A stretch of 64,000 nucleotides of DNA, taken from positions 1 through 64,000 of the forward strand of contig NZ_JAHLYS010000040.1 in the NCBI RefSeq assembly GCF_025128055.1, given 5' to 3'. Made by a program: the position numbers and the translations under genes. This document shows, one piece after another, positions 1 to 64,000 of the stretch (its first letter is position 1; each line of letters begins with the position of its first letter). A model generated the notes under the pieces. The model searched no databases. It had not been told where the DNA came from and saw nothing but the letters and a program-made list of their open reading frames with translations. Source of the stretch: Synechococcus sp. CS-1329 (GTDB lineage Bacteria > Cyanobacteriota > Cyanobacteriia > PCC-6307 > Cyanobiaceae).

Positions 1-98
1 AGGCCCTGAACTACATCAAGGCCAACCACGGCATCTCCGGCGACCCCGGCGTCATCGCCAACAACTACATCGACTACGCCATCAACGCCCTCGTCTGA
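1..98 (+). CDS. cpcA: C-phycocyanin alpha subunit, 3' end only
   Basis: Only the last 31 codons lie in the window, read from base 3. The visible tail contains [10 protein letters not shown] and ends [10 protein letters not shown], the conserved C-terminal helix of the phycocyanin alpha chain, a light-harvesting subunit of phycobilisome rods. The chromophore cysteine lies upstream of the window. A terminator follows, and the next genes are the cpcE/cpcF lyase subunits that load phycocyanobilin onto this protein, which supports the call. Whether it is the C- or R-phycocyanin form cannot be decided from the tail. Confidence 0.9.
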
Positions 99-158
99 TT
101 TCCGCCTCGCGGTTCTCAACAGCGTTCCTGACGGCTTCGTCACACGTCTCACACCTCA

Positions 159-185
159 AGGAGGCCTTCTGGCCTCCTTTTTTCT
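159..185 (+). terminator. Rho-independent terminator after cpcA
   Basis: Perfect 8-bp stem AGGAGGCC / GGCCTCCT with a TTCT loop, followed directly by a run of eight or more T. It lies 60 bases after the cpcA stop and 30 bases before cpcE, so it probably ends or attenuates the abundant phycocyanin transcript. cpcE/F would then be expressed by read-through or from a weak promoter. Confidence 0.85.
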
Positions 186-214
186 TTCTGGCTTTCTTCC
201 ATCACGCCACGGCC

Positions 215-1072
215 ATGGTCGTTGCCCCTGAAACCATCGATCCATCCCCTGCCGCCGGAGCCCCGATCGACGAGGCCGAGGCCCTGAGGCGCCTGCGCCA
301 GAGTGAAGACCTCTCCGCCCAGTACTACGCGGCCTGGTGGCTGGGGCGTATGCGCTGCAGCAACCCGGAAGCCATTGCCTTGCTCTGTCACGCCCTGAGC
401 CAGCGTCAGCCACGCCAGGCCGAGGCTGGTGTGGAGCACAACGCGGTGGCCCGCAATGCGGCCCGCGCCCTGGGCAAGTTGGGCCAACCCGGCGCCATTC
501 CCCACCTGCTGCAGGCCCTCGCTGATCCCGACGATGGCCTGCGCGAAGCCGCAGCCCGCTCCCTGGGGGAACTGGGCGCGAGCGAAGCCCTGGAGCCCCT
601 CTGCGCCAGGCTGGCCTCAGGTCCCGGCGTGGCCGGTGCCGCCCAGCTGGAGAGCAGCCGCCTGCAGGAGCCCTGTGAGGCCATGTTGGAGGCCCTCGGA
701 GCACTGGGGAACAGCGAGTCGCGGGTGCTGGCCGTGATCGAACCATTCGTGGACCACGAGCGCCCCCTGATCCGCAGTGCCGCCTGCCGGGCCCTCTTGC
801 AACTCACCGGCGACAGCCGCTGGGGGGAGCAGTTGCTGGCCCTGCTGGACCATCCCCAGCTCCAAGTGCGTCGTGCTGCCCTGATGGATCTGGGTGCCGC
901 CGGCTGGCGACCGGCACTGGAGCCGATCCGACGCACCCTGGCGGAGAACAGTCTCAAATTGATGGCCCTGCGAGGGCTGGTGGAGAATGGAGATCCTGCT
1001 CAGGCCGGCGTTGCCACCCGGCTTGACGACGACACCACCGCCCTGCTGGCGGTGATGGACGACCTGCTCTGA
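215..1072 (+). CDS. cpcE: Phycocyanobilin lyase alpha subunit CpcE
   Basis: A 285-residue protein made mostly of HEAT/PBS-lyase repeats (for example ARALGKLGQPGAIPHLLQAL and ARSLGELGASEALEPL). Its length and repeat pattern fit CpcE, which with CpcF forms the heterodimer that attaches phycocyanobilin to Cys-84 of the phycocyanin alpha chain. It follows cpcA and is seven bases upstream of cpcF, the classical order. The ATG at 215 is the first in-frame start after the cpcA terminator. The bilin specificity is inferred from context; a related lyase such as RpcE cannot be excluded from sequence alone. Confidence 0.88.
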   Translation: MVVAPETIDPSPAAGAPIDEAEALRRLRQSEDLSAQYYAAWWLGRMRCSNPEAIALLCHALSQRQPRQAEAGVEHNAVARNAARALGKLGQPGAIPHLLQALADPDDGLREAAARSLGELGASEALEPLCARLASGPGVAGAAQLESSRLQEPCEAMLEALGALGNSESRVLAVIEPFVDHERPLIRSAACRALLQLTGDSRWGEQLLALLDHPQLQVRRAALMDLGAAGWRPALEPIRRTLAENSLKLMALRGLVENGDPAQAGVATRLDDDTTALLAVMDDLL

Positions 1073-1079
1073 GCACGCC

Positions 1080-1748
1080 ATGCCCTCCCCCACCCCTGCA
1101 GCGACCGAGCCCACCGAGCTGATCGAGGCCCTGCGTGAGGCCGACAGCTCCATGGGCCTGCTGCTGGCCACCCGCCGTCTGGCCGAGGCCTGTCACCCCG
1201 GGGCAGCCACCAGCCTGGTGGAGGTGCTGGGATTCAACAATCCTGGTGCCGCCGTGGCGGCCGTCGACGGCCTGATTGCTTTGGGCGAGCAGGCGGTGGA
1301 GCCGCTGCTGGCCAATCTCGATGGCCACAACTACGGCGCCAGGGCCTGGGCCGTGCGCGCCCTGGCCGGTATCGGAGATGTGCGCGGCCTTGAGCTGCTC
1401 GAGAGCGCCCTGGCCTGTGACATCGGGCCCAGCGTGCGCCGCGCCGCCGCCAGAGGCCTGGGTCAGCTGCAGCTGAGTGCCCTGTCCCAGAGCGAGCAGG
1501 CCAGGGTTCGCCAGCGCTGCCTTGAAGCCTTGCTGGCCGGGGCCGGTGATGGCGAATGGGTGGTGCGCTACGCCGTGGCCACGGGCCTGGAGCAACTGCT
1601 GCTCGGCATGGAGAAGACCGACGGGGCACAGACAGAAGGGCTGGGGGCCCTGCAAGCGTTCGCCGGCGACCCCGGTGACGACACCCCTGTGGTGCGACTG
1701 CGGGCCGAACTGGCCCTGGAACGCCTTGCCGATCAGGCGCGGAACTGA
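1080..1748 (+). CDS. cpcF: Phycocyanobilin lyase beta subunit CpcF
   Basis: 222 residues with HEAT/PBS-lyase repeats (VDGLIALGEQAVEPLLANL, VRALAGIGDVRGLELLESAL). This is the usual size of CpcF, the partner of CpcE in bilin attachment to, and removal from, the phycocyanin alpha subunit. The gene starts 7 bases after cpcE. Its TGA stop shares its final A with the ATG of the downstream phosphatase gene, so translation of the two is likely coupled. Confidence 0.87.
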   Translation: MPSPTPAATEPTELIEALREADSSMGLLLATRRLAEACHPGAATSLVEVLGFNNPGAAVAAVDGLIALGEQAVEPLLANLDGHNYGARAWAVRALAGIGDVRGLELLESALACDIGPSVRRAAARGLGQLQLSALSQSEQARVRQRCLEALLAGAGDGEWVVRYAVATGLEQLLLGMEKTDGAQTEGLGALQAFAGDPGDDTPVVRLRAELALERLADQARN

Positions 1749-2230
1749 TGGAGCGCTCCCGCCTGCTGTTCGTCTGCCTGGGCAACATCTGCCGCTCACC
1801 CGCCGCCGAAGGGGTTTTTCTTCACCAGCTGCAGCAAAGGGGTCTGGAGCAATCCTTCCGTGTTGATTCAGCCGGCACAGGGTCCTGGCATACCGGCCAG
1901 CCGGCCGATGCCCGCATGCGCGCTGCGGCAGCAGGGCGTGGCATCCACCTGCCCAGCCGAGCCCGCCAGATCGTGGCCGCCGATCTCGACGGCTTCGATC
2001 ACATCCTGACCATGGATGACGACAACCTAATGGCCGTTCAGGCCATGGGCCGTGGCCGTGAAACGAAGGCCCAGATCAGGCCGATCACCCAGCACTGCCG
2101 CAGACAGCGGGTCCGTGAGGTGCCCGATCCTTATTACGGCGGTACCGAGGGCTTCGAGCGGGTGCTGGATCTGCTCGAAGACGCCTGCACGGGGCTGCTC
2201 GAGGATCTGCTGGCCAGCCACAACAGCTAG
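1748..2230 (+). CDS. Low-molecular-weight protein tyrosine phosphatase
   Basis: 160 residues. The N-terminus carries the phosphatase signature CLGNICRS (Cys-10, Arg-16, the CX5R loop that forms the phosphocysteine intermediate), and the C-terminal part has DPYYGG, which supplies the general-acid Asp. Both are hallmarks of the cytoplasmic LMW-PTP family. Homologues dephosphorylate tyrosine or arginine on proteins. The start overlaps the cpcF stop by one base, tying its expression to the phycobilin lyase genes. The substrate is unknown, and a role in phycobilisome phosphorylation is only suggested by position. Confidence 0.9.
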   Translation: MERSRLLFVCLGNICRSPAAEGVFLHQLQQRGLEQSFRVDSAGTGSWHTGQPADARMRAAAAGRGIHLPSRARQIVAADLDGFDHILTMDDDNLMAVQAMGRGRETKAQIRPITQHCRRQRVREVPDPYYGGTEGFERVLDLLEDACTGLLEDLLASHNS

Positions 2231-2286
2231 CTTCCCCAGACCAGACCCGGCCCGGCCAACGATGCAGCGGGCAGGACCCAGAGCGC

Positions 2287-3879
2287 TCAGGCGTCTGCGC
2301 CACCCTCCGGCGCTGGCCAGGCCTCTTCGGGAATGCGCTCACGGAACAGATCCACCAGGGTGGTGATCACCTCCTCGATGGCGAGGCCATCGGTGATCAG
2401 TTCCACCGCATCCTCAGCCTGAAGCAGGGGGGCCACCTCACGGCTGGAATCCTGACGGTCGCGCTCGGCGATCAGTGCCTCCAACTCCACCAGGGGAGGT
2501 ACGGCGAACCCCCGCTGCTCCAGGTCGTGGGCACGGCGGCGGGCCCGCTCCGCCGCCGTGGCGGTGAGGAACACCTTGAGATCCGCATCCGGGAACACGG
2601 CGGTGCCGATATCGCGGCCCTCCGCCACCAGCCGACCTCGGGCGCCGAGGGCCCGCTGCTGCTGGGTGAGCGCCTCGCGCACGCAGGCATGGGCGGCCAC
2701 CTGCGACACCTGGGCCGTGACATCGGGATGGCGAATGGCCTGGCTCACGTCGTGGCCGTTGACGCTCACCTGCTGCTCACCGCTGGCCTCCAGGTCAAGG
2801 CTGAGCTCCAGCCCCGCCAGCAGGGGCGCCACCTCCGTCGCCACAGCAGGATTGGCCCCATGGCGCAGCACCCACCAGGTCACAGCCCGGTACATCGCTC
2901 CGGTGTCGAGGTAGATCAGGCCCAGGCGACGGGCCAGGACCCGGGTGACCGTGCTCTTGCCGGCCCCGGCAGGGCCATCGATGGCGACGATCGGAGGACG
3001 GTTCATGAGCACAAGGTGATCAATGAGGCGGCTGGGGCCGCAGCGGATGGCGGCCGCCAGCAGCCTTGGCCCCTGGGGTGGGGCGGAAGAGTCCAGGGGG
3101 CGCAGCCGCCGGGCTTCCAGCATCTCCACATACTCCACCGCCAGACCGCCCTGCTCCAGCTCGGCCCGAACCAACTGCTCCAGGCGGGCGGGATCCCGCT
3201 CACCGCTCTGCCAGGCCCGCCGCCCCTGGGCCAGGGCAGCGGGCAGGCGTGCCGCCTGGGCGCGCTGCTGCTCTGAGAGATAGCGGTTGCGGGAGCTGGC
3301 CGCCAGACCATCGCTCTCCCTCCAGGTGGCACATCCCTGGACCCGCAGCGGCAGAGCCAGATCCGCCACGATCCGGCGCACGATCACCAGTTGCTGCCAG
3401 TCCTTCTCGCCAAGCAGCAAACGATCAGGCTGCACCAGAGCCAGAAGCCGGGCCACCACCGTGGCCACCCCTTCGAAATGGCCCAGCCGGCTGCGGGCGC
3501 AGAGCACCTGGAGCAGAGCGGGCGGGGGCAGCACCCGCGTCAGTTCAGCCTCACCACCGGGGAACATCTCGCCAACGCTCGGGCTGAACAGGGCCCCAGC
3601 CCCTGCCGCGGCCGCCAGAGCGCCATCCGCCAGGGGGTCGCGCGGGTAGCGCTCAAAGTCTTCCCCAGGACCGAACTGGAGCGGATTGACGAACACGCTC
3701 ACCAGCACCCGCGGCAGCGGTCCTGAGGGGGAGAGGGGGGCGGCAGCCCGCTCGATCAGGTGGCGATGGCCCTGGTGCAGGGCGCCCATGGTGGGAACGA
3801 AGTGCAGGGCTGCCGCCGGATCCCCAGGGGCGGACCTGCACCAGCGCCGCAACTCATCACAGGTCTGCAGCAGCTGCAT
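2287..3879 (-). CDS. panC/cmk: Bifunctional pantothenate synthetase / cytidylate kinase
   Basis: A 530-residue fusion. Residues 1 to about 280 are pantothenate synthetase, with the nucleotide motif PTMGALHQGH, joining pantoate and beta-alanine for coenzyme A synthesis. From about residue 292 (MNRPPIVAIDGPAGAGKST) a complete cytidylate kinase follows, with P-loop and EGRDIGT motif. This fusion is a known cyanobacterial arrangement. An in-frame ATG 51 bases upstream lies beyond the terminator hairpin of the preceding gene, so 3879 is the more credible start. It converges with the phosphatase gene, leaving a 56-base gap without a clear terminator. Confidence 0.93.
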   Translation of the reverse strand: MQLLQTCDELRRWCRSAPGDPAAALHFVPTMGALHQGHRHLIERAAAPLSPSGPLPRVLVSVFVNPLQFGPGEDFERYPRDPLADGALAAAAGAGALFSPSVGEMFPGGEAELTRVLPPPALLQVLCARSRLGHFEGVATVVARLLALVQPDRLLLGEKDWQQLVIVRRIVADLALPLRVQGCATWRESDGLAASSRNRYLSEQQRAQAARLPAALAQGRRAWQSGERDPARLEQLVRAELEQGGLAVEYVEMLEARRLRPLDSSAPPQGPRLLAAAIRCGPSRLIDHLVLMNRPPIVAIDGPAGAGKSTVTRVLARRLGLIYLDTGAMYRAVTWWVLRHGANPAVATEVAPLLAGLELSLDLEASGEQQVSVNGHDVSQAIRHPDVTAQVSQVAAHACVREALTQQQRALGARGRLVAEGRDIGTAVFPDADLKVFLTATAAERARRRAHDLEQRGFAVPPLVELEALIAERDRQDSSREVAPLLQAEDAVELITDGLAIEEVITTLVDLFRERIPEEAWPAPEGGADA

Positions 3880-3888
3880 GGAAGCGCC

Positions 3889-3923
3889 AAACAAAAGCCC
3901 ATCCGGCAATCTGCCGGATGGGC
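3889..3923 (-). terminator. Strong minus-strand terminator after the RlpA-like gene
   Basis: A 12-bp perfect inverted repeat (GCCCATCCGGCA at 3897-3908, TGCCGGATGGGC at 3912-3923, 3-base loop). On the minus strand it is followed by TTTTGTTT. It lies between the RlpA-like gene and panC/cmk, so it separates the two minus-strand transcripts and places the panC start at 3879. Confidence 0.85.
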
Positions 3924-3956
3924 CACTCAAGGGGATGGATGGAAGGCCTTGAGGGG

Positions 3957-4514
3957 CTACTGGACCACTTCCAGGCGCACCTGCGCCACACCACTGGCCA
4001 CCAGGCCGAGGTTATGGGCCGCACCATGGGCCAGGTCGATGATGCGGTTGCCGTGGAAGGGGCCGCGGTCGTTGATGCGCACGATGGCGCTGCGCCCGTT
4101 CCAGAGATTCGTGACTTTCACCTTCGTGCCGAAGGGGAGGGTGCGGTGGGCCGCCGTCATGGTGCCGGGGCGGAAGACTTCGCCGTTGGCGGTGCGATTG
4201 CCAAAGAACCCGGGGCCGTACCAGCTGGCTTCACCGGTGCCGGCCAGCTTGAAAGTGCGAGGGGTTGGTGCCGGCGCGGTGGGAGCGGTAGGCGCTTTCA
4301 GCGCCGGAGCCTCGCTCTCCTGCTGGCGAATGGCCACAGGCTGGGCCGGCTGAATTGGCTCAGATGACTCCAGGGCAGGGACTTCAGAAGCCGGACGGGC
4401 CATGGCCACGCGGGATTCTGACTCCGAAAGGATCGAGCTGGCCAGCACGGGAACGGCAACGCCGCTGCCAGTGAGCAGGAGGGCGAGTGCGCCCAGGGGG
4501 AAAGTGCGACGCAT
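3957..4514 (-). CDS. rlpA: RlpA-like double-psi beta-barrel secreted protein
   Basis: 185 residues. A signal peptide (MRRTFPLGALALLLTGSGVA) is followed by a Pro/Ala/Glu-rich linker to about residue 85 and a C-terminal double-psi beta-barrel domain with GEASWYGPGF, RTANGEVF and the conserved INDRGPF acid/Arg motif. Family members are septal-ring proteins, some of them lytic transglycosylases acting on denuded glycan strands. No SPOR peptidoglycan-binding domain is present, so this is the short form common in cyanobacteria. Catalytic activity is inferred from the family. It is monocistronic: a terminator lies downstream and a long intergenic region upstream. Confidence 0.85.
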   Translation of the reverse strand: MRRTFPLGALALLLTGSGVAVPVLASSILSESESRVAMARPASEVPALESSEPIQPAQPVAIRQQESEAPALKAPTAPTAPAPTPRTFKLAGTGEASWYGPGFFGNRTANGEVFRPGTMTAAHRTLPFGTKVKVTNLWNGRSAIVRINDRGPFHGNRIIDLAHGAAHNLGLVASGVAQVRLEVVQ

Positions 4515-4963
4515 AACAGTCGAAACCCACCACGGATCAGCAACGTCTTCGGATTCTTCGAACAGAAGGATCGTTACTTGATGGTTCGCGCTGACGATTG
4601 GAAGAGCTGAAAGCGCGAAATCCGTGAAGGAGTCCTTGATAAAAAATGACGACCCAGGAAACTTACCGGAAGTCTGAGGAAATCGGAGGCGCAGGATGGA
4701 CGGAAGAATTGATCAGGACGAGTGATCTATGGCGAGATCGCTGACAGCCACAGCCCAGAGAACCACCAGAACTCCTGATATTGATCAGCGACGCCAATCA
4801 GGCTCATCAGCAGAGCTGATCAAATCCTGTGCCAATTGAACGGCCGGCCCCGTCACCGTCTTCGCCGGGGAGAGCGGCCAGCGAACCCGATGGCGAACGA
4901 CCCCGGGTTCGCTGGCATCGGAGGATCGGTGGTGATGAGGATCTGCCCAGCAGGAGCAATGCC
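4515..4963. other. 449-base divergent intergenic region
   Basis: It separates rlpA (leftward) from purM (rightward) and is visibly richer in A/T than its surroundings. It must carry both promoters. I see several TGATC/GATCA motifs and one 32-codon frame (ATG 4646, stop 4744) with AAGGAG some 13 bases upstream, too weak to call as a gene. The last bases contain AGGAG at 4952-4956, the ribosome binding site of purM. Confidence 0.5.
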
Positions 4964-5998
4964 ATGGATTACCGAACGGCCGGAGTGGATGTGGCCGCCG
5001 GCAGGGCCTTCGTCGAGCGAATCCGCGCCAGTGTCGAGAGCACGCGCCGACCTGAGGTGCTGGGTGGCCTGGGGGGGTTCGGTGGGCTCTGCCGGTTGCC
5101 CGCCGGGTTGCGGAGTCCGTTGCTGGTGGCCGGCAGCGACGGGGTCGGCACCAAGTTGGAGCTGGCCCAGGCCCATGGGCGCCACCACGCCGTGGGCCTT
5201 GACCTGGTGGCGATGTGCGTCAACGACGTGATCACCAGCGGGGCCGAGCCCCTTTTCTTCCTCGACTACATCGCCACCGGCAAGCTCGCGCCCGAGGCCA
5301 TGGCCTTGGTGGTGGAAGGCATCGCCGACGGCTGCCGCCAGAGCGGCTGCGCCCTGTTGGGGGGCGAGACAGCGGAAATGCCGGGCTTCTATGCGCCCGG
5401 CCGCTACGACCTGGCCGGCTTCTGCGTGGCTGTGGTGGAGGAGGACGAGCTGATCGATGGCCGACAGGTGCAAGCCGGCGACCGCATCCTGGCTGTGGCC
5501 AGCAGCGGTGTTCACAGCAATGGCTTCAGCCTGGTGAGGCGGATCCTTGCCGGGAGCAACACCACCGAGAGAACGTCCCTGGAGGGGGATGGCCGGCCGG
5601 TGATCGAAGCGCTGCTGGAGCCCACCCGCCTCTATGGCGACCTGGTGAAAGCCTTGCGCCAACATCTGGTTCCCCTGCATGCGATGGCCCACATCACTGG
5701 CGGCGGGTTACCTGAGAACCTGCCCCGCTGCCTGCCGGACGGAACCCATGGCCGGATCGAAGCCGGCAGCTGGGAGCGGCCCGAGCTCTTCCGTTGGCTC
5801 CAGGACAACGGTGAGGTGCCGGAGGCCGACCTATGGAACACCTTCAACCTGGGGGTCGGCTTCTGTCTGGTGGTGCCGGAGCCTGCGGTCTCCAGGGCTC
5901 TGGAGGTGTGCGGGCAGCTGGGCCATCGGGCCTGGCCCCTGGGCGTGGTGGAGGCCGGTGGCCACGGCGCCCAGCCCCTGGTGGGTTTGCCGTACTGA
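4964..5998 (+). CDS. purM: Phosphoribosylformylglycinamidine cyclo-ligase
   Basis: AIR synthetase, the fifth step of purine synthesis, which closes the imidazole ring with ATP. From ATG 4964 the protein is 344 residues, the normal length for PurM, beginning [10 protein letters not shown]. It contains the family motifs [30 protein letters not shown] and the late [16 protein letters not shown]. An AGGAG sits 7 bases before this ATG; a frame extending 45 codons further upstream has Pro/Arg-rich, non-conserved sequence and is rejected as the N-terminus. It is monocistronic in appearance. Confidence 0.96.
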
Positions 5999-6088
5999 CC
6001 GCCCCTTGGCCGTCCCTGGCAGATTGCAGCGGGCTCCGTCCGCCCTGGATCGGCGGCGACGCACCCGGAAATTCATACGTCACTAACC

Positions 6089-6763
6089 ATGCACAGCCCC
6101 AGCACCCGCATCACCCGACGGCGCAGCTCAGCGGGGCCCCAGCCGGCAGCACCACCACGGCGGCTGATCGTTCCAGCCCAGGGGCGCAGCATCAGTCGAC
6201 CCACCTATCTCACCCTGCGCGATCACGGCAAGGTGTTCGTGGCCGACCTGCCCCGCCTCTCCGAGGGCCAGCTCTCGCGGGTGGCCACCGAGGCGCAGGA
6301 GGTGCTGGAGAGCCTCAATCGGCGCCTGGAGGAGCTGGACCAGCTCCCCGCCCTCCAGCCGGCTGAGCAGGAGACCCAGATCAGGGCCAGCACCAAGAGG
6401 GGTGTCACCGAGCGCTTCCTGCAGGCCATCGAGGACGAGCAGAGCGAACGCCGCAACAACCCGGCCCTGCTCGCTGCGGCGGGGGAGTCGCTGGCGAGGG
6501 CCTTCCTGGAACTCTCCCGCCACCGCCTGCCTGGAGCCACGTTCGACTCCCTGCTGCAGGAGGCCCTCAGTGCCTGCGGTGAACACGGCTCCGCCGCCCA
6601 GAGCGATGACCCTGAGTCCATAGACCAGACCGGGTCGAGCGGCACCCAGGGCGGCGGAGCAGCTCCGCCGCTGAAAAACCTCCCTACCCCCAGGCCAGCC
6701 GCCCTGCCCGTGGTCCTCTCTCCTGACCCCACGGACTCCTCTGCAGCGGTGGAATCCGCCTGA
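6089..6763 (+). CDS. Conserved hypothetical protein, basic N-terminus and helical core
   Basis: 224 residues of unknown function. Residues 1-30 are rich in Arg, Pro and Ala. A core at about 35-170 begins with a beta-type segment (YLTLRDHGKVFVADLPRL) and continues into charged helices (ATEAQEVLESLNRRLEELDQL) likely to form coiled coil. The last 50 residues are low-complexity Pro/Ala/Ser. I recognise no catalytic motif. A 10-bp inverted repeat around the alanine at 6661 lies inside the coding tail. It sits alone between purM and a convergent aldo/keto reductase. Codon use matches its neighbours, so it is likely a real gene. Confidence 0.65.
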   Translation: MHSPSTRITRRRSSAGPQPAAPPRRLIVPAQGRSISRPTYLTLRDHGKVFVADLPRLSEGQLSRVATEAQEVLESLNRRLEELDQLPALQPAEQETQIRASTKRGVTERFLQAIEDEQSERRNNPALLAAAGESLARAFLELSRHRLPGATFDSLLQEALSACGEHGSAAQSDDPESIDQTGSSGTQGGGAAPPLKNLPTPRPAALPVVLSPDPTDSSAAVESA

Positions 6764-6795
6764 TCCTCCAGCGGGTCTGAGGCTTCAGCCCCGCC

Positions 6796-7770
6796 TCAGT
6801 CACTGAGGAAGGGGTTGGCAGGCATCCTCACCGGCAGGTCCAGCGCCCGACGGTCGAGGGCAAGGCGCTCCTGCTCGTTCATCTGCCAGGCCAGGGCCGC
6901 CGCCGCCGAATCGGCCTGTTCAGGGCTGCGCAGACCGGGGATCGGCATGGCCCCATGGGCACGGCACCAGTTCAGGGCCACCTCGCTCACCTGGGCGCCA
7001 TGGCCGGCCGCGATCTCCCGCATCAGGGCCAGCAGCGGCTCGATCTTCGGCCGCAGCCGCCGGAACAGCAGCCCCCGCGGCCCCGGGGGGACGTCGGTGC
7101 CGCCGCCGGTCCGGGCTCGGTCGACGAGCAGACCCAGGGCCAGGGGGCTGTAGGCGATCAGATCCACCCCCAGCTCCCGGCAGCAGGCCCCCAGTTCACC
7201 GCCGGTCACCGCCTCAGGAGCCAGCAGCGACACCTGCACCTGAAGACTGGCCAGGTGCACCCCTCGCTGAGCCAGCCGCTGCTGCACCTGCCTCAGGCGC
7301 CTGGGCCCCATGTTCGAGACCCCCAGGCTTTCCGCCTCGCCGGCCGCCACGAGATCAGCCAACCCCTCCAGCAGGGGTCCCTCCTGCCAGGGGGCATAAC
7401 GGGCGGTGCTCCAGTGCAGCTGCACCCGATCGAGGCGACCGCCCAGCCGCTGACGGGAGGCCTCAAAGGCCCGGTGGTAGCCCCGGCGGCCCAGGCGCCA
7501 GGGGAAAGGGGCCAGTTTGGTGGCCACACACAGCTGGTCCCGCTGCTGGGGGGGCAGCGCCTGCAGGAAGCGACCAAGCAGCAGTTCGCTGCGGCCGGTG
7601 AAGCGGCCGGTGCCGTAGGAGTCGGCCGTGTCGAAGAAGCGAAGACCCAGGGCCACCGCCCGTTGGAACGTGGCCTCAAGGGCCGCGTCATGGAGATCGG
7701 GCCTGTAACCCCAGAGGAACTGATTGCCCCAGGCCCAGGTGCCCACGCCGATCGAGACGGACTGCGCCAT
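6796..7770 (-). CDS. Aldo/keto reductase
   Basis: 324 residues from the ATG at 7770, which has a GGAG sequence 6-9 bases upstream. The NADPH-dependent TIM-barrel reductase family is shown by FDTADSYG (catalytic Asp-47 and Tyr-52), Lys-85 in VATKLAPFP and His-119 in VQLHWS, the complete catalytic tetrad. The C-terminal AIPGLRSPEQADSAAAA matches the cofactor phosphate-binding loop (here PIPGLRSPEQA). The substrate cannot be predicted. It is transcribed divergently from a 58-residue Cys-rich protein only 40 bases away. A longer upstream frame exists but lacks conservation features. Confidence 0.92.
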   Translation of the reverse strand: MAQSVSIGVGTWAWGNQFLWGYRPDLHDAALEATFQRAVALGLRFFDTADSYGTGRFTGRSELLLGRFLQALPPQQRDQLCVATKLAPFPWRLGRRGYHRAFEASRQRLGGRLDRVQLHWSTARYAPWQEGPLLEGLADLVAAGEAESLGVSNMGPRRLRQVQQRLAQRGVHLASLQVQVSLLAPEAVTGGELGACCRELGVDLIAYSPLALGLLVDRARTGGGTDVPPGPRGLLFRRLRPKIEPLLALMREIAAGHGAQVSEVALNWCRAHGAMPIPGLRSPEQADSAAAALAWQMNEQERLALDRRALDLPVRMPANPFLSD

Positions 7771-7810
7771 GGAATCTCCGGCCTGCGAGCGACCTCGCCA
7801 TGATCGGAGC

Positions 7811-7987
7811 ATGACGTCACCGCCCCCCAGGATCCAGTTGCCAGCGTCTGGAGCGAGCCCGGCAGCAGCGACGCAGCAGGACCTGCCGCCACAGCCCAGC
7901 GAAGCGGTGCTCTGCAACCACTGCGGCCGCACCGCCAGCAACGGCATCAGCTGTCAGGGCTACTGCGTGGCCGATTCGGACTACTGA
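7811..7987 (+). CDS. Small Cys-rich protein, putative zinc-binding
   Basis: 58 residues. A Pro/Ala-rich first half is followed by a compact C-terminal module with four cysteines spaced C-x2-C-x9-C-x3-C (LCNHCGRT ... SCQGYCVADS). That spacing is compatible with a small zinc-binding knuckle, though no known family is assigned. The ATG at 7811 is the first that avoids overlap with the divergent aldo/keto reductase start. The high density of positioned cysteines against random GC-rich sequence argues for a real protein; function is unknown. Confidence 0.6.
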   Translation: MTSPPPRIQLPASGASPAAATQQDLPPQPSEAVLCNHCGRTASNGISCQGYCVADSDY

Positions 7988-8055
7988 CCCTGCTCCCGGC
8001 CGTGGCTGCCGGGGCCAGGCGGTTTCAGAATGGATGATCTGCGCGTGGTTTCTCC

Positions 8056-8613
8056 TTGACCGTTTGCACCAGGCCCAACCGATTCAAGAGCTCCCCTGGC
8101 AGCGGGTCAGGCCCTGGTGCCAGGGGGCTGCTGCTGGCCGGAGTGCTGCTCACTCTGGTCCTTCCCGGAGCAGGGCTGCGGGCGCAGGAGAAACCCTCAA
8201 GCGACTTCGGCCGGGTGCAACGGTCCACACGCAGCTGCGAACGCAACCTGGCTGAGGCCAGCCCGGGCCCCTGCTCGGAGTTGCGCTTTGAGCAGAACCA
8301 GCAGGGACTGCTGACCATCCGTTTCGTCGGCCCCGGCAGCGGCGAAATCACCACCAACCTGGTCACCTTTGTCGGGGTTGTCAAAGGGGGGGCTGCAGGG
8401 ATGCGCTGCAGCGAAGGTCGCTGCCGCCTGGAGGGTCCCCTCAGCACCGAAATCAGCAGCGTGAGTGAACTGAGCTACGACCAGCGGGGGCTGCCCACGA
8501 GCCTGCCCAACGCCTGGCCGGCCGATGGCACCTGCAGGGTGGAGAAAAATGACGTGCGCTGCGAAGCCAGGGCGCTCACAGGCGAGCGCTGGGCAGCCAG
8601 CGCCGAGCTGTGA
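8056..8613 (+). CDS. Exported hypothetical protein
   Basis: 185 residues from a TTG; no ATG or GTG is available upstream because an in-frame stop lies at 8035. An N-terminal hydrophobic signal segment (GLLLAGVLLTLVLPGAGL) ends in a plausible signal-peptidase site near LRAQ. The mature part contains Cys residues in RSCERN, GPCSELRF, MRCSEGRCRL, GTCRVE and VRCEAR, consistent with disulfide bonds in the periplasm. The family is not recognised. The true start could be an internal codon nearer the signal peptide. Confidence 0.6.
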   Translation: MTVCTRPNRFKSSPGSGSGPGARGLLLAGVLLTLVLPGAGLRAQEKPSSDFGRVQRSTRSCERNLAEASPGPCSELRFEQNQQGLLTIRFVGPGSGEITTNLVTFVGVVKGGAAGMRCSEGRCRLEGPLSTEISSVSELSYDQRGLPTSLPNAWPADGTCRVEKNDVRCEARALTGERWAASAEL

Positions 8614-8652
8614 AGAAGCCCTCCGGCCAACCGCCGGCAGGAGAAAAATCAG

Positions 8653-8723
8653 AGGCGGCACCCAGATTCGAACTGGGGGTAAAGGATTTGCAATCCTCTG
8701 CCTTACCACTTGGCCATGCCGCC
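8653..8723 (-). tRNA. tRNA-Cys (GCA)
   Basis: On the minus strand the acceptor stem GGCGGCA (8723-8717) pairs with TGCCGCC (8660-8654), with discriminator T as expected for tRNA-Cys. The T-loop TTCGAAT is present and the anticodon stem AGGAT/ATCCT encloses TTGCAAA, giving anticodon GCA. The gene is 71 bases long and CCA is not encoded. It is antisense to the upstream extension of the following reading frame. Confidence 0.95.
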
Positions 8724-8742
8724 TTTCCGGAGGCGAACCCCC

Positions 8743-10010
8743 GTGCTGCGGATCGTATCAGCCGTCCACGACAGCCCCGACTCCTGCTGCTCAGCAACGG
8801 CCATGGGGAGGATCTGATCGGTTTGCGCGTCCTCCAGGCCCTGCATCAGCGGCGCCCACAGCTGCAGGTTGATGTGTTGCCGCTGGTGGGGGAGGGGGAG
8901 ACCTTCCGCCAGGCGGAGCAGGAGGGCTGGCTGCAGCGGGTGGGACCCCGCCAGCGGCTGCCCAGCGGCGGCTTCAGCAACCAGAGCCTCCTCGCGCTGC
9001 TGCGTGACCTGGGGGCAGGGCTGGGCGGCCTGAGCTGGGGCCAGTGGCAGCTGGTGCGCCGCTGGGGGGCTGGCGGCGCGTCGATTCTGGCGGTGGGGGA
9101 TCTGCTGCCACTGCTGCTGGCCTGGGCCAGTGGCGCGCCCTACGGCTTCATCGGCACGCCCAAGAGTGATTACACCTGGCGGAGCGGGCCCAGCCGCGAC
9201 CCCGTCGCCGACGGCTACCACCGCTGCAAGGGCAGCGAATGGGATCCGTGGGAATGGGCCCTGATGGCCGATCGCCGCGCCCGACTGGTGGCGGTGCGCG
9301 ACGGCCTCACCGCTCGGGGGCTGAGGCGACGGGGGGTGGCGGCGCTGGCACCGGGCAACCCGATGATGGACGCATTGGATCGCTTGCCGCTGCCCCTGTC
9401 GCTGGGGGGGCGGCGGCGAATCGTGCTGCTCTGCGGCAGCCGCCTGCCCGAAGCCCTCGGCAATGCCCGCCGCCTGCTGGCATCCCTGGCCTGCGCGCCG
9501 CCCAGGGACGCGCAGGTGGTGCTCTGCCCCACCGGCTCCCGCCCCAGTCGGCACGACCTGGAGCCGATCCTGCGCGCCCAGGGCTACCGCGAGGTGACCC
9601 TGCCGGGAGGTTGTGGCGGCAGCTCCGCCTGGCAGTGCCAGCAACGGCTGCTGCTGCTGGGCCCTGGCTGCTTCGAGCGCTGGGCCGGCTGGGGGGAGGT
9701 GGGTCTGGCCACCGCCGGCACCGCCACCGAGCAACTGGTGGGCCTCGGAGTGCCTGTGCTCTCGCTGCCGGGGCCGGGCCCGCAGTTCAAGCGGGGGTTC
9801 GCCCGGCGCCAGAGCCGGCTGCTGGGCGGTGCGGTCCAGCCCTGCGCCTCCGGGCAGGAGCTGGCCCTCGAACTGGAGAGGCTGCTCGGGGACGCCCAGC
9901 GGCGCCGGCACCTGGGAGCCATCGGCCGGCAACGCATGGGGGAAGCCGGCGGCAGCGAGCGCCTGGCGGAGCTGGTGGACCGTGAGTTGCTGGCCCAGCC
10001 CCAGGGATGA
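8743..10010 (+). CDS. Lipid-A-disaccharide synthase-related glycosyltransferase (start region frameshifted or unusual)
   Basis: About 420 residues of a cyanobacterial LpxB-related glycosyltransferase family, with the N-terminal motif LLLLSNGHGEDLIG, a central FIGTPKSDYTW and late GTATEQLVGLGVPVLSLPG, typical of GT-B nucleotide-sugar enzymes. The substrate is not established. The 5' end is odd: in the conserved frame there is no ATG, GTG or TTG between the antisense tRNA-Cys and the first motif. A GTG at 8743 with GGAGG nine bases upstream lies in another frame and would join the conserved frame by a one-base slip at CCCC (8775-8778). The interval given assumes this start. Confidence 0.75.
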
Positions 10011-10041
10011 TGGGCTCTCATCTCACCCAGGCCCATCCCCG

Positions 10042-10299
10042 ATGCCAGCACCGATCGACCGGGCCTACGCCACCGTCACCGGTCAGCTGGCCACCCTGCT
10101 GGGGGTGAGCATTGCCGCGGCCCGGCGCCGGGTCGACCAGCAGGCGGCCCGGGAGGGAACCCGGGCCCAGGGCGAGCGCATCACCATCGCCGAGCGCATG
10201 ATTCAGGAGGCCCAGACAGGGTCCAGGGCCCAGGGTCAGCTGCTGGATGCACTGCTGGTGGCCGAAGACGACGAAAGCGGCTTCATGGTCGAGGACTGA
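10042..10299 (+). CDS. Small conserved hypothetical protein
   Basis: 85 residues starting MPAPIDRAYATV. The helical, charged sequence (TGQLATLLGVSIAAARRRVD, ITIAERMIQEAQ) resembles small cyanobacterial hypothetical proteins. No catalytic or metal-binding motif is visible. The segment LGVSIAAARRRV could be a helix-turn-helix-like turn, but this is weak. It lies 31 bases after the LpxB-like gene, probably in the same transcript, and converges on the RNase D gene with a 14-base gap. Confidence 0.6.
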   Translation: MPAPIDRAYATVTGQLATLLGVSIAAARRRVDQQAAREGTRAQGERITIAERMIQEAQTGSRAQGQLLDALLVAEDDESGFMVED

Positions 10300-10313
10300 T
10301 CGCCTGGGAGCCC

Positions 10314-10976
10314 TCAGCGCGACTGGGAGGAGTGCTCGAACACCGAGCCGAAGCGGCTGCGGTCGAGCTCGGCGAACACCGGCAGACAGGCGAAGCAACG
10401 GCGGGCCAGATCCAGTCGCTCCTCCCGCTCAAGGATGGCGGCCAGGGCCTGGCGAGCGGCCAGCAGGTAGCGCACGTCGTTGGCCGCATAGATCAGCTGG
10501 GCCTCGCCCAGATCCTCCGCCCGTCCCCAGTCGCTGCTCTGCGACTGCTTGTCCAGTTCCACCCCCACCAACTCCTGCACCACCTCCTTGAGGCCGTGGC
10601 GGGAGCTGTAGGTACGGGCCAGTCGACTGGCCACCTTGGTGCAGAACAGGGGCGCCACGGCAATGCCGAGGCCTTCCCCCAGGGCCGCCAGATCGAAGCG
10701 GGCGAAGTGGAACACCTTCTCGATCGCCGCGCTCTCCATCAGCTGGCGCAGGCGGGGAGCCTCCTGCTGGCCCCGGGCGATGCGGATGCAGCAGACATTG
10801 TCGAGATGGTCGGCGATCTGCACCAGGCACAAGCGGTCGCGGCCATGGATCAGCCCCATGGCTTCGGTGTCCACCGCCAGAGCCGGGGCCTGAGCCAGCA
10901 GGCTCAGCCATTCGGCGTCGAGATCCCCCTCAAACACGGCGAAGCGATGGGGGGTGGAGGCGAGGGCCGAAGGCAT
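10314..10976 (-). CDS. rnd: Ribonuclease D family 3'-5' exonuclease
   Basis: About 220 residues, the size of the single-domain cyanobacterial RNase D relatives that lack HRDC domains. The DEDDy nuclease residues are visible: VDTEAMGL (Exo I Asp and Glu), FHFARFDLAAL (Exo II Asp) and YAANDVRYLL (Exo III Tyr and Asp). It probably trims tRNA or other RNA 3' ends. In-frame ATGs at 10976, 11000 and 11054 are possible starts; 10976 gives MPSALASTPHRFAVFEG without crossing the divergent gene at 11048. Confidence 0.87.
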   Translation of the reverse strand: MPSALASTPHRFAVFEGDLDAEWLSLLAQAPALAVDTEAMGLIHGRDRLCLVQIADHLDNVCCIRIARGQQEAPRLRQLMESAAIEKVFHFARFDLAALGEGLGIAVAPLFCTKVASRLARTYSSRHGLKEVVQELVGVELDKQSQSSDWGRAEDLGEAQLIYAANDVRYLLAARQALAAILEREERLDLARRCFACLPVFAELDRSRFGSVFEHSSQSR

Positions 10977-11047
10977 GGGCGGGGGAGCAACCAACGCCAT
11001 CGTGCCGAAAGGGGGAGAATGGAGCGCTTCCGCCTTGGATCGCCCGC

Positions 11048-11614
11048 GTGCCATCGCTCCTGTCCCCAGCCCTGGGCTCCACCCTTCTGCTCACCCTGCT
11101 GATGACCATCGGCCTGGTGTTCTTTCTGCGCGCCGCCAGCAAGGACCGCACCACGGTGGTGGATGTGCAGTCGCCGCGACCGGCGCTGGAGGTGCTCGAC
11201 GGCCTCAGCCAGTGGCTGAGGCAACGGGGCTGGCAGGCAGAGGACGGGGATCCCGAACGGCGGGTGCTGCGCTTCCGCGGCCAGGTGGGAGCCAGCAGCA
11301 CCTTGGCACTCCTGCTCTCGCTGCTGGGAACGGTCGGGGCAGCCTGCCTGGGCCTCGTGCTGCGCCAGCTGCTGCCGCCGCTGGGCTGGTGGCCACTGCT
11401 GCTGGCCCTGATCGGTCCCCTGGCGGGGCTGGTCTACCGGCGGCGGGCCGCGCGCCAGGAACTGGTGGAATTGCGCCTGATCAGCGACGACGACGCTCCC
11501 CTCAGCCAGCTGCGGCTGCGGGCCCACCGCGATGAACTGATTGCCCTGGAACTGGAACTGGGCCCCCGGCTGCAGCTGGCCAGTGACGGCACGCTGCTGA
11601 GCTCCCCCATCTGA
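11048..11614 (+). CDS. Cofactor assembly of complex C subunit B (CCB2/CCB4 family)
   Basis: 188 residues from a GTG. Two hydrophobic segments near the N-terminus (GSTLLLTLLMTIGLVFFL) and at about 80-125 (STLALLLSLLGTVGAACLGL, WWPLLLALIGPLAGLVY) are followed by a soluble C-terminal domain rich in Leu/Glu. This architecture and the VVDVQSPRPA / GWQ motifs match the CCB family, which attaches haem c(n) to cytochrome b6 at the stromal side of thylakoids. The family assignment is from recollection of cyanobacterial homologues. It is divergent from RNase D. Confidence 0.7.
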   Translation: MPSLLSPALGSTLLLTLLMTIGLVFFLRAASKDRTTVVDVQSPRPALEVLDGLSQWLRQRGWQAEDGDPERRVLRFRGQVGASSTLALLLSLLGTVGAACLGLVLRQLLPPLGWWPLLLALIGPLAGLVYRRRAARQELVELRLISDDDAPLSQLRLRAHRDELIALELELGPRLQLASDGTLLSSPI

Positions 11615-11625
11615 ATCCCCGGACC

Positions 11626-12447
11626 ATGGCGCTCCATTCCCAACCTGCATCCCCTCTTCGGCTCCAGGCGCGGACGCGCCATCTGGGCAGGGGCCTGCTG
11701 CTGGGCCTCGGCCTGGCGCTGGTGCTGGGCAGCGCCGCCGAAGCCCCGGCCATGCTCGCCGTCGATCCGCTCACCGGGCCGCGCGCTCCCCTGAACAAAG
11801 ACTGGATCGGCCGCCGATTACTGGCGACCGGCACACCGATCCTGGTGATGGCCGGCCACGCCGATTCCCAGGGCATGGCCGGATCAGGCACCAGCGGTGA
11901 AGCGGTGGATCTCTTTGGCGCCCCCCCGATGCTGAACGGCATCCGTGATGAGCTCTATTGGAATCTGCTCACCGCGGAGCGGGTGGTGACCCTGGGGCGC
12001 CAGCGCGGGCTGCCGATCAGCCTCTATGTGCCGCCCCTGCGCAGCATCGCCGATGGGGACGACCCCCGCACCAACTGGAGTGTGGGCAAGGAGCATGTGC
12101 GCCGGGGGGGCTACGCCCTGGAGATCCACTACGACGCCTACGGACCCGATGGCTTCGGCTCCGGTCTGATTCCGCCGCTGCACAGGTCGCCCAGCCTGCT
12201 CGATGAAAGCCTGGCCGCCGCCTTCGGGGCCTTTCCCTTTCAGTTCCGGGGCGGGCTGGGGGCACCCCGCCGGGGCATCGCCATTCTCGAGATCGGCAAG
12301 CTGGAGAGCCCGCTGGAATCGGCCCTGAGGGATCCCGGCAGCCGGGATGCAGCGCTCAACGCCATCGCCGAGCGGGTGGTGACCGCCCTCGAGCAGGGCA
12401 TCAGCACGGAGCAACGGAGGGAGCCAATGAGGCGTCCCCAGAGCTAG
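11626..12447 (+). CDS. Secreted N-acetylmuramoyl-L-alanine amidase-like protein
   Basis: 273 residues with an N-terminal hydrophobic signal (RGLLLGLGLALVLGSAAEA). Conserved positions resemble the Amidase_3 zinc-hydrolase fold: His-78 in MAGHADSQG, Glu-109 in RDELYWNL, His-168 in EIHYDAYG and a late Glu in ILEIGKLES. Such enzymes cut the bond between muramic acid and the first peptide residue of peptidoglycan. The motifs are shifted from the textbook form, so a related but different hydrolase is possible. It lies 11 bases after the CCB gene and may share its transcript. Confidence 0.55.
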   Translation: MALHSQPASPLRLQARTRHLGRGLLLGLGLALVLGSAAEAPAMLAVDPLTGPRAPLNKDWIGRRLLATGTPILVMAGHADSQGMAGSGTSGEAVDLFGAPPMLNGIRDELYWNLLTAERVVTLGRQRGLPISLYVPPLRSIADGDDPRTNWSVGKEHVRRGGYALEIHYDAYGPDGFGSGLIPPLHRSPSLLDESLAAAFGAFPFQFRGGLGAPRRGIAILEIGKLESPLESALRDPGSRDAALNAIAERVVTALEQGISTEQRREPMRRPQS

Positions 12448-12458
12448 CCGCGGCTGGT

Positions 12459-13484
12459 TCAGTCGAACGCTTCCCGGGCGCGGCAGAGCTCTTCCAGGGC
12501 GGCATCTCCGCGCCAGTCCTGGGGCTTGGTGAACACCTCGGTGACCAGCGCTTCGCGACTGCCGGGCTCGGGGCCGTAGCCATACTCCCAGCGCACCAGC
12601 GGTGGCAGCGACATCAGGATCGACTCGGTGCGTCCGTTGGTCTGCAGGCCGAAGATCGTGCCGCGATCGAACACCAGATTGAACTCCACGTAGCGGCCTC
12701 GGCGGTAGAGCTGGAACTGACGCTCCCGATCCCCATAGGCCGTGCCATGGCGCTTCTCCACGATCGGCACATAGCTCGGCAGAAAGGCGTTGCCGCAGGC
12801 GCTGGCCAGCTGGAACAACTGCTCCCAGCTGCGGGGAGCGGCTCCAAGGGACGCCGCCGCGGCCGCCGCAGGTCCGCTGGGATCCTGACCCTTGTAGAGC
12901 ACTCCGGCGGGATCCTGGTAGTCGTAGAAGATGCCGCCCACACCACGGGTTTCGCCGCGATGCTTCAGGAAGAAGTATTCATCGCACCAGGGCTTGAAAA
13001 CGGGGTACAGGCTGGGATCAACGCTGTCACAGGCCCCCTGCAGGCTGCCATGAAAGTGACGGGCATCCGCCAGGAAGGGGTAGTAGGGGGTGAGGTCGGC
13101 GCCACCACCGAACCACCAGACCGGACCCGCCTCGAAATAGCGGTAATTGAGGTGCACCGTGGGCACATAGGGATTGCGGGGGTGGAGCACCATTGAGGTG
13201 CCGGTGGCGAACCAGCGCTGGCCGGCGGCCTCAGGCCGCTGGCTGAGGATCGAGGGGGGCAGCTGATCGCCCTCCACCTCGGAGAAATTCACCCCGCCCT
13301 GCTCAAAGATCCGGCCGGCCTTCATCACCCGCGAGCGACCGCCACCCCCCTCCGGGCGCTCCCAGCTCTCCTCCTCGAACTCCCCTTCCCCATCAAGGGT
13401 CTGCAGGCCGGCGCAGATGCTGTCCTGCAGACCCATTAGCAGGGCGCGGGCGCGAGCGCGGGAATCGGCCGGTGGATGCTCCAT
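12459..13484 (-). CDS. hemF: Oxygen-dependent coproporphyrinogen III oxidase
   Basis: 341 residues. It decarboxylates two propionates of coproporphyrinogen III to vinyls using oxygen, supplying haem, chlorophyll and bilins. Family motifs are [19 protein letters not shown]-like ([12 protein letters not shown]), [29 protein letters not shown] and [12 protein letters not shown]. The ATG at 13484 has GGAGGT nine bases upstream and is preferred over one 63 bases further upstream. It converges with the amidase-like gene (11-base gap) and is divergent from mrp. Confidence 0.96.
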
Positions 13485-13676
13485 GGGCCGGGCACCTCCC
13501 TGGCCCTGTTCTGCATCGGCCACGCCCGGCTGTCCCTGCTCCACCACTGATCACCACGCCCCGCCGGACGTTCGAAACCACTCCACCATTCCAGCCCGCC
13601 GAGCCGGGGCACAACCCTTCGAGAGCCTCTGTCATGGGGCGGCCCCTAGGATCAGCCCTGATGCCGGCACCCACGG

Positions 13677-14783
13677 ATGGCCACCGCTGAACAGGCCCTC
13701 GCCGCCCTTGAGCCCCTCTGCGACGCGGGCACCGGCCGCAGTCTGCTGGAACTGGGCTGGATCCAGCAGGTGCGTCCCCAGGGGAGCCGCGTGGTCTTCA
13801 GCCTGGCTCTGCCGGGCTACGCCACCAGCCAGCGGGAGCGGATCGCCGCCGAAGCGCGTGAGGCGCTGATGGCGATCGAAAGCATCGAAGATGTGCAGAT
13901 CGAAGTGGCCCAGCCCGGCGCGGGCGGACGGCCCGAGGGCTCACCGATCGGCGGCGCCGGCCATGGTCCCGGCGGTGGTGGCAACCTGCCCGAGCGCCAG
14001 GGCATTCCCGGTGTGGCCCGGATCATCGCCGTGAGCAGCGGCAAGGGCGGCGTGGGCAAGAGCACCGTGGCCGTGAACCTGGCCTGTGCCCTGGCCCAGA
14101 GCGGCCTGCGGGTGGGACTGCTCGACGCCGACATCTATGGACCGAACGCCCCGACCATGCTGGGTGTGGCCGACCGCACGCCAGAGGTGCGCGGCAGCGG
14201 CAATGAGCAGGTGCTGGTGCCGATCGAAACCTGCGGCATCGGCATGGTGTCGATGGGGCTGCTGATCCAGGAGAACCAACCGGTGGTGTGGCGGGGGCCG
14301 ATGCTCAACGGCATCATCCGCCAGTTCCTCTATCAGGCCGACTGGGGCGAGCGCGACGTGCTGGTGGTGGACCTGCCTCCCGGCACCGGCGATGCCCAGC
14401 TCACCCTGGCCCAGGCGGTGCCGATGGCCGGCGTGGTGATCGTGACCACCCCCCAGCGGGTGTCCCTGCAGGATGCCCGCCGCGGCCTGGCGATGTTCCT
14501 GCAGATGGGGGTGCAGGTGCTGGGTGTGGTCGAGAACATGAGCACCTTCATCCCCCCCGACCGGCCTGAAGCCCGTTACGCCATCTTCGGCAGTGGTGGT
14601 GGGGCCACCCTGGCCGCCGAAGCCGACGTGCCCCTGCTGGCCGAGCTGCCCCTGGAGATGGCCGTGATGGATGGGGGCGACCAGGGGCAGCCTGTGGTGA
14701 TCTCCCGGCCCGAATCGGCCACAGCCCGGGCCTTCCAGACCCTGGCCCAGCGGGTCATCAGCCTCAGCCTCACCGCCGCCTGA
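13677..14783 (+). CDS. mrp: Mrp/NBP35-family iron-sulfur carrier ATPase
   Basis: 368 residues. The N-terminal 90 residues are a MIP18/DUF59-type domain; the ParA/MinD-like ATPase domain follows a Gly-rich linker, with the deviant Walker A motif SSGKGGVGKST and the switch region DADIYGPNAP. VVDLPPGTGD and ENMSTFIPP follow. The CxxC pair found after ENMS in many bacterial Mrp proteins is absent here (IPPDRPEA), as in other cyanobacterial homologues I recall. It is thought to assemble and transfer Fe-S clusters. rodA follows 5 bases downstream. Confidence 0.92.
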   Translation: MATAEQALAALEPLCDAGTGRSLLELGWIQQVRPQGSRVVFSLALPGYATSQRERIAAEAREALMAIESIEDVQIEVAQPGAGGRPEGSPIGGAGHGPGGGGNLPERQGIPGVARIIAVSSGKGGVGKSTVAVNLACALAQSGLRVGLLDADIYGPNAPTMLGVADRTPEVRGSGNEQVLVPIETCGIGMVSMGLLIQENQPVVWRGPMLNGIIRQFLYQADWGERDVLVVDLPPGTGDAQLTLAQAVPMAGVVIVTTPQRVSLQDARRGLAMFLQMGVQVLGVVENMSTFIPPDRPEARYAIFGSGGGATLAAEADVPLLAELPLEMAVMDGGDQGQPVVISRPESATARAFQTLAQRVISLSLTAA

Positions 14784-14788
14784 TCACG

Positions 14789-16063
14789 ATGGCTTTGCTG
14801 GGCAGCCGGCGCAGCATGTTCTCAGCGGCGCGGCCGGCCCGGCGACGACTGCTGGAGGGGGTGGATCTGCTGCTCTGGGGCATTCCCCTGGCGATGGTGG
14901 CGGTGGCCGGCATCCTGATTGCCAGCACCCAGCGCCAGGCCCCCTACGCGGTCTGGTATCAGCACTGGGTCACGGCAGCGGTGGGCCTGGGCCTCGCCCT
15001 GGTGCTGGCCCGGATCCCCCTGGAGCGCTACCAGCCGTTCCGCTGGCTGATCTACGCAGCCATGGTGGCCAGCCTGGTGGCGGTGCGGGTGGTGGGGGTC
15101 AGCGCGCTGGGCGCCCAGAGCTGGATCAACATCGCCGGCTTCAACGTGCAACCCTCGGAGTTCGCCAAGGTGGCGGCGATCCTGCTGCTGGCCGGTGTGC
15201 TGACCCGCCATCCGGTGGAGCGGCCGGTGGACCTGATCCGGCCGGTGGCCATGATCAGCGTGCCCTGGCTGCTGGTGTTCGTGCAGCCGGATCTGGGCAC
15301 CTCACTGGTGTTCGGAGCGGTGCTGCTGGTGATGATGTTCTGGTCGGGAATGCCAGGGGCCTGGCTGCTGCTGCTGCTCTCGCCCCTGTTCACCGCCATC
15401 CTGGCGGGCACCATCCCCTGGGTTCTGGTGGCCTGGGTGCCGGCGATGGGGGTGCTGGCCTGGCGCTCCCTGCCCTGGAAAGCCCTGGCGGCCTCCGTCA
15501 CCCTGACGATTCAGGGGGTGTTCGCCCTGGGAACACCCTGGCTCTGGGCCCACGGCCTCAAGGAGCACCAGCGGGCTCGGCTGACCATGTTTCTCGATCC
15601 ATCCCACGATCCCCTGGGAGGCGGCTATCACCTATTGCAGAGCATGGTGGGGATCGGCTCGGGCGGGCTCTGGGGCACCGGACTGATGCAGGGCCATCTC
15701 ACCCTGTTGCGCTTCATTCCCGAGCAGCACACGGATTTCATCTTCAGTGCCCTGGGGGAGGAAACCGGCTTCATCGGCTCCACCCTGGTGGTGGTGGGCT
15801 TCCTGCTGCTGATGTGGCGTCTGCTCCAGATCGCCGGGCGGGCCCGCAGCGATTACGAGTCCCTGGTGGTAGTGGGGATCGGCGCGATGCTGATGTTTCA
15901 GGTGGTGGTGAACATCAACATGACCATCGGACTGGGTCCGATCACCGGCATTCCCCTGCCTTGGCTGAGCTATGGCCGCTCGGCGATGCTCGTCAATTTC
16001 ATCTCCCTGGGGATGTGCGCTTCGGTGTCGCGCCATGGCCGCCCGCCCCAGCGGCGATGGTGA
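14789..16063 (+). CDS. rodA: Rod shape-determining protein RodA (SEDS glycosyltransferase)
   Basis: 424 residues with about ten hydrophobic segments. SEDS motifs are clear: GAQSWINIAGFNVQPSEFAK, PDLGTSLVFGAVLLVMMFWSG, LTMFLDPSHDPLGGGYHLLQ and EQHTDFIFSALGEE, ending in GLGPITGIPLPWLSYGRS. RodA polymerises lipid II into glycan strands during side-wall elongation, with a class B penicillin-binding protein. It follows mrp after five bases and overlaps the next gene by seven bases. The catalytic Asp in the large loop and the GxPLPW segment separate RodA/FtsW from unrelated permeases. Confidence 0.94.
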   Translation: MALLGSRRSMFSAARPARRRLLEGVDLLLWGIPLAMVAVAGILIASTQRQAPYAVWYQHWVTAAVGLGLALVLARIPLERYQPFRWLIYAAMVASLVAVRVVGVSALGAQSWINIAGFNVQPSEFAKVAAILLLAGVLTRHPVERPVDLIRPVAMISVPWLLVFVQPDLGTSLVFGAVLLVMMFWSGMPGAWLLLLLSPLFTAILAGTIPWVLVAWVPAMGVLAWRSLPWKALAASVTLTIQGVFALGTPWLWAHGLKEHQRARLTMFLDPSHDPLGGGYHLLQSMVGIGSGGLWGTGLMQGHLTLLRFIPEQHTDFIFSALGEETGFIGSTLVVVGFLLLMWRLLQIAGRARSDYESLVVVGIGAMLMFQVVVNINMTIGLGPITGIPLPWLSYGRSAMLVNFISLGMCASVSRHGRPPQRRW

Positions 16064-17448
16064 GCCTGGCCGCCCTGCGGGTGCGGCTGGCCCAGGGGGT
16101 ACCAGCGGGCCACAGCGACGACGACACCGCCAGGCGGCAGTGGTGGGCAGCCCTGGCCACCCTCCAGGATGATTTTTTGCCGTCCCTGCAACCGCTGCGG
16201 GGAGTCTGGCTGGCCTCACCGCTGCCGGCGCTCTACGAGCCGGAGCTGCTGGAGGCCCTGCAGGGCTGGGTCTGGGCTCCAGCGCAGATCGCCGGTGACC
16301 TCAGCCGCACGGGCCCGCTGCTGCCTGGAGTGAGCCCGGCCGGCAGAGCCGATGCCCCTGGCCGCACCGGCCCCTATGAACGTCTGGTTCTCGAACCCGC
16401 CGACGGCACCGACCCCCTGCTGGTGCTGATCACCCCCAAGCTGCAGCTGGCCATGGCCCTGGAGGGCCCACCACAGCAGCGGCAGCTGCTGCTGCGCTTC
16501 GACCCCACCACCCTCTCGGAAACGCTGGCCCTGGTGGATCAGCGGCTGCGGACCACCGCTCCCGAAGCCGCCCTGCGCTTGCGCCAGGCCCTGCAGGCGC
16601 TCGGTCCCCTGCGCAGCGAGGAGAGCATGGCGCTGCAGTTCTGGCCAAGGCTGGCGGAGCGACTGGCGGCGATGGCCCCGAGCCTGACCCTCCAGCCCCT
16701 GGTTCAGGACCGGGTGGACGGCCGCAGCGAGAGCAGCGGCGAGCTGGCCCTGCTCGAGGCCCTCACCCACGAGGTGCGCACTCCCCTGGCCACGATCCGC
16801 ACCCTGATTCGCTCCTTGCTGCGGCGAACTGATCTGCCAGCGGTGGTGCGTCAGCGGCTGGAGCAGATCGATGGGGAATGCAGCGAGCAGATCGACCGCT
16901 TCGGCCTGATCTTCCATGCGGCCGAGCTCCAGCGACAACCACCGTCCCGCCAGACCCTGGCCCGCACCGACCTGGCCCAGTTGCTGCAGGGTTTCGAAGA
17001 GCTGTGGCAACGGCAGCTGGGGCGCCGGGGGCTGAAGCTGCAGCTGGAGATCAGCGCCCATCTGCCGCCGGTGCTGAGCGATCCGAGCCGGCTCGAGACG
17101 ATGCTGGGTGGCCTGGTGGATCGCTTCATCCGCAGTCTGCCTTCGGGCAGCACGGTGCTGATCCGTCTGCAACCGGCAGGCTCACGGCTGAAGCTGCAAC
17201 TGCGCTGCACCGACGCATCCGCAAGGGACGTGAGCCAATCGCCCTCCCCCGACGATGGCGCCGCCGCCGACGTGGGTCCGGTGCTGCGCTGGAATCCGCT
17301 CACGGGCAGCCTGCAGCTGAGCCGCCAGGCCACCCAGCGCCTGTTCCACAGCCTGGGAGGACGTTTCACCGAGCGGGCCGGCCAGGGGCTGACCGTGTTC
17401 TTTCCCGTGGCGGGCCTCAGCAGCGATACCGGCGGGGACGTTTGTTGA
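16057..17448 (+). CDS. Histidine-kinase-like protein with degenerate ATPase domain
   Basis: 463 residues from ATG 16057, overlapping the rodA end. No membrane segment is evident. An N-terminal sensor-like region of about 220 residues, including a beta-rich part (YERLVLEPADGTDPLLVLIT), precedes a HisKA dimerisation helix with the H-box EALTHEVRTPLATIRTL (His-238). The expected catalytic domain at about 320-460 is poor: I find no N-box Asn (MLGGLVDRFIRS instead), no DxGxG loop, and only a late GQGLTVFFPV resembling the G2 box and last strand. It may dimerise or be phosphorylated by others rather than bind ATP normally. Confidence 0.75.
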   Translation: MVSLAALRVRLAQGVPAGHSDDDTARRQWWAALATLQDDFLPSLQPLRGVWLASPLPALYEPELLEALQGWVWAPAQIAGDLSRTGPLLPGVSPAGRADAPGRTGPYERLVLEPADGTDPLLVLITPKLQLAMALEGPPQQRQLLLRFDPTTLSETLALVDQRLRTTAPEAALRLRQALQALGPLRSEESMALQFWPRLAERLAAMAPSLTLQPLVQDRVDGRSESSGELALLEALTHEVRTPLATIRTLIRSLLRRTDLPAVVRQRLEQIDGECSEQIDRFGLIFHAAELQRQPPSRQTLARTDLAQLLQGFEELWQRQLGRRGLKLQLEISAHLPPVLSDPSRLETMLGGLVDRFIRSLPSGSTVLIRLQPAGSRLKLQLRCTDASARDVSQSPSPDDGAAADVGPVLRWNPLTGSLQLSRQATQRLFHSLGGRFTERAGQGLTVFFPVAGLSSDTGGDVC

Positions 17449-17515
17449 CGGGTGTGAAGAGAGCTCTCCCCCCGGCAGGTCCCCCGAGATTGCAGTGCTA
17501 GCTTCCAGCCGACAT

Positions 17516-17550
17516 GGTCCGCCGACTCACTGATGGGTCCGCCGACTCAC
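17516..17550. repeat. Tandem 15-base direct repeat in the psaD leader
   Basis: GGTCCGCCGACTCAC occurs at 17516-17530 and again at 17536-17550, a period of 20 bases, 15 bases before the psaD start. Two turns of DNA spacing and position just upstream of a highly expressed gene suggest a regulatory or mRNA-leader element, but it could be a chance local duplication. Confidence 0.7.
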
Positions 17551-17564
17551 CATCCCCAACAGCC

Positions 17565-17996
17565 ATGACAGCAACGGCGCTGAGCGGTCAACTTCCCAAG
17601 TCCATCGGCAGCACGGGCGGTCTGCTCAACTCCGCCGAAACCGAGGAGAAGTACGCCATCACCTGGACCAGTGGCAAGGACCAGGTGTTTGAGCTTCCCA
17701 CCGGTGGAGCTGCGGAGATGAACGAGGGCGAAAACATCATGTACTTCTCCCGCAAGGAGCAGTGCCTGGCCCTCGGCACCCAGCTGCGCACCAAGTTCAA
17801 GCCTCGTATCGAGGATTACAAGGTCTACCGCATCTTCCCCGGCGGCGATACCGAGTATCTGCACCCGAAAGATGGTGTTTTCCCCGAGAAAGTGAACGAA
17901 GGCCGTCCGATCGTGGGCCACAACCCCCGCAGCATCGGTCAGAACCCCGACCCTTCCACCCTCAAGTTCTCCGGGCGCAACACCTTCGACTCCTGA
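17565..17996 (+). CDS. psaD: Photosystem I subunit II (PsaD)
   Basis: 143 residues, usual for cyanobacterial PsaD, the stromal subunit that docks ferredoxin and holds PsaC on photosystem I. Typical segments are [60 protein letters not shown] and [17 protein letters not shown]. The ATG at 17565 ([12 protein letters not shown]) matches the family N-terminus; 17 extra upstream codons encode the leader repeat and are rejected. A strong terminator follows. Confidence 0.97.
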
Positions 17997-18084
17997 ATCA
18001 GCTCCCGGGTCTGCCCCGGGAACCGGTCAGGACTCATTTGCGGAACTCCGCTGCAAGGTGTGAGTCCTCCAACCTTTAGAAAGG

Positions 18085-18109
18085 CGGGGCCGGGTGCCCC
18101 GTTTTTTTT
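18085..18109 (+). terminator. Rho-independent terminator after psaD
   Basis: Stem CGGGGC (18085-18090) / GCCCCG (18096-18101) with a five-base loop, followed by eight T residues. It lies 89 bases after psaD and only 18 bases before the trpE start, so it sits in the trpE leader. Confidence 0.88.
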
Positions 18110-18126
18110 GCCTGCCCGTTGCCGTG

Positions 18127-19650
18127 ATGCCCTTCCCCGATCGCGACGCGTTCCTTGCCCAGGCGGCGGACGGCAGCACCTTCATCCCCCTCTGGAAGCG
18201 CTGGCCCGCTGATCTGGAAACCCCCCTCACCACCTGGCTGAAGGTGGGGGCGGCCAGCGACCATGGCGTGCTGCTGGAATCTGTGGAGGGTGGCGAGCGG
18301 CTGGGGCGCTGGAGCTTCGTGGTGACCGACCCGGTCTGGACCCTCACGGTGCGCGGGGAGAACGGCGTGCAGAACTGGCGCGATGGCCGTCAGGCCCAGT
18401 TGAGGGGCAACCCCTTCGAGCTGCTCTCCGCCTGCCTGGCCTCGCTTCGGCCCAGTACCATCCCCGGCCTGCCGCCCCTGGGCCAACTGTTCGGCTTCTG
18501 GGGCTACGAGCTGATCCGCTGGATCGAGCCCAGCGTGCCCGTCCACCCCAGCGACCCCGGCGGCCCGCCTGACGGCTGCTGGATGCTGGCCGACAGCCTG
18601 CTGGTGTTCGATCAGGTGAAACGGCAGATCACGGCCGTGGCCTACGCCGACCTCAGCGGCGACGCCGATCCCCTGCAGGCCTACGACGAGGCCAGTGCGC
18701 GGATCCAGTCGCTGGAAGGACGCATGCACGGCCCTCTGCCAGCCGGCGTCAGCCCCCTGCACTGGGAAGCTGAGCCCACGCAGGAGCTGGACACCCGCAG
18801 CAACCGCAGCCAGGCCGACTTTGAGTCGGCGGTGATGGCCGCCCGGGAGCACATCGCCGCCGGTGACGTCTTCCAGCTGGTGCTCAGCCAGCGGCTCGAA
18901 ACCCGCATCCAGCAGGATCCCTTCGAGCTCTACCGCAGCCTGCGGATGGTGAACCCATCCCCCTACATGGCCTTTTTCAACTTCGGCGGCTGGTACCTGA
19001 TCGGCTCCAGCCCTGAGGTGATGGTCAAGGCCGAGCCGGTGACCGGAGGCATCCGGGCCTCCCTGCGCCCAATCGCCGGCACCCGCCCGCGCGGGGTGGA
19101 TGAGGCCCACGACCTGGCCCTGGAACAGGACCTGCTGTCCGACCCCAAGGAGCGCGCCGAGCACGTGATGCTGGTGGATCTGGGTCGCAACGACCTCGGC
19201 CGGGTCTGCCGGCCGGGCACGGTCGAGGTGACGGAGCTGATGGTGGTGGAGCGCTACTCCCACGTGATGCACATCGTCAGTCAGGTGGAGGGCCTGCTCG
19301 ATCCCGGCCGCGACGTCTGGGACCTGCTCAAGGCCTCCTTCCCTGCAGGTACGGTCAGCGGCGCCCCCAAGATCCGGGCCATGCAACTGATCCATCAGCA
19401 CGAACCAGATGCCCGCGGCCCCTATTCCGGGGTGTACGGGGCGGTGGATCTTGCCGGTGCCCTCAACACCGCCATCACGATCCGCACCATGGTGGTGCTT
19501 CCCGACGGCGAAGGGGGCTGGCGGGTGCAGGTGCAGGCCGGTGCGGGCCTGGTGGCCGATTCACAGCCGGCCGCTGAGTATCAGGAAACACTCAACAAAG
19601 CCCGCGGTCTGCTCAAGGCCCTGGCCTGCCTGCAGGGGAGCGGCACATGA
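18127..19650 (+). CDS. trpE: Anthranilate synthase component I
   Basis: 507 residues. It converts chorismate with ammonia to anthranilate, the first step to tryptophan. N-terminal TrpE domain (FIPLWKRW, tryptophan-inhibition region LLESVEGGERLGRWSF) and C-terminal chorismate-binding domain with GDVFQLVLSQR, MVNPSPYMAF, RPIAGTRPRG, VDLGRNDLGRV and PAGTVSGAPKIRAM. The ATG at 18127 is preferred; an upstream GTG at 18094 falls inside the psaD terminator. The stop overlaps the gshA start by four bases (ATGA). PabB is less likely given the full-length TrpE N-terminal domain. Confidence 0.93.
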   Translation: MPFPDRDAFLAQAADGSTFIPLWKRWPADLETPLTTWLKVGAASDHGVLLESVEGGERLGRWSFVVTDPVWTLTVRGENGVQNWRDGRQAQLRGNPFELLSACLASLRPSTIPGLPPLGQLFGFWGYELIRWIEPSVPVHPSDPGGPPDGCWMLADSLLVFDQVKRQITAVAYADLSGDADPLQAYDEASARIQSLEGRMHGPLPAGVSPLHWEAEPTQELDTRSNRSQADFESAVMAAREHIAAGDVFQLVLSQRLETRIQQDPFELYRSLRMVNPSPYMAFFNFGGWYLIGSSPEVMVKAEPVTGGIRASLRPIAGTRPRGVDEAHDLALEQDLLSDPKERAEHVMLVDLGRNDLGRVCRPGTVEVTELMVVERYSHVMHIVSQVEGLLDPGRDVWDLLKASFPAGTVSGAPKIRAMQLIHQHEPDARGPYSGVYGAVDLAGALNTAITIRTMVVLPDGEGGWRVQVQAGAGLVADSQPAAEYQETLNKARGLLKALACLQGSGT

Positions 19651-20795
19651 GCGATCGTCTGCTGCTCAAGGGCTTTGAGGTGGAATTGTTCACCGGCCGG
19701 GCCGACGGCACCGTGGTGGGGGTGGCGGAGCAAGCCGCAGCCGTGCTCGATGGGTTCGTCACCGAACCGGACCACCGCAACCTGGAGTACATCACTCCGC
19801 CGGATGCCGACTACGCCCGCCAGCTGGAGCTGCTGCTGGAGCCGAGGCGGCGTCTGCGCCGCTGGCTGGGCGAGCGCAGCTTGACCCTGTTGCCGGGCAG
19901 CACCCTCAGCCTGGGGGACAGCCAGCGCTTCGAGCGCTCCGACCCCTCGAACCCGTATCACGGCTACATCGAGACCACCTACGGCACCCGGGTGGTGACC
20001 GCCAGCGTGCACATCAACCTCGGGCTCACCGAGATGGGGGGCCTGTTCGCCGGCTGCCGGCTGTTGCGCTGCGAGGGCGCCCTGCTGCTGGCCCTCAGCG
20101 CCAGTTCACCCTTCCTCGACGGCCTCGCCACCGGCGCCCACTCCCAGCGCTGGCTGCAGTTCCCGCTCACCCCGCCCACGGTGCCGCTGTTTCTCGATCA
20201 TCAGCACTACATCGCCTGGATGGAAGCCCAGCTGGCGGCCGGGTCCATGCGCAATGTCCGCCACCTCTGGACCTCCGTGCGGCCCAACGGAGAGGAGCGG
20301 CCCCACGACCTCAATCGGCTGGAGATCCGGATCTGTGACCTGATCAGCCATCCCCGCCAGCTTCTGGCCGTCACGGTGTTCGCGGAACTGCGCCTGCTGC
20401 AGCTTCTCCAAGACCCCCAGACCCACGATCCCCTGCACGCCAGCCGGCTGGGACCGGATCAGCTGGCCGAGCTGGCCGATCGCAACGACCGCGCCGCCGC
20501 CCGCCACAGCCTCAGGGCCACCCTCTGCGACTGGCGCACGGGGGAGGAGATCGAAGCCGCTGCCTGGATTCAGCGGGAGCTGGAGCAGATGGCGCCGCTC
20601 GCCGCCCAACTGGGCCTCAGCGCCTGGCTGGAGCCGCTCCACAGCATCCTGCGCCAGGGCAATGAGGCGATGCGCTGGCTGGAGCGTCACGACGCCGGAG
20701 TGCCGTTGAGCCAGATCCTGGCCGATGGAGCCACGGCCATGGCGCTGGCTGAAGTGGAACCGGCACCACGCAACACAGCGGCCTCCCACCCTTAG
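19647..20795 (+). CDS. gshA: Glutamate-cysteine ligase, cyanobacterial type
   Basis: 382 residues matching the GCS2-like family used by cyanobacteria for the first step of glutathione synthesis. Features include KGFEVELF at the start, [20 protein letters not shown], the ASVHINLG substrate motif, [21 protein letters not shown] and MRWLERHD near the end. It overlaps trpE by four bases and ends two bases before the ppc start, forming a trpE-gshA-ppc run. Glutathione supports redox balance in a photosynthetic cell. Confidence 0.93.
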
Positions 20796-20797
20796 GG

Positions 20798-23700
20798 ATG
20801 ATCATGGAGCCTTCCTCGCCTGCGCCGGCCCCCATGCGGCAGCCCCTGCCCGCCCCATCCGCCGTTCTGGCCCAGGCCCCCCAGGCAGTTCCCACGGCTC
20901 CAGCCCCCCGGGTCACCCGGCTGCTCGGAGAGCGCCTGGAGCTGGTGGAGGATCTCTGGCAAACAGTGCTGCGCAGCGAGTGTCCGCCCGATCAGGCCGA
21001 ACGGCTGCTGAAACTCAAGCGGCTGAGCGACCCCGCTGAAGCGGCCGACGGCACCGTCGATACCACGGCGGCCCTCGTGCAGCTGATTCGCGAGATGGAC
21101 CTCTCGGAAGCGATCGCCGCAGCCCGCGCCTTCTCGCTCTATTTCCAGCTGGTGAACATCCTCGAGCAGCACATCGAGGAAGACAGCTACCTGGCCAGCC
21201 TGCAGGAAACCACCATTCCCTCCAGCCCCGATCCCTTCGCCCCACCGCTGGCCAGCCAGACCGATCCGGCCACCTTCCGGGAGCTGTTCACCCGCCTGCG
21301 CGGGCTGAATGTGCCCCCCGCCCAGATCGAGAACCTGCTGCGGGAACTCGACATCCGCCTGGTGTTCACGGCCCACCCCACCGAGATCGTGCGCCACACC
21401 GTGCGCCACAAGCAGCGGCGGGTGGCGGCCCTGATCCAACGCCTGCAGCAGGACAGCCCCAGTGAGCTGCAGGACGAGCGCAGCCTGCGGCTGCAGCTGG
21501 AGGAGGAGATCCGGCTGTGGTGGCGCACCGACGAGCTGCACCAGTTCAAGCCCTCGGTGCTGGATGAAGTGGACTACGCCCTCCACTACTTCCAGCAGGT
21601 GCTCTTCGACGCGATGCCGCTGCTGCGCCAGCGCATCATCAATGCCCTCGCCGGCAGCTACCCGGATGTGGAGCCCCCCCGTGATGCCTTCTGCACCTTC
21701 GGCTCCTGGGTGGGCTCCGACCGCGATGGCAATCCTTCCGTCACCCCCGACATCACCTGGCGCACCGCCTGTTATCAGCGTCAGCTGATGATCGAGCGCT
21801 ACATCACGGCGGTATCGAGCCTGCGCGACCAGCTCAGCATCTCGATGCAGTGGTCCCAGGTGAGCGCACCGCTGCTGGAATCGCTGGAGATGGACCGGCT
21901 GCGCTTCCCGGAGATCTATGAGGAGCGCGCCGCCCGCTATCGGCTCGAGCCCTACCGCCTCAAGCTCAGCTACATCGTCGAACGGTTGCGCCTCACCCAC
22001 CAGCGCAATCAGCAACTGGCTGAAGCCGGCTGGGAATCTCCCTGCGACAACGCCGGTCCGTCGGTGCTGAGCACAGGCACCGGGCCGATGGCGGCGGCGC
22101 CGCCCGAACTGCACTACGGCTCGGTGAATGAGCTGCGTCAGGACCTGGAACTGCTGCGCGACAGCCTCGAGACCACCGGCCTCAGCTGTGAGCCGCTGCA
22201 GACACTGCTCAGTCAGGTGCACATCTTCGCCTTCTGCCTGGCCAGCCTCGACATCCGTCAGGAGAGCACCCGCCACAGCGATGCCCTCGATGAACTGAGT
22301 CGCTACCTGCAACTGCCCATTCCCTACGGCGAGATGGAGGAGGAGCAGCGGGTGGAGTGGCTGCTGCAGGAACTGCAGACCCGACGGCCGCTGCTGCCAC
22401 CCGCGGCCCGCTGGAGCCCGGCCACCGACGAGACCTTCGCGGTGTTCCGCATGCTGCAGCGGCTGCAGCAGGAATTCGGCCCCCGCATCTGCCGCAGCTA
22501 CATCATCTCGATGGCCCACACGGTCTCCGACCTGCTGGAGGTGCTGCTGCTGGCCAAAGAAGCCGGCCTGGTGGATCCCAAAGCGGTGCAGACCCAGTTG
22601 CTGGTGGTGCCCCTGTTTGAAACGGTGGAGGATCTGCAGCGGGCGCCGGCGGTGATGCAGCGCCTGTTCTCGGAGCCCTTCTACCGGACCCTGCTGGCCA
22701 GCAGCGCCGAAGCAGACAAGCCCCTGCAGGAGGTGATGCTCGGCTACTCCGACAGCAACAAGGATTCGGGTTTCCTCTCCAGCAACTGGGAAATCCACAA
22801 GGCCCAGATCGCCCTGCAGCGACTGGCCAGCGAGCACGATGTGGCGCTGTGCATCTTCCACGGCCGGGGCGGCTCGGTGGGACGGGGTGGCGGGCCGGCC
22901 TACCAGGCGATCCTGGCCCAGCCCAGCGGCACCCTCAACGGCCGCATCAAGATCACCGAGCAGGGGGAGGTGCTGGCCTCCAAATACTCCCTGCCGGAGC
23001 TGGCGCTCTACAACCTCGAAACGGTGACCACCGCCGTGCTGCAGAACAGCCTGGTGAGCACCAACGTCGATGACACCCCCACCTGGAACGAACTGATGGG
23101 CCGGCTGGCGGCTCGCTCCCGGGTGCACTACCGGCGCCTGGTGCATGAAAACCCCGACCTGGTGGCCTTCTTCCAGCAGGTCACGCCGATCGAGGAGATC
23201 AGCAAGCTGCAGATCTCCAGTCGCCCCGCCCGCCGCAAGAGTGGAGCCAAGGATCTCTCCAGCCTGCGGGCGATTCCCTGGGTGTTCGGTTGGACCCAGA
23301 GCCGCTTCCTGCTGCCCAGCTGGTTCGGTGTGGGGGCAGCCCTGCAGGAGGACCTCGACGACGATCCCGGCCAGCTGGAGTTGATGCGGCTGCTGTATCA
23401 GCGCTGGCCCTTCTTCCGGATGCTGATCTCCAAGGTGGAGATGACCCTCTCGAAAGTGGACCTCGACCTGGCCCACCACTACGTCCAGGCCCTGGGTCGC
23501 CCCACCCACCGCGAGGCCTTCGAGCAGATCTTCCAGGTGATCGCGGCCGAATTCGAGCTCACCCGTGATCTGGTGCTGAAGATCTCCGGTCACGGCCGCC
23601 TGCTGGATGGCGATCCGGCCCTGCAGCTCTCGGTCGATCTGCGCAATCAGACGATCGTTCCCCTGGGCTACCTGCAGGTGGCCCTGCTGCGGCGTCTGCG

Positions 23701-23842
23701 CGACCAGAACCGGCAGCCGCCGATGAGCGAAGCCAGCAGCGGTGATGGCCAGGATGGCCGCACCTACAGCCGCAGCGAACTGCTGCGCGGCGCCCTGCTC
23801 ACCATCAACGGCATCGCTGCGGGCATGCGCAACACCGGTTGA
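20798..23842 (+). CDS. ppc: Phosphoenolpyruvate carboxylase
   Basis: 1014 residues. It carboxylates PEP to oxaloacetate, feeding amino acid synthesis and a partial TCA cycle. Signature motifs are [14 protein letters not shown] (active-site His), [31 protein letters not shown] and [14 protein letters not shown], and the C-terminus is [10 protein letters not shown]. The first 45 residues are a Pro/Ala-rich extension. An ATG six bases downstream is an alternative start. It begins two bases after gshA. A long open frame on the opposite strand is a GC-codon artefact. Confidence 0.97.
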
Positions 23843-23849
23843 GCTGCGC

Positions 23850-24383
23850 TTGATTCCCTTCCGTAACCACCCACCCACCCCGCGCCTGCCCGAGGGCTAC
23901 CGCACCGAGACGGAGCCCCCCGAGCCGGAGGAGCTGAACGGCTTGCTGATGGCCTGCGGCGAGGCGAGACGGGATGAACGGCGCCTGGCCCTGGTGCTGG
24001 AGCGCAGTGCCTGGCAGCTGTGTGTGCGCGATTCGCACGGGCGCCTGGTGGGCTTCGTGCGGGCCACCAGCGACCAGGCCCTCAACGCCAACCTCTGGGA
24101 TCTCTCCGCCTGGCCGCGGGAGCCTCAGCAGGCCACCGTGCTGGCGGTGCTGGTGCATGGCGCCCTCACTCGCCTGCGCCGCGAGCTGAGTGGCTGCAGT
24201 ATTTCTGTGGCAGCGCCGCCGGAAGCCCTTTCAGCTCTTCAGCAGCACGGCTTCCTGGTGGACCCCGGTGGCATCCGTGCCATGGGGCTGGTGCTCAGCA
24301 GCCGTGAGGAACACCAGCCGGAGGAGCCGAATGAAGCGAGCATGGAGGGACTCGAACCCCCGACATTCAGAACCGGAATCTGA
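23850..24383 (+). CDS. GNAT-family N-acetyltransferase
   Basis: 177 residues from a TTG seven bases after ppc. The GNAT core shows in CVRDSHGRLVGFVRATSD (strands 2-4), LWDLSAW and ATVLAVLVHGALTRLRRE (the acetyl-CoA loop region, with a poor match to QxxGxG/A), then CSISVAAPPEALSALQQHGF. The substrate is unknown. The last 47 bases, including the TGA stop, lie inside the antisense tRNA-Arg gene, so the C-terminal 15 residues (SMEGLEPPTFRTGI) are encoded by tRNA complement and are unlikely to be conserved. Confidence 0.75.
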   Translation: MIPFRNHPPTPRLPEGYRTETEPPEPEELNGLLMACGEARRDERRLALVLERSAWQLCVRDSHGRLVGFVRATSDQALNANLWDLSAWPREPQQATVLAVLVHGALTRLRRELSGCSISVAAPPEALSALQQHGFLVDPGGIRAMGLVLSSREEHQPEEPNEASMEGLEPPTFRTGI

Positions 24384-24410
24384 CGCTCTATCCAACTGAG
24401 CTACATGCCC
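24337..24410 (-). tRNA. tRNA-Arg (CCG)
   Basis: On the minus strand GGGCATG (24410-24404) pairs with CATGCTC (24344-24338), allowing one G-U pair, with discriminator G. D-arm AGCTCAGTTGGATAGAGC, anticodon stem TCAGA/TCTGA around TTCCGGT (anticodon CCG) and T-loop TTCGAGT are present. It is 74 bases without encoded CCA. It overlaps the end of the GNAT gene on the other strand. Confidence 0.95.
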
Positions 24411-24476
24411 GAGCGGGGAGGTCATCCCTGTCCCGGTGGTCGTAGCTTACCCGCACGTCGCTCCTGACCCATTCGG

Positions 24477-25640
24477 CTGCATCGCCTGGAGCTGCTCGAT
24501 TTTCGCAACTACGCCCAGCTCTCGCTCGAGCTTGCTGAGCCGCGTCTGCTGGTGATCGGCGCCAATGGAGAGGGCAAGTCCAACCTGCTGGAGGCCGTGC
24601 AACTGCTCGGCAGCTTGCGCTCTCACCGCAGCAGCCACGACCGCGATCTGATCCGCCATGGCCAGAGCCGTGCGCTGGTGCGCGGCTGGTGCAGCGACAG
24701 CGCCTCCCCTGAGGCAGAGGGGCCGGCTGCGCTGCTCGATCAGCTGGAGCTCGACCTGGAGGTGAGGCGTCAGGGGGGGCGCCAGGCCCGCCGCAATGGT
24801 CGGACCCTGGAGCGCCAGCTCGATCTGGTGGGACCGCTGCGCTGCGTGGGCTTCAGCGCCCTCGATCTGGAGCTGGTGCGGGGAGAGCCTGCCCTGCGGC
24901 GTCAGTGGCTCGATCGGGTGGTGCTGCAGCTGGAGCCGGTGTACGGGGAGTTGCTGGCACGCTATGGCCGCCTGCTGCGTCAACGCAGCCAGCTGCTGCG
25001 CCGGAGCCTCAGCCAGGGGGAACAGCAGCTGCACTCCCTCCTTGATGCCTTTGATCTGCAGATGGCCCTGATCGGCACACGCCTGCACCGCCGCCGCCGC
25101 CGCGCCCTGGCCCGGCTGCAACCGCTGGCCGCCGCCTGGCAGGAGCGGCTCAGCGGCGGCCGTGAGCAGCTGGAGTTGCGCTATCAGGCCGGCAGCCAGC
25201 TGGAGGGGGAGGAAGCGGAGGCCCCCTGGCGGGAGGGGCTGCTGGAGCAATTGCGCCGTCAGCGCCCGGAGGAGCGCCGGTTGGGGACCTGCCAGGTGGG
25301 CCCCCAGCGCGATGAGGTGGCCCTGCTGCTGGGGGAGGAGCCGGCTCGCCGCTTCGGCTCCGCCGGCCAGCAGCGCACCCTGGTGCTGGCCCTGAAACTG
25401 GCGGAACTGGAGCTGGTGCAACAACTCTGGGGTGAGCCGCCGCTCCTGCTGCTCGATGACGTCCTGGCGGAACTCGACCCCAGGCGGCAGGAGCTGCTGC
25501 TGGAGGTGGTGGGCACGGGGCACCAGTGCCTGGTGAGCGCCACCCATCTGACCTCGCTCAGCGCCACCTGGCAGGGCGGCGACTCCCAGGTGGTGCGGAT
25601 CTGTGGGGGGCAGCTGGTGGATTCGGACCCGTTTCCGTAG
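24477..25640 (+). CDS. recF: DNA replication/repair protein RecF
   Basis: About 387 residues. RecF loads RecA at gaps with RecO and RecR. It has the N-terminal [16 protein letters not shown], Walker [11 protein letters not shown], the [21 protein letters not shown] segment, ABC signature-like [12 protein letters not shown] and Walker [16 protein letters not shown]. The start is unclear: an in-frame TGA lies at 24465, and before the conserved N-terminus only ATT (24471) or CTG (24477) is available. The first normal codon, GTG 24552, would remove the first beta strands. CTG 24477 is chosen by homology. Confidence 0.9.
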
Positions 25641-25687
25641 GGAACGTGAAGGGATGCGTAGAGTGCAGCCTTGTGTGGCCGCATTCG

Positions 25688-26170
25688 ATGACCCAGACCC
25701 TGCCCTGCCTCCACCCCAACCCGGGATGGAGTGGAGCTCAAAGCCCCCAAAGCCTTCCGAGCGAGCCCCCCACAACCAATGACATGGTGGGGAAACATTG
25801 CATCCTCGAGCTTTACAACTGCGATTCCAAGAAGCTCGACGACGAAGCCTTTCTCAGGGACGCCATCACGATTGCAGCGAAACGTGCCGGCGCCACCCTC
25901 CTCAATCTGATCACCCACCGCTTTGAACCGCAGGGGGTCACGGGTCTGGCTCTGTTGGCTGAATCCCACATCTCGATCCACACCTGGCCCGAGTCGGGCT
26001 ACGCGGCGGTGGATGTGTTCACCTGCGGCGACCACACCATGCCCGAGCGGGCCTGCCAGGTGCTGGCCGATGAGCTGGAGGCCTCCAGCCGCAACCTCAA
26101 GAGTTTCCGCCGAGAAACTCCTGATTCGATCAGCGAACAGATCAGGGAACCGCTCGGTCTGGCTGCCTGA
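25688..26170 (+). CDS. speD: S-adenosylmethionine decarboxylase proenzyme
   Basis: 160 residues from ATG 25688. The conserved core starts at an internal ATG, 25784 ([14 protein letters not shown]), which would give 128 residues, the usual bacterial size; the 32-residue Pro-rich extension is uncertain. The self-processing site is seen in [16 protein letters not shown], where the Ser of ESHIS becomes the pyruvoyl group, followed by [15 protein letters not shown]. It makes decarboxylated AdoMet for spermidine synthesis. Its 3' end overlaps the convergent larE gene by 29 bases. Confidence 0.93.
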
Positions 26171-27050
26171 GCCCGGGAGAAGCCAGTGGCCCCGGCGCTG
26201 CTGGCTTCAGGTTCGCCTCTCGGTTGAGCTTGCCGCTGATCAATCCCTCCAGATCGAGGCTGACGGCCGCGAATCCAAGGGATCGGAAGGCCTCCACCAG
26301 TTCCTGGCGCGGCAACCAGCTGAACAGGTCGTCGAGTTGGTCGGAAGGAACCTCCACACGGGCGGTCGCCCCCTGGCAGCGCACCCGCAGCTGCTTCACT
26401 CCGCGCTGGCGCAGCCAGTCTTCGGCGGCGGCCACCCGCTGCAAACGAGAGGCCGTGACCGGCTCGCCGTAGGGAAACCGCGACGCCAGGCAGGGCTGGG
26501 CCGGCTTGTCCCACCAGGGAAAGCCCAGGGCTCTGGAAATCTGGCGCACGGCCGCCTTATCGAGGCCATGCTCCGCCAGAGGCGAGCGCACGCCCCGCTC
26601 GCGGGCGGCCCGAATGCCTGGGCGATGGTCGCCGAGGTCGTCCTGGTTCACCCCATCGAGCACCTGAATCATGCCGCCCGTAAGCGAGGCCAGCAGGCCA
26701 TGCAGTTCCCGCTTGCAGGCGTAGCAACGGTCGGTGGGATTGCTGCTGTAGGCGGGATCCTCCAGTTCGCGGGTGGCCACTTCCCGGTGCCGGATCCCCA
26801 TCCAGGCCGCCTGGGAACGCGCTTCCTGCAGCAGGTGGGGAGCCAGGGCCGGCGACACTCCGGTGACCGCTTCGGCATCGGTGCCCAGTTGTTCGGCGGC
26901 GATGGCCGCCACCAGGGCACTGTCGACACCACCGGAGTAGGCCACCAGCGCGGCATCCAGCCCCCTGACGCTCTGGCGCAGCTGACCGAGGGCCTGCTCC
27001 AGCGGCGGCGGCAGGAATTCCACCAGCGGATGGAGGGCCGGGGAGAGCAT
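26142..27050 (-). CDS. larE: ATP-dependent sacrificial sulfur transferase LarE-like
   Basis: 302 residues from ATG 27050. A PP-loop ATPase motif SGGVDS lies at 39-44. [14 protein letters not shown] carries Cys-109 and Cys-112, and [13 protein letters not shown] carries Cys-187. LarE supplies sulfur for the nickel-pincer cofactor of lactate racemase. The three cysteines resemble the cluster-binding LarE type rather than the single-cysteine type, which is inference. No larB, larC or racemase gene is seen here. The gene converges on speD with a 29-base overlap and is divergent from cobO (46-base gap). Confidence 0.85.
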
Positions 27051-27096
27051 GGCCTCGGGCAACAGTCGTTAGGATCCAACCGTAGAAGGCCAGGCC

Positions 27097-28260
27097 ATGG
27101 CACCGACCTCCAGCGCGGCTTCCGGTGCGCCATCCCGCGCCATCGGCATCCGCACGGCCGCCGGCAGCCACGAGCGCAGCCACGGCCAGTTGCACGTCTA
27201 CGACGGTGACGGCAAGGGCAAGAGCCAGGCCGCCCTTGGGGTGGTGCTGCGCACCATCGGCCTGGGGATCTGCGAGCGCAAGCGCACCCGGGTGCTGCTG
27301 CTGCGCTTCCTCAAGGGCCCCGGCCGCGCCTACGACGAGGATTCGGCAATCGAGGCCCTGCAGCAGGGCTTTCCCCACCTGATCGATCAGGTGCGCACCG
27401 GCCGCGGCGACTATTTCAATGCGGAGGAGGCCACCCGCTTCGATCGCCAGGAGGCCCAGCGCGGCTGGGACATCGCCCGCGGAGCCATCGCCAGTGCCCT
27501 CTACTCCGTGGTGGTGCTGGATGAGCTGAGTCCGGTGCTCGACCTCGGCCTGCTGGAGGTGGAGGAGGTGGTGCGCACCCTGGCCGCCAGGCCGGCGGGC
27601 ATGGAGGTGATCGTCACCGGCCGGGGAGCGCCGCGATCACTGGTGCAACTCGCTGACCTGCACTCGGAGATGCGGGCCCATCGGCGCGGCTCCAACGACA
27701 GCGAGGGCATCGCTGGCCTTGAGATCTACACCGGCGAAGGCAAGGGAAAGTCCACCAGCGCCCTGGGCAAGGCCCTGCAGGCGATCGGCCGGGGCATCAG
27801 CCAGGACAAGAGCCACCGCGTGCTGATTCTGCAGTGGCTCAAGGGCGGCAGCGGCTACACCGAAGATGCGGCAATTGCAGCCCTGCGCGAGAGCTATCCC
27901 CACCTGGTGGATCATCTCCGCTCCGGCCGCGATGCCATCGTCTGGAGGGGTCAGCAGCAGCCCATTGATTATGTGGAAGCGGAGCGGGCCTGGGAGATTG
28001 CCCGGGCCGCCATCTCCAGTGGGCTCTATAAAACAGTGATCCTCGATGAGCTCAATCCCACCGTTGATCTGGAACTGCTGCCGGTGGAGCCGATCATGCA
28101 GACACTGCTGCGCAAACCAGCTGAAACCGAGGTGATCATCACCGGGCGCTGCAAAAATCCCCCCGCCTATTTCGATCTGGCCAGTGTGCACTCCGAGATG
28201 GTGTGCCACAAGCACTACGCCGAGCGCGGCGTCGACCTCAAGCGGGGAGTGGATTATTGA
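27097..28260 (+). CDS. cobO: Tandem-domain cob(I)yrinic acid a,c-diamide adenosyltransferase
   Basis: 387 residues containing two complete BtuR/CobO domains. The first, about 30-195, has the P-loop GDGKGKSQ (37-44) and LDELSPVLDLG. The second, about 205-380, has GEGKGKST (213-220) and LDELNPTVDLE. Each also repeats a FLKGxGxxxxE/WLKGGSGYTED segment and a LHSEM/VHSEM tail. CobO adenosylates corrinoids to make adenosyl-B12 forms. Typical CobO is about 200 residues, so this is an internal duplication and fusion. It is divergent from larE. Confidence 0.93.
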   Translation: MAPTSSAASGAPSRAIGIRTAAGSHERSHGQLHVYDGDGKGKSQAALGVVLRTIGLGICERKRTRVLLLRFLKGPGRAYDEDSAIEALQQGFPHLIDQVRTGRGDYFNAEEATRFDRQEAQRGWDIARGAIASALYSVVVLDELSPVLDLGLLEVEEVVRTLAARPAGMEVIVTGRGAPRSLVQLADLHSEMRAHRRGSNDSEGIAGLEIYTGEGKGKSTSALGKALQAIGRGISQDKSHRVLILQWLKGGSGYTEDAAIAALRESYPHLVDHLRSGRDAIVWRGQQQPIDYVEAERAWEIARAAISSGLYKTVILDELNPTVDLELLPVEPIMQTLLRKPAETEVIITGRCKNPPAYFDLASVHSEMVCHKHYAERGVDLKRGVDY

Positions 28261-28303
28261 GCTGCGGGGTACTGAGCTGCGGGGTACTGAGCGGCAGGGG
28301 CAC
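28258..28303. repeat. 15-base tandem repeat reiterating the cobO stop codon
   Basis: TGAGCTGCGGGGTAC at 28258-28272 is repeated exactly at 28273-28287, with a degenerate third copy (TGAGCGGCAGGGGCAC) starting at 28288. The first TGA is the cobO stop, and because the unit is a multiple of three, the stop recurs in frame at 28273 and 28288. It lies between convergent genes. Confidence 0.85.
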
Positions 28304-29476
28304 TCAGTAGATCGGCACGGCAGGGTCCACCTGCTCACTCCAGGCCTGAATGCCGCCGCTGACATTCACACCTTCGATGCCATGGCGACCCAGGGCCAGC
28401 AGAGCCTTGGCGCTGCGTCCCCCCAGCTTGCAGTGCACGTAGAGCCGTTTGCCCTCCGCCAGGCGGCGCACATCCTCAATGGCCTCGCCACTCTCGATCC
28501 GGTCGAGGGGCATCAGCACCGAGCCGGGGATCACGGCGATGTCGGCTTCGGGGGGGTTGCGCACATCCAGGAGCAGGAACTCCTCCAGCTGACCGTCGAT
28601 CACGGTCTTGAGTTCCGCCACGGTGATGCTGGGCACGCTGCCGGATTCCTCCTGGCCCGGGGCCGTGCCGCCCACACCGCAGAACTCCTGGTAGTCGATG
28701 AGTTCAGTGATCACCGGTCGCTCGGGATTGGGCCGCAGCCTGAGCTCGCGGAACTTCATGCCCAGAGCATCGAAGAGCAGCAGCCGGCCGCTGAGGCTGG
28801 TGCCGATGCCGATGATGATCTTCACGGCCTCCGTGGCCTGGATCATGCCGATGATGCCGGGCAGCACGCCCACCACACCGCCCTCGGCGCAGGAGGGCAC
28901 CATGCCCGGCGGCGGCGGTTCGGGGAAGAGATCGCGGTAGTTGGGGCTTTCGGCCTCCAGGTTGAACACCGTGGCCTGACCTTCGAAGCGGAAGATCGAG
29001 CCGTACACATTCGGTTTGCCCAGCAGCACGCAGGCGTCGTTCACCAGGTAGCGGGTGGGGAAATTGTCGGTGCCGTCGCAGACCAGGTCGTAGGGCTCGA
29101 TGATCTCGAGCGCGTTCTCGCTCGTGAGGGCCGTCTCGTAGAGATCCACCTGGCAGTGGGGGTTGATCTCAAGGATGCGCGCCTTGGCTGATTCGATCTT
29201 GGGCTTGCCCACCCAGCTGGTGCCATGGATCACCTGGCGCTGCAGGTTGGAGTGATCCACCACGTCGAAGTCGACGATGCCGAGACGGCCGACGCCGGCG
29301 GCGGCCAGGTAAAGCAGCAGGGGTGAGCCCAGGCCGCCGGTGCCCACGCAGAGCACAGAAGCCGCCTTGAGGCGCTTCTGGCCCGCCATGCCCACCTCCG
29401 GCAGGATCAGGTGGCGGGAGAAACGCGCCACCTCGTCGGGACTGAGCTGGACGCCGCTGATGTCAGGAGGAAGCAT
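28304..29476 (-). CDS. moeB: MoeZ-type sulfur-carrier adenylyltransferase with rhodanese domain
   Basis: 390 residues. An E1-like ThiF/MoeB domain (about 1-265) has the nucleotide loop VGTGGLGSPLLLYLAAAGVG, DFDVVDHSNLQRQ, and CDGTDNFPTRYLVND; the Cys in VPSCAEGGVVG is in the active-site loop. A rhodanese domain (about 290-385) has the catalytic loop YVHCKLGGRSAKA. The zinc-binding CxxC of E. coli MoeB is NYRD here, as in MoeZ-like proteins of actinobacteria and cyanobacteria. It should adenylate and thiocarboxylate small ubiquitin-like carriers. A JAMM protease gene lies 51 bases upstream on the same strand. Confidence 0.92.
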   Translation of the reverse strand: MLPPDISGVQLSPDEVARFSRHLILPEVGMAGQKRLKAASVLCVGTGGLGSPLLLYLAAAGVGRLGIVDFDVVDHSNLQRQVIHGTSWVGKPKIESAKARILEINPHCQVDLYETALTSENALEIIEPYDLVCDGTDNFPTRYLVNDACVLLGKPNVYGSIFRFEGQATVFNLEAESPNYRDLFPEPPPPGMVPSCAEGGVVGVLPGIIGMIQATEAVKIIIGIGTSLSGRLLLFDALGMKFRELRLRPNPERPVITELIDYQEFCGVGGTAPGQEESGSVPSITVAELKTVIDGQLEEFLLLDVRNPPEADIAVIPGSVLMPLDRIESGEAIEDVRRLAEGKRLYVHCKLGGRSAKALLALGRHGIEGVNVSGGIQAWSEQVDPAVPIY

Positions 29477-29527
29477 GGGCGAGAAGGCCGTGGAGCGCAG
29501 AGGGGACCGCGCGCGGCGGCCCTCTCC

Positions 29528-30055
29528 CTACTCTCCCAAATCCCCGCCCCCCCGAAAGGAGCGGACATCCGGCTGTATCAGCTCCAGTTCTCGAGCCGCC
29601 GGCAGGGCGCTGGAATCCTCGGCGGACTCAGCGATCCACCAGGCGCGCAGCTCGGCGGAAACGCCGAGGATCAGCATCAGGGCCGGGGGAAAGGCCCAGG
29701 CGCAATCAGTGCTGGAGGGAATCGCCGCCGAGCTGGGGTGGCTGTGGGCCGTGCCCAGCACCTGCCAACCACGCTGCCGTCCCCAGCGCTGGGCCAGCAA
29801 CTGCTCGCGGGGGTCGATGGCGAAACGCCCGCAGCGCTGCTCCTTCTGCGGCCAGATGTTCAGACAGGGCCAGATGAGCTGCACGTGGGCCGGGGCGGGC
29901 GTTTCAGGCCCTGAGCGGGCGGGCTGTCCCAGCAGCAGAGCGCAGCCCTCCTGCGGCGCCGCAGCGGCCAGCACGGCCCGCAGAACGGTCAGCTGATGCG
30001 AATCAACCGCCAGCTGCTCTGGCCAGCCGCTGTCCATACCGATACCTTGTGCCAT
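29528..30055 (-). CDS. JAMM/MPN-domain metalloprotease (Mec-like)
   Basis: 175 residues. The JAMM zinc motif is complete: Glu-36 in PQEGCALLLG, and H-x-H-P with downstream S and D in GTAHSHPSSAAIPSSTDCAW (His-104, His-106, Ser-114, Asp-117). Bacterial homologues such as Mec cleave the peptide or amino acid from the thiocarboxylate sulfur carrier CysO. It immediately precedes the MoeZ-type gene on the same strand, a partnership known from cysteine-synthesis systems. No ThiS/MoaD-like carrier gene is next to it. Confidence 0.88.
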   Translation of the reverse strand: MAQGIGMDSGWPEQLAVDSHQLTVLRAVLAAAAPQEGCALLLGQPARSGPETPAPAHVQLIWPCLNIWPQKEQRCGRFAIDPREQLLAQRWGRQRGWQVLGTAHSHPSSAAIPSSTDCAWAFPPALMLILGVSAELRAWWIAESAEDSSALPAARELELIQPDVRSFRGGGDLGE

Positions 30056-30083
30056 TGACTCTCACACCATCGCCACTCCATTG

Positions 30084-30464
30084 ATGAGCGACGCAACCAC
30101 CGAACAGGAGCCGACGACCACCGAGGCCGGCACTTCATGGGCGGAGAGCGAAGCGGGCGCCAACTTCACCGAGCGCTACGGCGAGATTCTCTCCAAGGTC
30201 AACCAGACCCTGGATCAGGTGGACTGGTCCCAGGTCAGCCGCATCGGCAAGGGCGTCGGCATCCTGCTGGCGGTGATCGTGGCCCAGGTGCTGATCAAAG
30301 GAGTGCTCGACACCATCAATCTGCTGCCGGTGGTGCCAGGTCTGCTGGAGCTGCTCGGTCTGGTGGTGGTCGGCCAGTGGAGCTGGAAGAACCTCAGCAC
30401 CAGTGAGAAGCGCGCCAATGTGATGTCCCAGTTCCAGACCCTGCGTCAGGAATACCTGGGCTGA
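30084..30464 (+). CDS. CAAD/CURT1-like thylakoid membrane protein
   Basis: 126 residues from ATG 30084 (a TTG just upstream is not needed). An acidic N-terminal region is followed by an amphipathic stretch (ERYGEILSKVNQTLDQVDWS) and two hydrophobic helices (GVGILLAVIVAQVLIKGVL and LPVVPGLLELLGLVVVGQW), then a charged tail ending in LRQEYLG. This is the layout of CAAD domains and CURT1 proteins, which bend thylakoid edges. Function is inferred from the family. It is divergent from the JAMM gene with a 28-base gap. Confidence 0.85.
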   Translation: MSDATTEQEPTTTEAGTSWAESEAGANFTERYGEILSKVNQTLDQVDWSQVSRIGKGVGILLAVIVAQVLIKGVLDTINLLPVVPGLLELLGLVVVGQWSWKNLSTSEKRANVMSQFQTLRQEYLG

Positions 30465-30483
30465 AGCGCCAGCAGGCCCAGGC

Positions 30484-31413
30484 TCAGCCCACCAGCTCGG
30501 CGATCAGGGCCTGGGCCTGTCTCCAGTAGCTCCCGCCAAACAGATTGGCGTGGTTGAGCAGGTGGTACATGTCGTAGAGCTTGCGCCGCTGCGGGTGGCC
30601 CGCGGGTGTGGGCCATTCCTCCTCATAGCCGCTGAAGAAGGCTGGCGGAAAGCCACCGAACATCTGGGCCATGGCCAGATCCACTTCCCGGTCCCCCCTG
30701 TAGACGGCGGGATCGAACAGGGCCACCACGGCTGAGCCCGGCGAACTTGAGCTGGGGGCCACCCGGGCGGCATTGCCTGACCAGAGATCGCCGTGCACGA
30801 GGCAGGGAACAGCACCGTGGCCATTGAGCCAGGCCGGAGTGAGCTCCAGCAGCCTCTGGCTTCCCCTCAACACCCGGCCCGAGCGCTCGGCCAGCTTCAG
30901 CTGCGGGCCCAGGCGCTGCTCGGCGAAAAACTGTCCCCAACTGAGGCACCAAGAGTTGGGCTGCAGGGTGCTGCCGATGTAGTTGTCGTACGCCCAACCA
31001 AAGCCGGCGGAGCCGGTGGCGGCACTGGAGGCGGCACTGCGCCGGTGCAACCTTGCCAGCGCCGCCCCCGCGGAGCCCCAGGCCAGCTGAGCCGCCGTGC
31101 CTGAGCCGGATCCACAGGGCTCCAGATCCAGCCAGTCGATCACCAGCAGGGCCTGGGAGCCCGCCAGGGCGCAGTGCAGGGGCGTGGGCACCAGCAGCGC
31201 TGAGTCGGCGGCGGCGGCCAGAGCCCGCAGACCCTCCATCTCCGCCTCCAGCACGGGCAGAAGCCGGGCCTGGTTCGTTTTCGCAAACAGCCGGCCACCG
31301 CCGCTCAGCTCCACCGCCCAGGCACTGTGACTGCAGCCGCCGCCCACGGGCCGGCAGCGCTCCACCCCCTGGCCCAGCGTCTCCTCCAGCCAACCCACCC
31401 AGGCGTCGCGCAT
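30484..31413 (-). CDS. Fructosamine/ketosamine-3-kinase family protein
   Basis: 309 residues from ATG 31413 (MRDAWVGWLEETLG). It has the protein-kinase-like fold of this family: CSHSAWAV near the nucleotide loop, FAKTNQA with the likely ATP-binding Lys, the catalytic loop LVHGDLWSGNA, and FDPAVYRGDREVDLAM for metal binding. YDMYHLLNHANLFGGSY near the C-terminus is typical. Homologues phosphorylate glycated amines for deglycation repair. In-frame codons upstream of 31413 run into the divergent crtD start and are rejected. Confidence 0.88.
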   Translation of the reverse strand: MRDAWVGWLEETLGQGVERCRPVGGGCSHSAWAVELSGGGRLFAKTNQARLLPVLEAEMEGLRALAAAADSALLVPTPLHCALAGSQALLVIDWLDLEPCGSGSGTAAQLAWGSAGAALARLHRRSAASSAATGSAGFGWAYDNYIGSTLQPNSWCLSWGQFFAEQRLGPQLKLAERSGRVLRGSQRLLELTPAWLNGHGAVPCLVHGDLWSGNAARVAPSSSSPGSAVVALFDPAVYRGDREVDLAMAQMFGGFPPAFFSGYEEEWPTPAGHPQRRKLYDMYHLLNHANLFGGSYWRQAQALIAELVG

Positions 31414-31438
31414 CACCGGCCCTGCCACCCCTGCCAGC

Positions 31439-32992
31439 ATGCCGGCCGCCCCTGCCGCCCAGCGCTTGGCCGTCAGCCCCTGTCCCAGCGAGTCCGTGCA
31501 ACACGACGTCACCGTCATCGGCGGGGGCATCGCCGGGCTGAGCGCCGCCGCGCTGCTGGCCCGCGAAGGCCTCTCGGTGCAGCTGCTGGAGGCCCACAAC
31601 CAGACCGGGGGCTGCGCCGGCACCTTTCGCCGTGGCGCCTATGTCTTCGATGTGGGGGCCACCCAGGTGGCGGGGCTGGAGCCCGGCGGCATCCACGAAC
31701 GGCTGTTCCGGCATCTGGGGGTCGAGGCGCCGGCGGCCAGCCCGCTCGATCCCGGCTGCGTGGTGGATCTCTGCGATGGCCAGCCGCCCGTGCAGCTGTG
31801 GCGGGATCCCGAGCGCTGGCGCCAGGAGCGGCAGCGGCAGTTTCCCGGCAGTGAGCGCTTCTGGAGTCTCTGCGCCGCCCTGCACGGGGCCAACTGGTCG
31901 TTCGCGGGGCGTGATCCGGTGCTGCCGCCCCGCACCCTCTGGGACCTGGGGCAGTTGCTTGGAGCCCTGAGACCCGCCAATCTCGCCAGTGGTGCCCTGG
32001 TGCTTGCCAGCGTGGCTGACCTGTTGTGGCTCAGCGGCTGCAGCGACGATCCCCGCCTGCGGCGCTTCTTGGATCTGCAGCTGCGCCTCTACTCCCAGGA
32101 ACCGGCCGGGGGCACCGCGGCCCTCTATGGCGCCAGCGTGCTGTCGATGGCCCAGGCGCCCCTGGGCCTGTGGCACCTGCAGGGCTCGATGCAGGCCCTG
32201 AGTGCAAGGCTCGAAACCGCCCTGGCCACCCAGGGCGGCCAGCTGCTCCTGCGCCACCGGGCAACAAGCCTGCAGCAGACCAAGGCGAAGGGCTGGTGCG
32301 TGCGGGGCCAGGGGCCGGGCGGGCGACCCTTCACCAGCCTCAGCCGTGATCTGGTGGTCACCCTGCCCCCCCAGACCCTGGCTGACCTGCTGGGGGAGGC
32401 GATGCCCAGGGCCTACCGCGAGCGCATCAGCGGCTTCCCGGACCCCAGCGGCGCCCTGGTGTTCTATGGCGCCGTGGAGCGGGCTCTGCTGCCGGCGGAG
32501 TGTCCGGCCCATCTGCAGATCGACTGGGATGAGCCAGGTTCGCTGTTTGTGTCGGTGAGCCGCGAGGGGGATGGGCGGGCGCCGGCGGGGCAGGCCACGG
32601 TGATCGCCAGCGTGTTCACCCCGGCGCGCCCCTGGCTGGAGCTGGAGAAGGAGGCCTATGCCCAGGCCAAGGCTGAGGCCATGGAGCGGATCCAGGCCGG
32701 CCTGGAGCAGAGCCTGGGGCTCACCGCCACGGCCTGGCGCCACCGGGAACTGGCCACGCCCCGGGGTTTTGCCCGCTGGACGGGGCGACCCTTCGGCTTC
32801 GTGGGCGGGCTGGGTCAACACCCCTCCCGCTTCGGGCCCTTCGGCCTGGCCAGTCGCACCCCCCTGCCGGGGCTCTGGCTCTGCGGCGACAGCATCCACC
32901 CGGGCGAGGGCACCGCGGGGGTAAGCCTGTCGGCGTTGATGGCCTGCAGACAACTGCTGCAGGCGCGGGGCAGAAGCCTGGCCCCGGCCTAG
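31439..32992 (+). CDS. crtD: C-3',4' desaturase CrtD-like carotenoid enzyme
   Basis: 517 residues. The N-terminal Rossmann motif VIGGGIAGLSAAALLAREGL binds FAD, followed by GGCAGTFRRGAYVFDVGAT. The C-terminal GLWLCGDSIHPGEGTAGVS is the flavin-binding signature of the CrtI/CrtO/CrtD carotenoid desaturase and isomerase superfamily. Length and the motif FARWTGRPFGFVGGLGQHP suggest CrtD, which desaturates monocyclic carotenoids in the myxoxanthophyll branch. CrtH-like isomerase is an alternative. It is divergent from the kinase gene with a 25-base gap. Confidence 0.82.
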   Translation: MPAAPAAQRLAVSPCPSESVQHDVTVIGGGIAGLSAAALLAREGLSVQLLEAHNQTGGCAGTFRRGAYVFDVGATQVAGLEPGGIHERLFRHLGVEAPAASPLDPGCVVDLCDGQPPVQLWRDPERWRQERQRQFPGSERFWSLCAALHGANWSFAGRDPVLPPRTLWDLGQLLGALRPANLASGALVLASVADLLWLSGCSDDPRLRRFLDLQLRLYSQEPAGGTAALYGASVLSMAQAPLGLWHLQGSMQALSARLETALATQGGQLLLRHRATSLQQTKAKGWCVRGQGPGGRPFTSLSRDLVVTLPPQTLADLLGEAMPRAYRERISGFPDPSGALVFYGAVERALLPAECPAHLQIDWDEPGSLFVSVSREGDGRAPAGQATVIASVFTPARPWLELEKEAYAQAKAEAMERIQAGLEQSLGLTATAWRHRELATPRGFARWTGRPFGFVGGLGQHPSRFGPFGLASRTPLPGLWLCGDSIHPGEGTAGVSLSALMACRQLLQARGRSLAPA

Positions 32993-33000
32993 GCCAGGGC

Positions 33001-33873
33001 TCAGAGAAACTCCGGCCGCAGGGCCCGGCAGCCCTCCAGTTCCCGGGCCAACCCTTCCCAGTCCTGGCGCTCGAGCAGATCTTCAAGGCTGTCGAGGGCC
33101 TGACGGTAGTGGCCCAGCGCCTCGGCCACGGCGACACTGTTGCTTCGTGCCATCAGAGTGCCAAGCTCCGGATTGCCACCGCCCACCCGGGTGGTGTCGG
33201 CGAAGCCGCTGGAGGCCAGGGCGCGCACCAGCGCCGGCAGCGCCGAGCGGGGCGCAGCGGCTGCTGCGCCCCGCTCGGCCGCCCGCAGCAGGGCGGCGCT
33301 CACCAACACCGGCAGGTGGGAGATCAGGGCCACGGCCCGGTCGTGATCGGGTGCGGCGCACTCCAGCCAGCGGGCCCCGAGGGCGCCCGCCAGGGCGCGC
33401 ACCTGCTCCAGGGCTGCTGGGTCGGTGTGGTCGCTGGGGGTGGCCACCCAGGGGCGGTCGCGGAACAGGTTCGGCAGGCCCGCCTCCACCCCGGCCCCAC
33501 TGGTGCCCGCCATGGGGTGACTGGCCACGAAGCGGGGAACCAGCGGCTCCCAGACCGACAGCACCGGCGCTTTCACCGAGGCCAGATCGGCGATCACCGC
33601 CTCCCTGGGCAGGGCCGCCAGCAGCTCCGGTGAGGGCTCCAGCAGCCGATCAAGGGGCAGGGCCAGCAGCACCAGCCCACAGCCTGTGAGCACCGAAGGA
33701 TCGATGCTCACCTGAGAGGCCAGGCCCCGCTGCCGGGCCCGCTCCGCCGTGGCCTCGCGGTGCACCAGAGCGCGTACATCAACGCCAAGGGCCATCAGGT
33801 CAAGGCCGATCGAGCCGCCGATCAGACCGAGACCCACCACCCCCACCGGTCGCTCACGCCAGAGGGTTGTCAT
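33001..33873 (-). CDS. tyrA: Prephenate/arogenate dehydrogenase
   Basis: 290 residues. The dinucleotide motif VGLGLIGGSIGLDL is at the N-terminus; ADLASVKAPV and VASHPMAGTSGAGVEAGLPN match the TyrA active-site region, and the helical C-terminal domain contains HDRAVALISHLPVLVSAALL. It makes tyrosine precursor by oxidative decarboxylation; in cyanobacteria the enzyme usually uses arogenate and NADP. No ACT domain is present, consistent with little feedback control. It converges on crtD with an 8-base gap. Confidence 0.92.
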   Translation of the reverse strand: MTTLWRERPVGVVGLGLIGGSIGLDLMALGVDVRALVHREATAERARQRGLASQVSIDPSVLTGCGLVLLALPLDRLLEPSPELLAALPREAVIADLASVKAPVLSVWEPLVPRFVASHPMAGTSGAGVEAGLPNLFRDRPWVATPSDHTDPAALEQVRALAGALGARWLECAAPDHDRAVALISHLPVLVSAALLRAAERGAAAAAPRSALPALVRALASSGFADTTRVGGGNPELGTLMARSNSVAVAEALGHYRQALDSLEDLLERQDWEGLARELEGCRALRPEFL

Positions 33874-33915
33874 CGCTGGTACGGCCCATGGGCCTCACCT
33901 TCCTACGATTCCGCG

Positions 33916-35349
33916 ATGTTGGAAGCCCGCGCCCACCAGCAGCTCAAGCAACTCCTGCGCCAGGAGGGCGGCATCCGCTGGCCGCACCACCTGACCATGA
34001 GTCGGTTGGTGGCGCGCAGCCTGCGACGCGCTGACCACACCCTGGTGCGCCTGGCGCCGGGCAGCGATCCCGATTGGCTGGTGGGCCTGCTGGTCCCCCT
34101 GGCCCTGGGGGATGCCCCGATCGCCCTGGTGGTGAGCGATCCCCTGCGTCGGCGCCTGCAGCAGGTGGAGATGCCGCGGCTGAAGGCGGTGGGCCTGCAT
34201 CTGCCCTGCTGGGAAGGATCCGCCGGCGCCCCAGATGAGGCCCCCCTCTGGCTGCTGAACCACGCAGAACTGGAGCTGGCCTGGCGCCAGGGGCAACTGG
34301 GGCAGCGGCAACTGGTGATCCCCGAGGCCGAGCGGCTGCACCAGCAGCTGCGCCAGGCCCTCGACCGTCCGATCGAGAACAGCGACTGGGAACGGCTGCG
34401 CCGGGTGTTGCCCAGCGCCGAACCCAGCCTGCTGAGCCTGCATGAGCGCATGAGTCGGCGGATCTTCGCCCATCCCCGCACCCCATCGGGCCTGGTGCCG
34501 ATCAGTCCCGAGGAGGAAGCGCCGCTGAGGCACCTGCTGGCCTTGCTCGGCCCCCTGCCGGAGGCCTGGCAGCTCTGGCGCTCAGCCGTTGGGCCTGGCT
34601 GGACCAGCTGGGCCAGCGTCGACAGGGAGCTGCTGCAGTGGCGCCTGCATCGCCAGCCCCTGGAGCCCCTGGAGGCCATGGAGGGCCTTCTGCACCACCG
34701 TGGCGCCGTGCTGGTGGGTCAATTCGGTCGCAGCGCCGCCCCAGCGGGGATCAGTCCCCAGGTGAGCGTGAATCTCTCGGATCCGCCCCTCTCCGATCCG
34801 CTGCCCCTCTATGCACCCCTGGGCCAACCATTCCCCAACAGCCCCCACTTCGGCACCCACCTGCTGGATCACTGCCGGCGGCTGGTGCTGGGCCAGAGCG
34901 GCCTGACGATCGTGCTGGTGGATGAGCAATCCCAGCGCCTCAGCCTCGCCAGCGCCCTGGCGGCGGAATTCGGTCGCCGGGTGGGCCACGAAAGCACCGC
35001 ACCGGAGAGCAATGGGGTGATCTGCTGCGGCTGGCAGTGGTGGCTGGAGCATCAGGGGCGGCTGCCCCTGCCGCGCCAGGTGATCGTCGGTCCGCTGCCG
35101 ATCACCAGCCTCGAAGATCCGCTCACCGCAGCCCGGGTCAACCGGCTGCGCCAGGCCGGCCGTGACTGGTTCCGGGAGCTGCTGTTGCCGGAGGCCATGA
35201 CCCGGCTGCAGCTGGCTCTGGCGGGACTGCGCCGGGGCGGAGGTCGGCTGGCGGTGCTGGACGGACGCCTGCGCAGCCGCAGCTGGGGGCACCAGGTGCT
35301 CAGCGCCCTGGAGCCCTGGGTGGCCCTGACCAGGTTGCTGCCGCCCTGA
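33916..35349 (+). CDS. DinG-like helicase homologue lacking ATPase motifs
   Basis: 477 residues from ATG 33916. The layout follows DinG/XPD-type superfamily 2 helicases: an early segment VRLAPGSDPDWLVGLLVPLAL sits where Walker A is expected, then LVVSDPLRRRLQ, and LVIPEAERL (133-140) where DEAH is expected. The C-terminal part has RQAGRDWFRELLLPEAMTRLQLALAGL and VLDGRL, like the LPxAxxRLxQGxGRLIR / VLDxR end of DinG. The GxGKT and DEAH residues are missing, so helicase activity is unlikely. Role unknown. It is divergent from tyrA. Confidence 0.7.
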   Translation: MLEARAHQQLKQLLRQEGGIRWPHHLTMSRLVARSLRRADHTLVRLAPGSDPDWLVGLLVPLALGDAPIALVVSDPLRRRLQQVEMPRLKAVGLHLPCWEGSAGAPDEAPLWLLNHAELELAWRQGQLGQRQLVIPEAERLHQQLRQALDRPIENSDWERLRRVLPSAEPSLLSLHERMSRRIFAHPRTPSGLVPISPEEEAPLRHLLALLGPLPEAWQLWRSAVGPGWTSWASVDRELLQWRLHRQPLEPLEAMEGLLHHRGAVLVGQFGRSAAPAGISPQVSVNLSDPPLSDPLPLYAPLGQPFPNSPHFGTHLLDHCRRLVLGQSGLTIVLVDEQSQRLSLASALAAEFGRRVGHESTAPESNGVICCGWQWWLEHQGRLPLPRQVIVGPLPITSLEDPLTAARVNRLRQAGRDWFRELLLPEAMTRLQLALAGLRRGGGRLAVLDGRLRSRSWGHQVLSALEPWVALTRLLPP

Positions 35350-35418
35350 TGACCGCCTGGATCAGTCAAGCGATCGGGAGCTCGTAGCCTGATACTCGCC
35401 GAATCGCCGCCGGGACGC

Positions 35419-35670
35419 ATGGGAGAGGCCAAACGCCGCTCGGAGCAGGGATTGCCGCCACGCGGGCCACAGAAACAGCCCGGCTCAGCCAAGGGCAAGG
35501 ACACCTCGCCACGGCTGGTTGCCTGGCTGCCGCTGACCCGCCGCCAGGCCGATCGCTTCGTTCAGGTCTCCACCCAGGGGGCCTGGGTGGGCATTGCGGC
35601 TCTGGTGCTGTTCTGGATCACGGTGCGCTTCATCGGACCGGCCGCCGGCTGGTGGGTCCTCTCCGATTGA
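35419..35670 (+). CDS. DUF2839 family small membrane protein
   Basis: 83 residues, starting MGEAKRRSEQGLPPRGP, a cyanobacterial DUF2839-type N-terminus. A basic half is followed by LPLTRRQADRFVQVSTQGAW and one hydrophobic helix (WVGIAALVLFWITVRFIG). It is probably anchored in a membrane with the basic part in the cytoplasm. Function is unknown. It stands 69 bases after the DinG-like gene. Confidence 0.75.
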   Translation: MGEAKRRSEQGLPPRGPQKQPGSAKGKDTSPRLVAWLPLTRRQADRFVQVSTQGAWVGIAALVLFWITVRFIGPAAGWWVLSD

Positions 35671-35759
35671 TCGGGTGCGGCTTTGCCCACAGCAGGCCTT
35701 GGGCTGGCGCGGAAACCCAGGCGGAAACTTTAGGATCTCTTCAAATTCTGAGCTGGCTG

Positions 35760-36140
35760 ATGTTTCCCCGCCTCGCTGAGCAGTACCGCTCCGTGGTGCT
35801 CGACCTGGTGATGAGTCTGCAGGCCCTGGCCAGCAGCCTGCAGCGCAAAGGCCTCGTGGCCACCTGCTATGTCTGCGGCGATGGCCGTGATGGCCACGGG
35901 GCCTCTTTTGTCGCCGACCTCGGTGATGCCCACATGGTGCGCTTTCTCGTCTCCGACTTCGGCATCAGCTGGGTGGAATCACGCCACGGCTGCGAACTGG
36001 TGAAGCTCGAAGGGGCCGAAGCGATCCAGGAATTGCAGCGGGTCGCCACGGTCCTTCAGCAGGCCCCACCACCCAGGCCCACTGCCCTGGAATCCGCTCA
36101 AGAGCCCGAGCCCAGCAGGCTCGAGGCTCCCCAGATCTGA
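35760..36140 (+). CDS. DUF1815 family protein
   Basis: 126 residues from ATG 35760 (MFPRLAEQYRSVVLDLVMSL). The core, RKGLVATCYVCGDGRDGHGA, LGDAHMVRFLVSDFGISW and HGCELVKLEGAEAIQELQ, resembles the cyanobacteria-specific DUF1815 family, for which no function is known. Upstream codons in frame overlap the DUF2839 gene and are rejected. The tail after residue 95 is Pro/Glu-rich. It converges with recA with a 7-base gap. Confidence 0.75.
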   Translation: MFPRLAEQYRSVVLDLVMSLQALASSLQRKGLVATCYVCGDGRDGHGASFVADLGDAHMVRFLVSDFGISWVESRHGCELVKLEGAEAIQELQRVATVLQQAPPPRPTALESAQEPEPSRLEAPQI

Positions 36141-36147
36141 GCTGATC

Positions 36148-37359
36148 TCAGCTGGAGGCAGACTCCAGCGAGGCCACACCCGCTTCCACGCCGTTCTCCG
36201 ACGCTGATTCGCTAGACTTCGACGCAGCGGCGGCCGAGCCGGTGGCGGCCAGCCTGGCGGCCGCCGCTGCCAGTGGCTTGAGCGAATTGGCAGTCACATC
36301 AGCCCCTTCGGTGAGCCTGCGCCGAACCTCGGCCTCGATCAGCTCTTTTTGTTCCTGGTTCTGCTCCAGCCAGGTGATCGTGTTGTCGCGGCCCTGGCCG
36401 ATGTTGTCGCCGCCGTAGCTGTACCAGGCACCCTTGCGGATCACCACACCGGTTTCCTCGGCCAGATCGATCACACAGCCGAGGGTGCTGATGCCACGGC
36501 CGAAGAGAATGTCGAATTCAGCGATGCGGAATGGGGGCGCCACCTTGTTCTTCGCCACCTTCACCTTGGCGCGGATGCCGTATTCCTCCGTGCCGCGCTT
36601 GAGAGTCTGAATGCGGCGAATGTCGAGCCGCACCGAGGCATAGAACTTGAGGGCGTTGCCGCCGGTGGTGGTTTCAGGGTTGCCGTAGGTGACGCCAATC
36701 TTCTGGCGCAGCTGGTTGAGGAAGATCACCGTGCAGCCCGACTTGCCGATGTTGCCGGTGATCTTGCGCATCGCCTGGCTCATCAGCCGCGCCTGGCTGC
36801 CCACCGCCAGGTCCCCCATCTCCCCCTCAATCTCGGCGCGGGGCGTCAGGGCCGCCACGGAGTCGACCACAACGATGTCGACGGCGGCGGAGCGCACCAG
36901 CTGATCAACGATCTCCAGGGCCATTTCGCCGGTGTCGGGCTGGGAGACCAGCAGGTTCTCCACATCGACCCCCAGGGCCGCGGCATAGACCGGATCGAGC
37001 GCATGCTCAGCATCCACGAAGGCGGCCACCCCGCCGCGGCGCTGGGCTTCAGCGATGGCATGGAGGGTGAGGGTGGTCTTGCCGGAGCTCTCCGGTCCGT
37101 AAACCTCCACCACCCGACCCTTGGGATAGCCGCCGCCGAGGGCCAGATCGAGCGTGAGGGCACCGGTGGACATGGTCTCCACCCGCATCCGGGAGGCATC
37201 CCCCAGGCGCATGATCGAGCCCTTGCCGAAGTTGCGCTCGATCTGGCCAAGCACCAGGTTGAGGGCCTTGTCACGCTCGGCCGCCCCGGCCGCCGTCGCC
37301 GCGCTCGAGGAGCGGGGCTGGGCAGCCCTGAGGTCGGTGCTCTTGTGATCGGCAGGCAT
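36148..37359 (-). CDS. recA: Recombinase RecA
   Basis: 403 residues from ATG 37359 ([14 protein letters not shown]). Core RecA motifs are complete: [20 protein letters not shown], Walker [11 protein letters not shown], Walker [13 protein letters not shown], loop L2 region [20 protein letters not shown] and [14 protein letters not shown] 20-residue Ala/Ser-rich N-terminal extension and a long Ala/Ser-rich acidic tail make it longer than E. coli RecA. A near-consensus cyanobacterial LexA box lies 159 bases upstream. An upstream frame extending past 37359 is not conserved. Confidence 0.97.
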
Positions 37360-37517
37360 GGTCAGAAGGGAATGAAGGAACGGACCGGAAAGGGACGGAC
37401 CCTGGGGGGGGATGTCGCCGTGCGGCCTCACAGCTACAGGTGCCACCAAAGCCGCTGGGTGTATCAAGGAGGTGGCGAAACAGCGGCAGCGCCCCTGGCG
37501 CCGAACAACCCGAAATT

Positions 37518-37531
37518 AGTACAGGCGTACG
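37518..37531. promoter_or_regulatory. Putative LexA (SOS) box upstream of recA
   Basis: AGTACAGGCGTACG fits the cyanobacterial LexA consensus RGTAC-N3-D-GTWC-B with one mismatch (C at the D position). It lies in the recA 5' region, next to a possible minus-strand -10 (ACTAAT). Repression of recA by LexA is not universal in cyanobacteria, so the site is tentative. Confidence 0.5.
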
Positions 37532-37539
37532 CTAGCGGA

Positions 37540-38289
37540 TCAGGGCCACGCCGCCAAGGGGGCCGCGAAGGTGGCCGGCTCCAGCAGCGCCAGGCCCTCG
37601 GGCAGATCGATCAGATCACTGGGGCCCAGATAGCCCCAGCTCACCAGGAAGCAGCGCACCGCCTCCAGCCCGGCGGTGGCCCGCACCGCCTCCAGGGTGG
37701 GTCGGCGGTCCTCGATGAACCAGAGCGGCCGATGCAGCGCGCACAGGCGCAGCAGCACCTCCGGCTTGCTTCCATCCTCGTGGCCGAAGGTGTGCAGGGG
37801 AGTGAGACCCTCGGCCGCCAGCAGCTCCCGCGCAAAGGCGCCGCCCTTGGTGGTGAGCACGGCCCAGTCGGCCCCCTCCTGCGCCAGGGCCCGCAGCCGT
37901 TGCGGCACGCCGGGATACGGGCGGTGCAGGCCCAGCCAGTGGGGGCGATCGGCGGCAATGGCCTGCAGACGCACCGTCTCAAGGCTGGTTTGCAGGGTCT
38001 CGGCTCTCCAGCCCCAGTGGGCCAGGGCAGGAGCCAGAGCCTGGTCGTAGGCCGCCCCAGGGGCTGTGAGGTCGCTGGTGCCGCGGGCCAGCTCAGCAGC
38101 CACCAGCACCATCTCCCAACCCTTGTGGATCAGCGGCCGCAGCCGGACGAAGGCGGCGGGTGCCTGCTCAGGAAGCCTCAGATCCGGCCGCAGGCTCAGG
38201 GCCGCCTGGCGAGCCGCCCACCAGTACTCCGCCATGCCATCGACGAGCACGCCATCAAAGTCGAACACCAGCAGGGGGCTGGGGGTCAC
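37540..38289 (-). CDS. HAD-superfamily hydrolase
   Basis: 249 residues from a GTG at 38289. HAD motif I is FDFDGVLVDG (nucleophile Asp and the second Asp), motif II is WAVLTTKGG, and motif III/IV are GSKPEVLLRL and WFIEDRRPTLEAV. It is a small-molecule phosphatase or phosphoglycolate-phosphatase-like enzyme; the substrate is unknown. A longer frame passes antisense-free through the tRNA-Gln gene on the same strand, so the start must be after 38307. It may be cotranscribed with tRNA-Gln. Confidence 0.87.
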   Translation of the reverse strand: MTPSPLLVFDFDGVLVDGMAEYWWAARQAALSLRPDLRLPEQAPAAFVRLRPLIHKGWEMVLVAAELARGTSDLTAPGAAYDQALAPALAHWGWRAETLQTSLETVRLQAIAADRPHWLGLHRPYPGVPQRLRALAQEGADWAVLTTKGGAFARELLAAEGLTPLHTFGHEDGSKPEVLLRLCALHRPLWFIEDRRPTLEAVRATAGLEAVRCFLVSWGYLGPSDLIDLPEGLALLEPATFAAPLAAWP

Positions 38290-38306
38290 GCAGGGATCTC
38301 TCAAAA

Positions 38307-38378
38307 CTGGGCCGCTAGGATTCGAACCTAGGAATGGCGGGACCAAAACCCGCTGCCTTACCACTTGGCGACGGCCCA
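38307..38378 (-). tRNA. tRNA-Gln (TTG)
   Basis: On the minus strand TGGGCCG (38378-38372) pairs with CGGCCCA (38314-38308), with discriminator G as usual for glutamine tRNA. The anticodon stem GCGGG/CCCGC encloses TTTTGGT, anticodon TTG, and the T-loop is TTCGAAT. Length 72 bases, no encoded CCA. It lies 17 bases upstream of the HAD gene on the same strand. Confidence 0.95.
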
Positions 38379-38535
38379 AAGCTCCAGCGGCGGCTTTCCA
38401 ATCCAGGCGATCCATGGGGATGGATCCGGGTTGGTCGGGCGCGTGACCGGTTGCCTTGTTAGTTACCCACAGCGGGCCGTCCTTCGTCAATCTCTGGGGG
38501 CCGGTGAGGAAGCCGCTGCCCCCGGGCGCACCGAG

Positions 38536-40236
38536 TCAGGGGGGAAAGACCCGCAGCCGCCGCAGCTCGCCACTGCCGAATTCAGCACTGCGCAGACCGT
38601 AACCATCCACCTGATCCGCCTGAATGCGGCGCACCGACAGGCTGCGGGGCAACAGCTCCACCGGCCGGCCCTGGGGAAGCACCACCTGCTCCACCGCCAG
38701 ACGGCACTCCTCCATGGCGCCATGGGCGTCGTCGGGGGCGCCAGCAGGGCCTGGGGCGGCAGCCGCGCTGTCCCGGTCACCGGCACGGCGACGCAGCAGC
38801 CGCTCCACACCCCTCTGGATCTGGGGAAGGGTGTCAGCCTTGATCACCAGGATCGGCACATGCCGTTCCAGGGCCTGGCTGCGCACCTGCGGTTCGCGGC
38901 CCAGCTGCTGGCGCAGGCTCAGCACGGCGTCGGCCTCCTCCAGCTGGCTGGCGCGCTGCACAGGCAGCTGGCGGCTGCGCACCACCTGCTCCAGCAACTG
39001 GGGGCTGACCCCGCAGCAGTAGAGGCGCAGGGGCGGGGCCGCAGGGGCCGGTGGTGGCGAGCGTCGATGGGGCGGGAGCAGTTCCGGATCAGGCAGCGGA
39101 ACCGGCGCCAGGGCCGGGCGACCGGCGGCGGCCGCCACCAGGCCACGGCGGGGCATTCGCGGTGAGGTCGGACCGGTGGGACCGGGCTCGGGATCGTTGA
39201 GGCGCAACAGGCCATCACTGCCCAGCTCGCGGACCTGGGGGCGCACCGGCTGTCCCCGCAGCTGCTGATCGACGGTGCGGGCCACATCGCGGTGCACCAG
39301 CCAGCGACTGCGGCTGTGCATCTCCACCGCCAGGGGAAAGGTGGGGTCGGCGCAGCGCTCCAGCACTGTTTTCTGGCAGCCGCGCCGACGGGCCTCCTCA
39401 TCTCCGAGGGTGACCGACTGAATGCCACCGATCAGGTCGGCCAGGGTGGGGTTCTTGATCAGATTGGCCAGCTCGTTGCCATGGGCCGTGGCCACCAGCA
39501 TCACGCCACGCTCGGCAATGGTGCGGGCCGCCTGGGCCTCGAGTTCGGTGCCGATCTCATCGATCACGATCACCTCGGGCATGTGGTTCTCCACCGCCTC
39601 GATCATCACCTGATGCTGCAGCTCAGGCCGCGCCACCTGCATGCGCCGGGCCCGGCCGATGGCGGGATGGGGAATGTCGCCATCACCGGCGATCTCGTTG
39701 CTGGTGTCGATCACCACCACCCGCCGCTCCAGGTCGTCGGCCAGCACCCGGGCGATCTCGCGCAGGGCCGTGGTCTTGCCGACGCCAGGCCGGCCCATCA
39801 GCAGCAGCGACTGACCACTGTCCAGCAGATCGCGCACCATCTCCACCGTGCCGAACACCGCCCGGCCCACCCGGCAGGTGAGGCCCACCACCTCCCCGCC
39901 GCGGTTGCGGATCGCACTGATGCGATGCAGGGTGCGCTCGATGCCGGCCCGGTTGTCGCCACCGAAGGTCCCCAGCCGCTGCACCACCGCCGCCAGGTCG
40001 GCCCGATCGATCGGCTGCTGATCCAGCAGCTGAGCTCGGCCTGGATAGCGGGCTTCCGGAGCGCGGCCCAGGTCGAGCACCACCTCCAGCAACTGATCGC
40101 GGCTGAAGGGGCTCGCCAGCGCGTCACAGATGCGCTCGGGAAGCACCTCCAGCAGGCGATCGAGATCGTCAGTGATCCGCTGGGGGCTGACGAGCCTGGC
40201 GGCGGCGGCCAGGGCGGTGACACTTGGACTGGGCAT
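38536..40236 (-). CDS. Ycf45/R3H-type AAA ATPase, single-strand nucleic-acid binding
   Basis: 566 residues from ATG 40236. Residues 100-300 form a SpoIIIAA/Ycf45-like ATPase with Walker [36 protein letters not shown] and Walker [14 protein letters not shown], followed by [17 protein letters not shown] variable Pro-rich linker is followed by a domain near 400-490, and the last 80 residues ([19 protein letters not shown]) look like an R3H single-strand nucleic-acid-binding module. Homologues are encoded in some algal plastids. Function is not established. It lies 26 bases downstream of ldpA. Confidence 0.85.
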
Positions 40237-40262
40237 GGGCACGGCCCCTGTGCCTCGACGTT

Positions 40263-41315
40263 CTAGCCATCGGCGGCCAGCCAGGGTGAGACCAGCCCCT
40301 GAGCCAGCGCCAGGCCCTGGGGCCAGAGGGCCGGTTCATCCAGCAGACGCCGGCCGCGGCGCTCCGCCTCCAGCACCAGCGGGGCCAGCAGCCGGCGGGC
40401 CAGCCCGCCAAAGGCCACACCGGCGGCGGCGCTGCGGGCGGCCCGGGGGCCGCCACTGCGCTGGCGCAGCAGCGGCAGGCTGCGGGCATTGGTGCCCCCC
40501 GCCAGTTGCAGGGGGCCAGGCGGGGCCAATTCGCGCAGCGCCAGAAGAAGGTTGACGGCGGCATGGGCCGTGCCATCCCCCACATCGCCACTCATTGGAC
40601 GGCCATCGAGTTGCCAGAGGGGCAGGAAACGATGGCTCCGCAGCAGGGCAAACCGCTGCCAGAGCTCGCTGGCCAGATCCTGCGGGCTGACCGTGGGGCG
40701 GCGCCCCTCGGCACCGGCACCGGCTTCGGCGCCACAGCTCACGGCCAGGCGCCGCAGGGGCAGGCCCGAGGCCACCACCTGCTCCAGCCGCCGGCCGAAG
40801 GCCTCCCCCCGGCCCAGGCTGGTGTGGATCTCCACCGCGTCCGGGCGCAGACGGGCCAGGAGTCCCGGCACCGCCGCAGCATCCAGCCCATGGCTCCGGG
40901 CCTCAATCAGCCCGTGGGGGCAGGCGGGCAGACAGCGGCCACAGCCATAACAGCGCTCCCTGCTCACACCGGCCCCGGCCGGGATGGCTTCGGCCGGGCA
41001 GATGCGGGCGCAGGGCCTGGGGCAGTCGGGCGGGCAGCGGCCGGGGTCGAACCAGGCCTTGCGGAAGTGGGGATCCTCGCCATCGCTGAGGCTGAGCATC
41101 AGCCAGGGCGGTCTCAGCTGGGGGCGCTGATCACGGGCCCAGCTGAGACCGCGGCGGGCGGCGGCCACCACTGCCTCATCAGCGGCCAGATCGATGCAGT
41201 GAACGCCAGCGAGGGCGTAGAGGCCGCAGAGGTCTTCGATGGCAGCGAGATCCTGGTTGCTGGCCCCGCAGATCAACTTGACCCAGCGACCCGAGACCAG
41301 GGCCTGCTCAGGCCG
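40263..41315 (-). CDS. ldpA: Light-dependent period protein LdpA (iron-sulfur)
   Basis: 350 residues from a TTG at 41315, close to the 352 residues of LdpA in Synechococcus elongatus. Eight cysteines in two clusters ([14 protein letters not shown] and [12 protein letters not shown]) bind two 4Fe-4S centres, as in ferredoxins. LdpA senses redox state and adjusts the circadian clock period to light. The chosen start overlaps the ndhN stop by eight bases; longer frames run deep into ndhN. The C-terminal 150 residues are Ala/Leu/Arg-rich. Confidence 0.88.
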
Positions 41316-41769
41316 CAACCATCGGCTCCAGGGGCGTCCAGCGCAGGCTGCGGGAGCCGCCCAACTCCGCCACGATCTTGAGCCGGGGCTCACGCCTGGT
41401 GAGCGAGCAGAGCGACTGCAGCTCGGCTGAGGAGAGCACCTGAGCCTCCAGCAACCAGAGCACCATCGGCTTGGTGCCCTCCAGCAGGGCGCCCAGCTGG
41501 GGCATCACCCGCTGCACCTCGCCCACGGCAGCCCCGCGGCCGATGCTGTGGTGACCGAGGTGGGGCGGGCGAACCCCATGGCTCTGAAACAGAAAAACTT
41601 CAGGGTCACCCAGGCCCCGGGCGGAGGTGATCTGGGCGCCGTAACCGGCGGCCCGCAGGCGGCGCAGCAGACGGGTCTCGGCGCCTCCTTCCAGGGGGGC
41701 GTAGAGGGCCAGGGCGCCGGCCTTCTCCAGGTCCTGACGGAAGCGACGACCGGAGAGCAGCAGAGGCAT
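41308..41769 (-). CDS. ndhN: NAD(P)H-quinone oxidoreductase subunit N
   Basis: 153 residues, the family length. NdhN is a peripheral subunit found only in cyanobacterial and chloroplast NDH-1, which drives cyclic electron flow and respiration in the thylakoid. Characteristic segments are [42 protein letters not shown]-like [13 protein letters not shown] and [16 protein letters not shown]. It is the first gene of a minus-strand run ndhN-ldpA-Ycf45-type gene, with overlap to ldpA suggesting translational coupling. Confidence 0.93.
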
Positions 41770-42182
41770 GGGGCAGCTTCAGAACTGGTGTGGGCAGTCT
41801 GGCAGGGAGTGGACGATGTGGGTGTAGGCCGTGGGGTATGGTGGCCTCTTGTGCATCTGATCTGTGCCCGACCGCTAGCCGGGCCTCCAGAGCTGTGCGC
41901 GGGATCGTCGCTGGCGACGGTCTCTTCTGGCCAGTGCAGCCAGGCCCGCCGGATTCGTCCGAGCAGTGCCTGATCTGCCGGGATACTGCCGCCTTGCTCA
42001 GCAGGCGCGGACAAGTCCCAGCCAACTGTTTCGCCAACCGCTAGCCCACCCGCAATCGCCTTCGAGGTTCGTCCTCCCAGTGGTTCCGGAGCCAGATTTC
42101 TGGCCCAGCGCGTCTGCCCGAATCAGTCCTGAGTGGTTCGCACCCCCTGCGCGCCACTGTCCCGCTGGCGTTTCTCCCTCCT
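41770..42182. other. 413-base divergent region upstream of the ribosomal cluster
   Basis: It lies between ndhN (leftward) and rplC (rightward) and must hold promoters for both. Around 41840 GTATGGT could be a -10 element for the ribosomal genes, without a convincing -35. That would leave a 5' leader of over 300 bases. No convincing ORF or known riboswitch is visible; the sequence just before rplC is pyrimidine-rich (GTTTCTCCCTCCT) rather than a purine ribosome site. Confidence 0.5.
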
Positions 42183-42830
42183 ATGTCCTTCGGCATCCTT
42201 GGGAAGAAACTGGGCATGTCTCAGTTCTTCGACCCCAACGGCAAATCCATCCCGGTCACCGTGATCGAGGCGGGTCCCTGCCGCATCACCCAACTCAAGA
42301 CTCCCGCCACCGACGGCTACAGCGCCGCTCAGATCGGTTTCGGCGAGGTCCGCGAAAAGCTCGTCAACAAGCCTGCGGCCGGTCACCTGGCCAAATCAGG
42401 CGAGGAGCTGCTCCGCCATCTGCAGGAATACCGCCTCGAGTCCCTCGATGGCCTTGAACTCGGCGCTTCCATCACTGTCGAGGCCTTCGAGGCCGGACAG
42501 AAGGTGGATGTCAGTGGCGACACGATCGGCCGGGGTTTCTCTGGCTATCAGAAGCGCCACGGCTTCAGCCGCGGTCCGATGACCCACGGCTCCAAGAACC
42601 ACCGCCAGCCCGGATCCACCGGTGCCGGCACCACGCCGGGTCGTGTCTATCCAGGCAAGCGCATGGCGGGCCGCTACGGCGGCAAGCAGATCACCACCCG
42701 CGGCCTCACCATCCTCAAGGTGGATCATGAGCGCAACCTGCTGGTGGTGAAGGGTTCGGTGCCCGGCAAGCCCGGCGCCCTGCTCAGCATCCGTCCCGCC
42801 CTGCGGGTCGGCGCCAAGGCCGCGAACTGA
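42183..42830 (+). CDS. rplC: 50S ribosomal protein L3
   Basis: 215 residues starting [16 protein letters not shown]. It is a primary rRNA binder near the peptidyl-transferase entrance. The conserved [20 protein letters not shown] loop and [11 protein letters not shown] are present. It opens the cluster; rpsJ, which precedes rplC in many bacteria, is not here, as is normal in cyanobacteria. rplD follows after 11 bases with AGGAGA upstream of its start. Confidence 0.97.
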
Positions 42831-42841
42831 GGAGAAATCAG

Positions 42842-43477
42842 ATGGTGAATTGTGTTGTTCGCGATTGGCAGGGCAAGGAGGCCGGCGAGGCCAGCCTTGA
42901 CCTGAAAGTCGCCAAGAAATCGACCGCTGCTGCCCTGGTCCACCGGGCTGTGGTGCGGCAACTGGCCAATGCTCGACAGGGCACGGCCTGCACCCTCACC
43001 CGGGCTGAAGTCCGTGGTGGTGGTCGCAAGCCTTACAAGCAGAAGGGTACGGGTCGAGCCCGTCAGGGATCGATCCGCACGCCTCTGCGTCCCGGCGGTG
43101 GCGTGATCTTCGGGCCCAAGCCCCGCAGCTACACCGTGGCGATGAACCGCAAGGAACGTCGTCTGGCCCTGCGCACGGCTTTGATCAGCCGCGCCAGCGA
43201 CATTCTGGTGGTGAAAGGATTTGCCCCCGATCTTGAGGTTCCCAGAACCAAGGAGATCGTGGCGGCCCTGGAGCGCTGGGAGGTGCCGGCGGGCAGCAAG
43301 GTGCTGCTGGTGCTCGATGCACCGACCGATGTGGTGCGCCGTTCGGTGCGCAACCTCGAAAAGGTGAAGCTGATCGCTGCTGATCAGCTCAACGTGTTCG
43401 ACCTGCTCCACGCCAATGTGCTGGTGTTGAGCGAAGAGGCACTGGCGAAGATTCAGGAGATCTACGGCGATGACTGA
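42842..43477 (+). CDS. rplD: 50S ribosomal protein L4
   Basis: 211 residues. The extended loop reaching into the exit tunnel is seen as [20 protein letters not shown], and the C-terminal domain has [17 protein letters not shown]. It lines the nascent-peptide tunnel and in some bacteria also regulates its own operon. An AGGAG lies seven bases upstream of the ATG. The end overlaps rplW by eight bases. Confidence 0.97.
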
Positions 43478-43772
43478 ACGTTTCAATGGCCGGCTCGCGG
43501 ATGTGATCCGCAAGCCGCTGATCACCGAGAAAGCCACCCGTGCCCTGGAACTCAACCAGTACACGTTCGAAGTGGATCCCCGGGCTGCCAAACCCGACAT
43601 CAAGGCCGCCGTCGAACATCTCTTCGATGTGCATGTGGTCGGGGTGAGCACCATGAATCCCCCCCGCCGCAGCCGGCGGGTCGGCCGCTTCGCCGGCAAG
43701 CGCGCCCAGGTGAAGAAAGCCGTGGTGCGTCTTGCCCCTGGCGATGCCATCCAGTTGTTCCCAGAGGCCTGA
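43470..43772 (+). CDS. rplW: 50S ribosomal protein L23
   Basis: 100 residues with the family segments [20 protein letters not shown] and [20 protein letters not shown]23 sits at the tunnel exit and docks trigger factor and SRP. It starts inside the last codons of rplD (8-base overlap), which implies coupled translation. Confidence 0.97.
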
Positions 43773-43787
43773 GGGGTCTGAATCGTT

Positions 43788-44651
43788 ATGGCAATCCGCA
43801 ACTACCGCCCCTACACCCCCGGCACCCGCGGCCGCTCCTCCAGCGACTTCAGCGAGGTGACCGAGCGCCGTCCCGAGCGCACGCTGGTGGTGGCCAAACA
43901 CCGCAAGAAAGGTCGTAACAACCGCGGTGTGATCACCTGCCGCCACCGCGGCGGTGGCCACAAACGCCTCTACCGTCTCGTCGACTTCCGCCGCGACAAG
44001 GTCGGCGTGACCGCCCGGGTGGCCGCCATCCACTACGACCCCCACCGCAATGCGCGGCTGGCGCTGCTCTTCTACACCGACGGCGAAAAGCGCTACATCC
44101 TGGCTCCGGCTGGAATCTCGGTGGGCCAGAGCGTCATCTCCGGGCCCGAGGCCCCGATTGAAGTGGGCAATGCCCTGCCGCTATCGGCCATCCCCCTGGG
44201 CTCCAGCGTCCACAACGTCGAGCTCTACGCCGGCCGCGGCGGCCAGATGGTGCGCACCGCCGGTGCCAGCGCTCAGGTGATGGCCAAGGAAGGCGACTAC
44301 GTCGCCCTCAAGCTGCCCTCCACCGAGGTGCGCCTGGTGCGTCGTGAATGCTTCGCCACCCTCGGCGAAGTGGGCAACGCCGAAGTGCGCAACACCAGCC
44401 TCGGCAAGGCCGGCCGCACCCGCTGGCTCGGGCGCCGTCCCCAGGTGCGCGGCAGCGTGATGAACCCCTGCGATCACCCCCACGGTGGTGGTGAAGGCCG
44501 GGCTCCCATCGGCCGCTCCGGTCCTGTCACCCCCTGGGGCAAGCCCGCCCTGGGCCTGAAAACCCGCAAACGCAACAAGCCCAGCAATCGGTTTGTGCTG
44601 CGGAAGCGTCGCCGCACCTCCAAGCGGAGCCGTGGCGGACGGGATTCCTGA
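43788..44651 (+). CDS. rplB: 50S ribosomal protein L2
   Basis: 287 residues. [20 protein letters not shown] and the C-terminal [21 protein letters not shown], which includes the His close to the peptidyl-transferase centre, are diagnostic. L2 helps join the subunits and supports peptide bond formation. The strongly basic tail [16 protein letters not shown] is present. rpsS begins 35 bases later. Confidence 0.98.
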
Positions 44652-44686
44652 TGCTCAACACCGCACTGCTGTCTGCCTGATTCGCT

Positions 44687-44962
44687 ATGGGACGTTCACT
44701 CAAAAAAGGCCCCTTCGTCGCCGACCACCTGCTGCGCAAGGTCGAAGCGCAGAACAGCGCTGGCGACAAGACTGTGATCAAGACCTGGTCACGGGCCTCC
44801 ACCATCCTGCCGATGATGATCGGCCACACCATTGCCGTTCACAACGGCAAAAGCCATGTGCCGGTCTATGTGACCGAGCAGATGGTGGGCCACAAGCTGG
44901 GGGAATTCGCCCCCACCCGCACCTTCCGGGGCCACATCAAAGACAAAAAAGGTGCCCGTTAA
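44687..44962 (+). CDS. rpsS: 30S ribosomal protein S19
   Basis: 91 residues beginning [16 protein letters not shown], with [20 protein letters not shown] and [13 protein letters not shown]. It sits in the small-subunit head with S13 and contacts the A-site region. Standard length. rplV follows after 13 bases, with AAGGAG serving its start. Confidence 0.97.
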
Positions 44963-44975
44963 GGAGCGAATCACC

Positions 44976-45335
44976 ATGGCCAACACCACCACCCCCAGCC
45001 AAGAAGCCCGCGCCCACGGCCGCTACATCCGCGGTTCCGTTTCCAAGGTGCGCCGGGTACTCGATCAGATCCGCGGCCGCACCTATCGCGAGGCGCTCAT
45101 CCTGCTCGAGTTCATGCCCTACCGCTCCACCGGACCGATCACCAAGGTGCTTCGCTCCGCCGTGGCCAACGCGGAACACAACATGGGTCTCGACCCAGCC
45201 TCTCTCGTGATCAGTACCGCCAGCGCCGACATGGGTCCGTCCCTGAAGCGCTTCCGGCCGCGGGCCCAGGGCCGTGCCTACGCCATCAAAAAACAAACCT
45301 GCCACATCAGCATTGCTGTGGCTCCTTCCGCCTGA
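44976..45335 (+). CDS. rplV: 50S ribosomal protein L22
   Basis: 119 residues from ATG 44976, which has AAGGAG 10 bases upstream; an in-frame ATG eight codons earlier overlaps rpsS and is rejected. Motifs [20 protein letters not shown]-like ([17 protein letters not shown]) and [20 protein letters not shown], the tunnel-constriction hairpin, identify L22, the site of some macrolide resistance changes. Confidence 0.97.
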
Positions 45336-45354
45336 CCCCCGAGGACACCGCCCG

Positions 45355-46083
45355 ATGGGACACAAGATCCATCCAACCGGCCTGCGCCTGGGGATCACCC
45401 AGGACCACCGCTCCCGTTGGTACGCCCCCAGCAAGACCTATCCAATCCTCCTCCAGGAGGACGACCGGATTCGTTGCTTCATCCACAAGAAGTACGCCTC
45501 AGCCGGCATCAGCGATGTGCTGATCGCCCGCAAGGCCGACCAGCTGGAGGTCGAGCTCAAGACAGCACGCCCCGGTGTGCTGGTGGGCCGCCAGGGCAGC
45601 GGCATCGAGGAGCTGCGCGCCGGCATTCAGAAAACCGTCGGTGATCGCAACCGTCAGGTGCGCATCAACGTGGTGGAAGTGGAGCGGGTCGACGCCGATG
45701 CCTTCCTGCTGGCCGAGTACATCGCCCAGCAGCTGGAGAAGCGGGTGGCGTTCCGCCGGGTCATGCGCATGACCGTGCAGCGGGCCCAACGGGCCGGCGT
45801 GCTCGGCCTCAAGATCCAGGTGAGCGGGCGCCTTAACGGCGCCGAAATCGCCCGGACCGAATGGACCCGGGAAGGCCGGGTCCCGTTGCACACCCTCCGT
45901 GCCGACATCGATTACGCCACCAAGGTGGCCACCACCACCTACGGGGTGCTGGGAATCAAGGTGTGGGTGTTCAAAGGTGAGGTGCTTCCTGGTCAACAGG
46001 AAAAACTCCCCGTCGGGGCGGCACCACGGCGCCGCGCCAACCGCCGGCCCCAACAGTTCGAAGACCGCTCCAACGAAGAGTGA
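45355..46083 (+). CDS. rpsC: 30S ribosomal protein S3
   Basis: 242 residues from ATG 45355 ([14 protein letters not shown]). An N-terminal KH domain carries [12 protein letters not shown], followed by [20 protein letters not shown] and [13 protein letters not shown] of the C-terminal domain. S3 forms part of the mRNA entry channel with helicase activity. The tail is Arg/Pro-rich. The start lies 19 bases after rplV. Confidence 0.97.
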
Positions 46084-46099
46084 GCAGGAAGCCTGAACC

Positions 46100-46561
46100 A
46101 TGCTGAGTCCACGTCGCGTCAAATTCCGCAAACAGCAGCGAGGCCGCATGTGCGGTGTCGCCACCCGGGGCAACACCATTGCCTTCGGTCAGTTTGCGCT
46201 GCAGGCCCAGGAATGCGGGTGGATCACCTCCCGCCAGATTGAGGCCAGCCGCCGGGCCATGACCCGCTACGTCAAGCGGGGCGGGAAGATCTGGATCCGG
46301 ATCTTCCCCGACAAGCCCGTCACCATGCGCCCCGCCGAAACCCGCATGGGTTCCGGTAAGGGCAACCCCGAGTTCTGGGTGGCTGTGATCAAGCCAGGTC
46401 GCATTCTCTTTGAAATGGGCGGTGCCGAAATCACCGAAGCCATTGCCAAGGAGGCCATGCGCCTGGCCCAGTACAAGCTGCCCATCAAGACCAAGTTCCT
46501 GGCCCTTGACGAGCAGGCGAGCGCGGTCGAACCGGAGACCACCGTTCCTGTGGAGTCCTGA
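46100..46561 (+). CDS. rplP: 50S ribosomal protein L16
   Basis: 153 residues beginning [17 protein letters not shown], with [20 protein letters not shown] and [21 protein letters not shown]16 organises the A-site tRNA elbow and factor-binding region. The C-terminal 15 residues, Val/Glu/Thr-rich, extend beyond the common length. rpmC follows after four bases. Confidence 0.97.
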
Positions 46562-46565
46562 ACCC

Positions 46566-46781
46566 ATGGCCCGTCCTGACATCGCCGAGGTGCGCAAGCT
46601 CACCGACGCCGAAATCAGCGAACAGATCAACGCCTGCCGCCGCGATCTCTTCGATCTGCGCTTCCAGCAGGCCACCCGTCGCCTGGAGCACCCCCACCGC
46701 TTCAAGGAGAGCCGCATCAAGCTGGCCCACCTGCTGACGGTGCAGAAGGAGCGCCAGAGCTCCGCCCCCTCCGCCTCCTGA
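46566..46781 (+). CDS. rpmC: 50S ribosomal protein L29
   Basis: 71 residues from ATG 46566 ([17 protein letters not shown]). Two helices, with the conserved segments [20 protein letters not shown] and [13 protein letters not shown], form the typical L29 hairpin near the tunnel exit beside L23. It starts four bases after the rplP stop, in a different frame from a longer spurious opening. Confidence 0.95.
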
Positions 46782-46798
46782 TCCCCCCCACACCACCT

Positions 46799-47050
46799 AT
46801 GGCACTCAAGGAAAGGGTCGGCGTCGTCGTCAGCGACAAGATGGACAAAACAGTGGTGGTGGCGGTTGAAAACCGCTTCCCCCACTCCATCTACCAGAAG
46901 ACCGTCAGCCGCACCACCCGTTACAAAGCCCACGACGAGGACAACCGTTGTCGCGTGGGTGATCGGGTCCGCATCACCGAAACCCGCCCCCTCAGCCGTA
47001 CCAAGCGCTGGGCTGTGGCCGAGGTTTTCACACCATCCGGCGCGAGCTGA
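46799..47050 (+). CDS. rpsQ: 30S ribosomal protein S17
   Basis: 83 residues with [38 protein letters not shown] and [13 protein letters not shown], the OB-fold motifs of S17. It is an early binder of 16S rRNA 5' domain. Position between rpmC and rplN is canonical. Confidence 0.97.
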
Positions 47051-47062
47051 GGAGACCCCACC

Positions 47063-47428
47063 ATGATTCAACAGGAAACTTTCCTCAACGTCGCTGACAA
47101 CAGCGGGGCCAAGCGCATCCAGTGCATCCGAGTGCTGGGCACCAACCGTCGCTATGCCCACGTGGGTGATGTGATTGTGGCTGCCGTCAAAGACGCCATG
47201 CCCAACATGGGTGTCAAGAAATCGGATGTGGTCAAGGCCGTGGTCGTTCGCACCAGGGCCACCCTGCGTCGCGACACCGGCAATGCGATCCGCTTTGACG
47301 ACAACGCCGCCGTGATCCTGGGCACCGACAACAACCCCAAAGGCACCCGGGTGTTCGGTCCCGTGGCCAGGGAGCTGCGGGAACGCAACTTCACCAAAAT
47401 CGTGTCTCTCGCCCCGGAGGTGATCTGA
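47063..47428 (+). CDS. rplN: 50S ribosomal protein L14
   Basis: 121 residues starting [19 protein letters not shown], with [21 protein letters not shown] and [17 protein letters not shown], the highly conserved L14 signature. It forms an intersubunit bridge with 16S rRNA. A TGAGGAG sits just before its start. rplX begins one base after its stop. Confidence 0.98.
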
Positions 47429-47429
47429 G

Positions 47430-47786
47430 ATGGCCACAGCCACCCCAAAAGCCAGGCCCGTTCAGCGGGTCAAGATGCGCATCCGCAAGGGTGACACCAT
47501 CAAGGTGATTGCCGGCAAGGACAAGGGCAAGACCGGTGAGGTCCTGCGCACCCTTCCCGAAGCCAACCGTGTGGTCGTTCAGGGCATCAACCTGCGGACC
47601 CGCCACATCAAACCCACCCAGGACGGCGAATCCGGCCGGATCCTCACCGAAGAGGCCTCCATCCACGCCTCCAACGTGATGGTGTTCTCCACCGCCAACA
47701 ACGTTCCCAGCCGGGTGGAGCTCGTCGTCGAAGCCGACGGCACCAAAAAGCGCCGCCTCAAGAAGACGGGTGAAGTTCTTGCCTGA
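47430..47786 (+). CDS. rplX: 50S ribosomal protein L24
   Basis: 118 residues with the KOW motif [20 protein letters not shown] and later [19 protein letters not shown]24 starts large-subunit assembly. It begins one base after rplN, so translation is coupled. An 84-base gap with no gene follows before rplE. Confidence 0.97.
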
Positions 47787-47870
47787 CGGCAAGCACGACC
47801 GCTCCCATCGCTGAACGCAACCCCGTCCGCTTTCTGACAACGCCCAGAAGCGCATTCCCCCATCCCCGCC

Positions 47871-48410
47871 ATGTCACTCAAACAGCGCTATCGGGAGACG
47901 ATCCAGCCCAAGTTGCTCAAGGATCTGACTCTCTCGAACATCCATGAAGTCCCCAAGGTGGTGAAGGTCACCGTCAACAGGGGACTTGGCGAAGCCGCCC
48001 AGAACGCCAAGGCTCTTGAAGCCTCGATCAGCGAACTGGCCACGATCACCGGACAGAAGGTGGTGGTGACGCGTGCCAAGAAAGCCATCGCCGGCTTCAA
48101 GATTCGCCAGGGCATGCCGATTGGCGTGGTCGTCACCCTGCGGGGAGACCGGATGTATGCCTTCCTGGAGCGCCTGATCAACCTGGCCCTGCCACGCATC
48201 CGCGATTTTCGTGGGGTCAGCCCCAAGAGCTTTGACGGGCGCGGCAACTACACCCTGGGGGTGCGGGAGCAGATCATCTTCCCCGAAATCTCCTACGACA
48301 AGATCGACGCCATCCGTGGCATGGACATCACCATCGTGACCAGCGCCCGCAACGACGAAGAGGGCCGGGCCCTCCTCCGCGAGATGGGAATGCCGTTCCG
48401 CAGCAACTGA
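47871..48410 (+). CDS. rplE: 50S ribosomal protein L5
   Basis: 179 residues with [40 protein letters not shown] and [21 protein letters not shown]5 carries 5S rRNA with L18 in the central protuberance. rpsN (S14), which often follows rplE, is absent; rpsH comes next after 20 bases, as is usual in cyanobacteria. Confidence 0.98.
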
Positions 48411-48430
48411 GCCCTCCTCGGATCCCAACC

Positions 48431-48832
48431 ATGGCCAATCACGACCCGATTTCCGACATGCTCACCCGCATCCGCAATGCGAGTGAGAAGAAGCACCAGA
48501 CCACCAAGGTGCCCGCTTCACGCCTTTCCCACAGCATCGCCAAGGTGCTGCAGCACGAAGGTTTCATCGCCCAGATCAGCGAGGAAGGAGAAGGCGTCGA
48601 ACGCTTCCTCGTGCTCGAGCTGAAGTACAGCGGTAAGCATCGTCAGCCCACCATCCGCTCGGTGCAGCGGGTCAGCAAGCCTGGCCTGCGCATCTACAAG
48701 AACAACCGTCAGCTTCCCAAGGTCCTCGGTGGCCTCGGTGTGGCGATCATCTCCACGTCCAAAGGGGTGATGAGTGACCGTGATGCCCGCAAGCAGGGCG
48801 TCGGCGGCGAAGTGCTTTGCTACATCTATTGA
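48431..48832 (+). CDS. rpsH: 30S ribosomal protein S8
   Basis: 133 residues beginning [17 protein letters not shown], ending with [20 protein letters not shown] and LCYIY. S8 is a central assembly protein that binds 16S helix 21; its E. coli counterpart also represses this operon. Canonical length and context. Confidence 0.98.
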
Positions 48833-48847
48833 TCAGGGAGTCGATCC

Positions 48848-49387
48848 ATGTCTCGTATTGGTAAAGCGCCGATCCCCATCCCCGAGAAGGTGAACGTCAC
48901 CTTGTCTGGTCTTGCGGTCACGGTCAAAGGTCCCAAGGGTGAGCTCCAGCGCACCCTCCCCGATGGTGTGGCGGTCAGCCAGCAGGAGAACACCCTGGTG
49001 GTCACCCCCTCCAATGGCAGCCGTCGCTCCCGCGAGCGTCACGGTCTCTGCCGCACCCTCGTCGCCAACATGGTCGAGGGCGTCAGCCAGGGCTTCACCC
49101 GCAAGCTCGAGATCATCGGCGTGGGCTACCGCGCCCAGGTCCAGGGCCGCAAGCTCGTGGTCACCGCCGGCTACAGCCACCCCGTGGAGGTCAATCCTCC
49201 CGAAGGCGTGAGCTTCACGGTCGAAGGCACCACCCAGGTCATCGTCTCTGGGGCCAACAAGGAGCTGGTGGGCAATGAAGCCGCCAAGATCCGCGCCATC
49301 CGGCCGCCCGAGCCCTACAAGGGCAAGGGCATCAAGTACGCGGGTGAGCGCATCCTGCGCAAGGCCGGCAAGACCGGTAAGAAATGA
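48848..49387 (+). CDS. rplF: 50S ribosomal protein L6
   Basis: 179 residues starting [20 protein letters not shown], with [20 protein letters not shown] and [21 protein letters not shown]6 lies near the sarcin-ricin loop and factor site. It begins 15 bases after rpsH, with AGGGAG upstream. Confidence 0.98.
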
Positions 49388-49419
49388 GGCCTGCCTGAGC
49401 GTTCCCACCCTGTACTGCC

Positions 49420-49785
49420 ATGTCCACCCTTTCCAGAAAACAGCAGACTCAGAAGCGTCACCGCCGTCTGCGTCGTCATCTCAACGGAACCTCCGTCCGC
49501 CCGCGGCTGGCTGTGTTCCGCTCCAACAACCACATCTACGCCCAGGTCATCGACGACGACGCCCAGACCACCCTCTGCGCGGCCTCGACCCTCGACAAGG
49601 ATCTGCGCACCAGCCTCGAGTCCTGTGCCTCCTGTGACGCCTCCGTTGCCGTAGGCCAGTTGCTGGCCACCCGCGCCATCGCCAAGGGGATCCAGCAGGT
49701 GGTCTTCGACCGCGGTGGCAACCTGTACCACGGCCGGGTCAAGGCCCTCGCCGATGCCGCCCGGGAAGCGGGCCTTCAGTTCTGA
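49420..49785 (+). CDS. rplR: 50S ribosomal protein L18
   Basis: 121 residues with [35 protein letters not shown] and [21 protein letters not shown]18 binds 5S rRNA with L5. Typical basic N-terminus and length. rpsE begins 13 bases downstream. Confidence 0.97.
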
Positions 49786-49798
49786 ACCGCCTCCAACC

Positions 49799-50479
49799 AT
49801 GACCGAAACCAACGAACAGACCAGATCCAGCGACGTTCCCTCTGCGGCCGTCGGCGTTCCTGCGGCCAGCGAAGGCCAGCAACAGGAGCGTCGTGGCGGT
49901 GGCGGCGGCGGAAACCGCGGTGGCGGCGGCGGCGGTGATCGTCGCGGCGGCGGCGGCGGCGGGCGCCGGGGCGACAACCGCCGTGGCCAGGAGCGCGACT
50001 CCGAATGGCAGGAGCGCGTGGTTCAGATCCGCCGCGTCTCCAAGACCGTCAAGGGCGGCAAGAAGATGAGCTTCCGCGCCATCGTCGTGGTCGGCAACGA
50101 GCGCGGCCAGGTCGGTGTGGGCGTTGGCAAGGCAGGTGATGTGATCGGCGCCGTGCGCAAGGGCGTGGCCGATGGCAAAAAGCACCTGGTCAAGGTCCCC
50201 CTGACCCGCACCAGCTCGATCCCCACCAACGGCCATGGCGTCGATGGTGCCGCCAGCATCCTGATGCGTCCGGCAGCCCCCGGTACCGGCGTGATCGCGG
50301 GCGGCTCGATCCGCACCGTGCTGGAGCTGGCCGGAATCAAGAACGTGCTGGCCAAGCGCCTCGGCAGCAAGACTCCCCTCAACAACGCCCGCGCCACCAT
50401 CCAGGCGCTGCAGTCTCTGCGCACCCACAAAGAGACGGCCAAGGAACGGGGCATCTCCCTCGAGCAGATTTACTCCTGA
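49799..50479 (+). CDS. rpsE: 30S ribosomal protein S5 with Gly/Arg-rich N-terminus
   Basis: 226 residues from ATG 49799. Residues 66-226 are standard S5: [40 protein letters not shown] and [17 protein letters not shown], acting in translational accuracy at the mRNA entry. Residues 1-30 are polar and 31-63 hold three runs of five to six Gly separated by Arg/Asp ([30 protein letters not shown]). Such RGG-like tracts bind RNA in other proteins; related but less repetitive extensions are known in picocyanobacterial S5. Confidence 0.96.
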
Positions 50480-50484
50480 GCCCC

Positions 50485-50937
50485 ATGACCCTCTCTCTCA
50501 GCACCCTCACTCCCCAGACCGGGTCCCGCCGCCGCAAGCTGCGCAAAGGTCGTGGCATCGCCGCCGGCCAGGGCGCCAGCTGCGGTTTCGGCATGCGCGG
50601 CCAGAAGTCCCGCTCAGGCCGTCCCACCCGCCCCGGCTTCGAGGGTGGCCAGATGCCCCTCTACCGGCGGCTGCCCAAGCTGAAGCACTTCCCCCTGGTG
50701 AACCCCAAGCACTTCACCGTGCTGAATGTGGGCAAGCTGGCCGACCTCGCCGCTGGCAGCACCGTCAACCTCGACAGCCTCGTGGCTGATGGCCTGGTCA
50801 CCAGCCCCAAGCATCCGTTGAAAATCCTCGGCAGCGGCGAACTGAGCGTCAAGCTCAATGTCGAGGCGGCGGGCTTCACCGCCTCGGCCCGCGCCAAGAT
50901 CGAGGCAGCCGGTGGCACCTGCGAGCTGATCCACTGA
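50485..50937 (+). CDS. rplO: 50S ribosomal protein L15
   Basis: 150 residues with [40 protein letters not shown] and the C-terminal [20 protein letters not shown]. It is a late large-subunit assembly protein. It follows rpsE after five bases; rpmD (L30), found between these in many bacteria, is absent. Confidence 0.97.
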
Positions 50938-50950
50938 TCAGCCAACCCCG

Positions 50951-50972
50951 GATCCCTGATCGCTCAGGGATC
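50951..50972 (+). other. Perfect hairpin between rplO and secY
   Basis: Nine-bp inverted repeat GATCCCTGA / TCAGGGATC with loop TCGC, 13 bases after the rplO stop, within a 134-base gap. No T-run follows, so it is more likely an mRNA-processing or stability element than a terminator. Confidence 0.6.
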
Positions 50973-51071
50973 TGTCAGGCATCCAGCCGTCTGCCACCGT
51001 TCTTCGGATGAGCAGGCGGCTTTGCCGTCGTTGCCTCCTCTCCGCCAGCCCGTCCCTCGACCCTTCTCGCC

Positions 51072-52388
51072 ATGCTCGTCAGCCGGGGCCGTAACCCCAG
51101 TGCCGCGGAAATCATCACCCAGGTGATTCAGTCCAAGGGACTGAGGGATCGGGTTCTCACCACCCTGGGGCTGCTGTTACTCGTGCGTCTGGGGATCTAC
51201 ATCCCCATGCCGGGCATCGACCGGGTGGCCTTTCAGCAGTTCATCGAGCAGGGGGGCCAGCTGATCGGCTTCCTCGACATCTTCACCGGCGGTGGCATCT
51301 CCACCCTCGGGATCTTCGCCCTGGGGATCCTGCCGTTCATCAACGCCTCGATCATCCTGCAGCTGCTGACCGCGGCGCTGCCTCAGCTCGAGGACCTGCA
51401 GAAGAACGAAGGTGAAGCCGGTCGGCGCAAGATCGCTCAGATCACCCGCTATGTGGCCCTGGGCTGGGGCCTGCTGCAAAGCACGGTCTTTGCGCTGATC
51501 CTGCGCCAGTACGCCCTCCCCGGTATCCCCGTGCCGGTGTTCGTGATTCAGACCACCCTCGCCCTGGTGACCGGCGCGATGGTGGTGATGTGGATCAGCG
51601 AAGTGATCACCGAACGGGGCATTGGCCAGGGGGCCTCCCTGGTGATCTTCGTGAACATCGTTGCCACCCTTCCCAGGGCCCTCGGCTCCACGGTCAAGCT
51701 GGCTGAGAGCGGCGACCGAGCCACCATCGGCGGGATCGTGGTGCTGGTGCTGATCTTCCTGGTCACGATCGTGGGCATCATTTTCGTTCAGGAAGGCAGC
51801 CGCCGCATCCCGATCGTCAGCGCCAAGCGCCAGGTGGGTCAGGCCAGCCTCGCCAGCCGCCAGAGCTATCTGCCGCTGAAGCTCAACGCCGGCGGCGTCA
51901 TGCCGATCATTTTCGCTTCGGCGGTGGTCTTCCTCCCCCTCACGATCGCCAACATCACCCGGGCCCCCTGGTTGATACAGCTGGCGGGCTACCTCAACCC
52001 CAACAGCAGCACCCCCTGGCTCTACGCCCTGGTTTTCTTTGCCTTGATCTGCGGCTTCTCACTCTTCTATGCCTCGCTGACCATCAACCCCATCGACATC
52101 GCCACCAACCTCAAGCGAGGGGGTGTGGCGATCCCAGGGGTGCGGCCGGGATCCGCCACCGCCCAATACCTGAGCGGCGTGCAGAACCGGCTCACCCTGC
52201 TGGGGGGTCTCTTCCTCGGGGCGGTGGCGATCATCCCCTCCGCCGTGGAGGGCGCCACCCAGGTGCGCACCTTCCAGGGGCTGGGGGCCACCTCTCTGTT
52301 GATCCTGGTCGGCGTGGCCATCGACACCGCCAAGCAGGTCCAGACCTACGTGATCTCCCAGCGCTATGAGGGCATGGTGCGGGAGTGA
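51072..52388 (+). CDS. secY: Preprotein translocase subunit SecY
   Basis: 438 residues with about ten membrane helices. Typical segments are LLVRLGIYIPMPGIDRVAF, FTGGGISTLGIFALGILPFI (plug and helix 2), LQNEGEAGRRKIAQ-like cytoplasmic loop and NRLTLLGGLFLGAVAI. It forms the Sec channel in plasma and thylakoid membranes. The usual secY-adk pair follows. Confidence 0.97.
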   Translation: MLVSRGRNPSAAEIITQVIQSKGLRDRVLTTLGLLLLVRLGIYIPMPGIDRVAFQQFIEQGGQLIGFLDIFTGGGISTLGIFALGILPFINASIILQLLTAALPQLEDLQKNEGEAGRRKIAQITRYVALGWGLLQSTVFALILRQYALPGIPVPVFVIQTTLALVTGAMVVMWISEVITERGIGQGASLVIFVNIVATLPRALGSTVKLAESGDRATIGGIVVLVLIFLVTIVGIIFVQEGSRRIPIVSAKRQVGQASLASRQSYLPLKLNAGGVMPIIFASAVVFLPLTIANITRAPWLIQLAGYLNPNSSTPWLYALVFFALICGFSLFYASLTINPIDIATNLKRGGVAIPGVRPGSATAQYLSGVQNRLTLLGGLFLGAVAIIPSAVEGATQVRTFQGLGATSLLILVGVAIDTAKQVQTYVISQRYEGMVRE

Positions 52389-52432
52389 TCCACACCGGCC
52401 CAGAGCTGCCCCATCCCGTTCCCGTTCCCGTC

Positions 52433-52981
52433 ATGTCCGATCGCTTTCTTTTCCTCGGCCCCCCAGGAGCCGGCAAGGGCACCCAGGCCCAGGTGCTGGC
52501 CGCCGACCGTGGCCTGCTCCACCTGTCCACCGGCGAGCTGTTGCGCGCCGAAGTGCAGGCGGGCACGGAGCTCGGCGCTGAAGCCCAGTCCGTGATGGCC
52601 AGGGGCGAGCTGGTGAGCGATGCCCTGGTGCTGGCGATCGTGAGGGCACGCCTGCTCAGCCATGACGGCGGCTGGCTGCTGGATGGCTTTCCCCGCAACC
52701 TGGCCCAGGCCGAAGCCCTCAGCCAGCTGCTCCAGGAGCTGAACCAGCCGATCGAGCATGTGGTACTGCTGCAGCTCGACGACGGGATCCTCTTGCAGCG
52801 GCTGCTCAGCCGTGGACGCGACGACGACAATGAAGCGGTGATCCGCAACCGCCTGGAGGTCTACCGCGAGCAGACCGAGCCCCTGATCGCCTTCTATCGC
52901 CAACTGGGGCTGATCCGGGAGGTGGAGGCGGAAGGCGACGTCCAGGCCGTCGCTGGGAGGATCAGCTCAGTGGTGAGTTGA
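52433..52981 (+). CDS. adk: Adenylate kinase, short form
   Basis: 182 residues from ATG 52433. P-loop GPPGAGKGTQ, the NMP-binding STGELLRAEV, LLDGFPRNLAQAEAL and the short lid around RLLSRGRDDDNEAVIRNRLE identify adenylate kinase without the long zinc-type lid. It balances AMP, ADP and ATP. An in-frame start 16 codons upstream is just the intergenic Pro-rich stretch. It is linked to secY as in most bacteria. Confidence 0.95.
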   Translation: MSDRFLFLGPPGAGKGTQAQVLAADRGLLHLSTGELLRAEVQAGTELGAEAQSVMARGELVSDALVLAIVRARLLSHDGGWLLDGFPRNLAQAEALSQLLQELNQPIEHVVLLQLDDGILLQRLLSRGRDDDNEAVIRNRLEVYREQTEPLIAFYRQLGLIREVEAEGDVQAVAGRISSVVS

Positions 52982-53026
52982 CCATTGTGATACGTTAGCT
53001 GTTTGCAAAGTGGAGAGCCGCCGCCC

Positions 53027-53140
53027 ATGAAGGTGCGTGCCTCAGTCAAGAAGATGTGCGACAAGTGCCGCGTGATTCGTCGCCACGGCCGGGTGATGGT
53101 GATCTGCACCAATCCCAAGCACAAGCAACGCCAGGGCTGA
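53027..53140 (+). CDS. rpmJ: 50S ribosomal protein L36
   Basis: 37 residues, [20 protein letters not shown] and a C-terminal [11 protein letters not shown]. The zinc ribbon ligands C-x2-C-x12-C-x4-H are intact, so this is the zinc-binding C+ form. It is the smallest ribosomal protein. It lies between adk and rpsM; infA, placed next to it in many genomes, is not in the 45-base gap before it. GTGGAGAG lies upstream. Confidence 0.95.
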
Positions 53141-53233
53141 TCCGCCCAGCGTTCTTCCTCCCAAGTGCCTTTCGAGGCACTTCGCCCTGCCCTCTGTGGC
53201 CGGGCCCCCTCTGCCCAACTGAATCGTTTTTTC

Positions 53234-53599
53234 GTGGCTCGGATTGCCGGTGTCGATATCCCTCGCGACAAGAGGGTCGAGATTTCTCTCACATACGTCT
53301 ACGGGGTCGGGCTCAACCGCGCCCAGAAGATTCTGGCGAAGGCCGGCGTCAACCCGGACATCCGCGTCAAGGACCTCGACGACGGGGACGTCCAGAAACT
53401 GCGTGCAGCGGCCGAAAGCTTCACCCTCGAGGGTGATCTGCGCCGTCAGGAAGGCATGGCCCTCAAGCGGCTGCAGGACATCGGCTGCCTCCGTGGTCGC
53501 CGCCACCGCATGGGGCTGCCCGTGCGCGGTCAACGCACCCGCACCAATGCCCGCACCCGCCGCGGCGCCCGCAAGACCGTGGCCGGCAAGAAGAAGTAA
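53234..53599 (+). CDS. rpsM: 30S ribosomal protein S13
   Basis: 121 residues from GTG 53234 (reading [19 protein letters not shown]). [20 protein letters not shown] and [19 protein letters not shown], with the basic KTVAGKKK tail, are diagnostic. S13 contacts P-site tRNA and S19 in the head. An upstream in-frame ATG gives a non-conserved extension. Confidence 0.97.
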
Positions 53600-53666
53600 G
53601 CCGCCCGCCTGAGTCCGGCTCCGCCGCTCAGTCCCACCACCCCATCACCCCACCAGGCCCCCGTCC

Positions 53667-54059
53667 ATGGCGAAGCCAGCCAAGAAAACCGGCGCAAAGA
53701 AGACCAAGCGCAATGTGCCCAACGGTGTGGCACACATCCAGAGCACCTTCAACAACACCATCGTCTCGATCACCGACTCGGCCGGTGAGGTGATCTCCTG
53801 GTCTTCGGCCGGCGCCAGCGGCTTCAAGGGAGCTCGCAAGGGCACCCCCTTCGCGGCCCAGACCGCGGCTGAAGCCGCCGGCCGCCGGGCCCTGGACCAG
53901 GGGATGCGTCAGATCGAGGTTCTGGTCCGTGGTCCGGGTTCCGGCCGTGAAACCGCCATCCGCGCCCTGCAGGTGGCCGGCCTTGAGATCACCCTGATCC
54001 GGGACGTCACCCCTCTGCCTCACAACGGCTGCCGTCGCTCCAAGCGCCGCCGGGTCTGA
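53667..54059 (+). CDS. rpsK: 30S ribosomal protein S11
   Basis: 130 residues. [40 protein letters not shown] and [19 protein letters not shown] are the standard S11 segments of the platform, which touches the E site and the mRNA. Precedes rpoA by 50 bases, the common alpha-operon order without rpsD. Confidence 0.98.
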
Positions 54060-54109
54060 GTATCCGTTTCCAGCCGCTCCTCGGCGTTCCTCTTCACCAC
54101 CATCAGGCC

Positions 54110-55048
54110 GTGCATCAGTATCAGATCGATCGGGTCGAGCATCAAATCGCCGACGACCGCTCCCAGACCGGTGTGTTCGTGATCGGGCCCCTCGACCGGG
54201 GTCAGGCCGTCACCCTCGGCAACGCCCTGCGGCGTGTGCTGATGGGAGGCATGGAGGGCAGCGCCATCACCGCCGTCCGCATTGCCGGCGTCAACCATGA
54301 GTACGCCACCATCCCCGGTGTGCGTGAAGACGTCCTCGACATCCTGCTGAACTGCAAGGAAGTGGTCGTCAACAGCCGCAACCGCGATCTTGAGATCGGT
54401 CGGCTGATCATCAACGGCCCCGCCACCGTCACCGCCGCCGACCTTCAGTTTTCCTCCCAGGTTCAGATCATCGATTTCGATCGGCCGATCGCCACCGTGG
54501 CCGAAGGCCATTCTCTGGAGCTGGAAGTGCATGTGGAGCGGGGCGTCGGCTATCGGCCGGTGGATCGTCACCACGAGGACACCAACGCCATTGATCTGCT
54601 GCAGATCGATGCGGTCTTCATGCCCGTACGCCGGGTCAACTACACCGTTGATGAAACGGCCGTTGGTGAAGGCGGTTCAGCCCGCGAGCGCCTGCGCCTG
54701 GAAATCGTCACCAGCGGCTCGATCACTCCTGACGACGCCATGGCCCAGGCGGCCAATCAGCTGATCCAGCTGTTCCAGCCCCTGGCCAGCCTGACCATGG
54801 TCGAGGAGCCGGGCCTGGAACCTGAACCTTCGGCTGAGAGCCAGATTCCCCTGGAGGAGCTGAACCTCTCGGTTCGGGCCTACAACTGCCTGAAGCGAGC
54901 CCAGGTCAATTCGGTCTCTGATCTGATGGGCTTCAGTTACGAAGATCTGCTCGAGATCAAGAACTTCGGTTCCAAGTCGGCGGATGAGGTGATCGAAGCG
55001 CTGGAGCGCATCGGCATCTCCCTGCCCCAGAGCCGCACCACCGCCTGA
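54110..55048 (+). CDS. rpoA: RNA polymerase alpha subunit
   Basis: 312 residues from GTG 54110. The N-terminal dimerisation domain has [32 protein letters not shown]-like [19 protein letters not shown] and [20 protein letters not shown]. The C-terminal DNA-binding domain after residue 245 has [20 protein letters not shown] and [19 protein letters not shown]. It assembles the enzyme and contacts activators and UP elements. Confidence 0.98.
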
Positions 55049-55091
55049 GCGGCGCCCTTTCCCCCCTTTCCCTTTTCCATTCCCCGGAACC

Positions 55092-55442
55092 ATGCGACAC
55101 CAGTGCCGCGTCCCCCTGCTCGGACGACCCGCCGACCAACGCAAGGCCCTCCTGCGTGGCCTCACCACCCAGTTGATCCGTGAAGGCCGCGTCACCACCA
55201 CCAAGACCCGCGCCAAGGCCCTGCGCAACGAGGCCGAGCGCATGATCACCCTCGCCAAAGACGGCACCCTGGCGGCCCGCCGTCGGGCCATGGGCTACAT
55301 CTTCGACAAGCAGCTGGTGCACTCCCTGTTCGACAAAGCCCAGGAGCGCTACGGCGAACGCAACGGCGGCTACACCCGTATCATCCGCACCGTTCCCCGC
55401 CGGGGTGACAACGCCGAAATGGCCATCATCGAGCTGGTCTGA
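55092..55442 (+). CDS. rplQ: 50S ribosomal protein L17
   Basis: 116 residues with [40 protein letters not shown] and [20 protein letters not shown]. It lies at the base of the large subunit near the tunnel exit and follows rpoA as in most bacteria. Confidence 0.97.
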
Positions 55443-55462
55443 CGCCCAACGCCCACGCCACC

Positions 55463-56347
55463 TTGCCCTTGTGCTCCGAGCAGAGATCGATCCAGCGGGT
55501 CGCCCTCTGCCTGCAGTACGAGGGTTCTTCTTTTTGCGGTTGGCAGCGCCAGAGCCATCAGCCCAGCGTGCAGGAGACCCTGGAGCAAGCCCTGGCCAGA
55601 CTCGATCCGCACCGCCCCACGCGGGCCATGGCCGCCGGCCGGACCGACAGCGGCGTTCATGCGGCGGGCCAGGTGGTTCATTTTGATGCCAGCGGGCCGA
55701 TTCCCGCCCGGCGCTGGGCCGCTGCTCTCAATGGCCACCTGCCGCCCTCCATCAGGGTCAGGGCCGCCGCCAGCGTTCCCCTCGACTGGCACGCTTGCTT
55801 TTCTGCGCGTTATCGCCGCTACCGCTACACGCTTTACAACGGGCGCAGAGCCAATCTTTTCCTCTCCCCCTGGAGCTGGCACTGCTACCGGCAGCGCCTC
55901 GATGAGCGCGCCATGGCCTGCGCCCTGCGTGGATTACTGGGCTTCCATGATTTCAGCGCCTTCCAGCGGGCCGGCAGCCGCCGGCCCAATGCCCTCACCA
56001 CCGTGCAGGCCGTGAGCCTGGAGCGCCATGGCGACCTGGTGGTGGCCGAGCTCCAGGCCAGCGGCTTTCTCTACGGAATGGTGCGACTGATCATGGGCCA
56101 GCTGGTGGCGGTGGGAGAGGGGACGCTCAGCCTGGCCGACTTCGAGCGACGCTGGCGCGACCGGGCCCGCGCCGAGGTCAGAGAAGCGGCCCCAGCCCAT
56201 GGGCTTTGCCTGCTGAGGGTGGGCTATCCCACGCCTCCTTTCCCCTGGCCTGCCTGGTACGATGGCCAACCGCGGCACTGGCTGGAAGGCCAGGATTCGC
56301 CTGGGCGTCCTTGGCCTGAGCCTGCCCACGCTGTTCAACAGCGTTGA
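55463..56347 (+). CDS. truA: tRNA pseudouridine(38-40) synthase TruA
   Basis: 294 residues from a TTG at 55463. [18 protein letters not shown] at the start, the catalytic loop [19 protein letters not shown] (Asp-62), [14 protein letters not shown] and [20 protein letters not shown] are hallmarks of TruA. It makes pseudouridine in the anticodon stem of many tRNAs. The start codon lies 20 bases after rplQ; no ATG is available upstream of the conserved N-terminus. Confidence 0.95.
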
Positions 56348-56529
56348 GGCCAGTTCAAGACTGGATCCATCCATCCAGCGCGATCCCGGAAACGGGTGAG
56401 CGGGCCACAGGTTAGGCTCAGGAATTGCGTGTCGCGCTGTTGGGTTCACCCAACGATGCGGCCCTCCCGCCCCATGTCCAGCCCCATCCTCCGGGATGGT
56501 GCCTTACTCCGATCCGGCCCGCCGGTGCG

Positions 56530-56982
56530 ATGAACAAGACATCCGTTCCCTCTCTCGATTCCCTCGACCGCCAGTGGTTCCTGGTGGACGCCGAGAATCA
56601 GACCCTCGGCCGTCTGGCCACCGAGGTGGCCAGTGTGCTGCGTGGCAAGAACAAGCCCACCTTCACACCCCACCTGGACACCGGTGACTTCGTGGTCATC
56701 ATCAACGCCGACAAGATCCGCATCAGCGGCAACAAGGCCAGCCAGAAGATCTATCGCCGTCACTCCGGTCGTCCCGGCGGCATGAAGACCGAAACCTTCG
56801 AGGCGCTGCAGGCTCGCCTGCCCGAGCGCATCGTCGAGAAGGCCATCAAGGGCATGCTTCCCCACAATGCCCTCGGCCGTCAGTTGTTCCGCAAGCTGAA
56901 GGTCTACAAGGGTGCTGAGCATCCCCACACCGCCCAGCAGCCCCAGGTTCTGGCCCTCGATCCTTCCGCCACCGCCCAATGA
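56530..56982 (+). CDS. rplM: 50S ribosomal protein L13
   Basis: 150 residues from ATG 56530 ([20 protein letters not shown]), with [40 protein letters not shown] and [21 protein letters not shown]13 is an early large-subunit assembly protein. It is preceded by a 182-base gap containing a small hairpin (GTTGGG/CCCAAC at 56439-56454), and its stop overlaps rpsI by four bases. Confidence 0.97.
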
Positions 56983-57386
56983 GCACCGCTTCCAACCGCG
57001 TCGTCTACTGGGGAACAGGTCGTCGTAAAACGGCTGTAGCCCGTGTGCGGGTCGTGCCCGGCACCGGCTCGATCACCATCAATGGCCGCCCCGGCGACAA
57101 TTACCTCAACTACAACCCCAGCTACCTCAGCGCGGTGAAGGCTCCCCTGGACACCCTGGGGCTCTCTGCCGAGTACGACCTGCTGGTCAACGTCAAAGGT
57201 GGTGGCCTCACCGGCCAGGCCGATGCCATCAAGCAGGGAGCCGCCCGTGCCCTCTGTGAGCTCTCGCCGGACAACCGCAAGCCCCTCAAGACCGAAGGCC
57301 ACCTCAGCCGCGATCCCCGCGCCAAGGAGCGTCGCAAGTACGGCCTCAAGAAAGCCCGTAAGGCGCCCCAGTTCTCCAAGCGCTGA
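56979..57386 (+). CDS. rpsI: 30S ribosomal protein S9
   Basis: 135 residues with [40 protein letters not shown] and the C-terminal [18 protein letters not shown], whose end reaches P-site tRNA. It overlaps rplM by four bases (ATGA), the conserved L13-S9 pair. Confidence 0.98.
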
Positions 57387-57418
57387 TCCTTTTCTTCCGC
57401 ATTCAGCCCACTCCAGCC

Positions 57419-57691
57419 ATGCCTAAGGCCGACATCCATCCCACCTGGTATTCCGATGCCAAGGTGATCTGCAACGGAGAGGTGGTGATGACCACCGGCT
57501 CCACCCAGCCCGAGCTGCACGTGGACGTGTGGAGTGGCAACCACCCCTTCTACACCGGTACCCAGAAGATCCTCGACACCGAGGGACGCGTGGACCGCTT
57601 CATGCGCAAGTACGGCATGGCCAGCACCGACAACGCCAGCGGTGAGGCTGCCGTAGAAGCAGCCAAGCCTGAGGCCGAGGTTCAGACCTGA
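57419..57691 (+). CDS. rpmE: 50S ribosomal protein L31
   Basis: 90 residues beginning MPKADIHPTWYSDAKVICNG, with SGNHPFYTGTQKILDTEGRV and RFMRKYGM. Only one Cys is present, so this lacks the CxxC pair of the zinc-binding L31 form. An acidic Ala/Glu-rich tail of about 20 residues follows residue 70. A terminator lies just downstream. Confidence 0.96.
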   Translation: MPKADIHPTWYSDAKVICNGEVVMTTGSTQPELHVDVWSGNHPFYTGTQKILDTEGRVDRFMRKYGMASTDNASGEAAVEAAKPEAEVQT

Positions 57692-57712
57692 TCCATTCAG
57701 GTTCGTTTCTCA

Positions 57713-57741
57713 AGCCGGACGCCCACGGGTGTCCGGCTTTG
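57713..57741 (+). terminator. Terminator after rpmE
   Basis: Stem AGCCGGAC (57713-57720) / GTCCGGCT (57731-57738), with the loop able to extend pairing through CCC/GGG, followed by TTTGT. The T-run is short, so termination may be partial before prfA. Confidence 0.7.
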
Positions 57742-57763
57742 TGCTGTCTGCTCACCCATCTCC

Positions 57764-58861
57764 ATGGATCCTTCGCTGCTGCGTGAGCGCCTTGAGGCTG
57801 CCGATCGCACCTTCCACGCGCTTGAGCGGCAGCTGGCCGATCCTGCCGTGGCCGCCGACCCCAACGAGCTGCGCCGCCTCTCCAAGGAACGGGCCAGACT
57901 CGAGCCGCTGGCCACCGGGCTCAGTCAGTGGCAAGGCCTGCAGCAGCAGCAGCAGGACGCCCAGCAACTGGCGCGCCAAAGCAAAGGGGAGCCCGAGATG
58001 GAGGCCCTGATCCAGGAGGAGCTCGCCCAGCTGAGCGGTCAGCTGGGCGAGCTTGAGCAGCAACTCACCGTGGCCCTGCTCCCCAGCGATCCCCGCGATG
58101 AACGCAGCGTGATGCTGGAGATCCGCGCCGGCACCGGCGGAGATGAGGCCGCTCTGTGGGCAGGCGATCTGGCCCGGATGTACGAGCGCTTCGCCCAGAC
58201 TGTGGGCTGGAGCGTGCAGCCCCTGAGCGCCTCGGAATCCGACCTGGGCGGGTTCAAGGAACTGATCCTGGCCATCCGCGGCGAGGGGGTCTACAGCCAG
58301 CTCAAGTACGAAGCCGGCGTGCACCGGGTCCAGCGAGTTCCCGCCACCGAGTCCCAGGGTCGGGTGCACACCTCCACCGCCACCGTGGCGGTGATGCCCG
58401 AGGCCGATCCGGTGGAGGTCCAGCTCGATCCCGCGGATCTCGACATCAGCACAGCCCGCTCAGGCGGCGCCGGCGGTCAGAACGTCAACAAGGTGGAAAC
58501 GGCGGTGGATCTGCTGCACAAGCCAACGGGCATCCGGGTGTTCTGCACCCAGGAGCGCTCGCAACTGCAGAACCGGGAGCGGGCCCTGGAAATCCTGCGG
58601 GCCAAGCTGCTGGAGCGGCAGCTGGCGGAGGCCGCCGCCGCCGAGAGTTCCGCCCGCCGTGCCCAGGTGGGCAGCGGCGAGCGCAGCGAAAAGATCCGCA
58701 CCTACAACGCCAAGGACAACCGGGTCACCGACCACCGGCTGGGACGCAACTTCGCGCTGGAGCCGGTGCTGCAGGGCCAGCTGGCCGAAGTGATCGGCGC
58801 CTGCGTGGCGGCGGAACAGAGGGCCCTGATGGAACAGTTGGTGGCCGAGGGTGTCTCCTAG
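57764..58861 (+). CDS. prfA: Peptide chain release factor 1
   Basis: 365 residues. The GGQ motif that triggers peptide release lies in [19 protein letters not shown]. The codon-recognition tripeptide PAT in [19 protein letters not shown] marks RF1 (UAA/UAG) rather than RF2. [20 protein letters not shown] is typical. It stands after a partial terminator from rpmE and converges with the HNH gene with a 9-base gap. Confidence 0.96.
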
Positions 58862-58870
58862 GCCGAGGCC

Positions 58871-59368
58871 CTAAGCCCCGATCACGTACTTGGCCCACTC
58901 CTGGCGACCGGAGCGGATGTGGCGGGTGGCCTCGAAGTAGAGGGTGCTCACCGGCCGCCGCGGCACCCGGGCCAGGGGCATGGCCGCTTCCCGGGGGGTG
59001 CGGCTGCCCTTGCGCACATTGCAGCGCAGACAGGCTGTGGTGACGTTCTCCCAGGTGTCGGTCCCGCCGCGGCTGCGGGGGATCACGTGATCGATCGAGA
59101 GTTGCTCACCCTGGTAGCCGCAGTACTGACAGCTGTGGCTGTCGCGCTGGAACACGTTGCGGCGGGTGAGTGGCAACTGTTTGAAAGGCACCCGCACGAA
59201 CTGACGCAGGCGGATCACCGATGGAAGCAGCATCTCACCACGGATGGGGTGATTGGAATCGTGCTCAAGGCCTTCGGCCTTGCCCTTGAGCAGCATCACC
59301 GTGGCCCGACGCCAACTGGTGATGTTCAGAGGCTCGTAGGACGCATTCAGGACCAGAACCTGGCTCAC
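58871..59368 (-). CDS. HNH endonuclease family protein
   Basis: 165 residues from GTG 59368 (reading MSQVLVLNASYEPLNITSWR). The HNH motif is seen in RDSHSCQYCGYQGEQLSIDHVIPRSRGG-type sequence: two CxxC pairs (CQYC and CLRC), LSIDHVIPRSRGGTDTWENV, and ACLRCNVRKGSRT. The family is widespread and conserved in cyanobacteria; its DNA target and role are not known. The usual 5' start in homologues is this SQVLVLNASY segment, so the longer frame to 59398 is not used. Confidence 0.88.
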   Translation of the reverse strand: MSQVLVLNASYEPLNITSWRRATVMLLKGKAEGLEHDSNHPIRGEMLLPSVIRLRQFVRVPFKQLPLTRRNVFQRDSHSCQYCGYQGEQLSIDHVIPRSRGGTDTWENVTTACLRCNVRKGSRTPREAAMPLARVPRRPVSTLYFEATRHIRSGRQEWAKYVIGA

Positions 59369-59495
59369 GGCGCGTGGTCCACGGACGGGGTGCCACATCC
59401 CCAGATGGCTGCCATGCTAACGGGTCTTAGCCTTCTGACACGAGATTGGCCCTACGGTTCAGCTCGGAGTCAGCCCGCTGTGATACTCGCCTGAG

Positions 59496-60716
59496 ATGGC
59501 ACCGAAGCTCAAGTTCAGCCAACCACGGCCCGTTGGGGATCCCCTGAAGTTCGTGGCAGCCGGGCTGCATCCGCGCCAGCGGGCCTGGGTGGAGGTGGAT
59601 GAGGCCGCCATCGAGCACAACGCCAGGGCCCTGGGCCGCTGGCTGGCACCGGACTCGTCGCTGATGGCAGTGGTCAAAGCCGATGGCTATGGCCATGGCG
59701 CCGCCCCGGTGGCGCGTGCGGCTTTGGCGGGCGGCGCCACCTCCCTCGGAGTGGCCACCCTGCAGGAAGGCATCGAGTTGCGCCAGGCGGGCCTGGAGAC
59801 GCCGCTGCTGGTGATGGGAAACCTGACCCAGCCCGAGGAACTGCGCAGCTGCCTGGAGTGGGAGCTCATGCCCACCATCAGCGGCATGCGCGAGGCCCTG
59901 CTCTGCCAGAACCTGGCCAGTGGCAGTGGGCGCTCCATGGCCCTGCATCTCAAGCTCGACACCGGCATGGCCCGGCTGGGGGTGGACTGGGGCGACGGGG
60001 TCAGACTGCTGCAGGCCCTGCTCGGGCTGGAGGCGGTGCAGCTGGCGGGGGTCTACTCCCACCTGGCCGATGCCGACGCTCCCGACCCGGGAGGGGGCGG
60101 CCTGACCGCTCTGCAGCAGGAGCGTTTCGAGAGCATGCTGCGCGGCGCCGGCGAGCTGGGGCTGGCCACCGGAGTGCGCCATCTGGCCAATTCCGCCGGC
60201 ACCCTGCGCAGCCGCCAGCTCCACTACGACCTGGTGCGGGTGGGACTGGCGCTCTACGGGCAGACACCCGCCGAGCACCTCAGCCAGACGGTGCCGCTGC
60301 GGCCCGCCATGAGCGTGCGGGCGAGGGTGTGCCTGATCCGCGAGGTGCCGGCTGGGGTGGGGGTGAGCTACGGCCACAGCTACACCACCCGGCGCCCCAG
60401 TCGGCTGGCGGTGGTCACGATCGGCTACGCCGATGGCGTGCCCCGGCTGCTCAGCAACCGGCTGGAGGTGCTCTTCGCCGGGCGCCGGCTGGCCCAGGTG
60501 GGGGCCATCACCATGGATCAGTTGCTGATCGATGCCACCGAGGCTCCCGAACTGGAGGTGGGCTCGGTGGTCACCCTCCTGGGCCACGACGGCGACGAGC
60601 GCATCAGCCCCCAGGACTGGGCCCGGGCCAGTGGCACCATCCCCTGGGAAATTCTCTGCGGCTTCAAACATCGCCTGCCTCGGCTGCTCCTGGGCGAGAC
60701 GGAGCACGATCGCTGA
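59496..60716 (+). CDS. alr: Alanine racemase
   Basis: 406 residues. It makes D-alanine for peptidoglycan with pyridoxal phosphate: the Lys of VVKADGYGHGA forms the Schiff base, and the second catalytic Tyr lies in VGVSYGHSYTT. HLKLDTGMARLGVDW, VRVGLALYGQTP and TIGYADGVPRLLSN are family motifs. A 25-residue basic N-terminal part precedes RAWVEVDEAAIEHN. It is divergent from the HNH gene and followed by tRNA-Ser. Confidence 0.96.
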   Translation: MAPKLKFSQPRPVGDPLKFVAAGLHPRQRAWVEVDEAAIEHNARALGRWLAPDSSLMAVVKADGYGHGAAPVARAALAGGATSLGVATLQEGIELRQAGLETPLLVMGNLTQPEELRSCLEWELMPTISGMREALLCQNLASGSGRSMALHLKLDTGMARLGVDWGDGVRLLQALLGLEAVQLAGVYSHLADADAPDPGGGGLTALQQERFESMLRGAGELGLATGVRHLANSAGTLRSRQLHYDLVRVGLALYGQTPAEHLSQTVPLRPAMSVRARVCLIREVPAGVGVSYGHSYTTRRPSRLAVVTIGYADGVPRLLSNRLEVLFAGRRLAQVGAITMDQLLIDATEAPELEVGSVVTLLGHDGDERISPQDWARASGTIPWEILCGFKHRLPRLLLGETEHDR

Positions 60717-60735
60717 TAAGCTCTGCTGGCCCCCT

Positions 60736-60824
60736 GGAGAGGTGGCTGAGTGGTTGAAAGCGGCTCCCTGCTAAGGAGTTACAGGAGGCAACTTCTGTCG
60801 AGGGTTCGAATCCCTCCCTCTCCG
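60736..60824 (+). tRNA. tRNA-Ser (GCT)
   Basis: 89 bases with a long variable arm, typical for serine. The acceptor GGAGAGG (60736-60742) pairs with CCTCTCC, discriminator G at 60824; the anticodon loop CTGCTAA gives GCT; the T-loop is TTCGAAT. It lies 19 bases after alr on the same strand; CCA is not encoded. Confidence 0.96.
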
Positions 60825-60855
60825 TTCCAAGATCCCGGCTCTCGCCCGCTGATGT

Positions 60856-61788
60856 TCAGCCCGGCTCAGTGGCTCCACTGAGCCGGCGGCTCAGCTCGGG
60901 CAGCAGCTGCTCATCGGCGGCACGCTCCGCCCCTTCACTGAAGATCACCAGCAGGAAGGGATCACGGTCTGGGATCTCCACATAGGCCGCGTCATGGCGG
61001 GCCTGGCTCATCCAGCCGGCCTTGCTCCACAGCCGGGCAGCGGCGGGCAGGCCAGCTCCGATGAACCCATCCACCTGGTTCTCCGGATCCGCCGCCCGCA
61101 GCTCGGGATCGAGGGAGCGACTCAGCAGCGCACGCATGCGCGCACATGCCGGGGGCGACACCAGGCCCCCCGCCATGATCCCGTGCAGCAGTCGGGCCGT
61201 GGCATCGGTGCTGAGCCGGTTGCGATTCTGCAACTCCGGTCCATAGAACTGCCGCTCCCGTCCGTAGGGACCATCCCCCCAGGTCTTCTGGCAGACGTTG
61301 CAACCCTCGAACTCGCTCCAGCCCTGGGAGGCATACCACTGGTTCACCAGTTGACGGCCCTCCATCCAGGCCCTCAGCGGTCGCTCGGGCAGATCGGGGC
61401 CACTGGTGGTGCCCGTGAGCCAGTCCACCAGCACGGCGGTGGCGTCGTTGCTGGAGTCGCGGATCATGTCGGCCATCGCCCGGCGCAGCTCAGCGCCGTC
61501 TTCAAGCAGCTGGCGCTGCAGCCAGGCTTCGGTGGCCGCCAGATAAAACAGCTTGACCACACTGGCCGGATAGCGGTGCCTGGAGCCGGCCCAGGCGGCC
61601 CCCGGCACCGACGGGAGCCAGTTTCCCGACGATTCATTGGCCTCAGCCGCGTCGATCAGGCTGCGGGGGTAACGCAACCAGGTGATCGAGACCTGGGAGC
61701 CAAGGCCGGGGCGCCCCTGGAATTCCAGGGCCCGAAGTTGATCCTCGAGCATCGCTCCCATCGCCGCATCGGGGCTGTAGAACGCCAT
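60856..61788 (-). CDS. Class A beta-lactamase-fold serine hydrolase
   Basis: 310 residues without an obvious signal peptide. The SxxK catalytic motif is RYPASVVKLFYLAATEAWL (Ser-76, Lys-79), SSNDATAVLVDWL corresponds to the SDN loop, and KAGWMSQARHD to KTG. These are the three landmarks of penicillin-binding serine hydrolases. It may be a DD-peptidase or beta-lactamase-like enzyme; resistance cannot be inferred. It is divergent from the NlpC/P60 gene with a 17-base gap. Confidence 0.82.
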   Translation of the reverse strand: MAFYSPDAAMGAMLEDQLRALEFQGRPGLGSQVSITWLRYPRSLIDAAEANESSGNWLPSVPGAAWAGSRHRYPASVVKLFYLAATEAWLQRQLLEDGAELRRAMADMIRDSSNDATAVLVDWLTGTTSGPDLPERPLRAWMEGRQLVNQWYASQGWSEFEGCNVCQKTWGDGPYGRERQFYGPELQNRNRLSTDATARLLHGIMAGGLVSPPACARMRALLSRSLDPELRAADPENQVDGFIGAGLPAAARLWSKAGWMSQARHDAAYVEIPDRDPFLLVIFSEGAERAADEQLLPELSRRLSGATEPG

Positions 61789-61805
61789 CGGTACCGTCGT
61801 CTGCC

Positions 61806-62537
61806 ATGGAGAGCGTAGGAACCGCTGTGAGCGCCGAAGGGCTGCAGGCGGGTCGCTGCTGGCGACTGATCGCCGACATCAATGGCCACGCCCGCTCCAG
61901 CGGCCCGGGGCTGGCCACCCAGGCCCGCCGTGGCCGCAGGCTGCAACTGCTCAACCAGCGCCAGGGAAACCGGCTGCTGGTGCGCCTGCTGGAGGATGGC
62001 TATCCCTGCTGGGTGGAGATCAGCGACCTGCTGGAGCGGGCCATCCCTGCCCTGCCCAGTCGGCCCCTGCCCCTGGGGGAGGGCCGCATCAACGCTCTCC
62101 TGCCGGAGGTGATGGCCTTTGCCGAGCGGGCCCGGCAGCAGCCCAACCACTACCTCTGGGGCGGCAGCCTCGGTCCCGACTACGACTGCTCGGGCTTCGT
62201 GCAGAGCGCCTTCGCCAGCGCAGGGATCTGGATCCCCCGGGATGCCTACCAGCAGGAGCGTTTCTGTCAGCCGGTGGCGGTGCGCCCTGGGGTTTTCGCG
62301 CTGCTGCGGCCGGGGGATCTGATCTTCTTCGGCCGCCCCCAGCGCTGCAGCCATGTGGGGCTGTACCTGGGGGGAGGCCGCTACCTGCACAGTTCCGGTC
62401 AAGAGCATGGCCGTGATGGCCTCGGCATCGATCAGCTCAGTCCCGAGGCCGACCACCCCGTGTCGTGCCACTACCGCTCTGAACTGCGCGGCGCCGGGCG
62501 GGTGCACCGCTGTCATGACGGAACAAGCCTGCCCTGA
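61806..62537 (+). CDS. NlpC/P60 (C40) family peptidoglycan hydrolase
   Basis: 243 residues. An N-terminal SH3-like half (about 15-80, ending GYPCWVEISDL) precedes an NlpC/P60 domain with the catalytic Cys-128 in GPDYDCSGFVQSAF, His-183 in RCSHVGLYLGGG and His-195 in YLHSSG. Such enzymes cleave between D-Glu and the third residue of wall peptides. No classical signal peptide is seen, as in other cyanobacterial relatives of this two-domain type. Confidence 0.9.
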   Translation: MESVGTAVSAEGLQAGRCWRLIADINGHARSSGPGLATQARRGRRLQLLNQRQGNRLLVRLLEDGYPCWVEISDLLERAIPALPSRPLPLGEGRINALLPEVMAFAERARQQPNHYLWGGSLGPDYDCSGFVQSAFASAGIWIPRDAYQQERFCQPVAVRPGVFALLRPGDLIFFGRPQRCSHVGLYLGGGRYLHSSGQEHGRDGLGIDQLSPEADHPVSCHYRSELRGAGRVHRCHDGTSLP

Positions 62538-62600
62538 CCACGCCAGCCAGCCCTGAACCGCGGCTCCCGTAGGTTGCAGCATCGATGCAGCCCTGCCGCC

Positions 62601-63572
62601 ATGACCGCGTCGCACGGCCCCGAGCTCTCGATCGTGATCCCTCTGTTCAACGAGGAGGAGAGCGTCGGCCTGCTGGTGGAGCAGGTGCTGGCCAGTCTCA
62701 GGCCCCTGGCTCGCCCCTTCGAGCTGGTGCTGGTCGACGACGGCTCCACTGACAGCACCCCGACCCGGCTGGAGGAACTGGCTGCAGCCACCCCTGAACT
62801 GGTGGCGGTGCTGCTGCGGCGCAATTACGGCCAGACCGCGGCGATGGCCGCCGGTTTCGATGCCAGCCACGGGGCCGTGATCGTCACCCTCGATGGCGAT
62901 CTGCAGAACGATCCCGCCGACATTCCCCTGCTGCTGGACCGGCTTGAGCAGGGCTACGACCTGGTGAGCGGCTGGCGCCACCAGCGCCAGGATGCGGCCG
63001 TCAAACGCCTGCTCCCCTCCAAGATCGCCAACCGTCTGATCGCGCGGGTCACCGGGGTGCGCCTGCACGATTACGGCTGCTCCCTCAAGGCCTACCGCCG
63101 TGAGGTGGTGGCGGACATGAACCTCTACGGCGAGCTGCACCGCTTCCTGCCGGCGCTGGCCTTCATCGAGGGGGCACGCATCACCGAGGTGAAGGTGAAT
63201 CACCACGCCCGACGTTTCGGCCAGAGCAAGTACGGCATCGATCGCACCTTCCGGGTGCTGATGGACCTGCTCACGGTCTGGTTCATGAAGCGCTTCCTCA
63301 CCCGGCCGATGCACGTGTTCGGTTTCGGTGGCCTGGCCTGTCTGGCGATCGGCCTGGCGCTGGGCCTGATGCTGCTGGGCGAGAAGATTCTGTTCAATGC
63401 CGACGTGGGAACCCGCCCCCTGCTGATGGTGGCGGTGCTGGCGATCGTGGCCGGCATCCAGCTGTTCTGCTTCGGGCTGCTGGCGGAGCTGCAGATGCGC
63501 ACATACCACGAAAGCCAGGGTCGGCCGATCTACCGAGTGCGCAGCACGTTGCGCGGCAGCCTGGCGGGCTGA
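62601..63572 (+). CDS. Family 2 glycosyltransferase, polyprenyl-phosphate type
   Basis: 323 residues from ATG 62601. The GT-A domain has LSIVIPLFNEEESVGLL, LVLVDDGSTDSTP and the metal site TLDGDLQNDP, then KRLLPSKIANRLIARVTG and a C-terminal pair of membrane helices (VFGFGGLACLAIGLALGLML and LLMVAVLAIVAGIQLFCFGL). This is the DPM1/GtrB-like layout that loads sugar onto a polyprenyl phosphate for envelope glycans. Its 3' end overlaps a convergent HEAT gene by 43 bases. Confidence 0.9.
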   Translation: MTASHGPELSIVIPLFNEEESVGLLVEQVLASLRPLARPFELVLVDDGSTDSTPTRLEELAAATPELVAVLLRRNYGQTAAMAAGFDASHGAVIVTLDGDLQNDPADIPLLLDRLEQGYDLVSGWRHQRQDAAVKRLLPSKIANRLIARVTGVRLHDYGCSLKAYRREVVADMNLYGELHRFLPALAFIEGARITEVKVNHHARRFGQSKYGIDRTFRVLMDLLTVWFMKRFLTRPMHVFGFGGLACLAIGLALGLMLLGEKILFNADVGTRPLLMVAVLAIVAGIQLFCFGLLAELQMRTYHESQGRPIYRVRSTLRGSLAG

Positions 63573-64000
63573 GCCGGGGCCGCCGCCAGGGTCGTTCGTC
63601 CTCGGAAGCCCTCGATCCCCTCGGCCGCCAGGGCCGCCACGCGGGGGTCGGGATCGAAGCGAGCGCGCCTGAGCAGGGGCAGGCTGGCCCGATCGCCCCA
63701 GGCCAGGCAGGCGGCCAGTGCCGCCAGCCGCTCGTCCTCACGGCCGGCGGCAGCGGCGCGAAGGGCGGCGAGCAGCTGTTGGCGCCGCTGCGGTTCCAGA
63801 AACCCGGCCGGCTGAGGATCTATCGACCAGGCGATGGCCCCCGCCGTCCCAGCCGCCTCAGGAGCGGCTGGGACGGCGGGAACGGTTGTGGCAGCTGGCG
63901 CGACTGGTCGAACGACCTGCTCAAGCTGGGCCCGGTTGATCGCGGCGACAGCCCTGACGTCATTGAGGGAGGGGCGCGGAGTGCTGCGGCGCCGCAGCAG
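63530..64000 (-). CDS. HEAT-repeat protein, 3' part (cut by window edge)
   Basis: An open frame of 156 codons runs in from the right edge on the minus strand and ends with TAG at 63532-63530. The translation has helical HEAT-like repeats in its last third (ERLAALAACLAWGDRASLPL, RARFDPDPRVAALAAEGIEG) after an Ala/Pro-rich linker (PAATTVPAVPAAPEAAGTAG). The N-terminus is outside the window, so function cannot be set. The final 43 bases overlap the end of the glycosyltransferase gene. Confidence 0.65.
   Translation of the reverse strand: MLRRRSTPRPSLNDVRAVAAINRAQLEQVVRPVAPAATTVPAVPAAPEAAGTAGAIAWSIDPQPAGFLEPQRRQQLLAALRAAAAGREDERLAALAACLAWGDRASLPLLRRARFDPDPRVAALAAEGIEGFRGRTTLAAAPAQPARLPRNVLRTR

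Follow-up and report, generated by a model that had tools for sequence, protein, structure and literature searches.

The window (the whole stretch of 64,000 nucleotides analysed here) contains, at positions 33916..35349 of the forward strand, an uninterrupted ORF that starts with the ATG at 33916, ends with the TGA at 35347-35349 and encodes 477 amino acids. On the basis of the ORF, matches to the YoaA and DinG models and the predicted fold, the product was classified as an ATPase-less DinG/XPD-fold protein of the type named sDinG (short-type DinG; Nostoc sp. PCC 7120 type) in section 3.9 of a 2025 review (PMC11981726). Close relatives in named records, including that of Synechococcus sp. WH 5701, share 89-95% identity with the window protein, which marks the window as picocyanobacterial. 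The sDinG gene lies head-to-head with tyrA (prephenate dehydrogenase; 33001..33873, reverse strand) and is adjoined downstream, on the same strand, by a gene for a DUF2839 protein (35419..35670; PF10999, E = 1.8e-28). This is followed by a gene for a DUF1815 protein (35760..36140, forward strand; PF08844, E = 2.4e-45; start set at the first ATG inside a longer ORF), which is considered below as a candidate partner of sDinG. The recA gene (36148..37356, reverse strand) is convergent with this run of three genes.

In total, eight proteins encoded in the window and in neighbouring loci were annotated, which represent a minority of the neighbours in the 38 loci compared: the DUF2839 and DUF1815 proteins, the products of tyrA, recA and psb28, an FAD oxidoreductase, a pentapeptide-repeat protein and one protein with no match. 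The psb28-type gene adjoins sDinG on the opposite strand in four loci of families f27 and f31 (L161-L164; Pfam assignment made on L161 only), and in four others (L036, L037, L038 and L165; Pfam assignment made on L036 only) the gene for the pentapeptide-repeat protein immediately precedes sDinG and is read in the same direction. A search of the window with a LexA-box consensus returned 10 matches, a count reached in 3 of 100 shuffles, and none of them lies within 2 kb of the sDinG gene. The nearest, the palindrome AGTACAGGCGTACG at 37518-37531 (one mismatch to the consensus), is located ~160 bases upstream of recA, and control of sDinG by the SOS response through a LexA box is thus unsupported.

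Profile searches and structure prediction both place the protein in the DinG lineage, as had been proposed from its layout and C-terminal motif. Residues 387-467 matched Helicase_C_2 with 16.4 bits, which is under the cut-off of 25.3, and residues 388-468 matched the NCBIfam YoaA model (E = 2.7e-10); the cut-offs of the NCBIfam DinG/YoaA models (NF053712 and NF008729) were missed, with 39.6 bits versus 680 for YoaA and 28.6 versus 598 for the other model. Because the YoaA and DinG models were matched by 49 of 49 orthologues (best E = 4.5e-32) and the fold is that of DinG, this C-terminal similarity is above chance. A sequence search of the PDB with the window protein alone gave no match, and the family alignment of 49 rows (A1) found E. 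coli DinG (E = 1.2e-8). The AlphaFold model of the window protein, built from the family alignment without templates, has a pLDDT of 91.9 and a pTM of 0.89, and its top Foldseek matches were DinG structures (E = 8.9e-17). With VIA-align, the best solved match was S. aureus DinG (Z = 25.5, rmsd 3.5, 459 residues aligned), and two RecA-like domains in the DinG arrangement were recognized by both programs. The window protein is, as modelled, of the DinG/XPD fold, and the possibility of a structure unrelated to DinG, which the original prediction had left to such a comparison, was not realized. A model of an early-branching sDinG (L051) predicted from one sequence had a pLDDT of 40.3 and was set aside.

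The structures of E. coli DinG (PDB 6FWR/6FWS) and S. aureus DinG (9II8/8ZEF) were the best structural matches, and the P-motif prolines and F638 are aligned between these proteins and sDinG. Compared with E. coli DinG, the window protein is 239 residues shorter and lacks both the ATPase motifs and the Fe-S domain. Another short XPD-fold chain, the archaeal Xpd4 of S. tokodaii (PDB 2VL7), was another of the nearest structures (Z = 21.8 over 400 residues).

The motifs were compared in an alignment of 63 sDinG orthologues, drawn from the window's family and class, and 15 active-type proteins, namely 11 from the phylum's other classes, two cyanobacterial DinG proteins, E. coli YoaA and E. coli DinG; a 151-amino-acid fragment at a contig end (L057) was excluded from the 63, and L053, which is also cut at a contig end, was retained. 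All features of the gene given here and below are on the forward strand. APGSDPDW (residues 47-54; 34054..34077) occupies the place of Walker A, with Trp54 in the column that contains the Walker A lysine (K60) in E. coli DinG, and in LVIPEAERL (residues 133-141) the PEAE part (residues 136-139; 34321..34332) is aligned with DEAH, both replacements being as originally described. The Walker A lysine column contains Trp in 29, Tyr in 26, His in 4, Phe in 2, Cys in 1 and a gap in 1 of the 63 orthologues, and Lys in none; because the P-loop region of the alignment is gappy, this exact column is less certain than the absence of the motif itself. A P-loop (GxGK[ST]) was found anywhere in 0 of the 63 orthologues versus 15 of the 15 active controls, in 0 of 39 sDinG versus 21 of 21 active proteins in a second, overlapping set, and in 0 of 80 named loci (partly from the same genomes as the 63). 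The alternative P-loop elsewhere in the protein that the original prediction had allowed for is thus rejected in all three sequence sets. DExH was likewise found anywhere in none of the 63 orthologues and in all 15 controls.

The loss extends further. It was correctly noted before that Walker A and DEAH are gone, and this understated the extent of the change, for motif III (SAT) and motif VI have likewise disappeared, together with the Fe-S insertion. Among the 63 orthologues, the DEAH columns retain Asp in 20, Glu in 31 and His in 1; the three SAT columns retain their residues in 8, 5 and 3, the last being Thr; and the motif Va columns retain Glu in 1 and Gly in 0. Motif VI (QGxGRLIR) is degenerate, reading LALAGLR in the window protein (residues 433-439; 35212..35232), with Gln652 kept in 6, Gly655 in 1, and Arg656 and Arg659 in none of the 63 sequences. 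A gap stands at each of three Fe-S cysteine columns in 61-63 of the 63, and the DNA contacts on the Fe-S side (R117 and R211) are also lost. The active proteins keep their residues at the Walker A Lys, DEAH His, motif III Thr, Arg656 and Fe-S columns in 13-15 of 15 cases. A plain helicase annotation would therefore be misleading for orthologues without ATPase motifs, in line with the earlier warning.

Other residues have been strictly kept. Pro395, Pro402, Trp418, Phe419, Leu424, Pro425, Asp449 and Arg451 are invariant in 63 of 63 sDinG sequences. The two prolines belong to LPITSLEDP (residues 394-402; 35095..35121), which is the equivalent of the P motif, and Asp417-Trp418-Phe419 and Asp449-Gly450-Arg451 are encoded at 35164..35172 and 35260..35268, respectively; the Asp and Arg of the latter are common to active DinG and YoaA. 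The P motif of E. coli DinG spans residues 614-619, stacking on deoxyribose is provided by F615 and F638, and Y636 stacks between bases, as described in part of eLife 42400. Phe419 of sDinG aligns with F638, and Trp418 aligns with P637, beside Y636; Trp is also found at the latter column in 13 of the 15 active proteins. The F615 column contains Phe in 9 of the 63 sDinG sequences and Ile or Leu in the remainder. Landmarks of MD2 located at or beside the ssDNA contacts of DinG are thus, as far as the alignment indicates, invariant in sDinG, although the same residues could be structural instead of DNA-contacting.

Several near-invariant residues are new to sDinG. The N-terminal signature WPHHLTMSRLVARSLR (residues 22-37; 33979..34026) is a conserved sDinG-specific block that replaces RxxQ of the Q motif, and the Q-motif Arg column contains Arg in 0 and Trp in 62 of the 63 orthologues. 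W22 (62/63), H24 (60/63), R34 (60/63), R355 (62/63) and R439 (63/63), together with the further near-invariant residues W158, G353 and R455, are each found in no more than 2 of the 15 active proteins. Residues 301-477 carry a weakly positive net charge, the median being +3 for the sDinG and the active set alike, which counts against the DNA scaffold considered below.

The absence of premature stops and the maintenance of the protein, both part of the original prediction, were borne out by the intact ORF and by substitution rates. Among nine genomes of the genus, the dN/dS (NG86) of 36 pairs, which are pairwise values and hence not independent, had a median of 0.108 (range 0.050-0.157). By segment, the values were 0.158 (residues 1-155), 0.045 (155-215), 0.126 (215-300) and 0.069 (300-476). 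sDinG is, judged by these rates, under purifying selection, and a pseudogene or a decaying gene is rejected by this dN/dS and by the finding of no internal stop among the matches listed.

The kind of protein encoded in the window is already in print, and the window protein is, by its sequence features, a picocyanobacterial member of it. The sDinG of the review and the window protein are alike in being cyanobacterial, in consisting of MD1, MD2 and Arch with no Fe-S domain, and in missing the ATP-binding residues. For the window protein, the absence of an Fe-S or pseudo-Fe-S domain was established by the alignment, the whole-chain fold match and the length of 477 amino acids, and the ATP-binding residues are absent as described above. 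The review states that the Fe-S domain and ATP residues are missing and that no function has been studied (PMC11981726, section 3.9). It also describes an extra helix alpha3a in the ATP site; this helix is not evident in the secondary structure of the window model, where one helix (54-64) follows the strand 41-46. The section reports sDinG in Nostocales, Chroococcidiopsidales and Pleurocapsales, three orders in its text, whereas here a picocyanobacterial member was found and the type proved to be near-universal in the class as sampled. The sDinG proteins of the class form one clade (100/100), among whose rows the Nostoc PCC 7120 sequence was not pinpointed. A whole-word literature search for sDinG gave no other relevant paper among the matches listed; in the parts covered by term searches, a paper on the essential genes of S. 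elongatus does not mention DinG and a cyanobacterial core-genome paper contains neither helicase nor DinG as whole words, and passages of a study of damaged DNA in marine Synechococcus have nothing on the sDinG gene. Relative to the relevant sections and searched terms of PMC11981726, what is added here would be that sDinG is near-universal, arose on the stem with relic stages still visible, occurs in a picocyanobacterial form and is linked to DUF1815.

sDinG was found in 55 of 60 relatives of the window genome and in 354 of 388 genomes of the class, the latter drawn at a completeness of at least 90%. The loss of the motifs is not peculiar to picocyanobacteria but common to nearly the whole class as sampled. 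Synechococcus elongatus PCC 11801 (G046) carries sDinG, and the gene is retained in the 1.6-1.7 Mb genomes of genus g18. Of the 34 sDinG-negative genomes, at least 21 (G385 and G399 among them) belong to family f23, to which Pseudanabaena galeata CCNP1313 and Synechococcus sp. PCC 7502 were assigned through plasmids matched at 100% identity, and one (G512) is a small-genome member of the window's own family. A repeat search of 20 of the 34 with E values up to 10, run with no positive control within the same search, detected sDinG in 0 of 20. A mobile or phage gene is rejected because tblastn at 1e-5 found no match among 72,556 plasmid and 50,697 phage records. Its retention in about nine-tenths of the sampled class members, including the small g18 genomes, suggests that sDinG is likely to matter to these organisms.

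Across the phylum, 101 of 194 genomes were matched, 13 of them outside the class. The 11 of these 13 matches that were read (L148-L158) are all YoaA/DinG-type proteins with an intact P-loop and DEAH, encoded by open frames of 639-1021 amino acids (upstream extension included), from classes that we take to be non-photosynthetic; the class carrying sDinG presumably corresponds to the photosynthetic cyanobacteria. These proteins and sDinG belong to the same family by profile and have the GRDWFR...LPEA and D-R...YG blocks in common, but AG[TA]G[SC]GKS, DEAH, SAT, FWEG[VI] and Q..GR.IR, all present in the former, are absent from sDinG. Within the class, Helicase_C_2 scores above 95 bits were obtained in 9 of 388 genomes (G288, G245, G271, G048, G263, G253, G302 (partial), G055 and G280), eight of which (six plus G048 and G055) encode proteins with AGTGTGKS and DEAH or DEMH; each of these eight also carries sDinG. 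Partial Helicase_C_2 matches occur in scattered class genomes, e.g. an 857-amino-acid protein with HTGQGKT in L186 (340-2913) and two ORFs in L061, and these look like a different helicase family.

sDinG forms one clade (100/100) in both trees, the first of which included 56 of the 63 sDinG rows (L002-L006, L008 and L053 left out) and the second 39 of 72 rows. The lowest sDinG branches are those of the early-branching families f13, f51 and f52, followed by f4 and f50. This single clade with early-branching families at its base points to one origin on the stem of the class and mainly vertical descent, with secondary loss in f23; most simply, the ATPase and Fe-S machinery would have been lost once, on that stem. 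The best tree joins sDinG to cyanobacterial DinG with weak support (77/16), and an alternative tree with sDinG beside the helicases from other classes was not rejected (p-AU = 0.389). Because sDinG sits on a very long stem (1.92 and 2.12 changes per site in the two trees) and many rows depart in composition, this placement is unsure; a duplication likely preceded the loss of the motifs. Relics of the motifs are visible in ten rows (nine early-branching ones and L204), namely the DEAH Asp in 10, the Q-motif Gln in 9, the DEAH His in 7, the motif Va Glu in 8 and Phe at F615 in 8. sDinG may be regarded as a natural experiment in the conversion of a motor into a non-motor protein, with relics in early-branching lineages, several of which also have a paralogue with intact motifs.

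The DUF1815 protein encoded downstream of sDinG is present in 310 of the 388 class genomes. No genome with DUF1815 lacks sDinG (0/310), all 34 sDinG-negative genomes lack DUF1815, and 44 of the 354 sDinG-positive genomes are without DUF1815 (38 of the 87 from the window's family, plus 6 from elsewhere). Among the 144 genomes listed with positions for both genes, the two are within 8 kb of one another in 70 (16 of 31 families), with a median distance between listed positions of 1.6 kb; by chance, roughly 0.3% per genome would be expected. In the early-branching genomes with listed positions (f4, f13, f50 and f52), they are non-adjacent in 7 of 7. The co-absence is essentially one evolutionary event, involving one clade and the single small-genome member of the window's family. 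DUF2839, used as a negative control, was present in 40 of 40 genomes, 20 of which lack sDinG; it is therefore rejected as a co-lost partner, and since it is also a neighbour, neighbourhood alone does not yield co-absence. We infer from these genome comparisons that DUF1815 is a candidate partner of sDinG. A PDB search for relatives of DUF1815 gave no clear match (single hit, E = 0.79), and a literature search found its name in two papers. The idea that sDinG evolves faster after the loss of DUF1815, prompted by the long branch of genus g18 (2.33), was dropped, the end branches of members from genomes lacking DUF1815 (G011, G018, L028 and L029) being ordinary (0.39 and 0.37).

The interpretation that we favour, to which we assign about an even chance, is that sDinG is an SF2 helicase of the DinG/YoaA lineage turned pseudo-helicase, acting as an ATP-independent scaffold that holds ssDNA on MD2, with DUF1815 as an accessory in most lineages. 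The ancestral helicase would have lost its ATPase and Fe-S machinery on the stem of the class and been kept as a pseudo-helicase, which would hold single-stranded DNA on MD2 without ATP; the steps concerning DNA and partners are the conjectural part. The N-terminal signature (WPHHL..RLVAR.LR) and the new near-invariant arginines may recruit or steer replication or repair proteins, and DUF1815 would be a small accessory that needs sDinG, in most lineages. The affinity for DNA may be low, because R117 and R211 are lost and F615 is Phe in so few sequences; no biochemical evidence of DNA binding by sDinG was found, and modelling with DNA achieved only partial DNA on MD2 (PMC11981726, section 3.9). 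The active relative YoaA functions bound to chi, a clamp-loader subunit (PMC8378479 and PMC9826845, in part), which makes a replication-repair setting plausible for sDinG.

The same YoaA-chi complex (PMC8378479 and PMC9826845, in part) and the strong conservation of sDinG-specific residues would also suit a pseudo-helicase that is mainly a structural and recognition subunit of a helicase-nuclease or clamp-loader-type machine, bound to a motor encoded elsewhere. We consider this alternative rather unlikely, for no motor or nuclease was found among the eight annotated proteins of the window and neighbouring loci, which are a minority of the neighbours in the 38 loci. AddB is an SF1 protein and part of a helicase-nuclease. 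The AddAB enzyme offers a precedent in that a helicase-like domain recognizes Chi (PMC4824097, in part); this fold likewise serves recognition, and its likeness to sDinG is an analogy only.

It is also improbable, in our estimate, that the fold has left DNA behind and been co-opted for another task, e.g. regulation or assembly in connection with oxygenic photosynthesis, with the MD2 residues being structural. The motif-less form was seen only in this class, the 11 proteins read from other classes being intact, psb28 neighbours sDinG in four loci, and the window gene has no LexA-box-like match within 2 kb, all of which would fit such a role. However, the surviving invariants include the counterparts of the DinG P motif and F638, and sDinG is absent from the Pseudanabaena family. 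Members of this family are photosynthetic, so photosynthesis does not need sDinG. A residual or unconventional ATPase that binds nucleotide via a different site is very improbable: the relics in early-branching members (DEAH Asp 10/10, Q-motif Gln 9/10 and motif Va Glu 8/10) could be read in its favour, but there is no P-loop in the 63, 39 (overlapping) and 80 (partly overlapping) sequences, Trp, Tyr, Phe or His stands on the lysine column in 61 of 63, and Arg656 and Arg659 of motif VI are gone in 63 of 63.

The scaffold interpretation can be extended, tentatively and with more doubt than confidence, to a cyanobacteria-specific two-protein module in which sDinG would be a static single-strand clamp or platform and DUF1815 its dependent accessory. 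A duplicated repair helicase would have given rise to such a module when the photosynthetic cyanobacteria emerged, and in nearly all of their descendants the dead copy would have survived longer than the working copy. Provided that the link to DUF1815 is real, sDinG and DUF1815 would constitute a testable pathway in a tractable host, S. elongatus.

Some individual members of the type are unusual. A contig of a metagenome-assembled genome titled Bifidobacterium breve (L128; CALPNT020000014.1) carries a cyanobacterial sDinG with 65% identity, and is most likely a mislabelled or contaminated bin. The sDinG of L165 (G179) is encoded by an open frame of 590 amino acids and contains an insert with three DEGD repeats. 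The sDinG proteins of genus g18 (L046 and L167) are on a very long branch of 2.33 changes per site and have kept the MD2 invariants.
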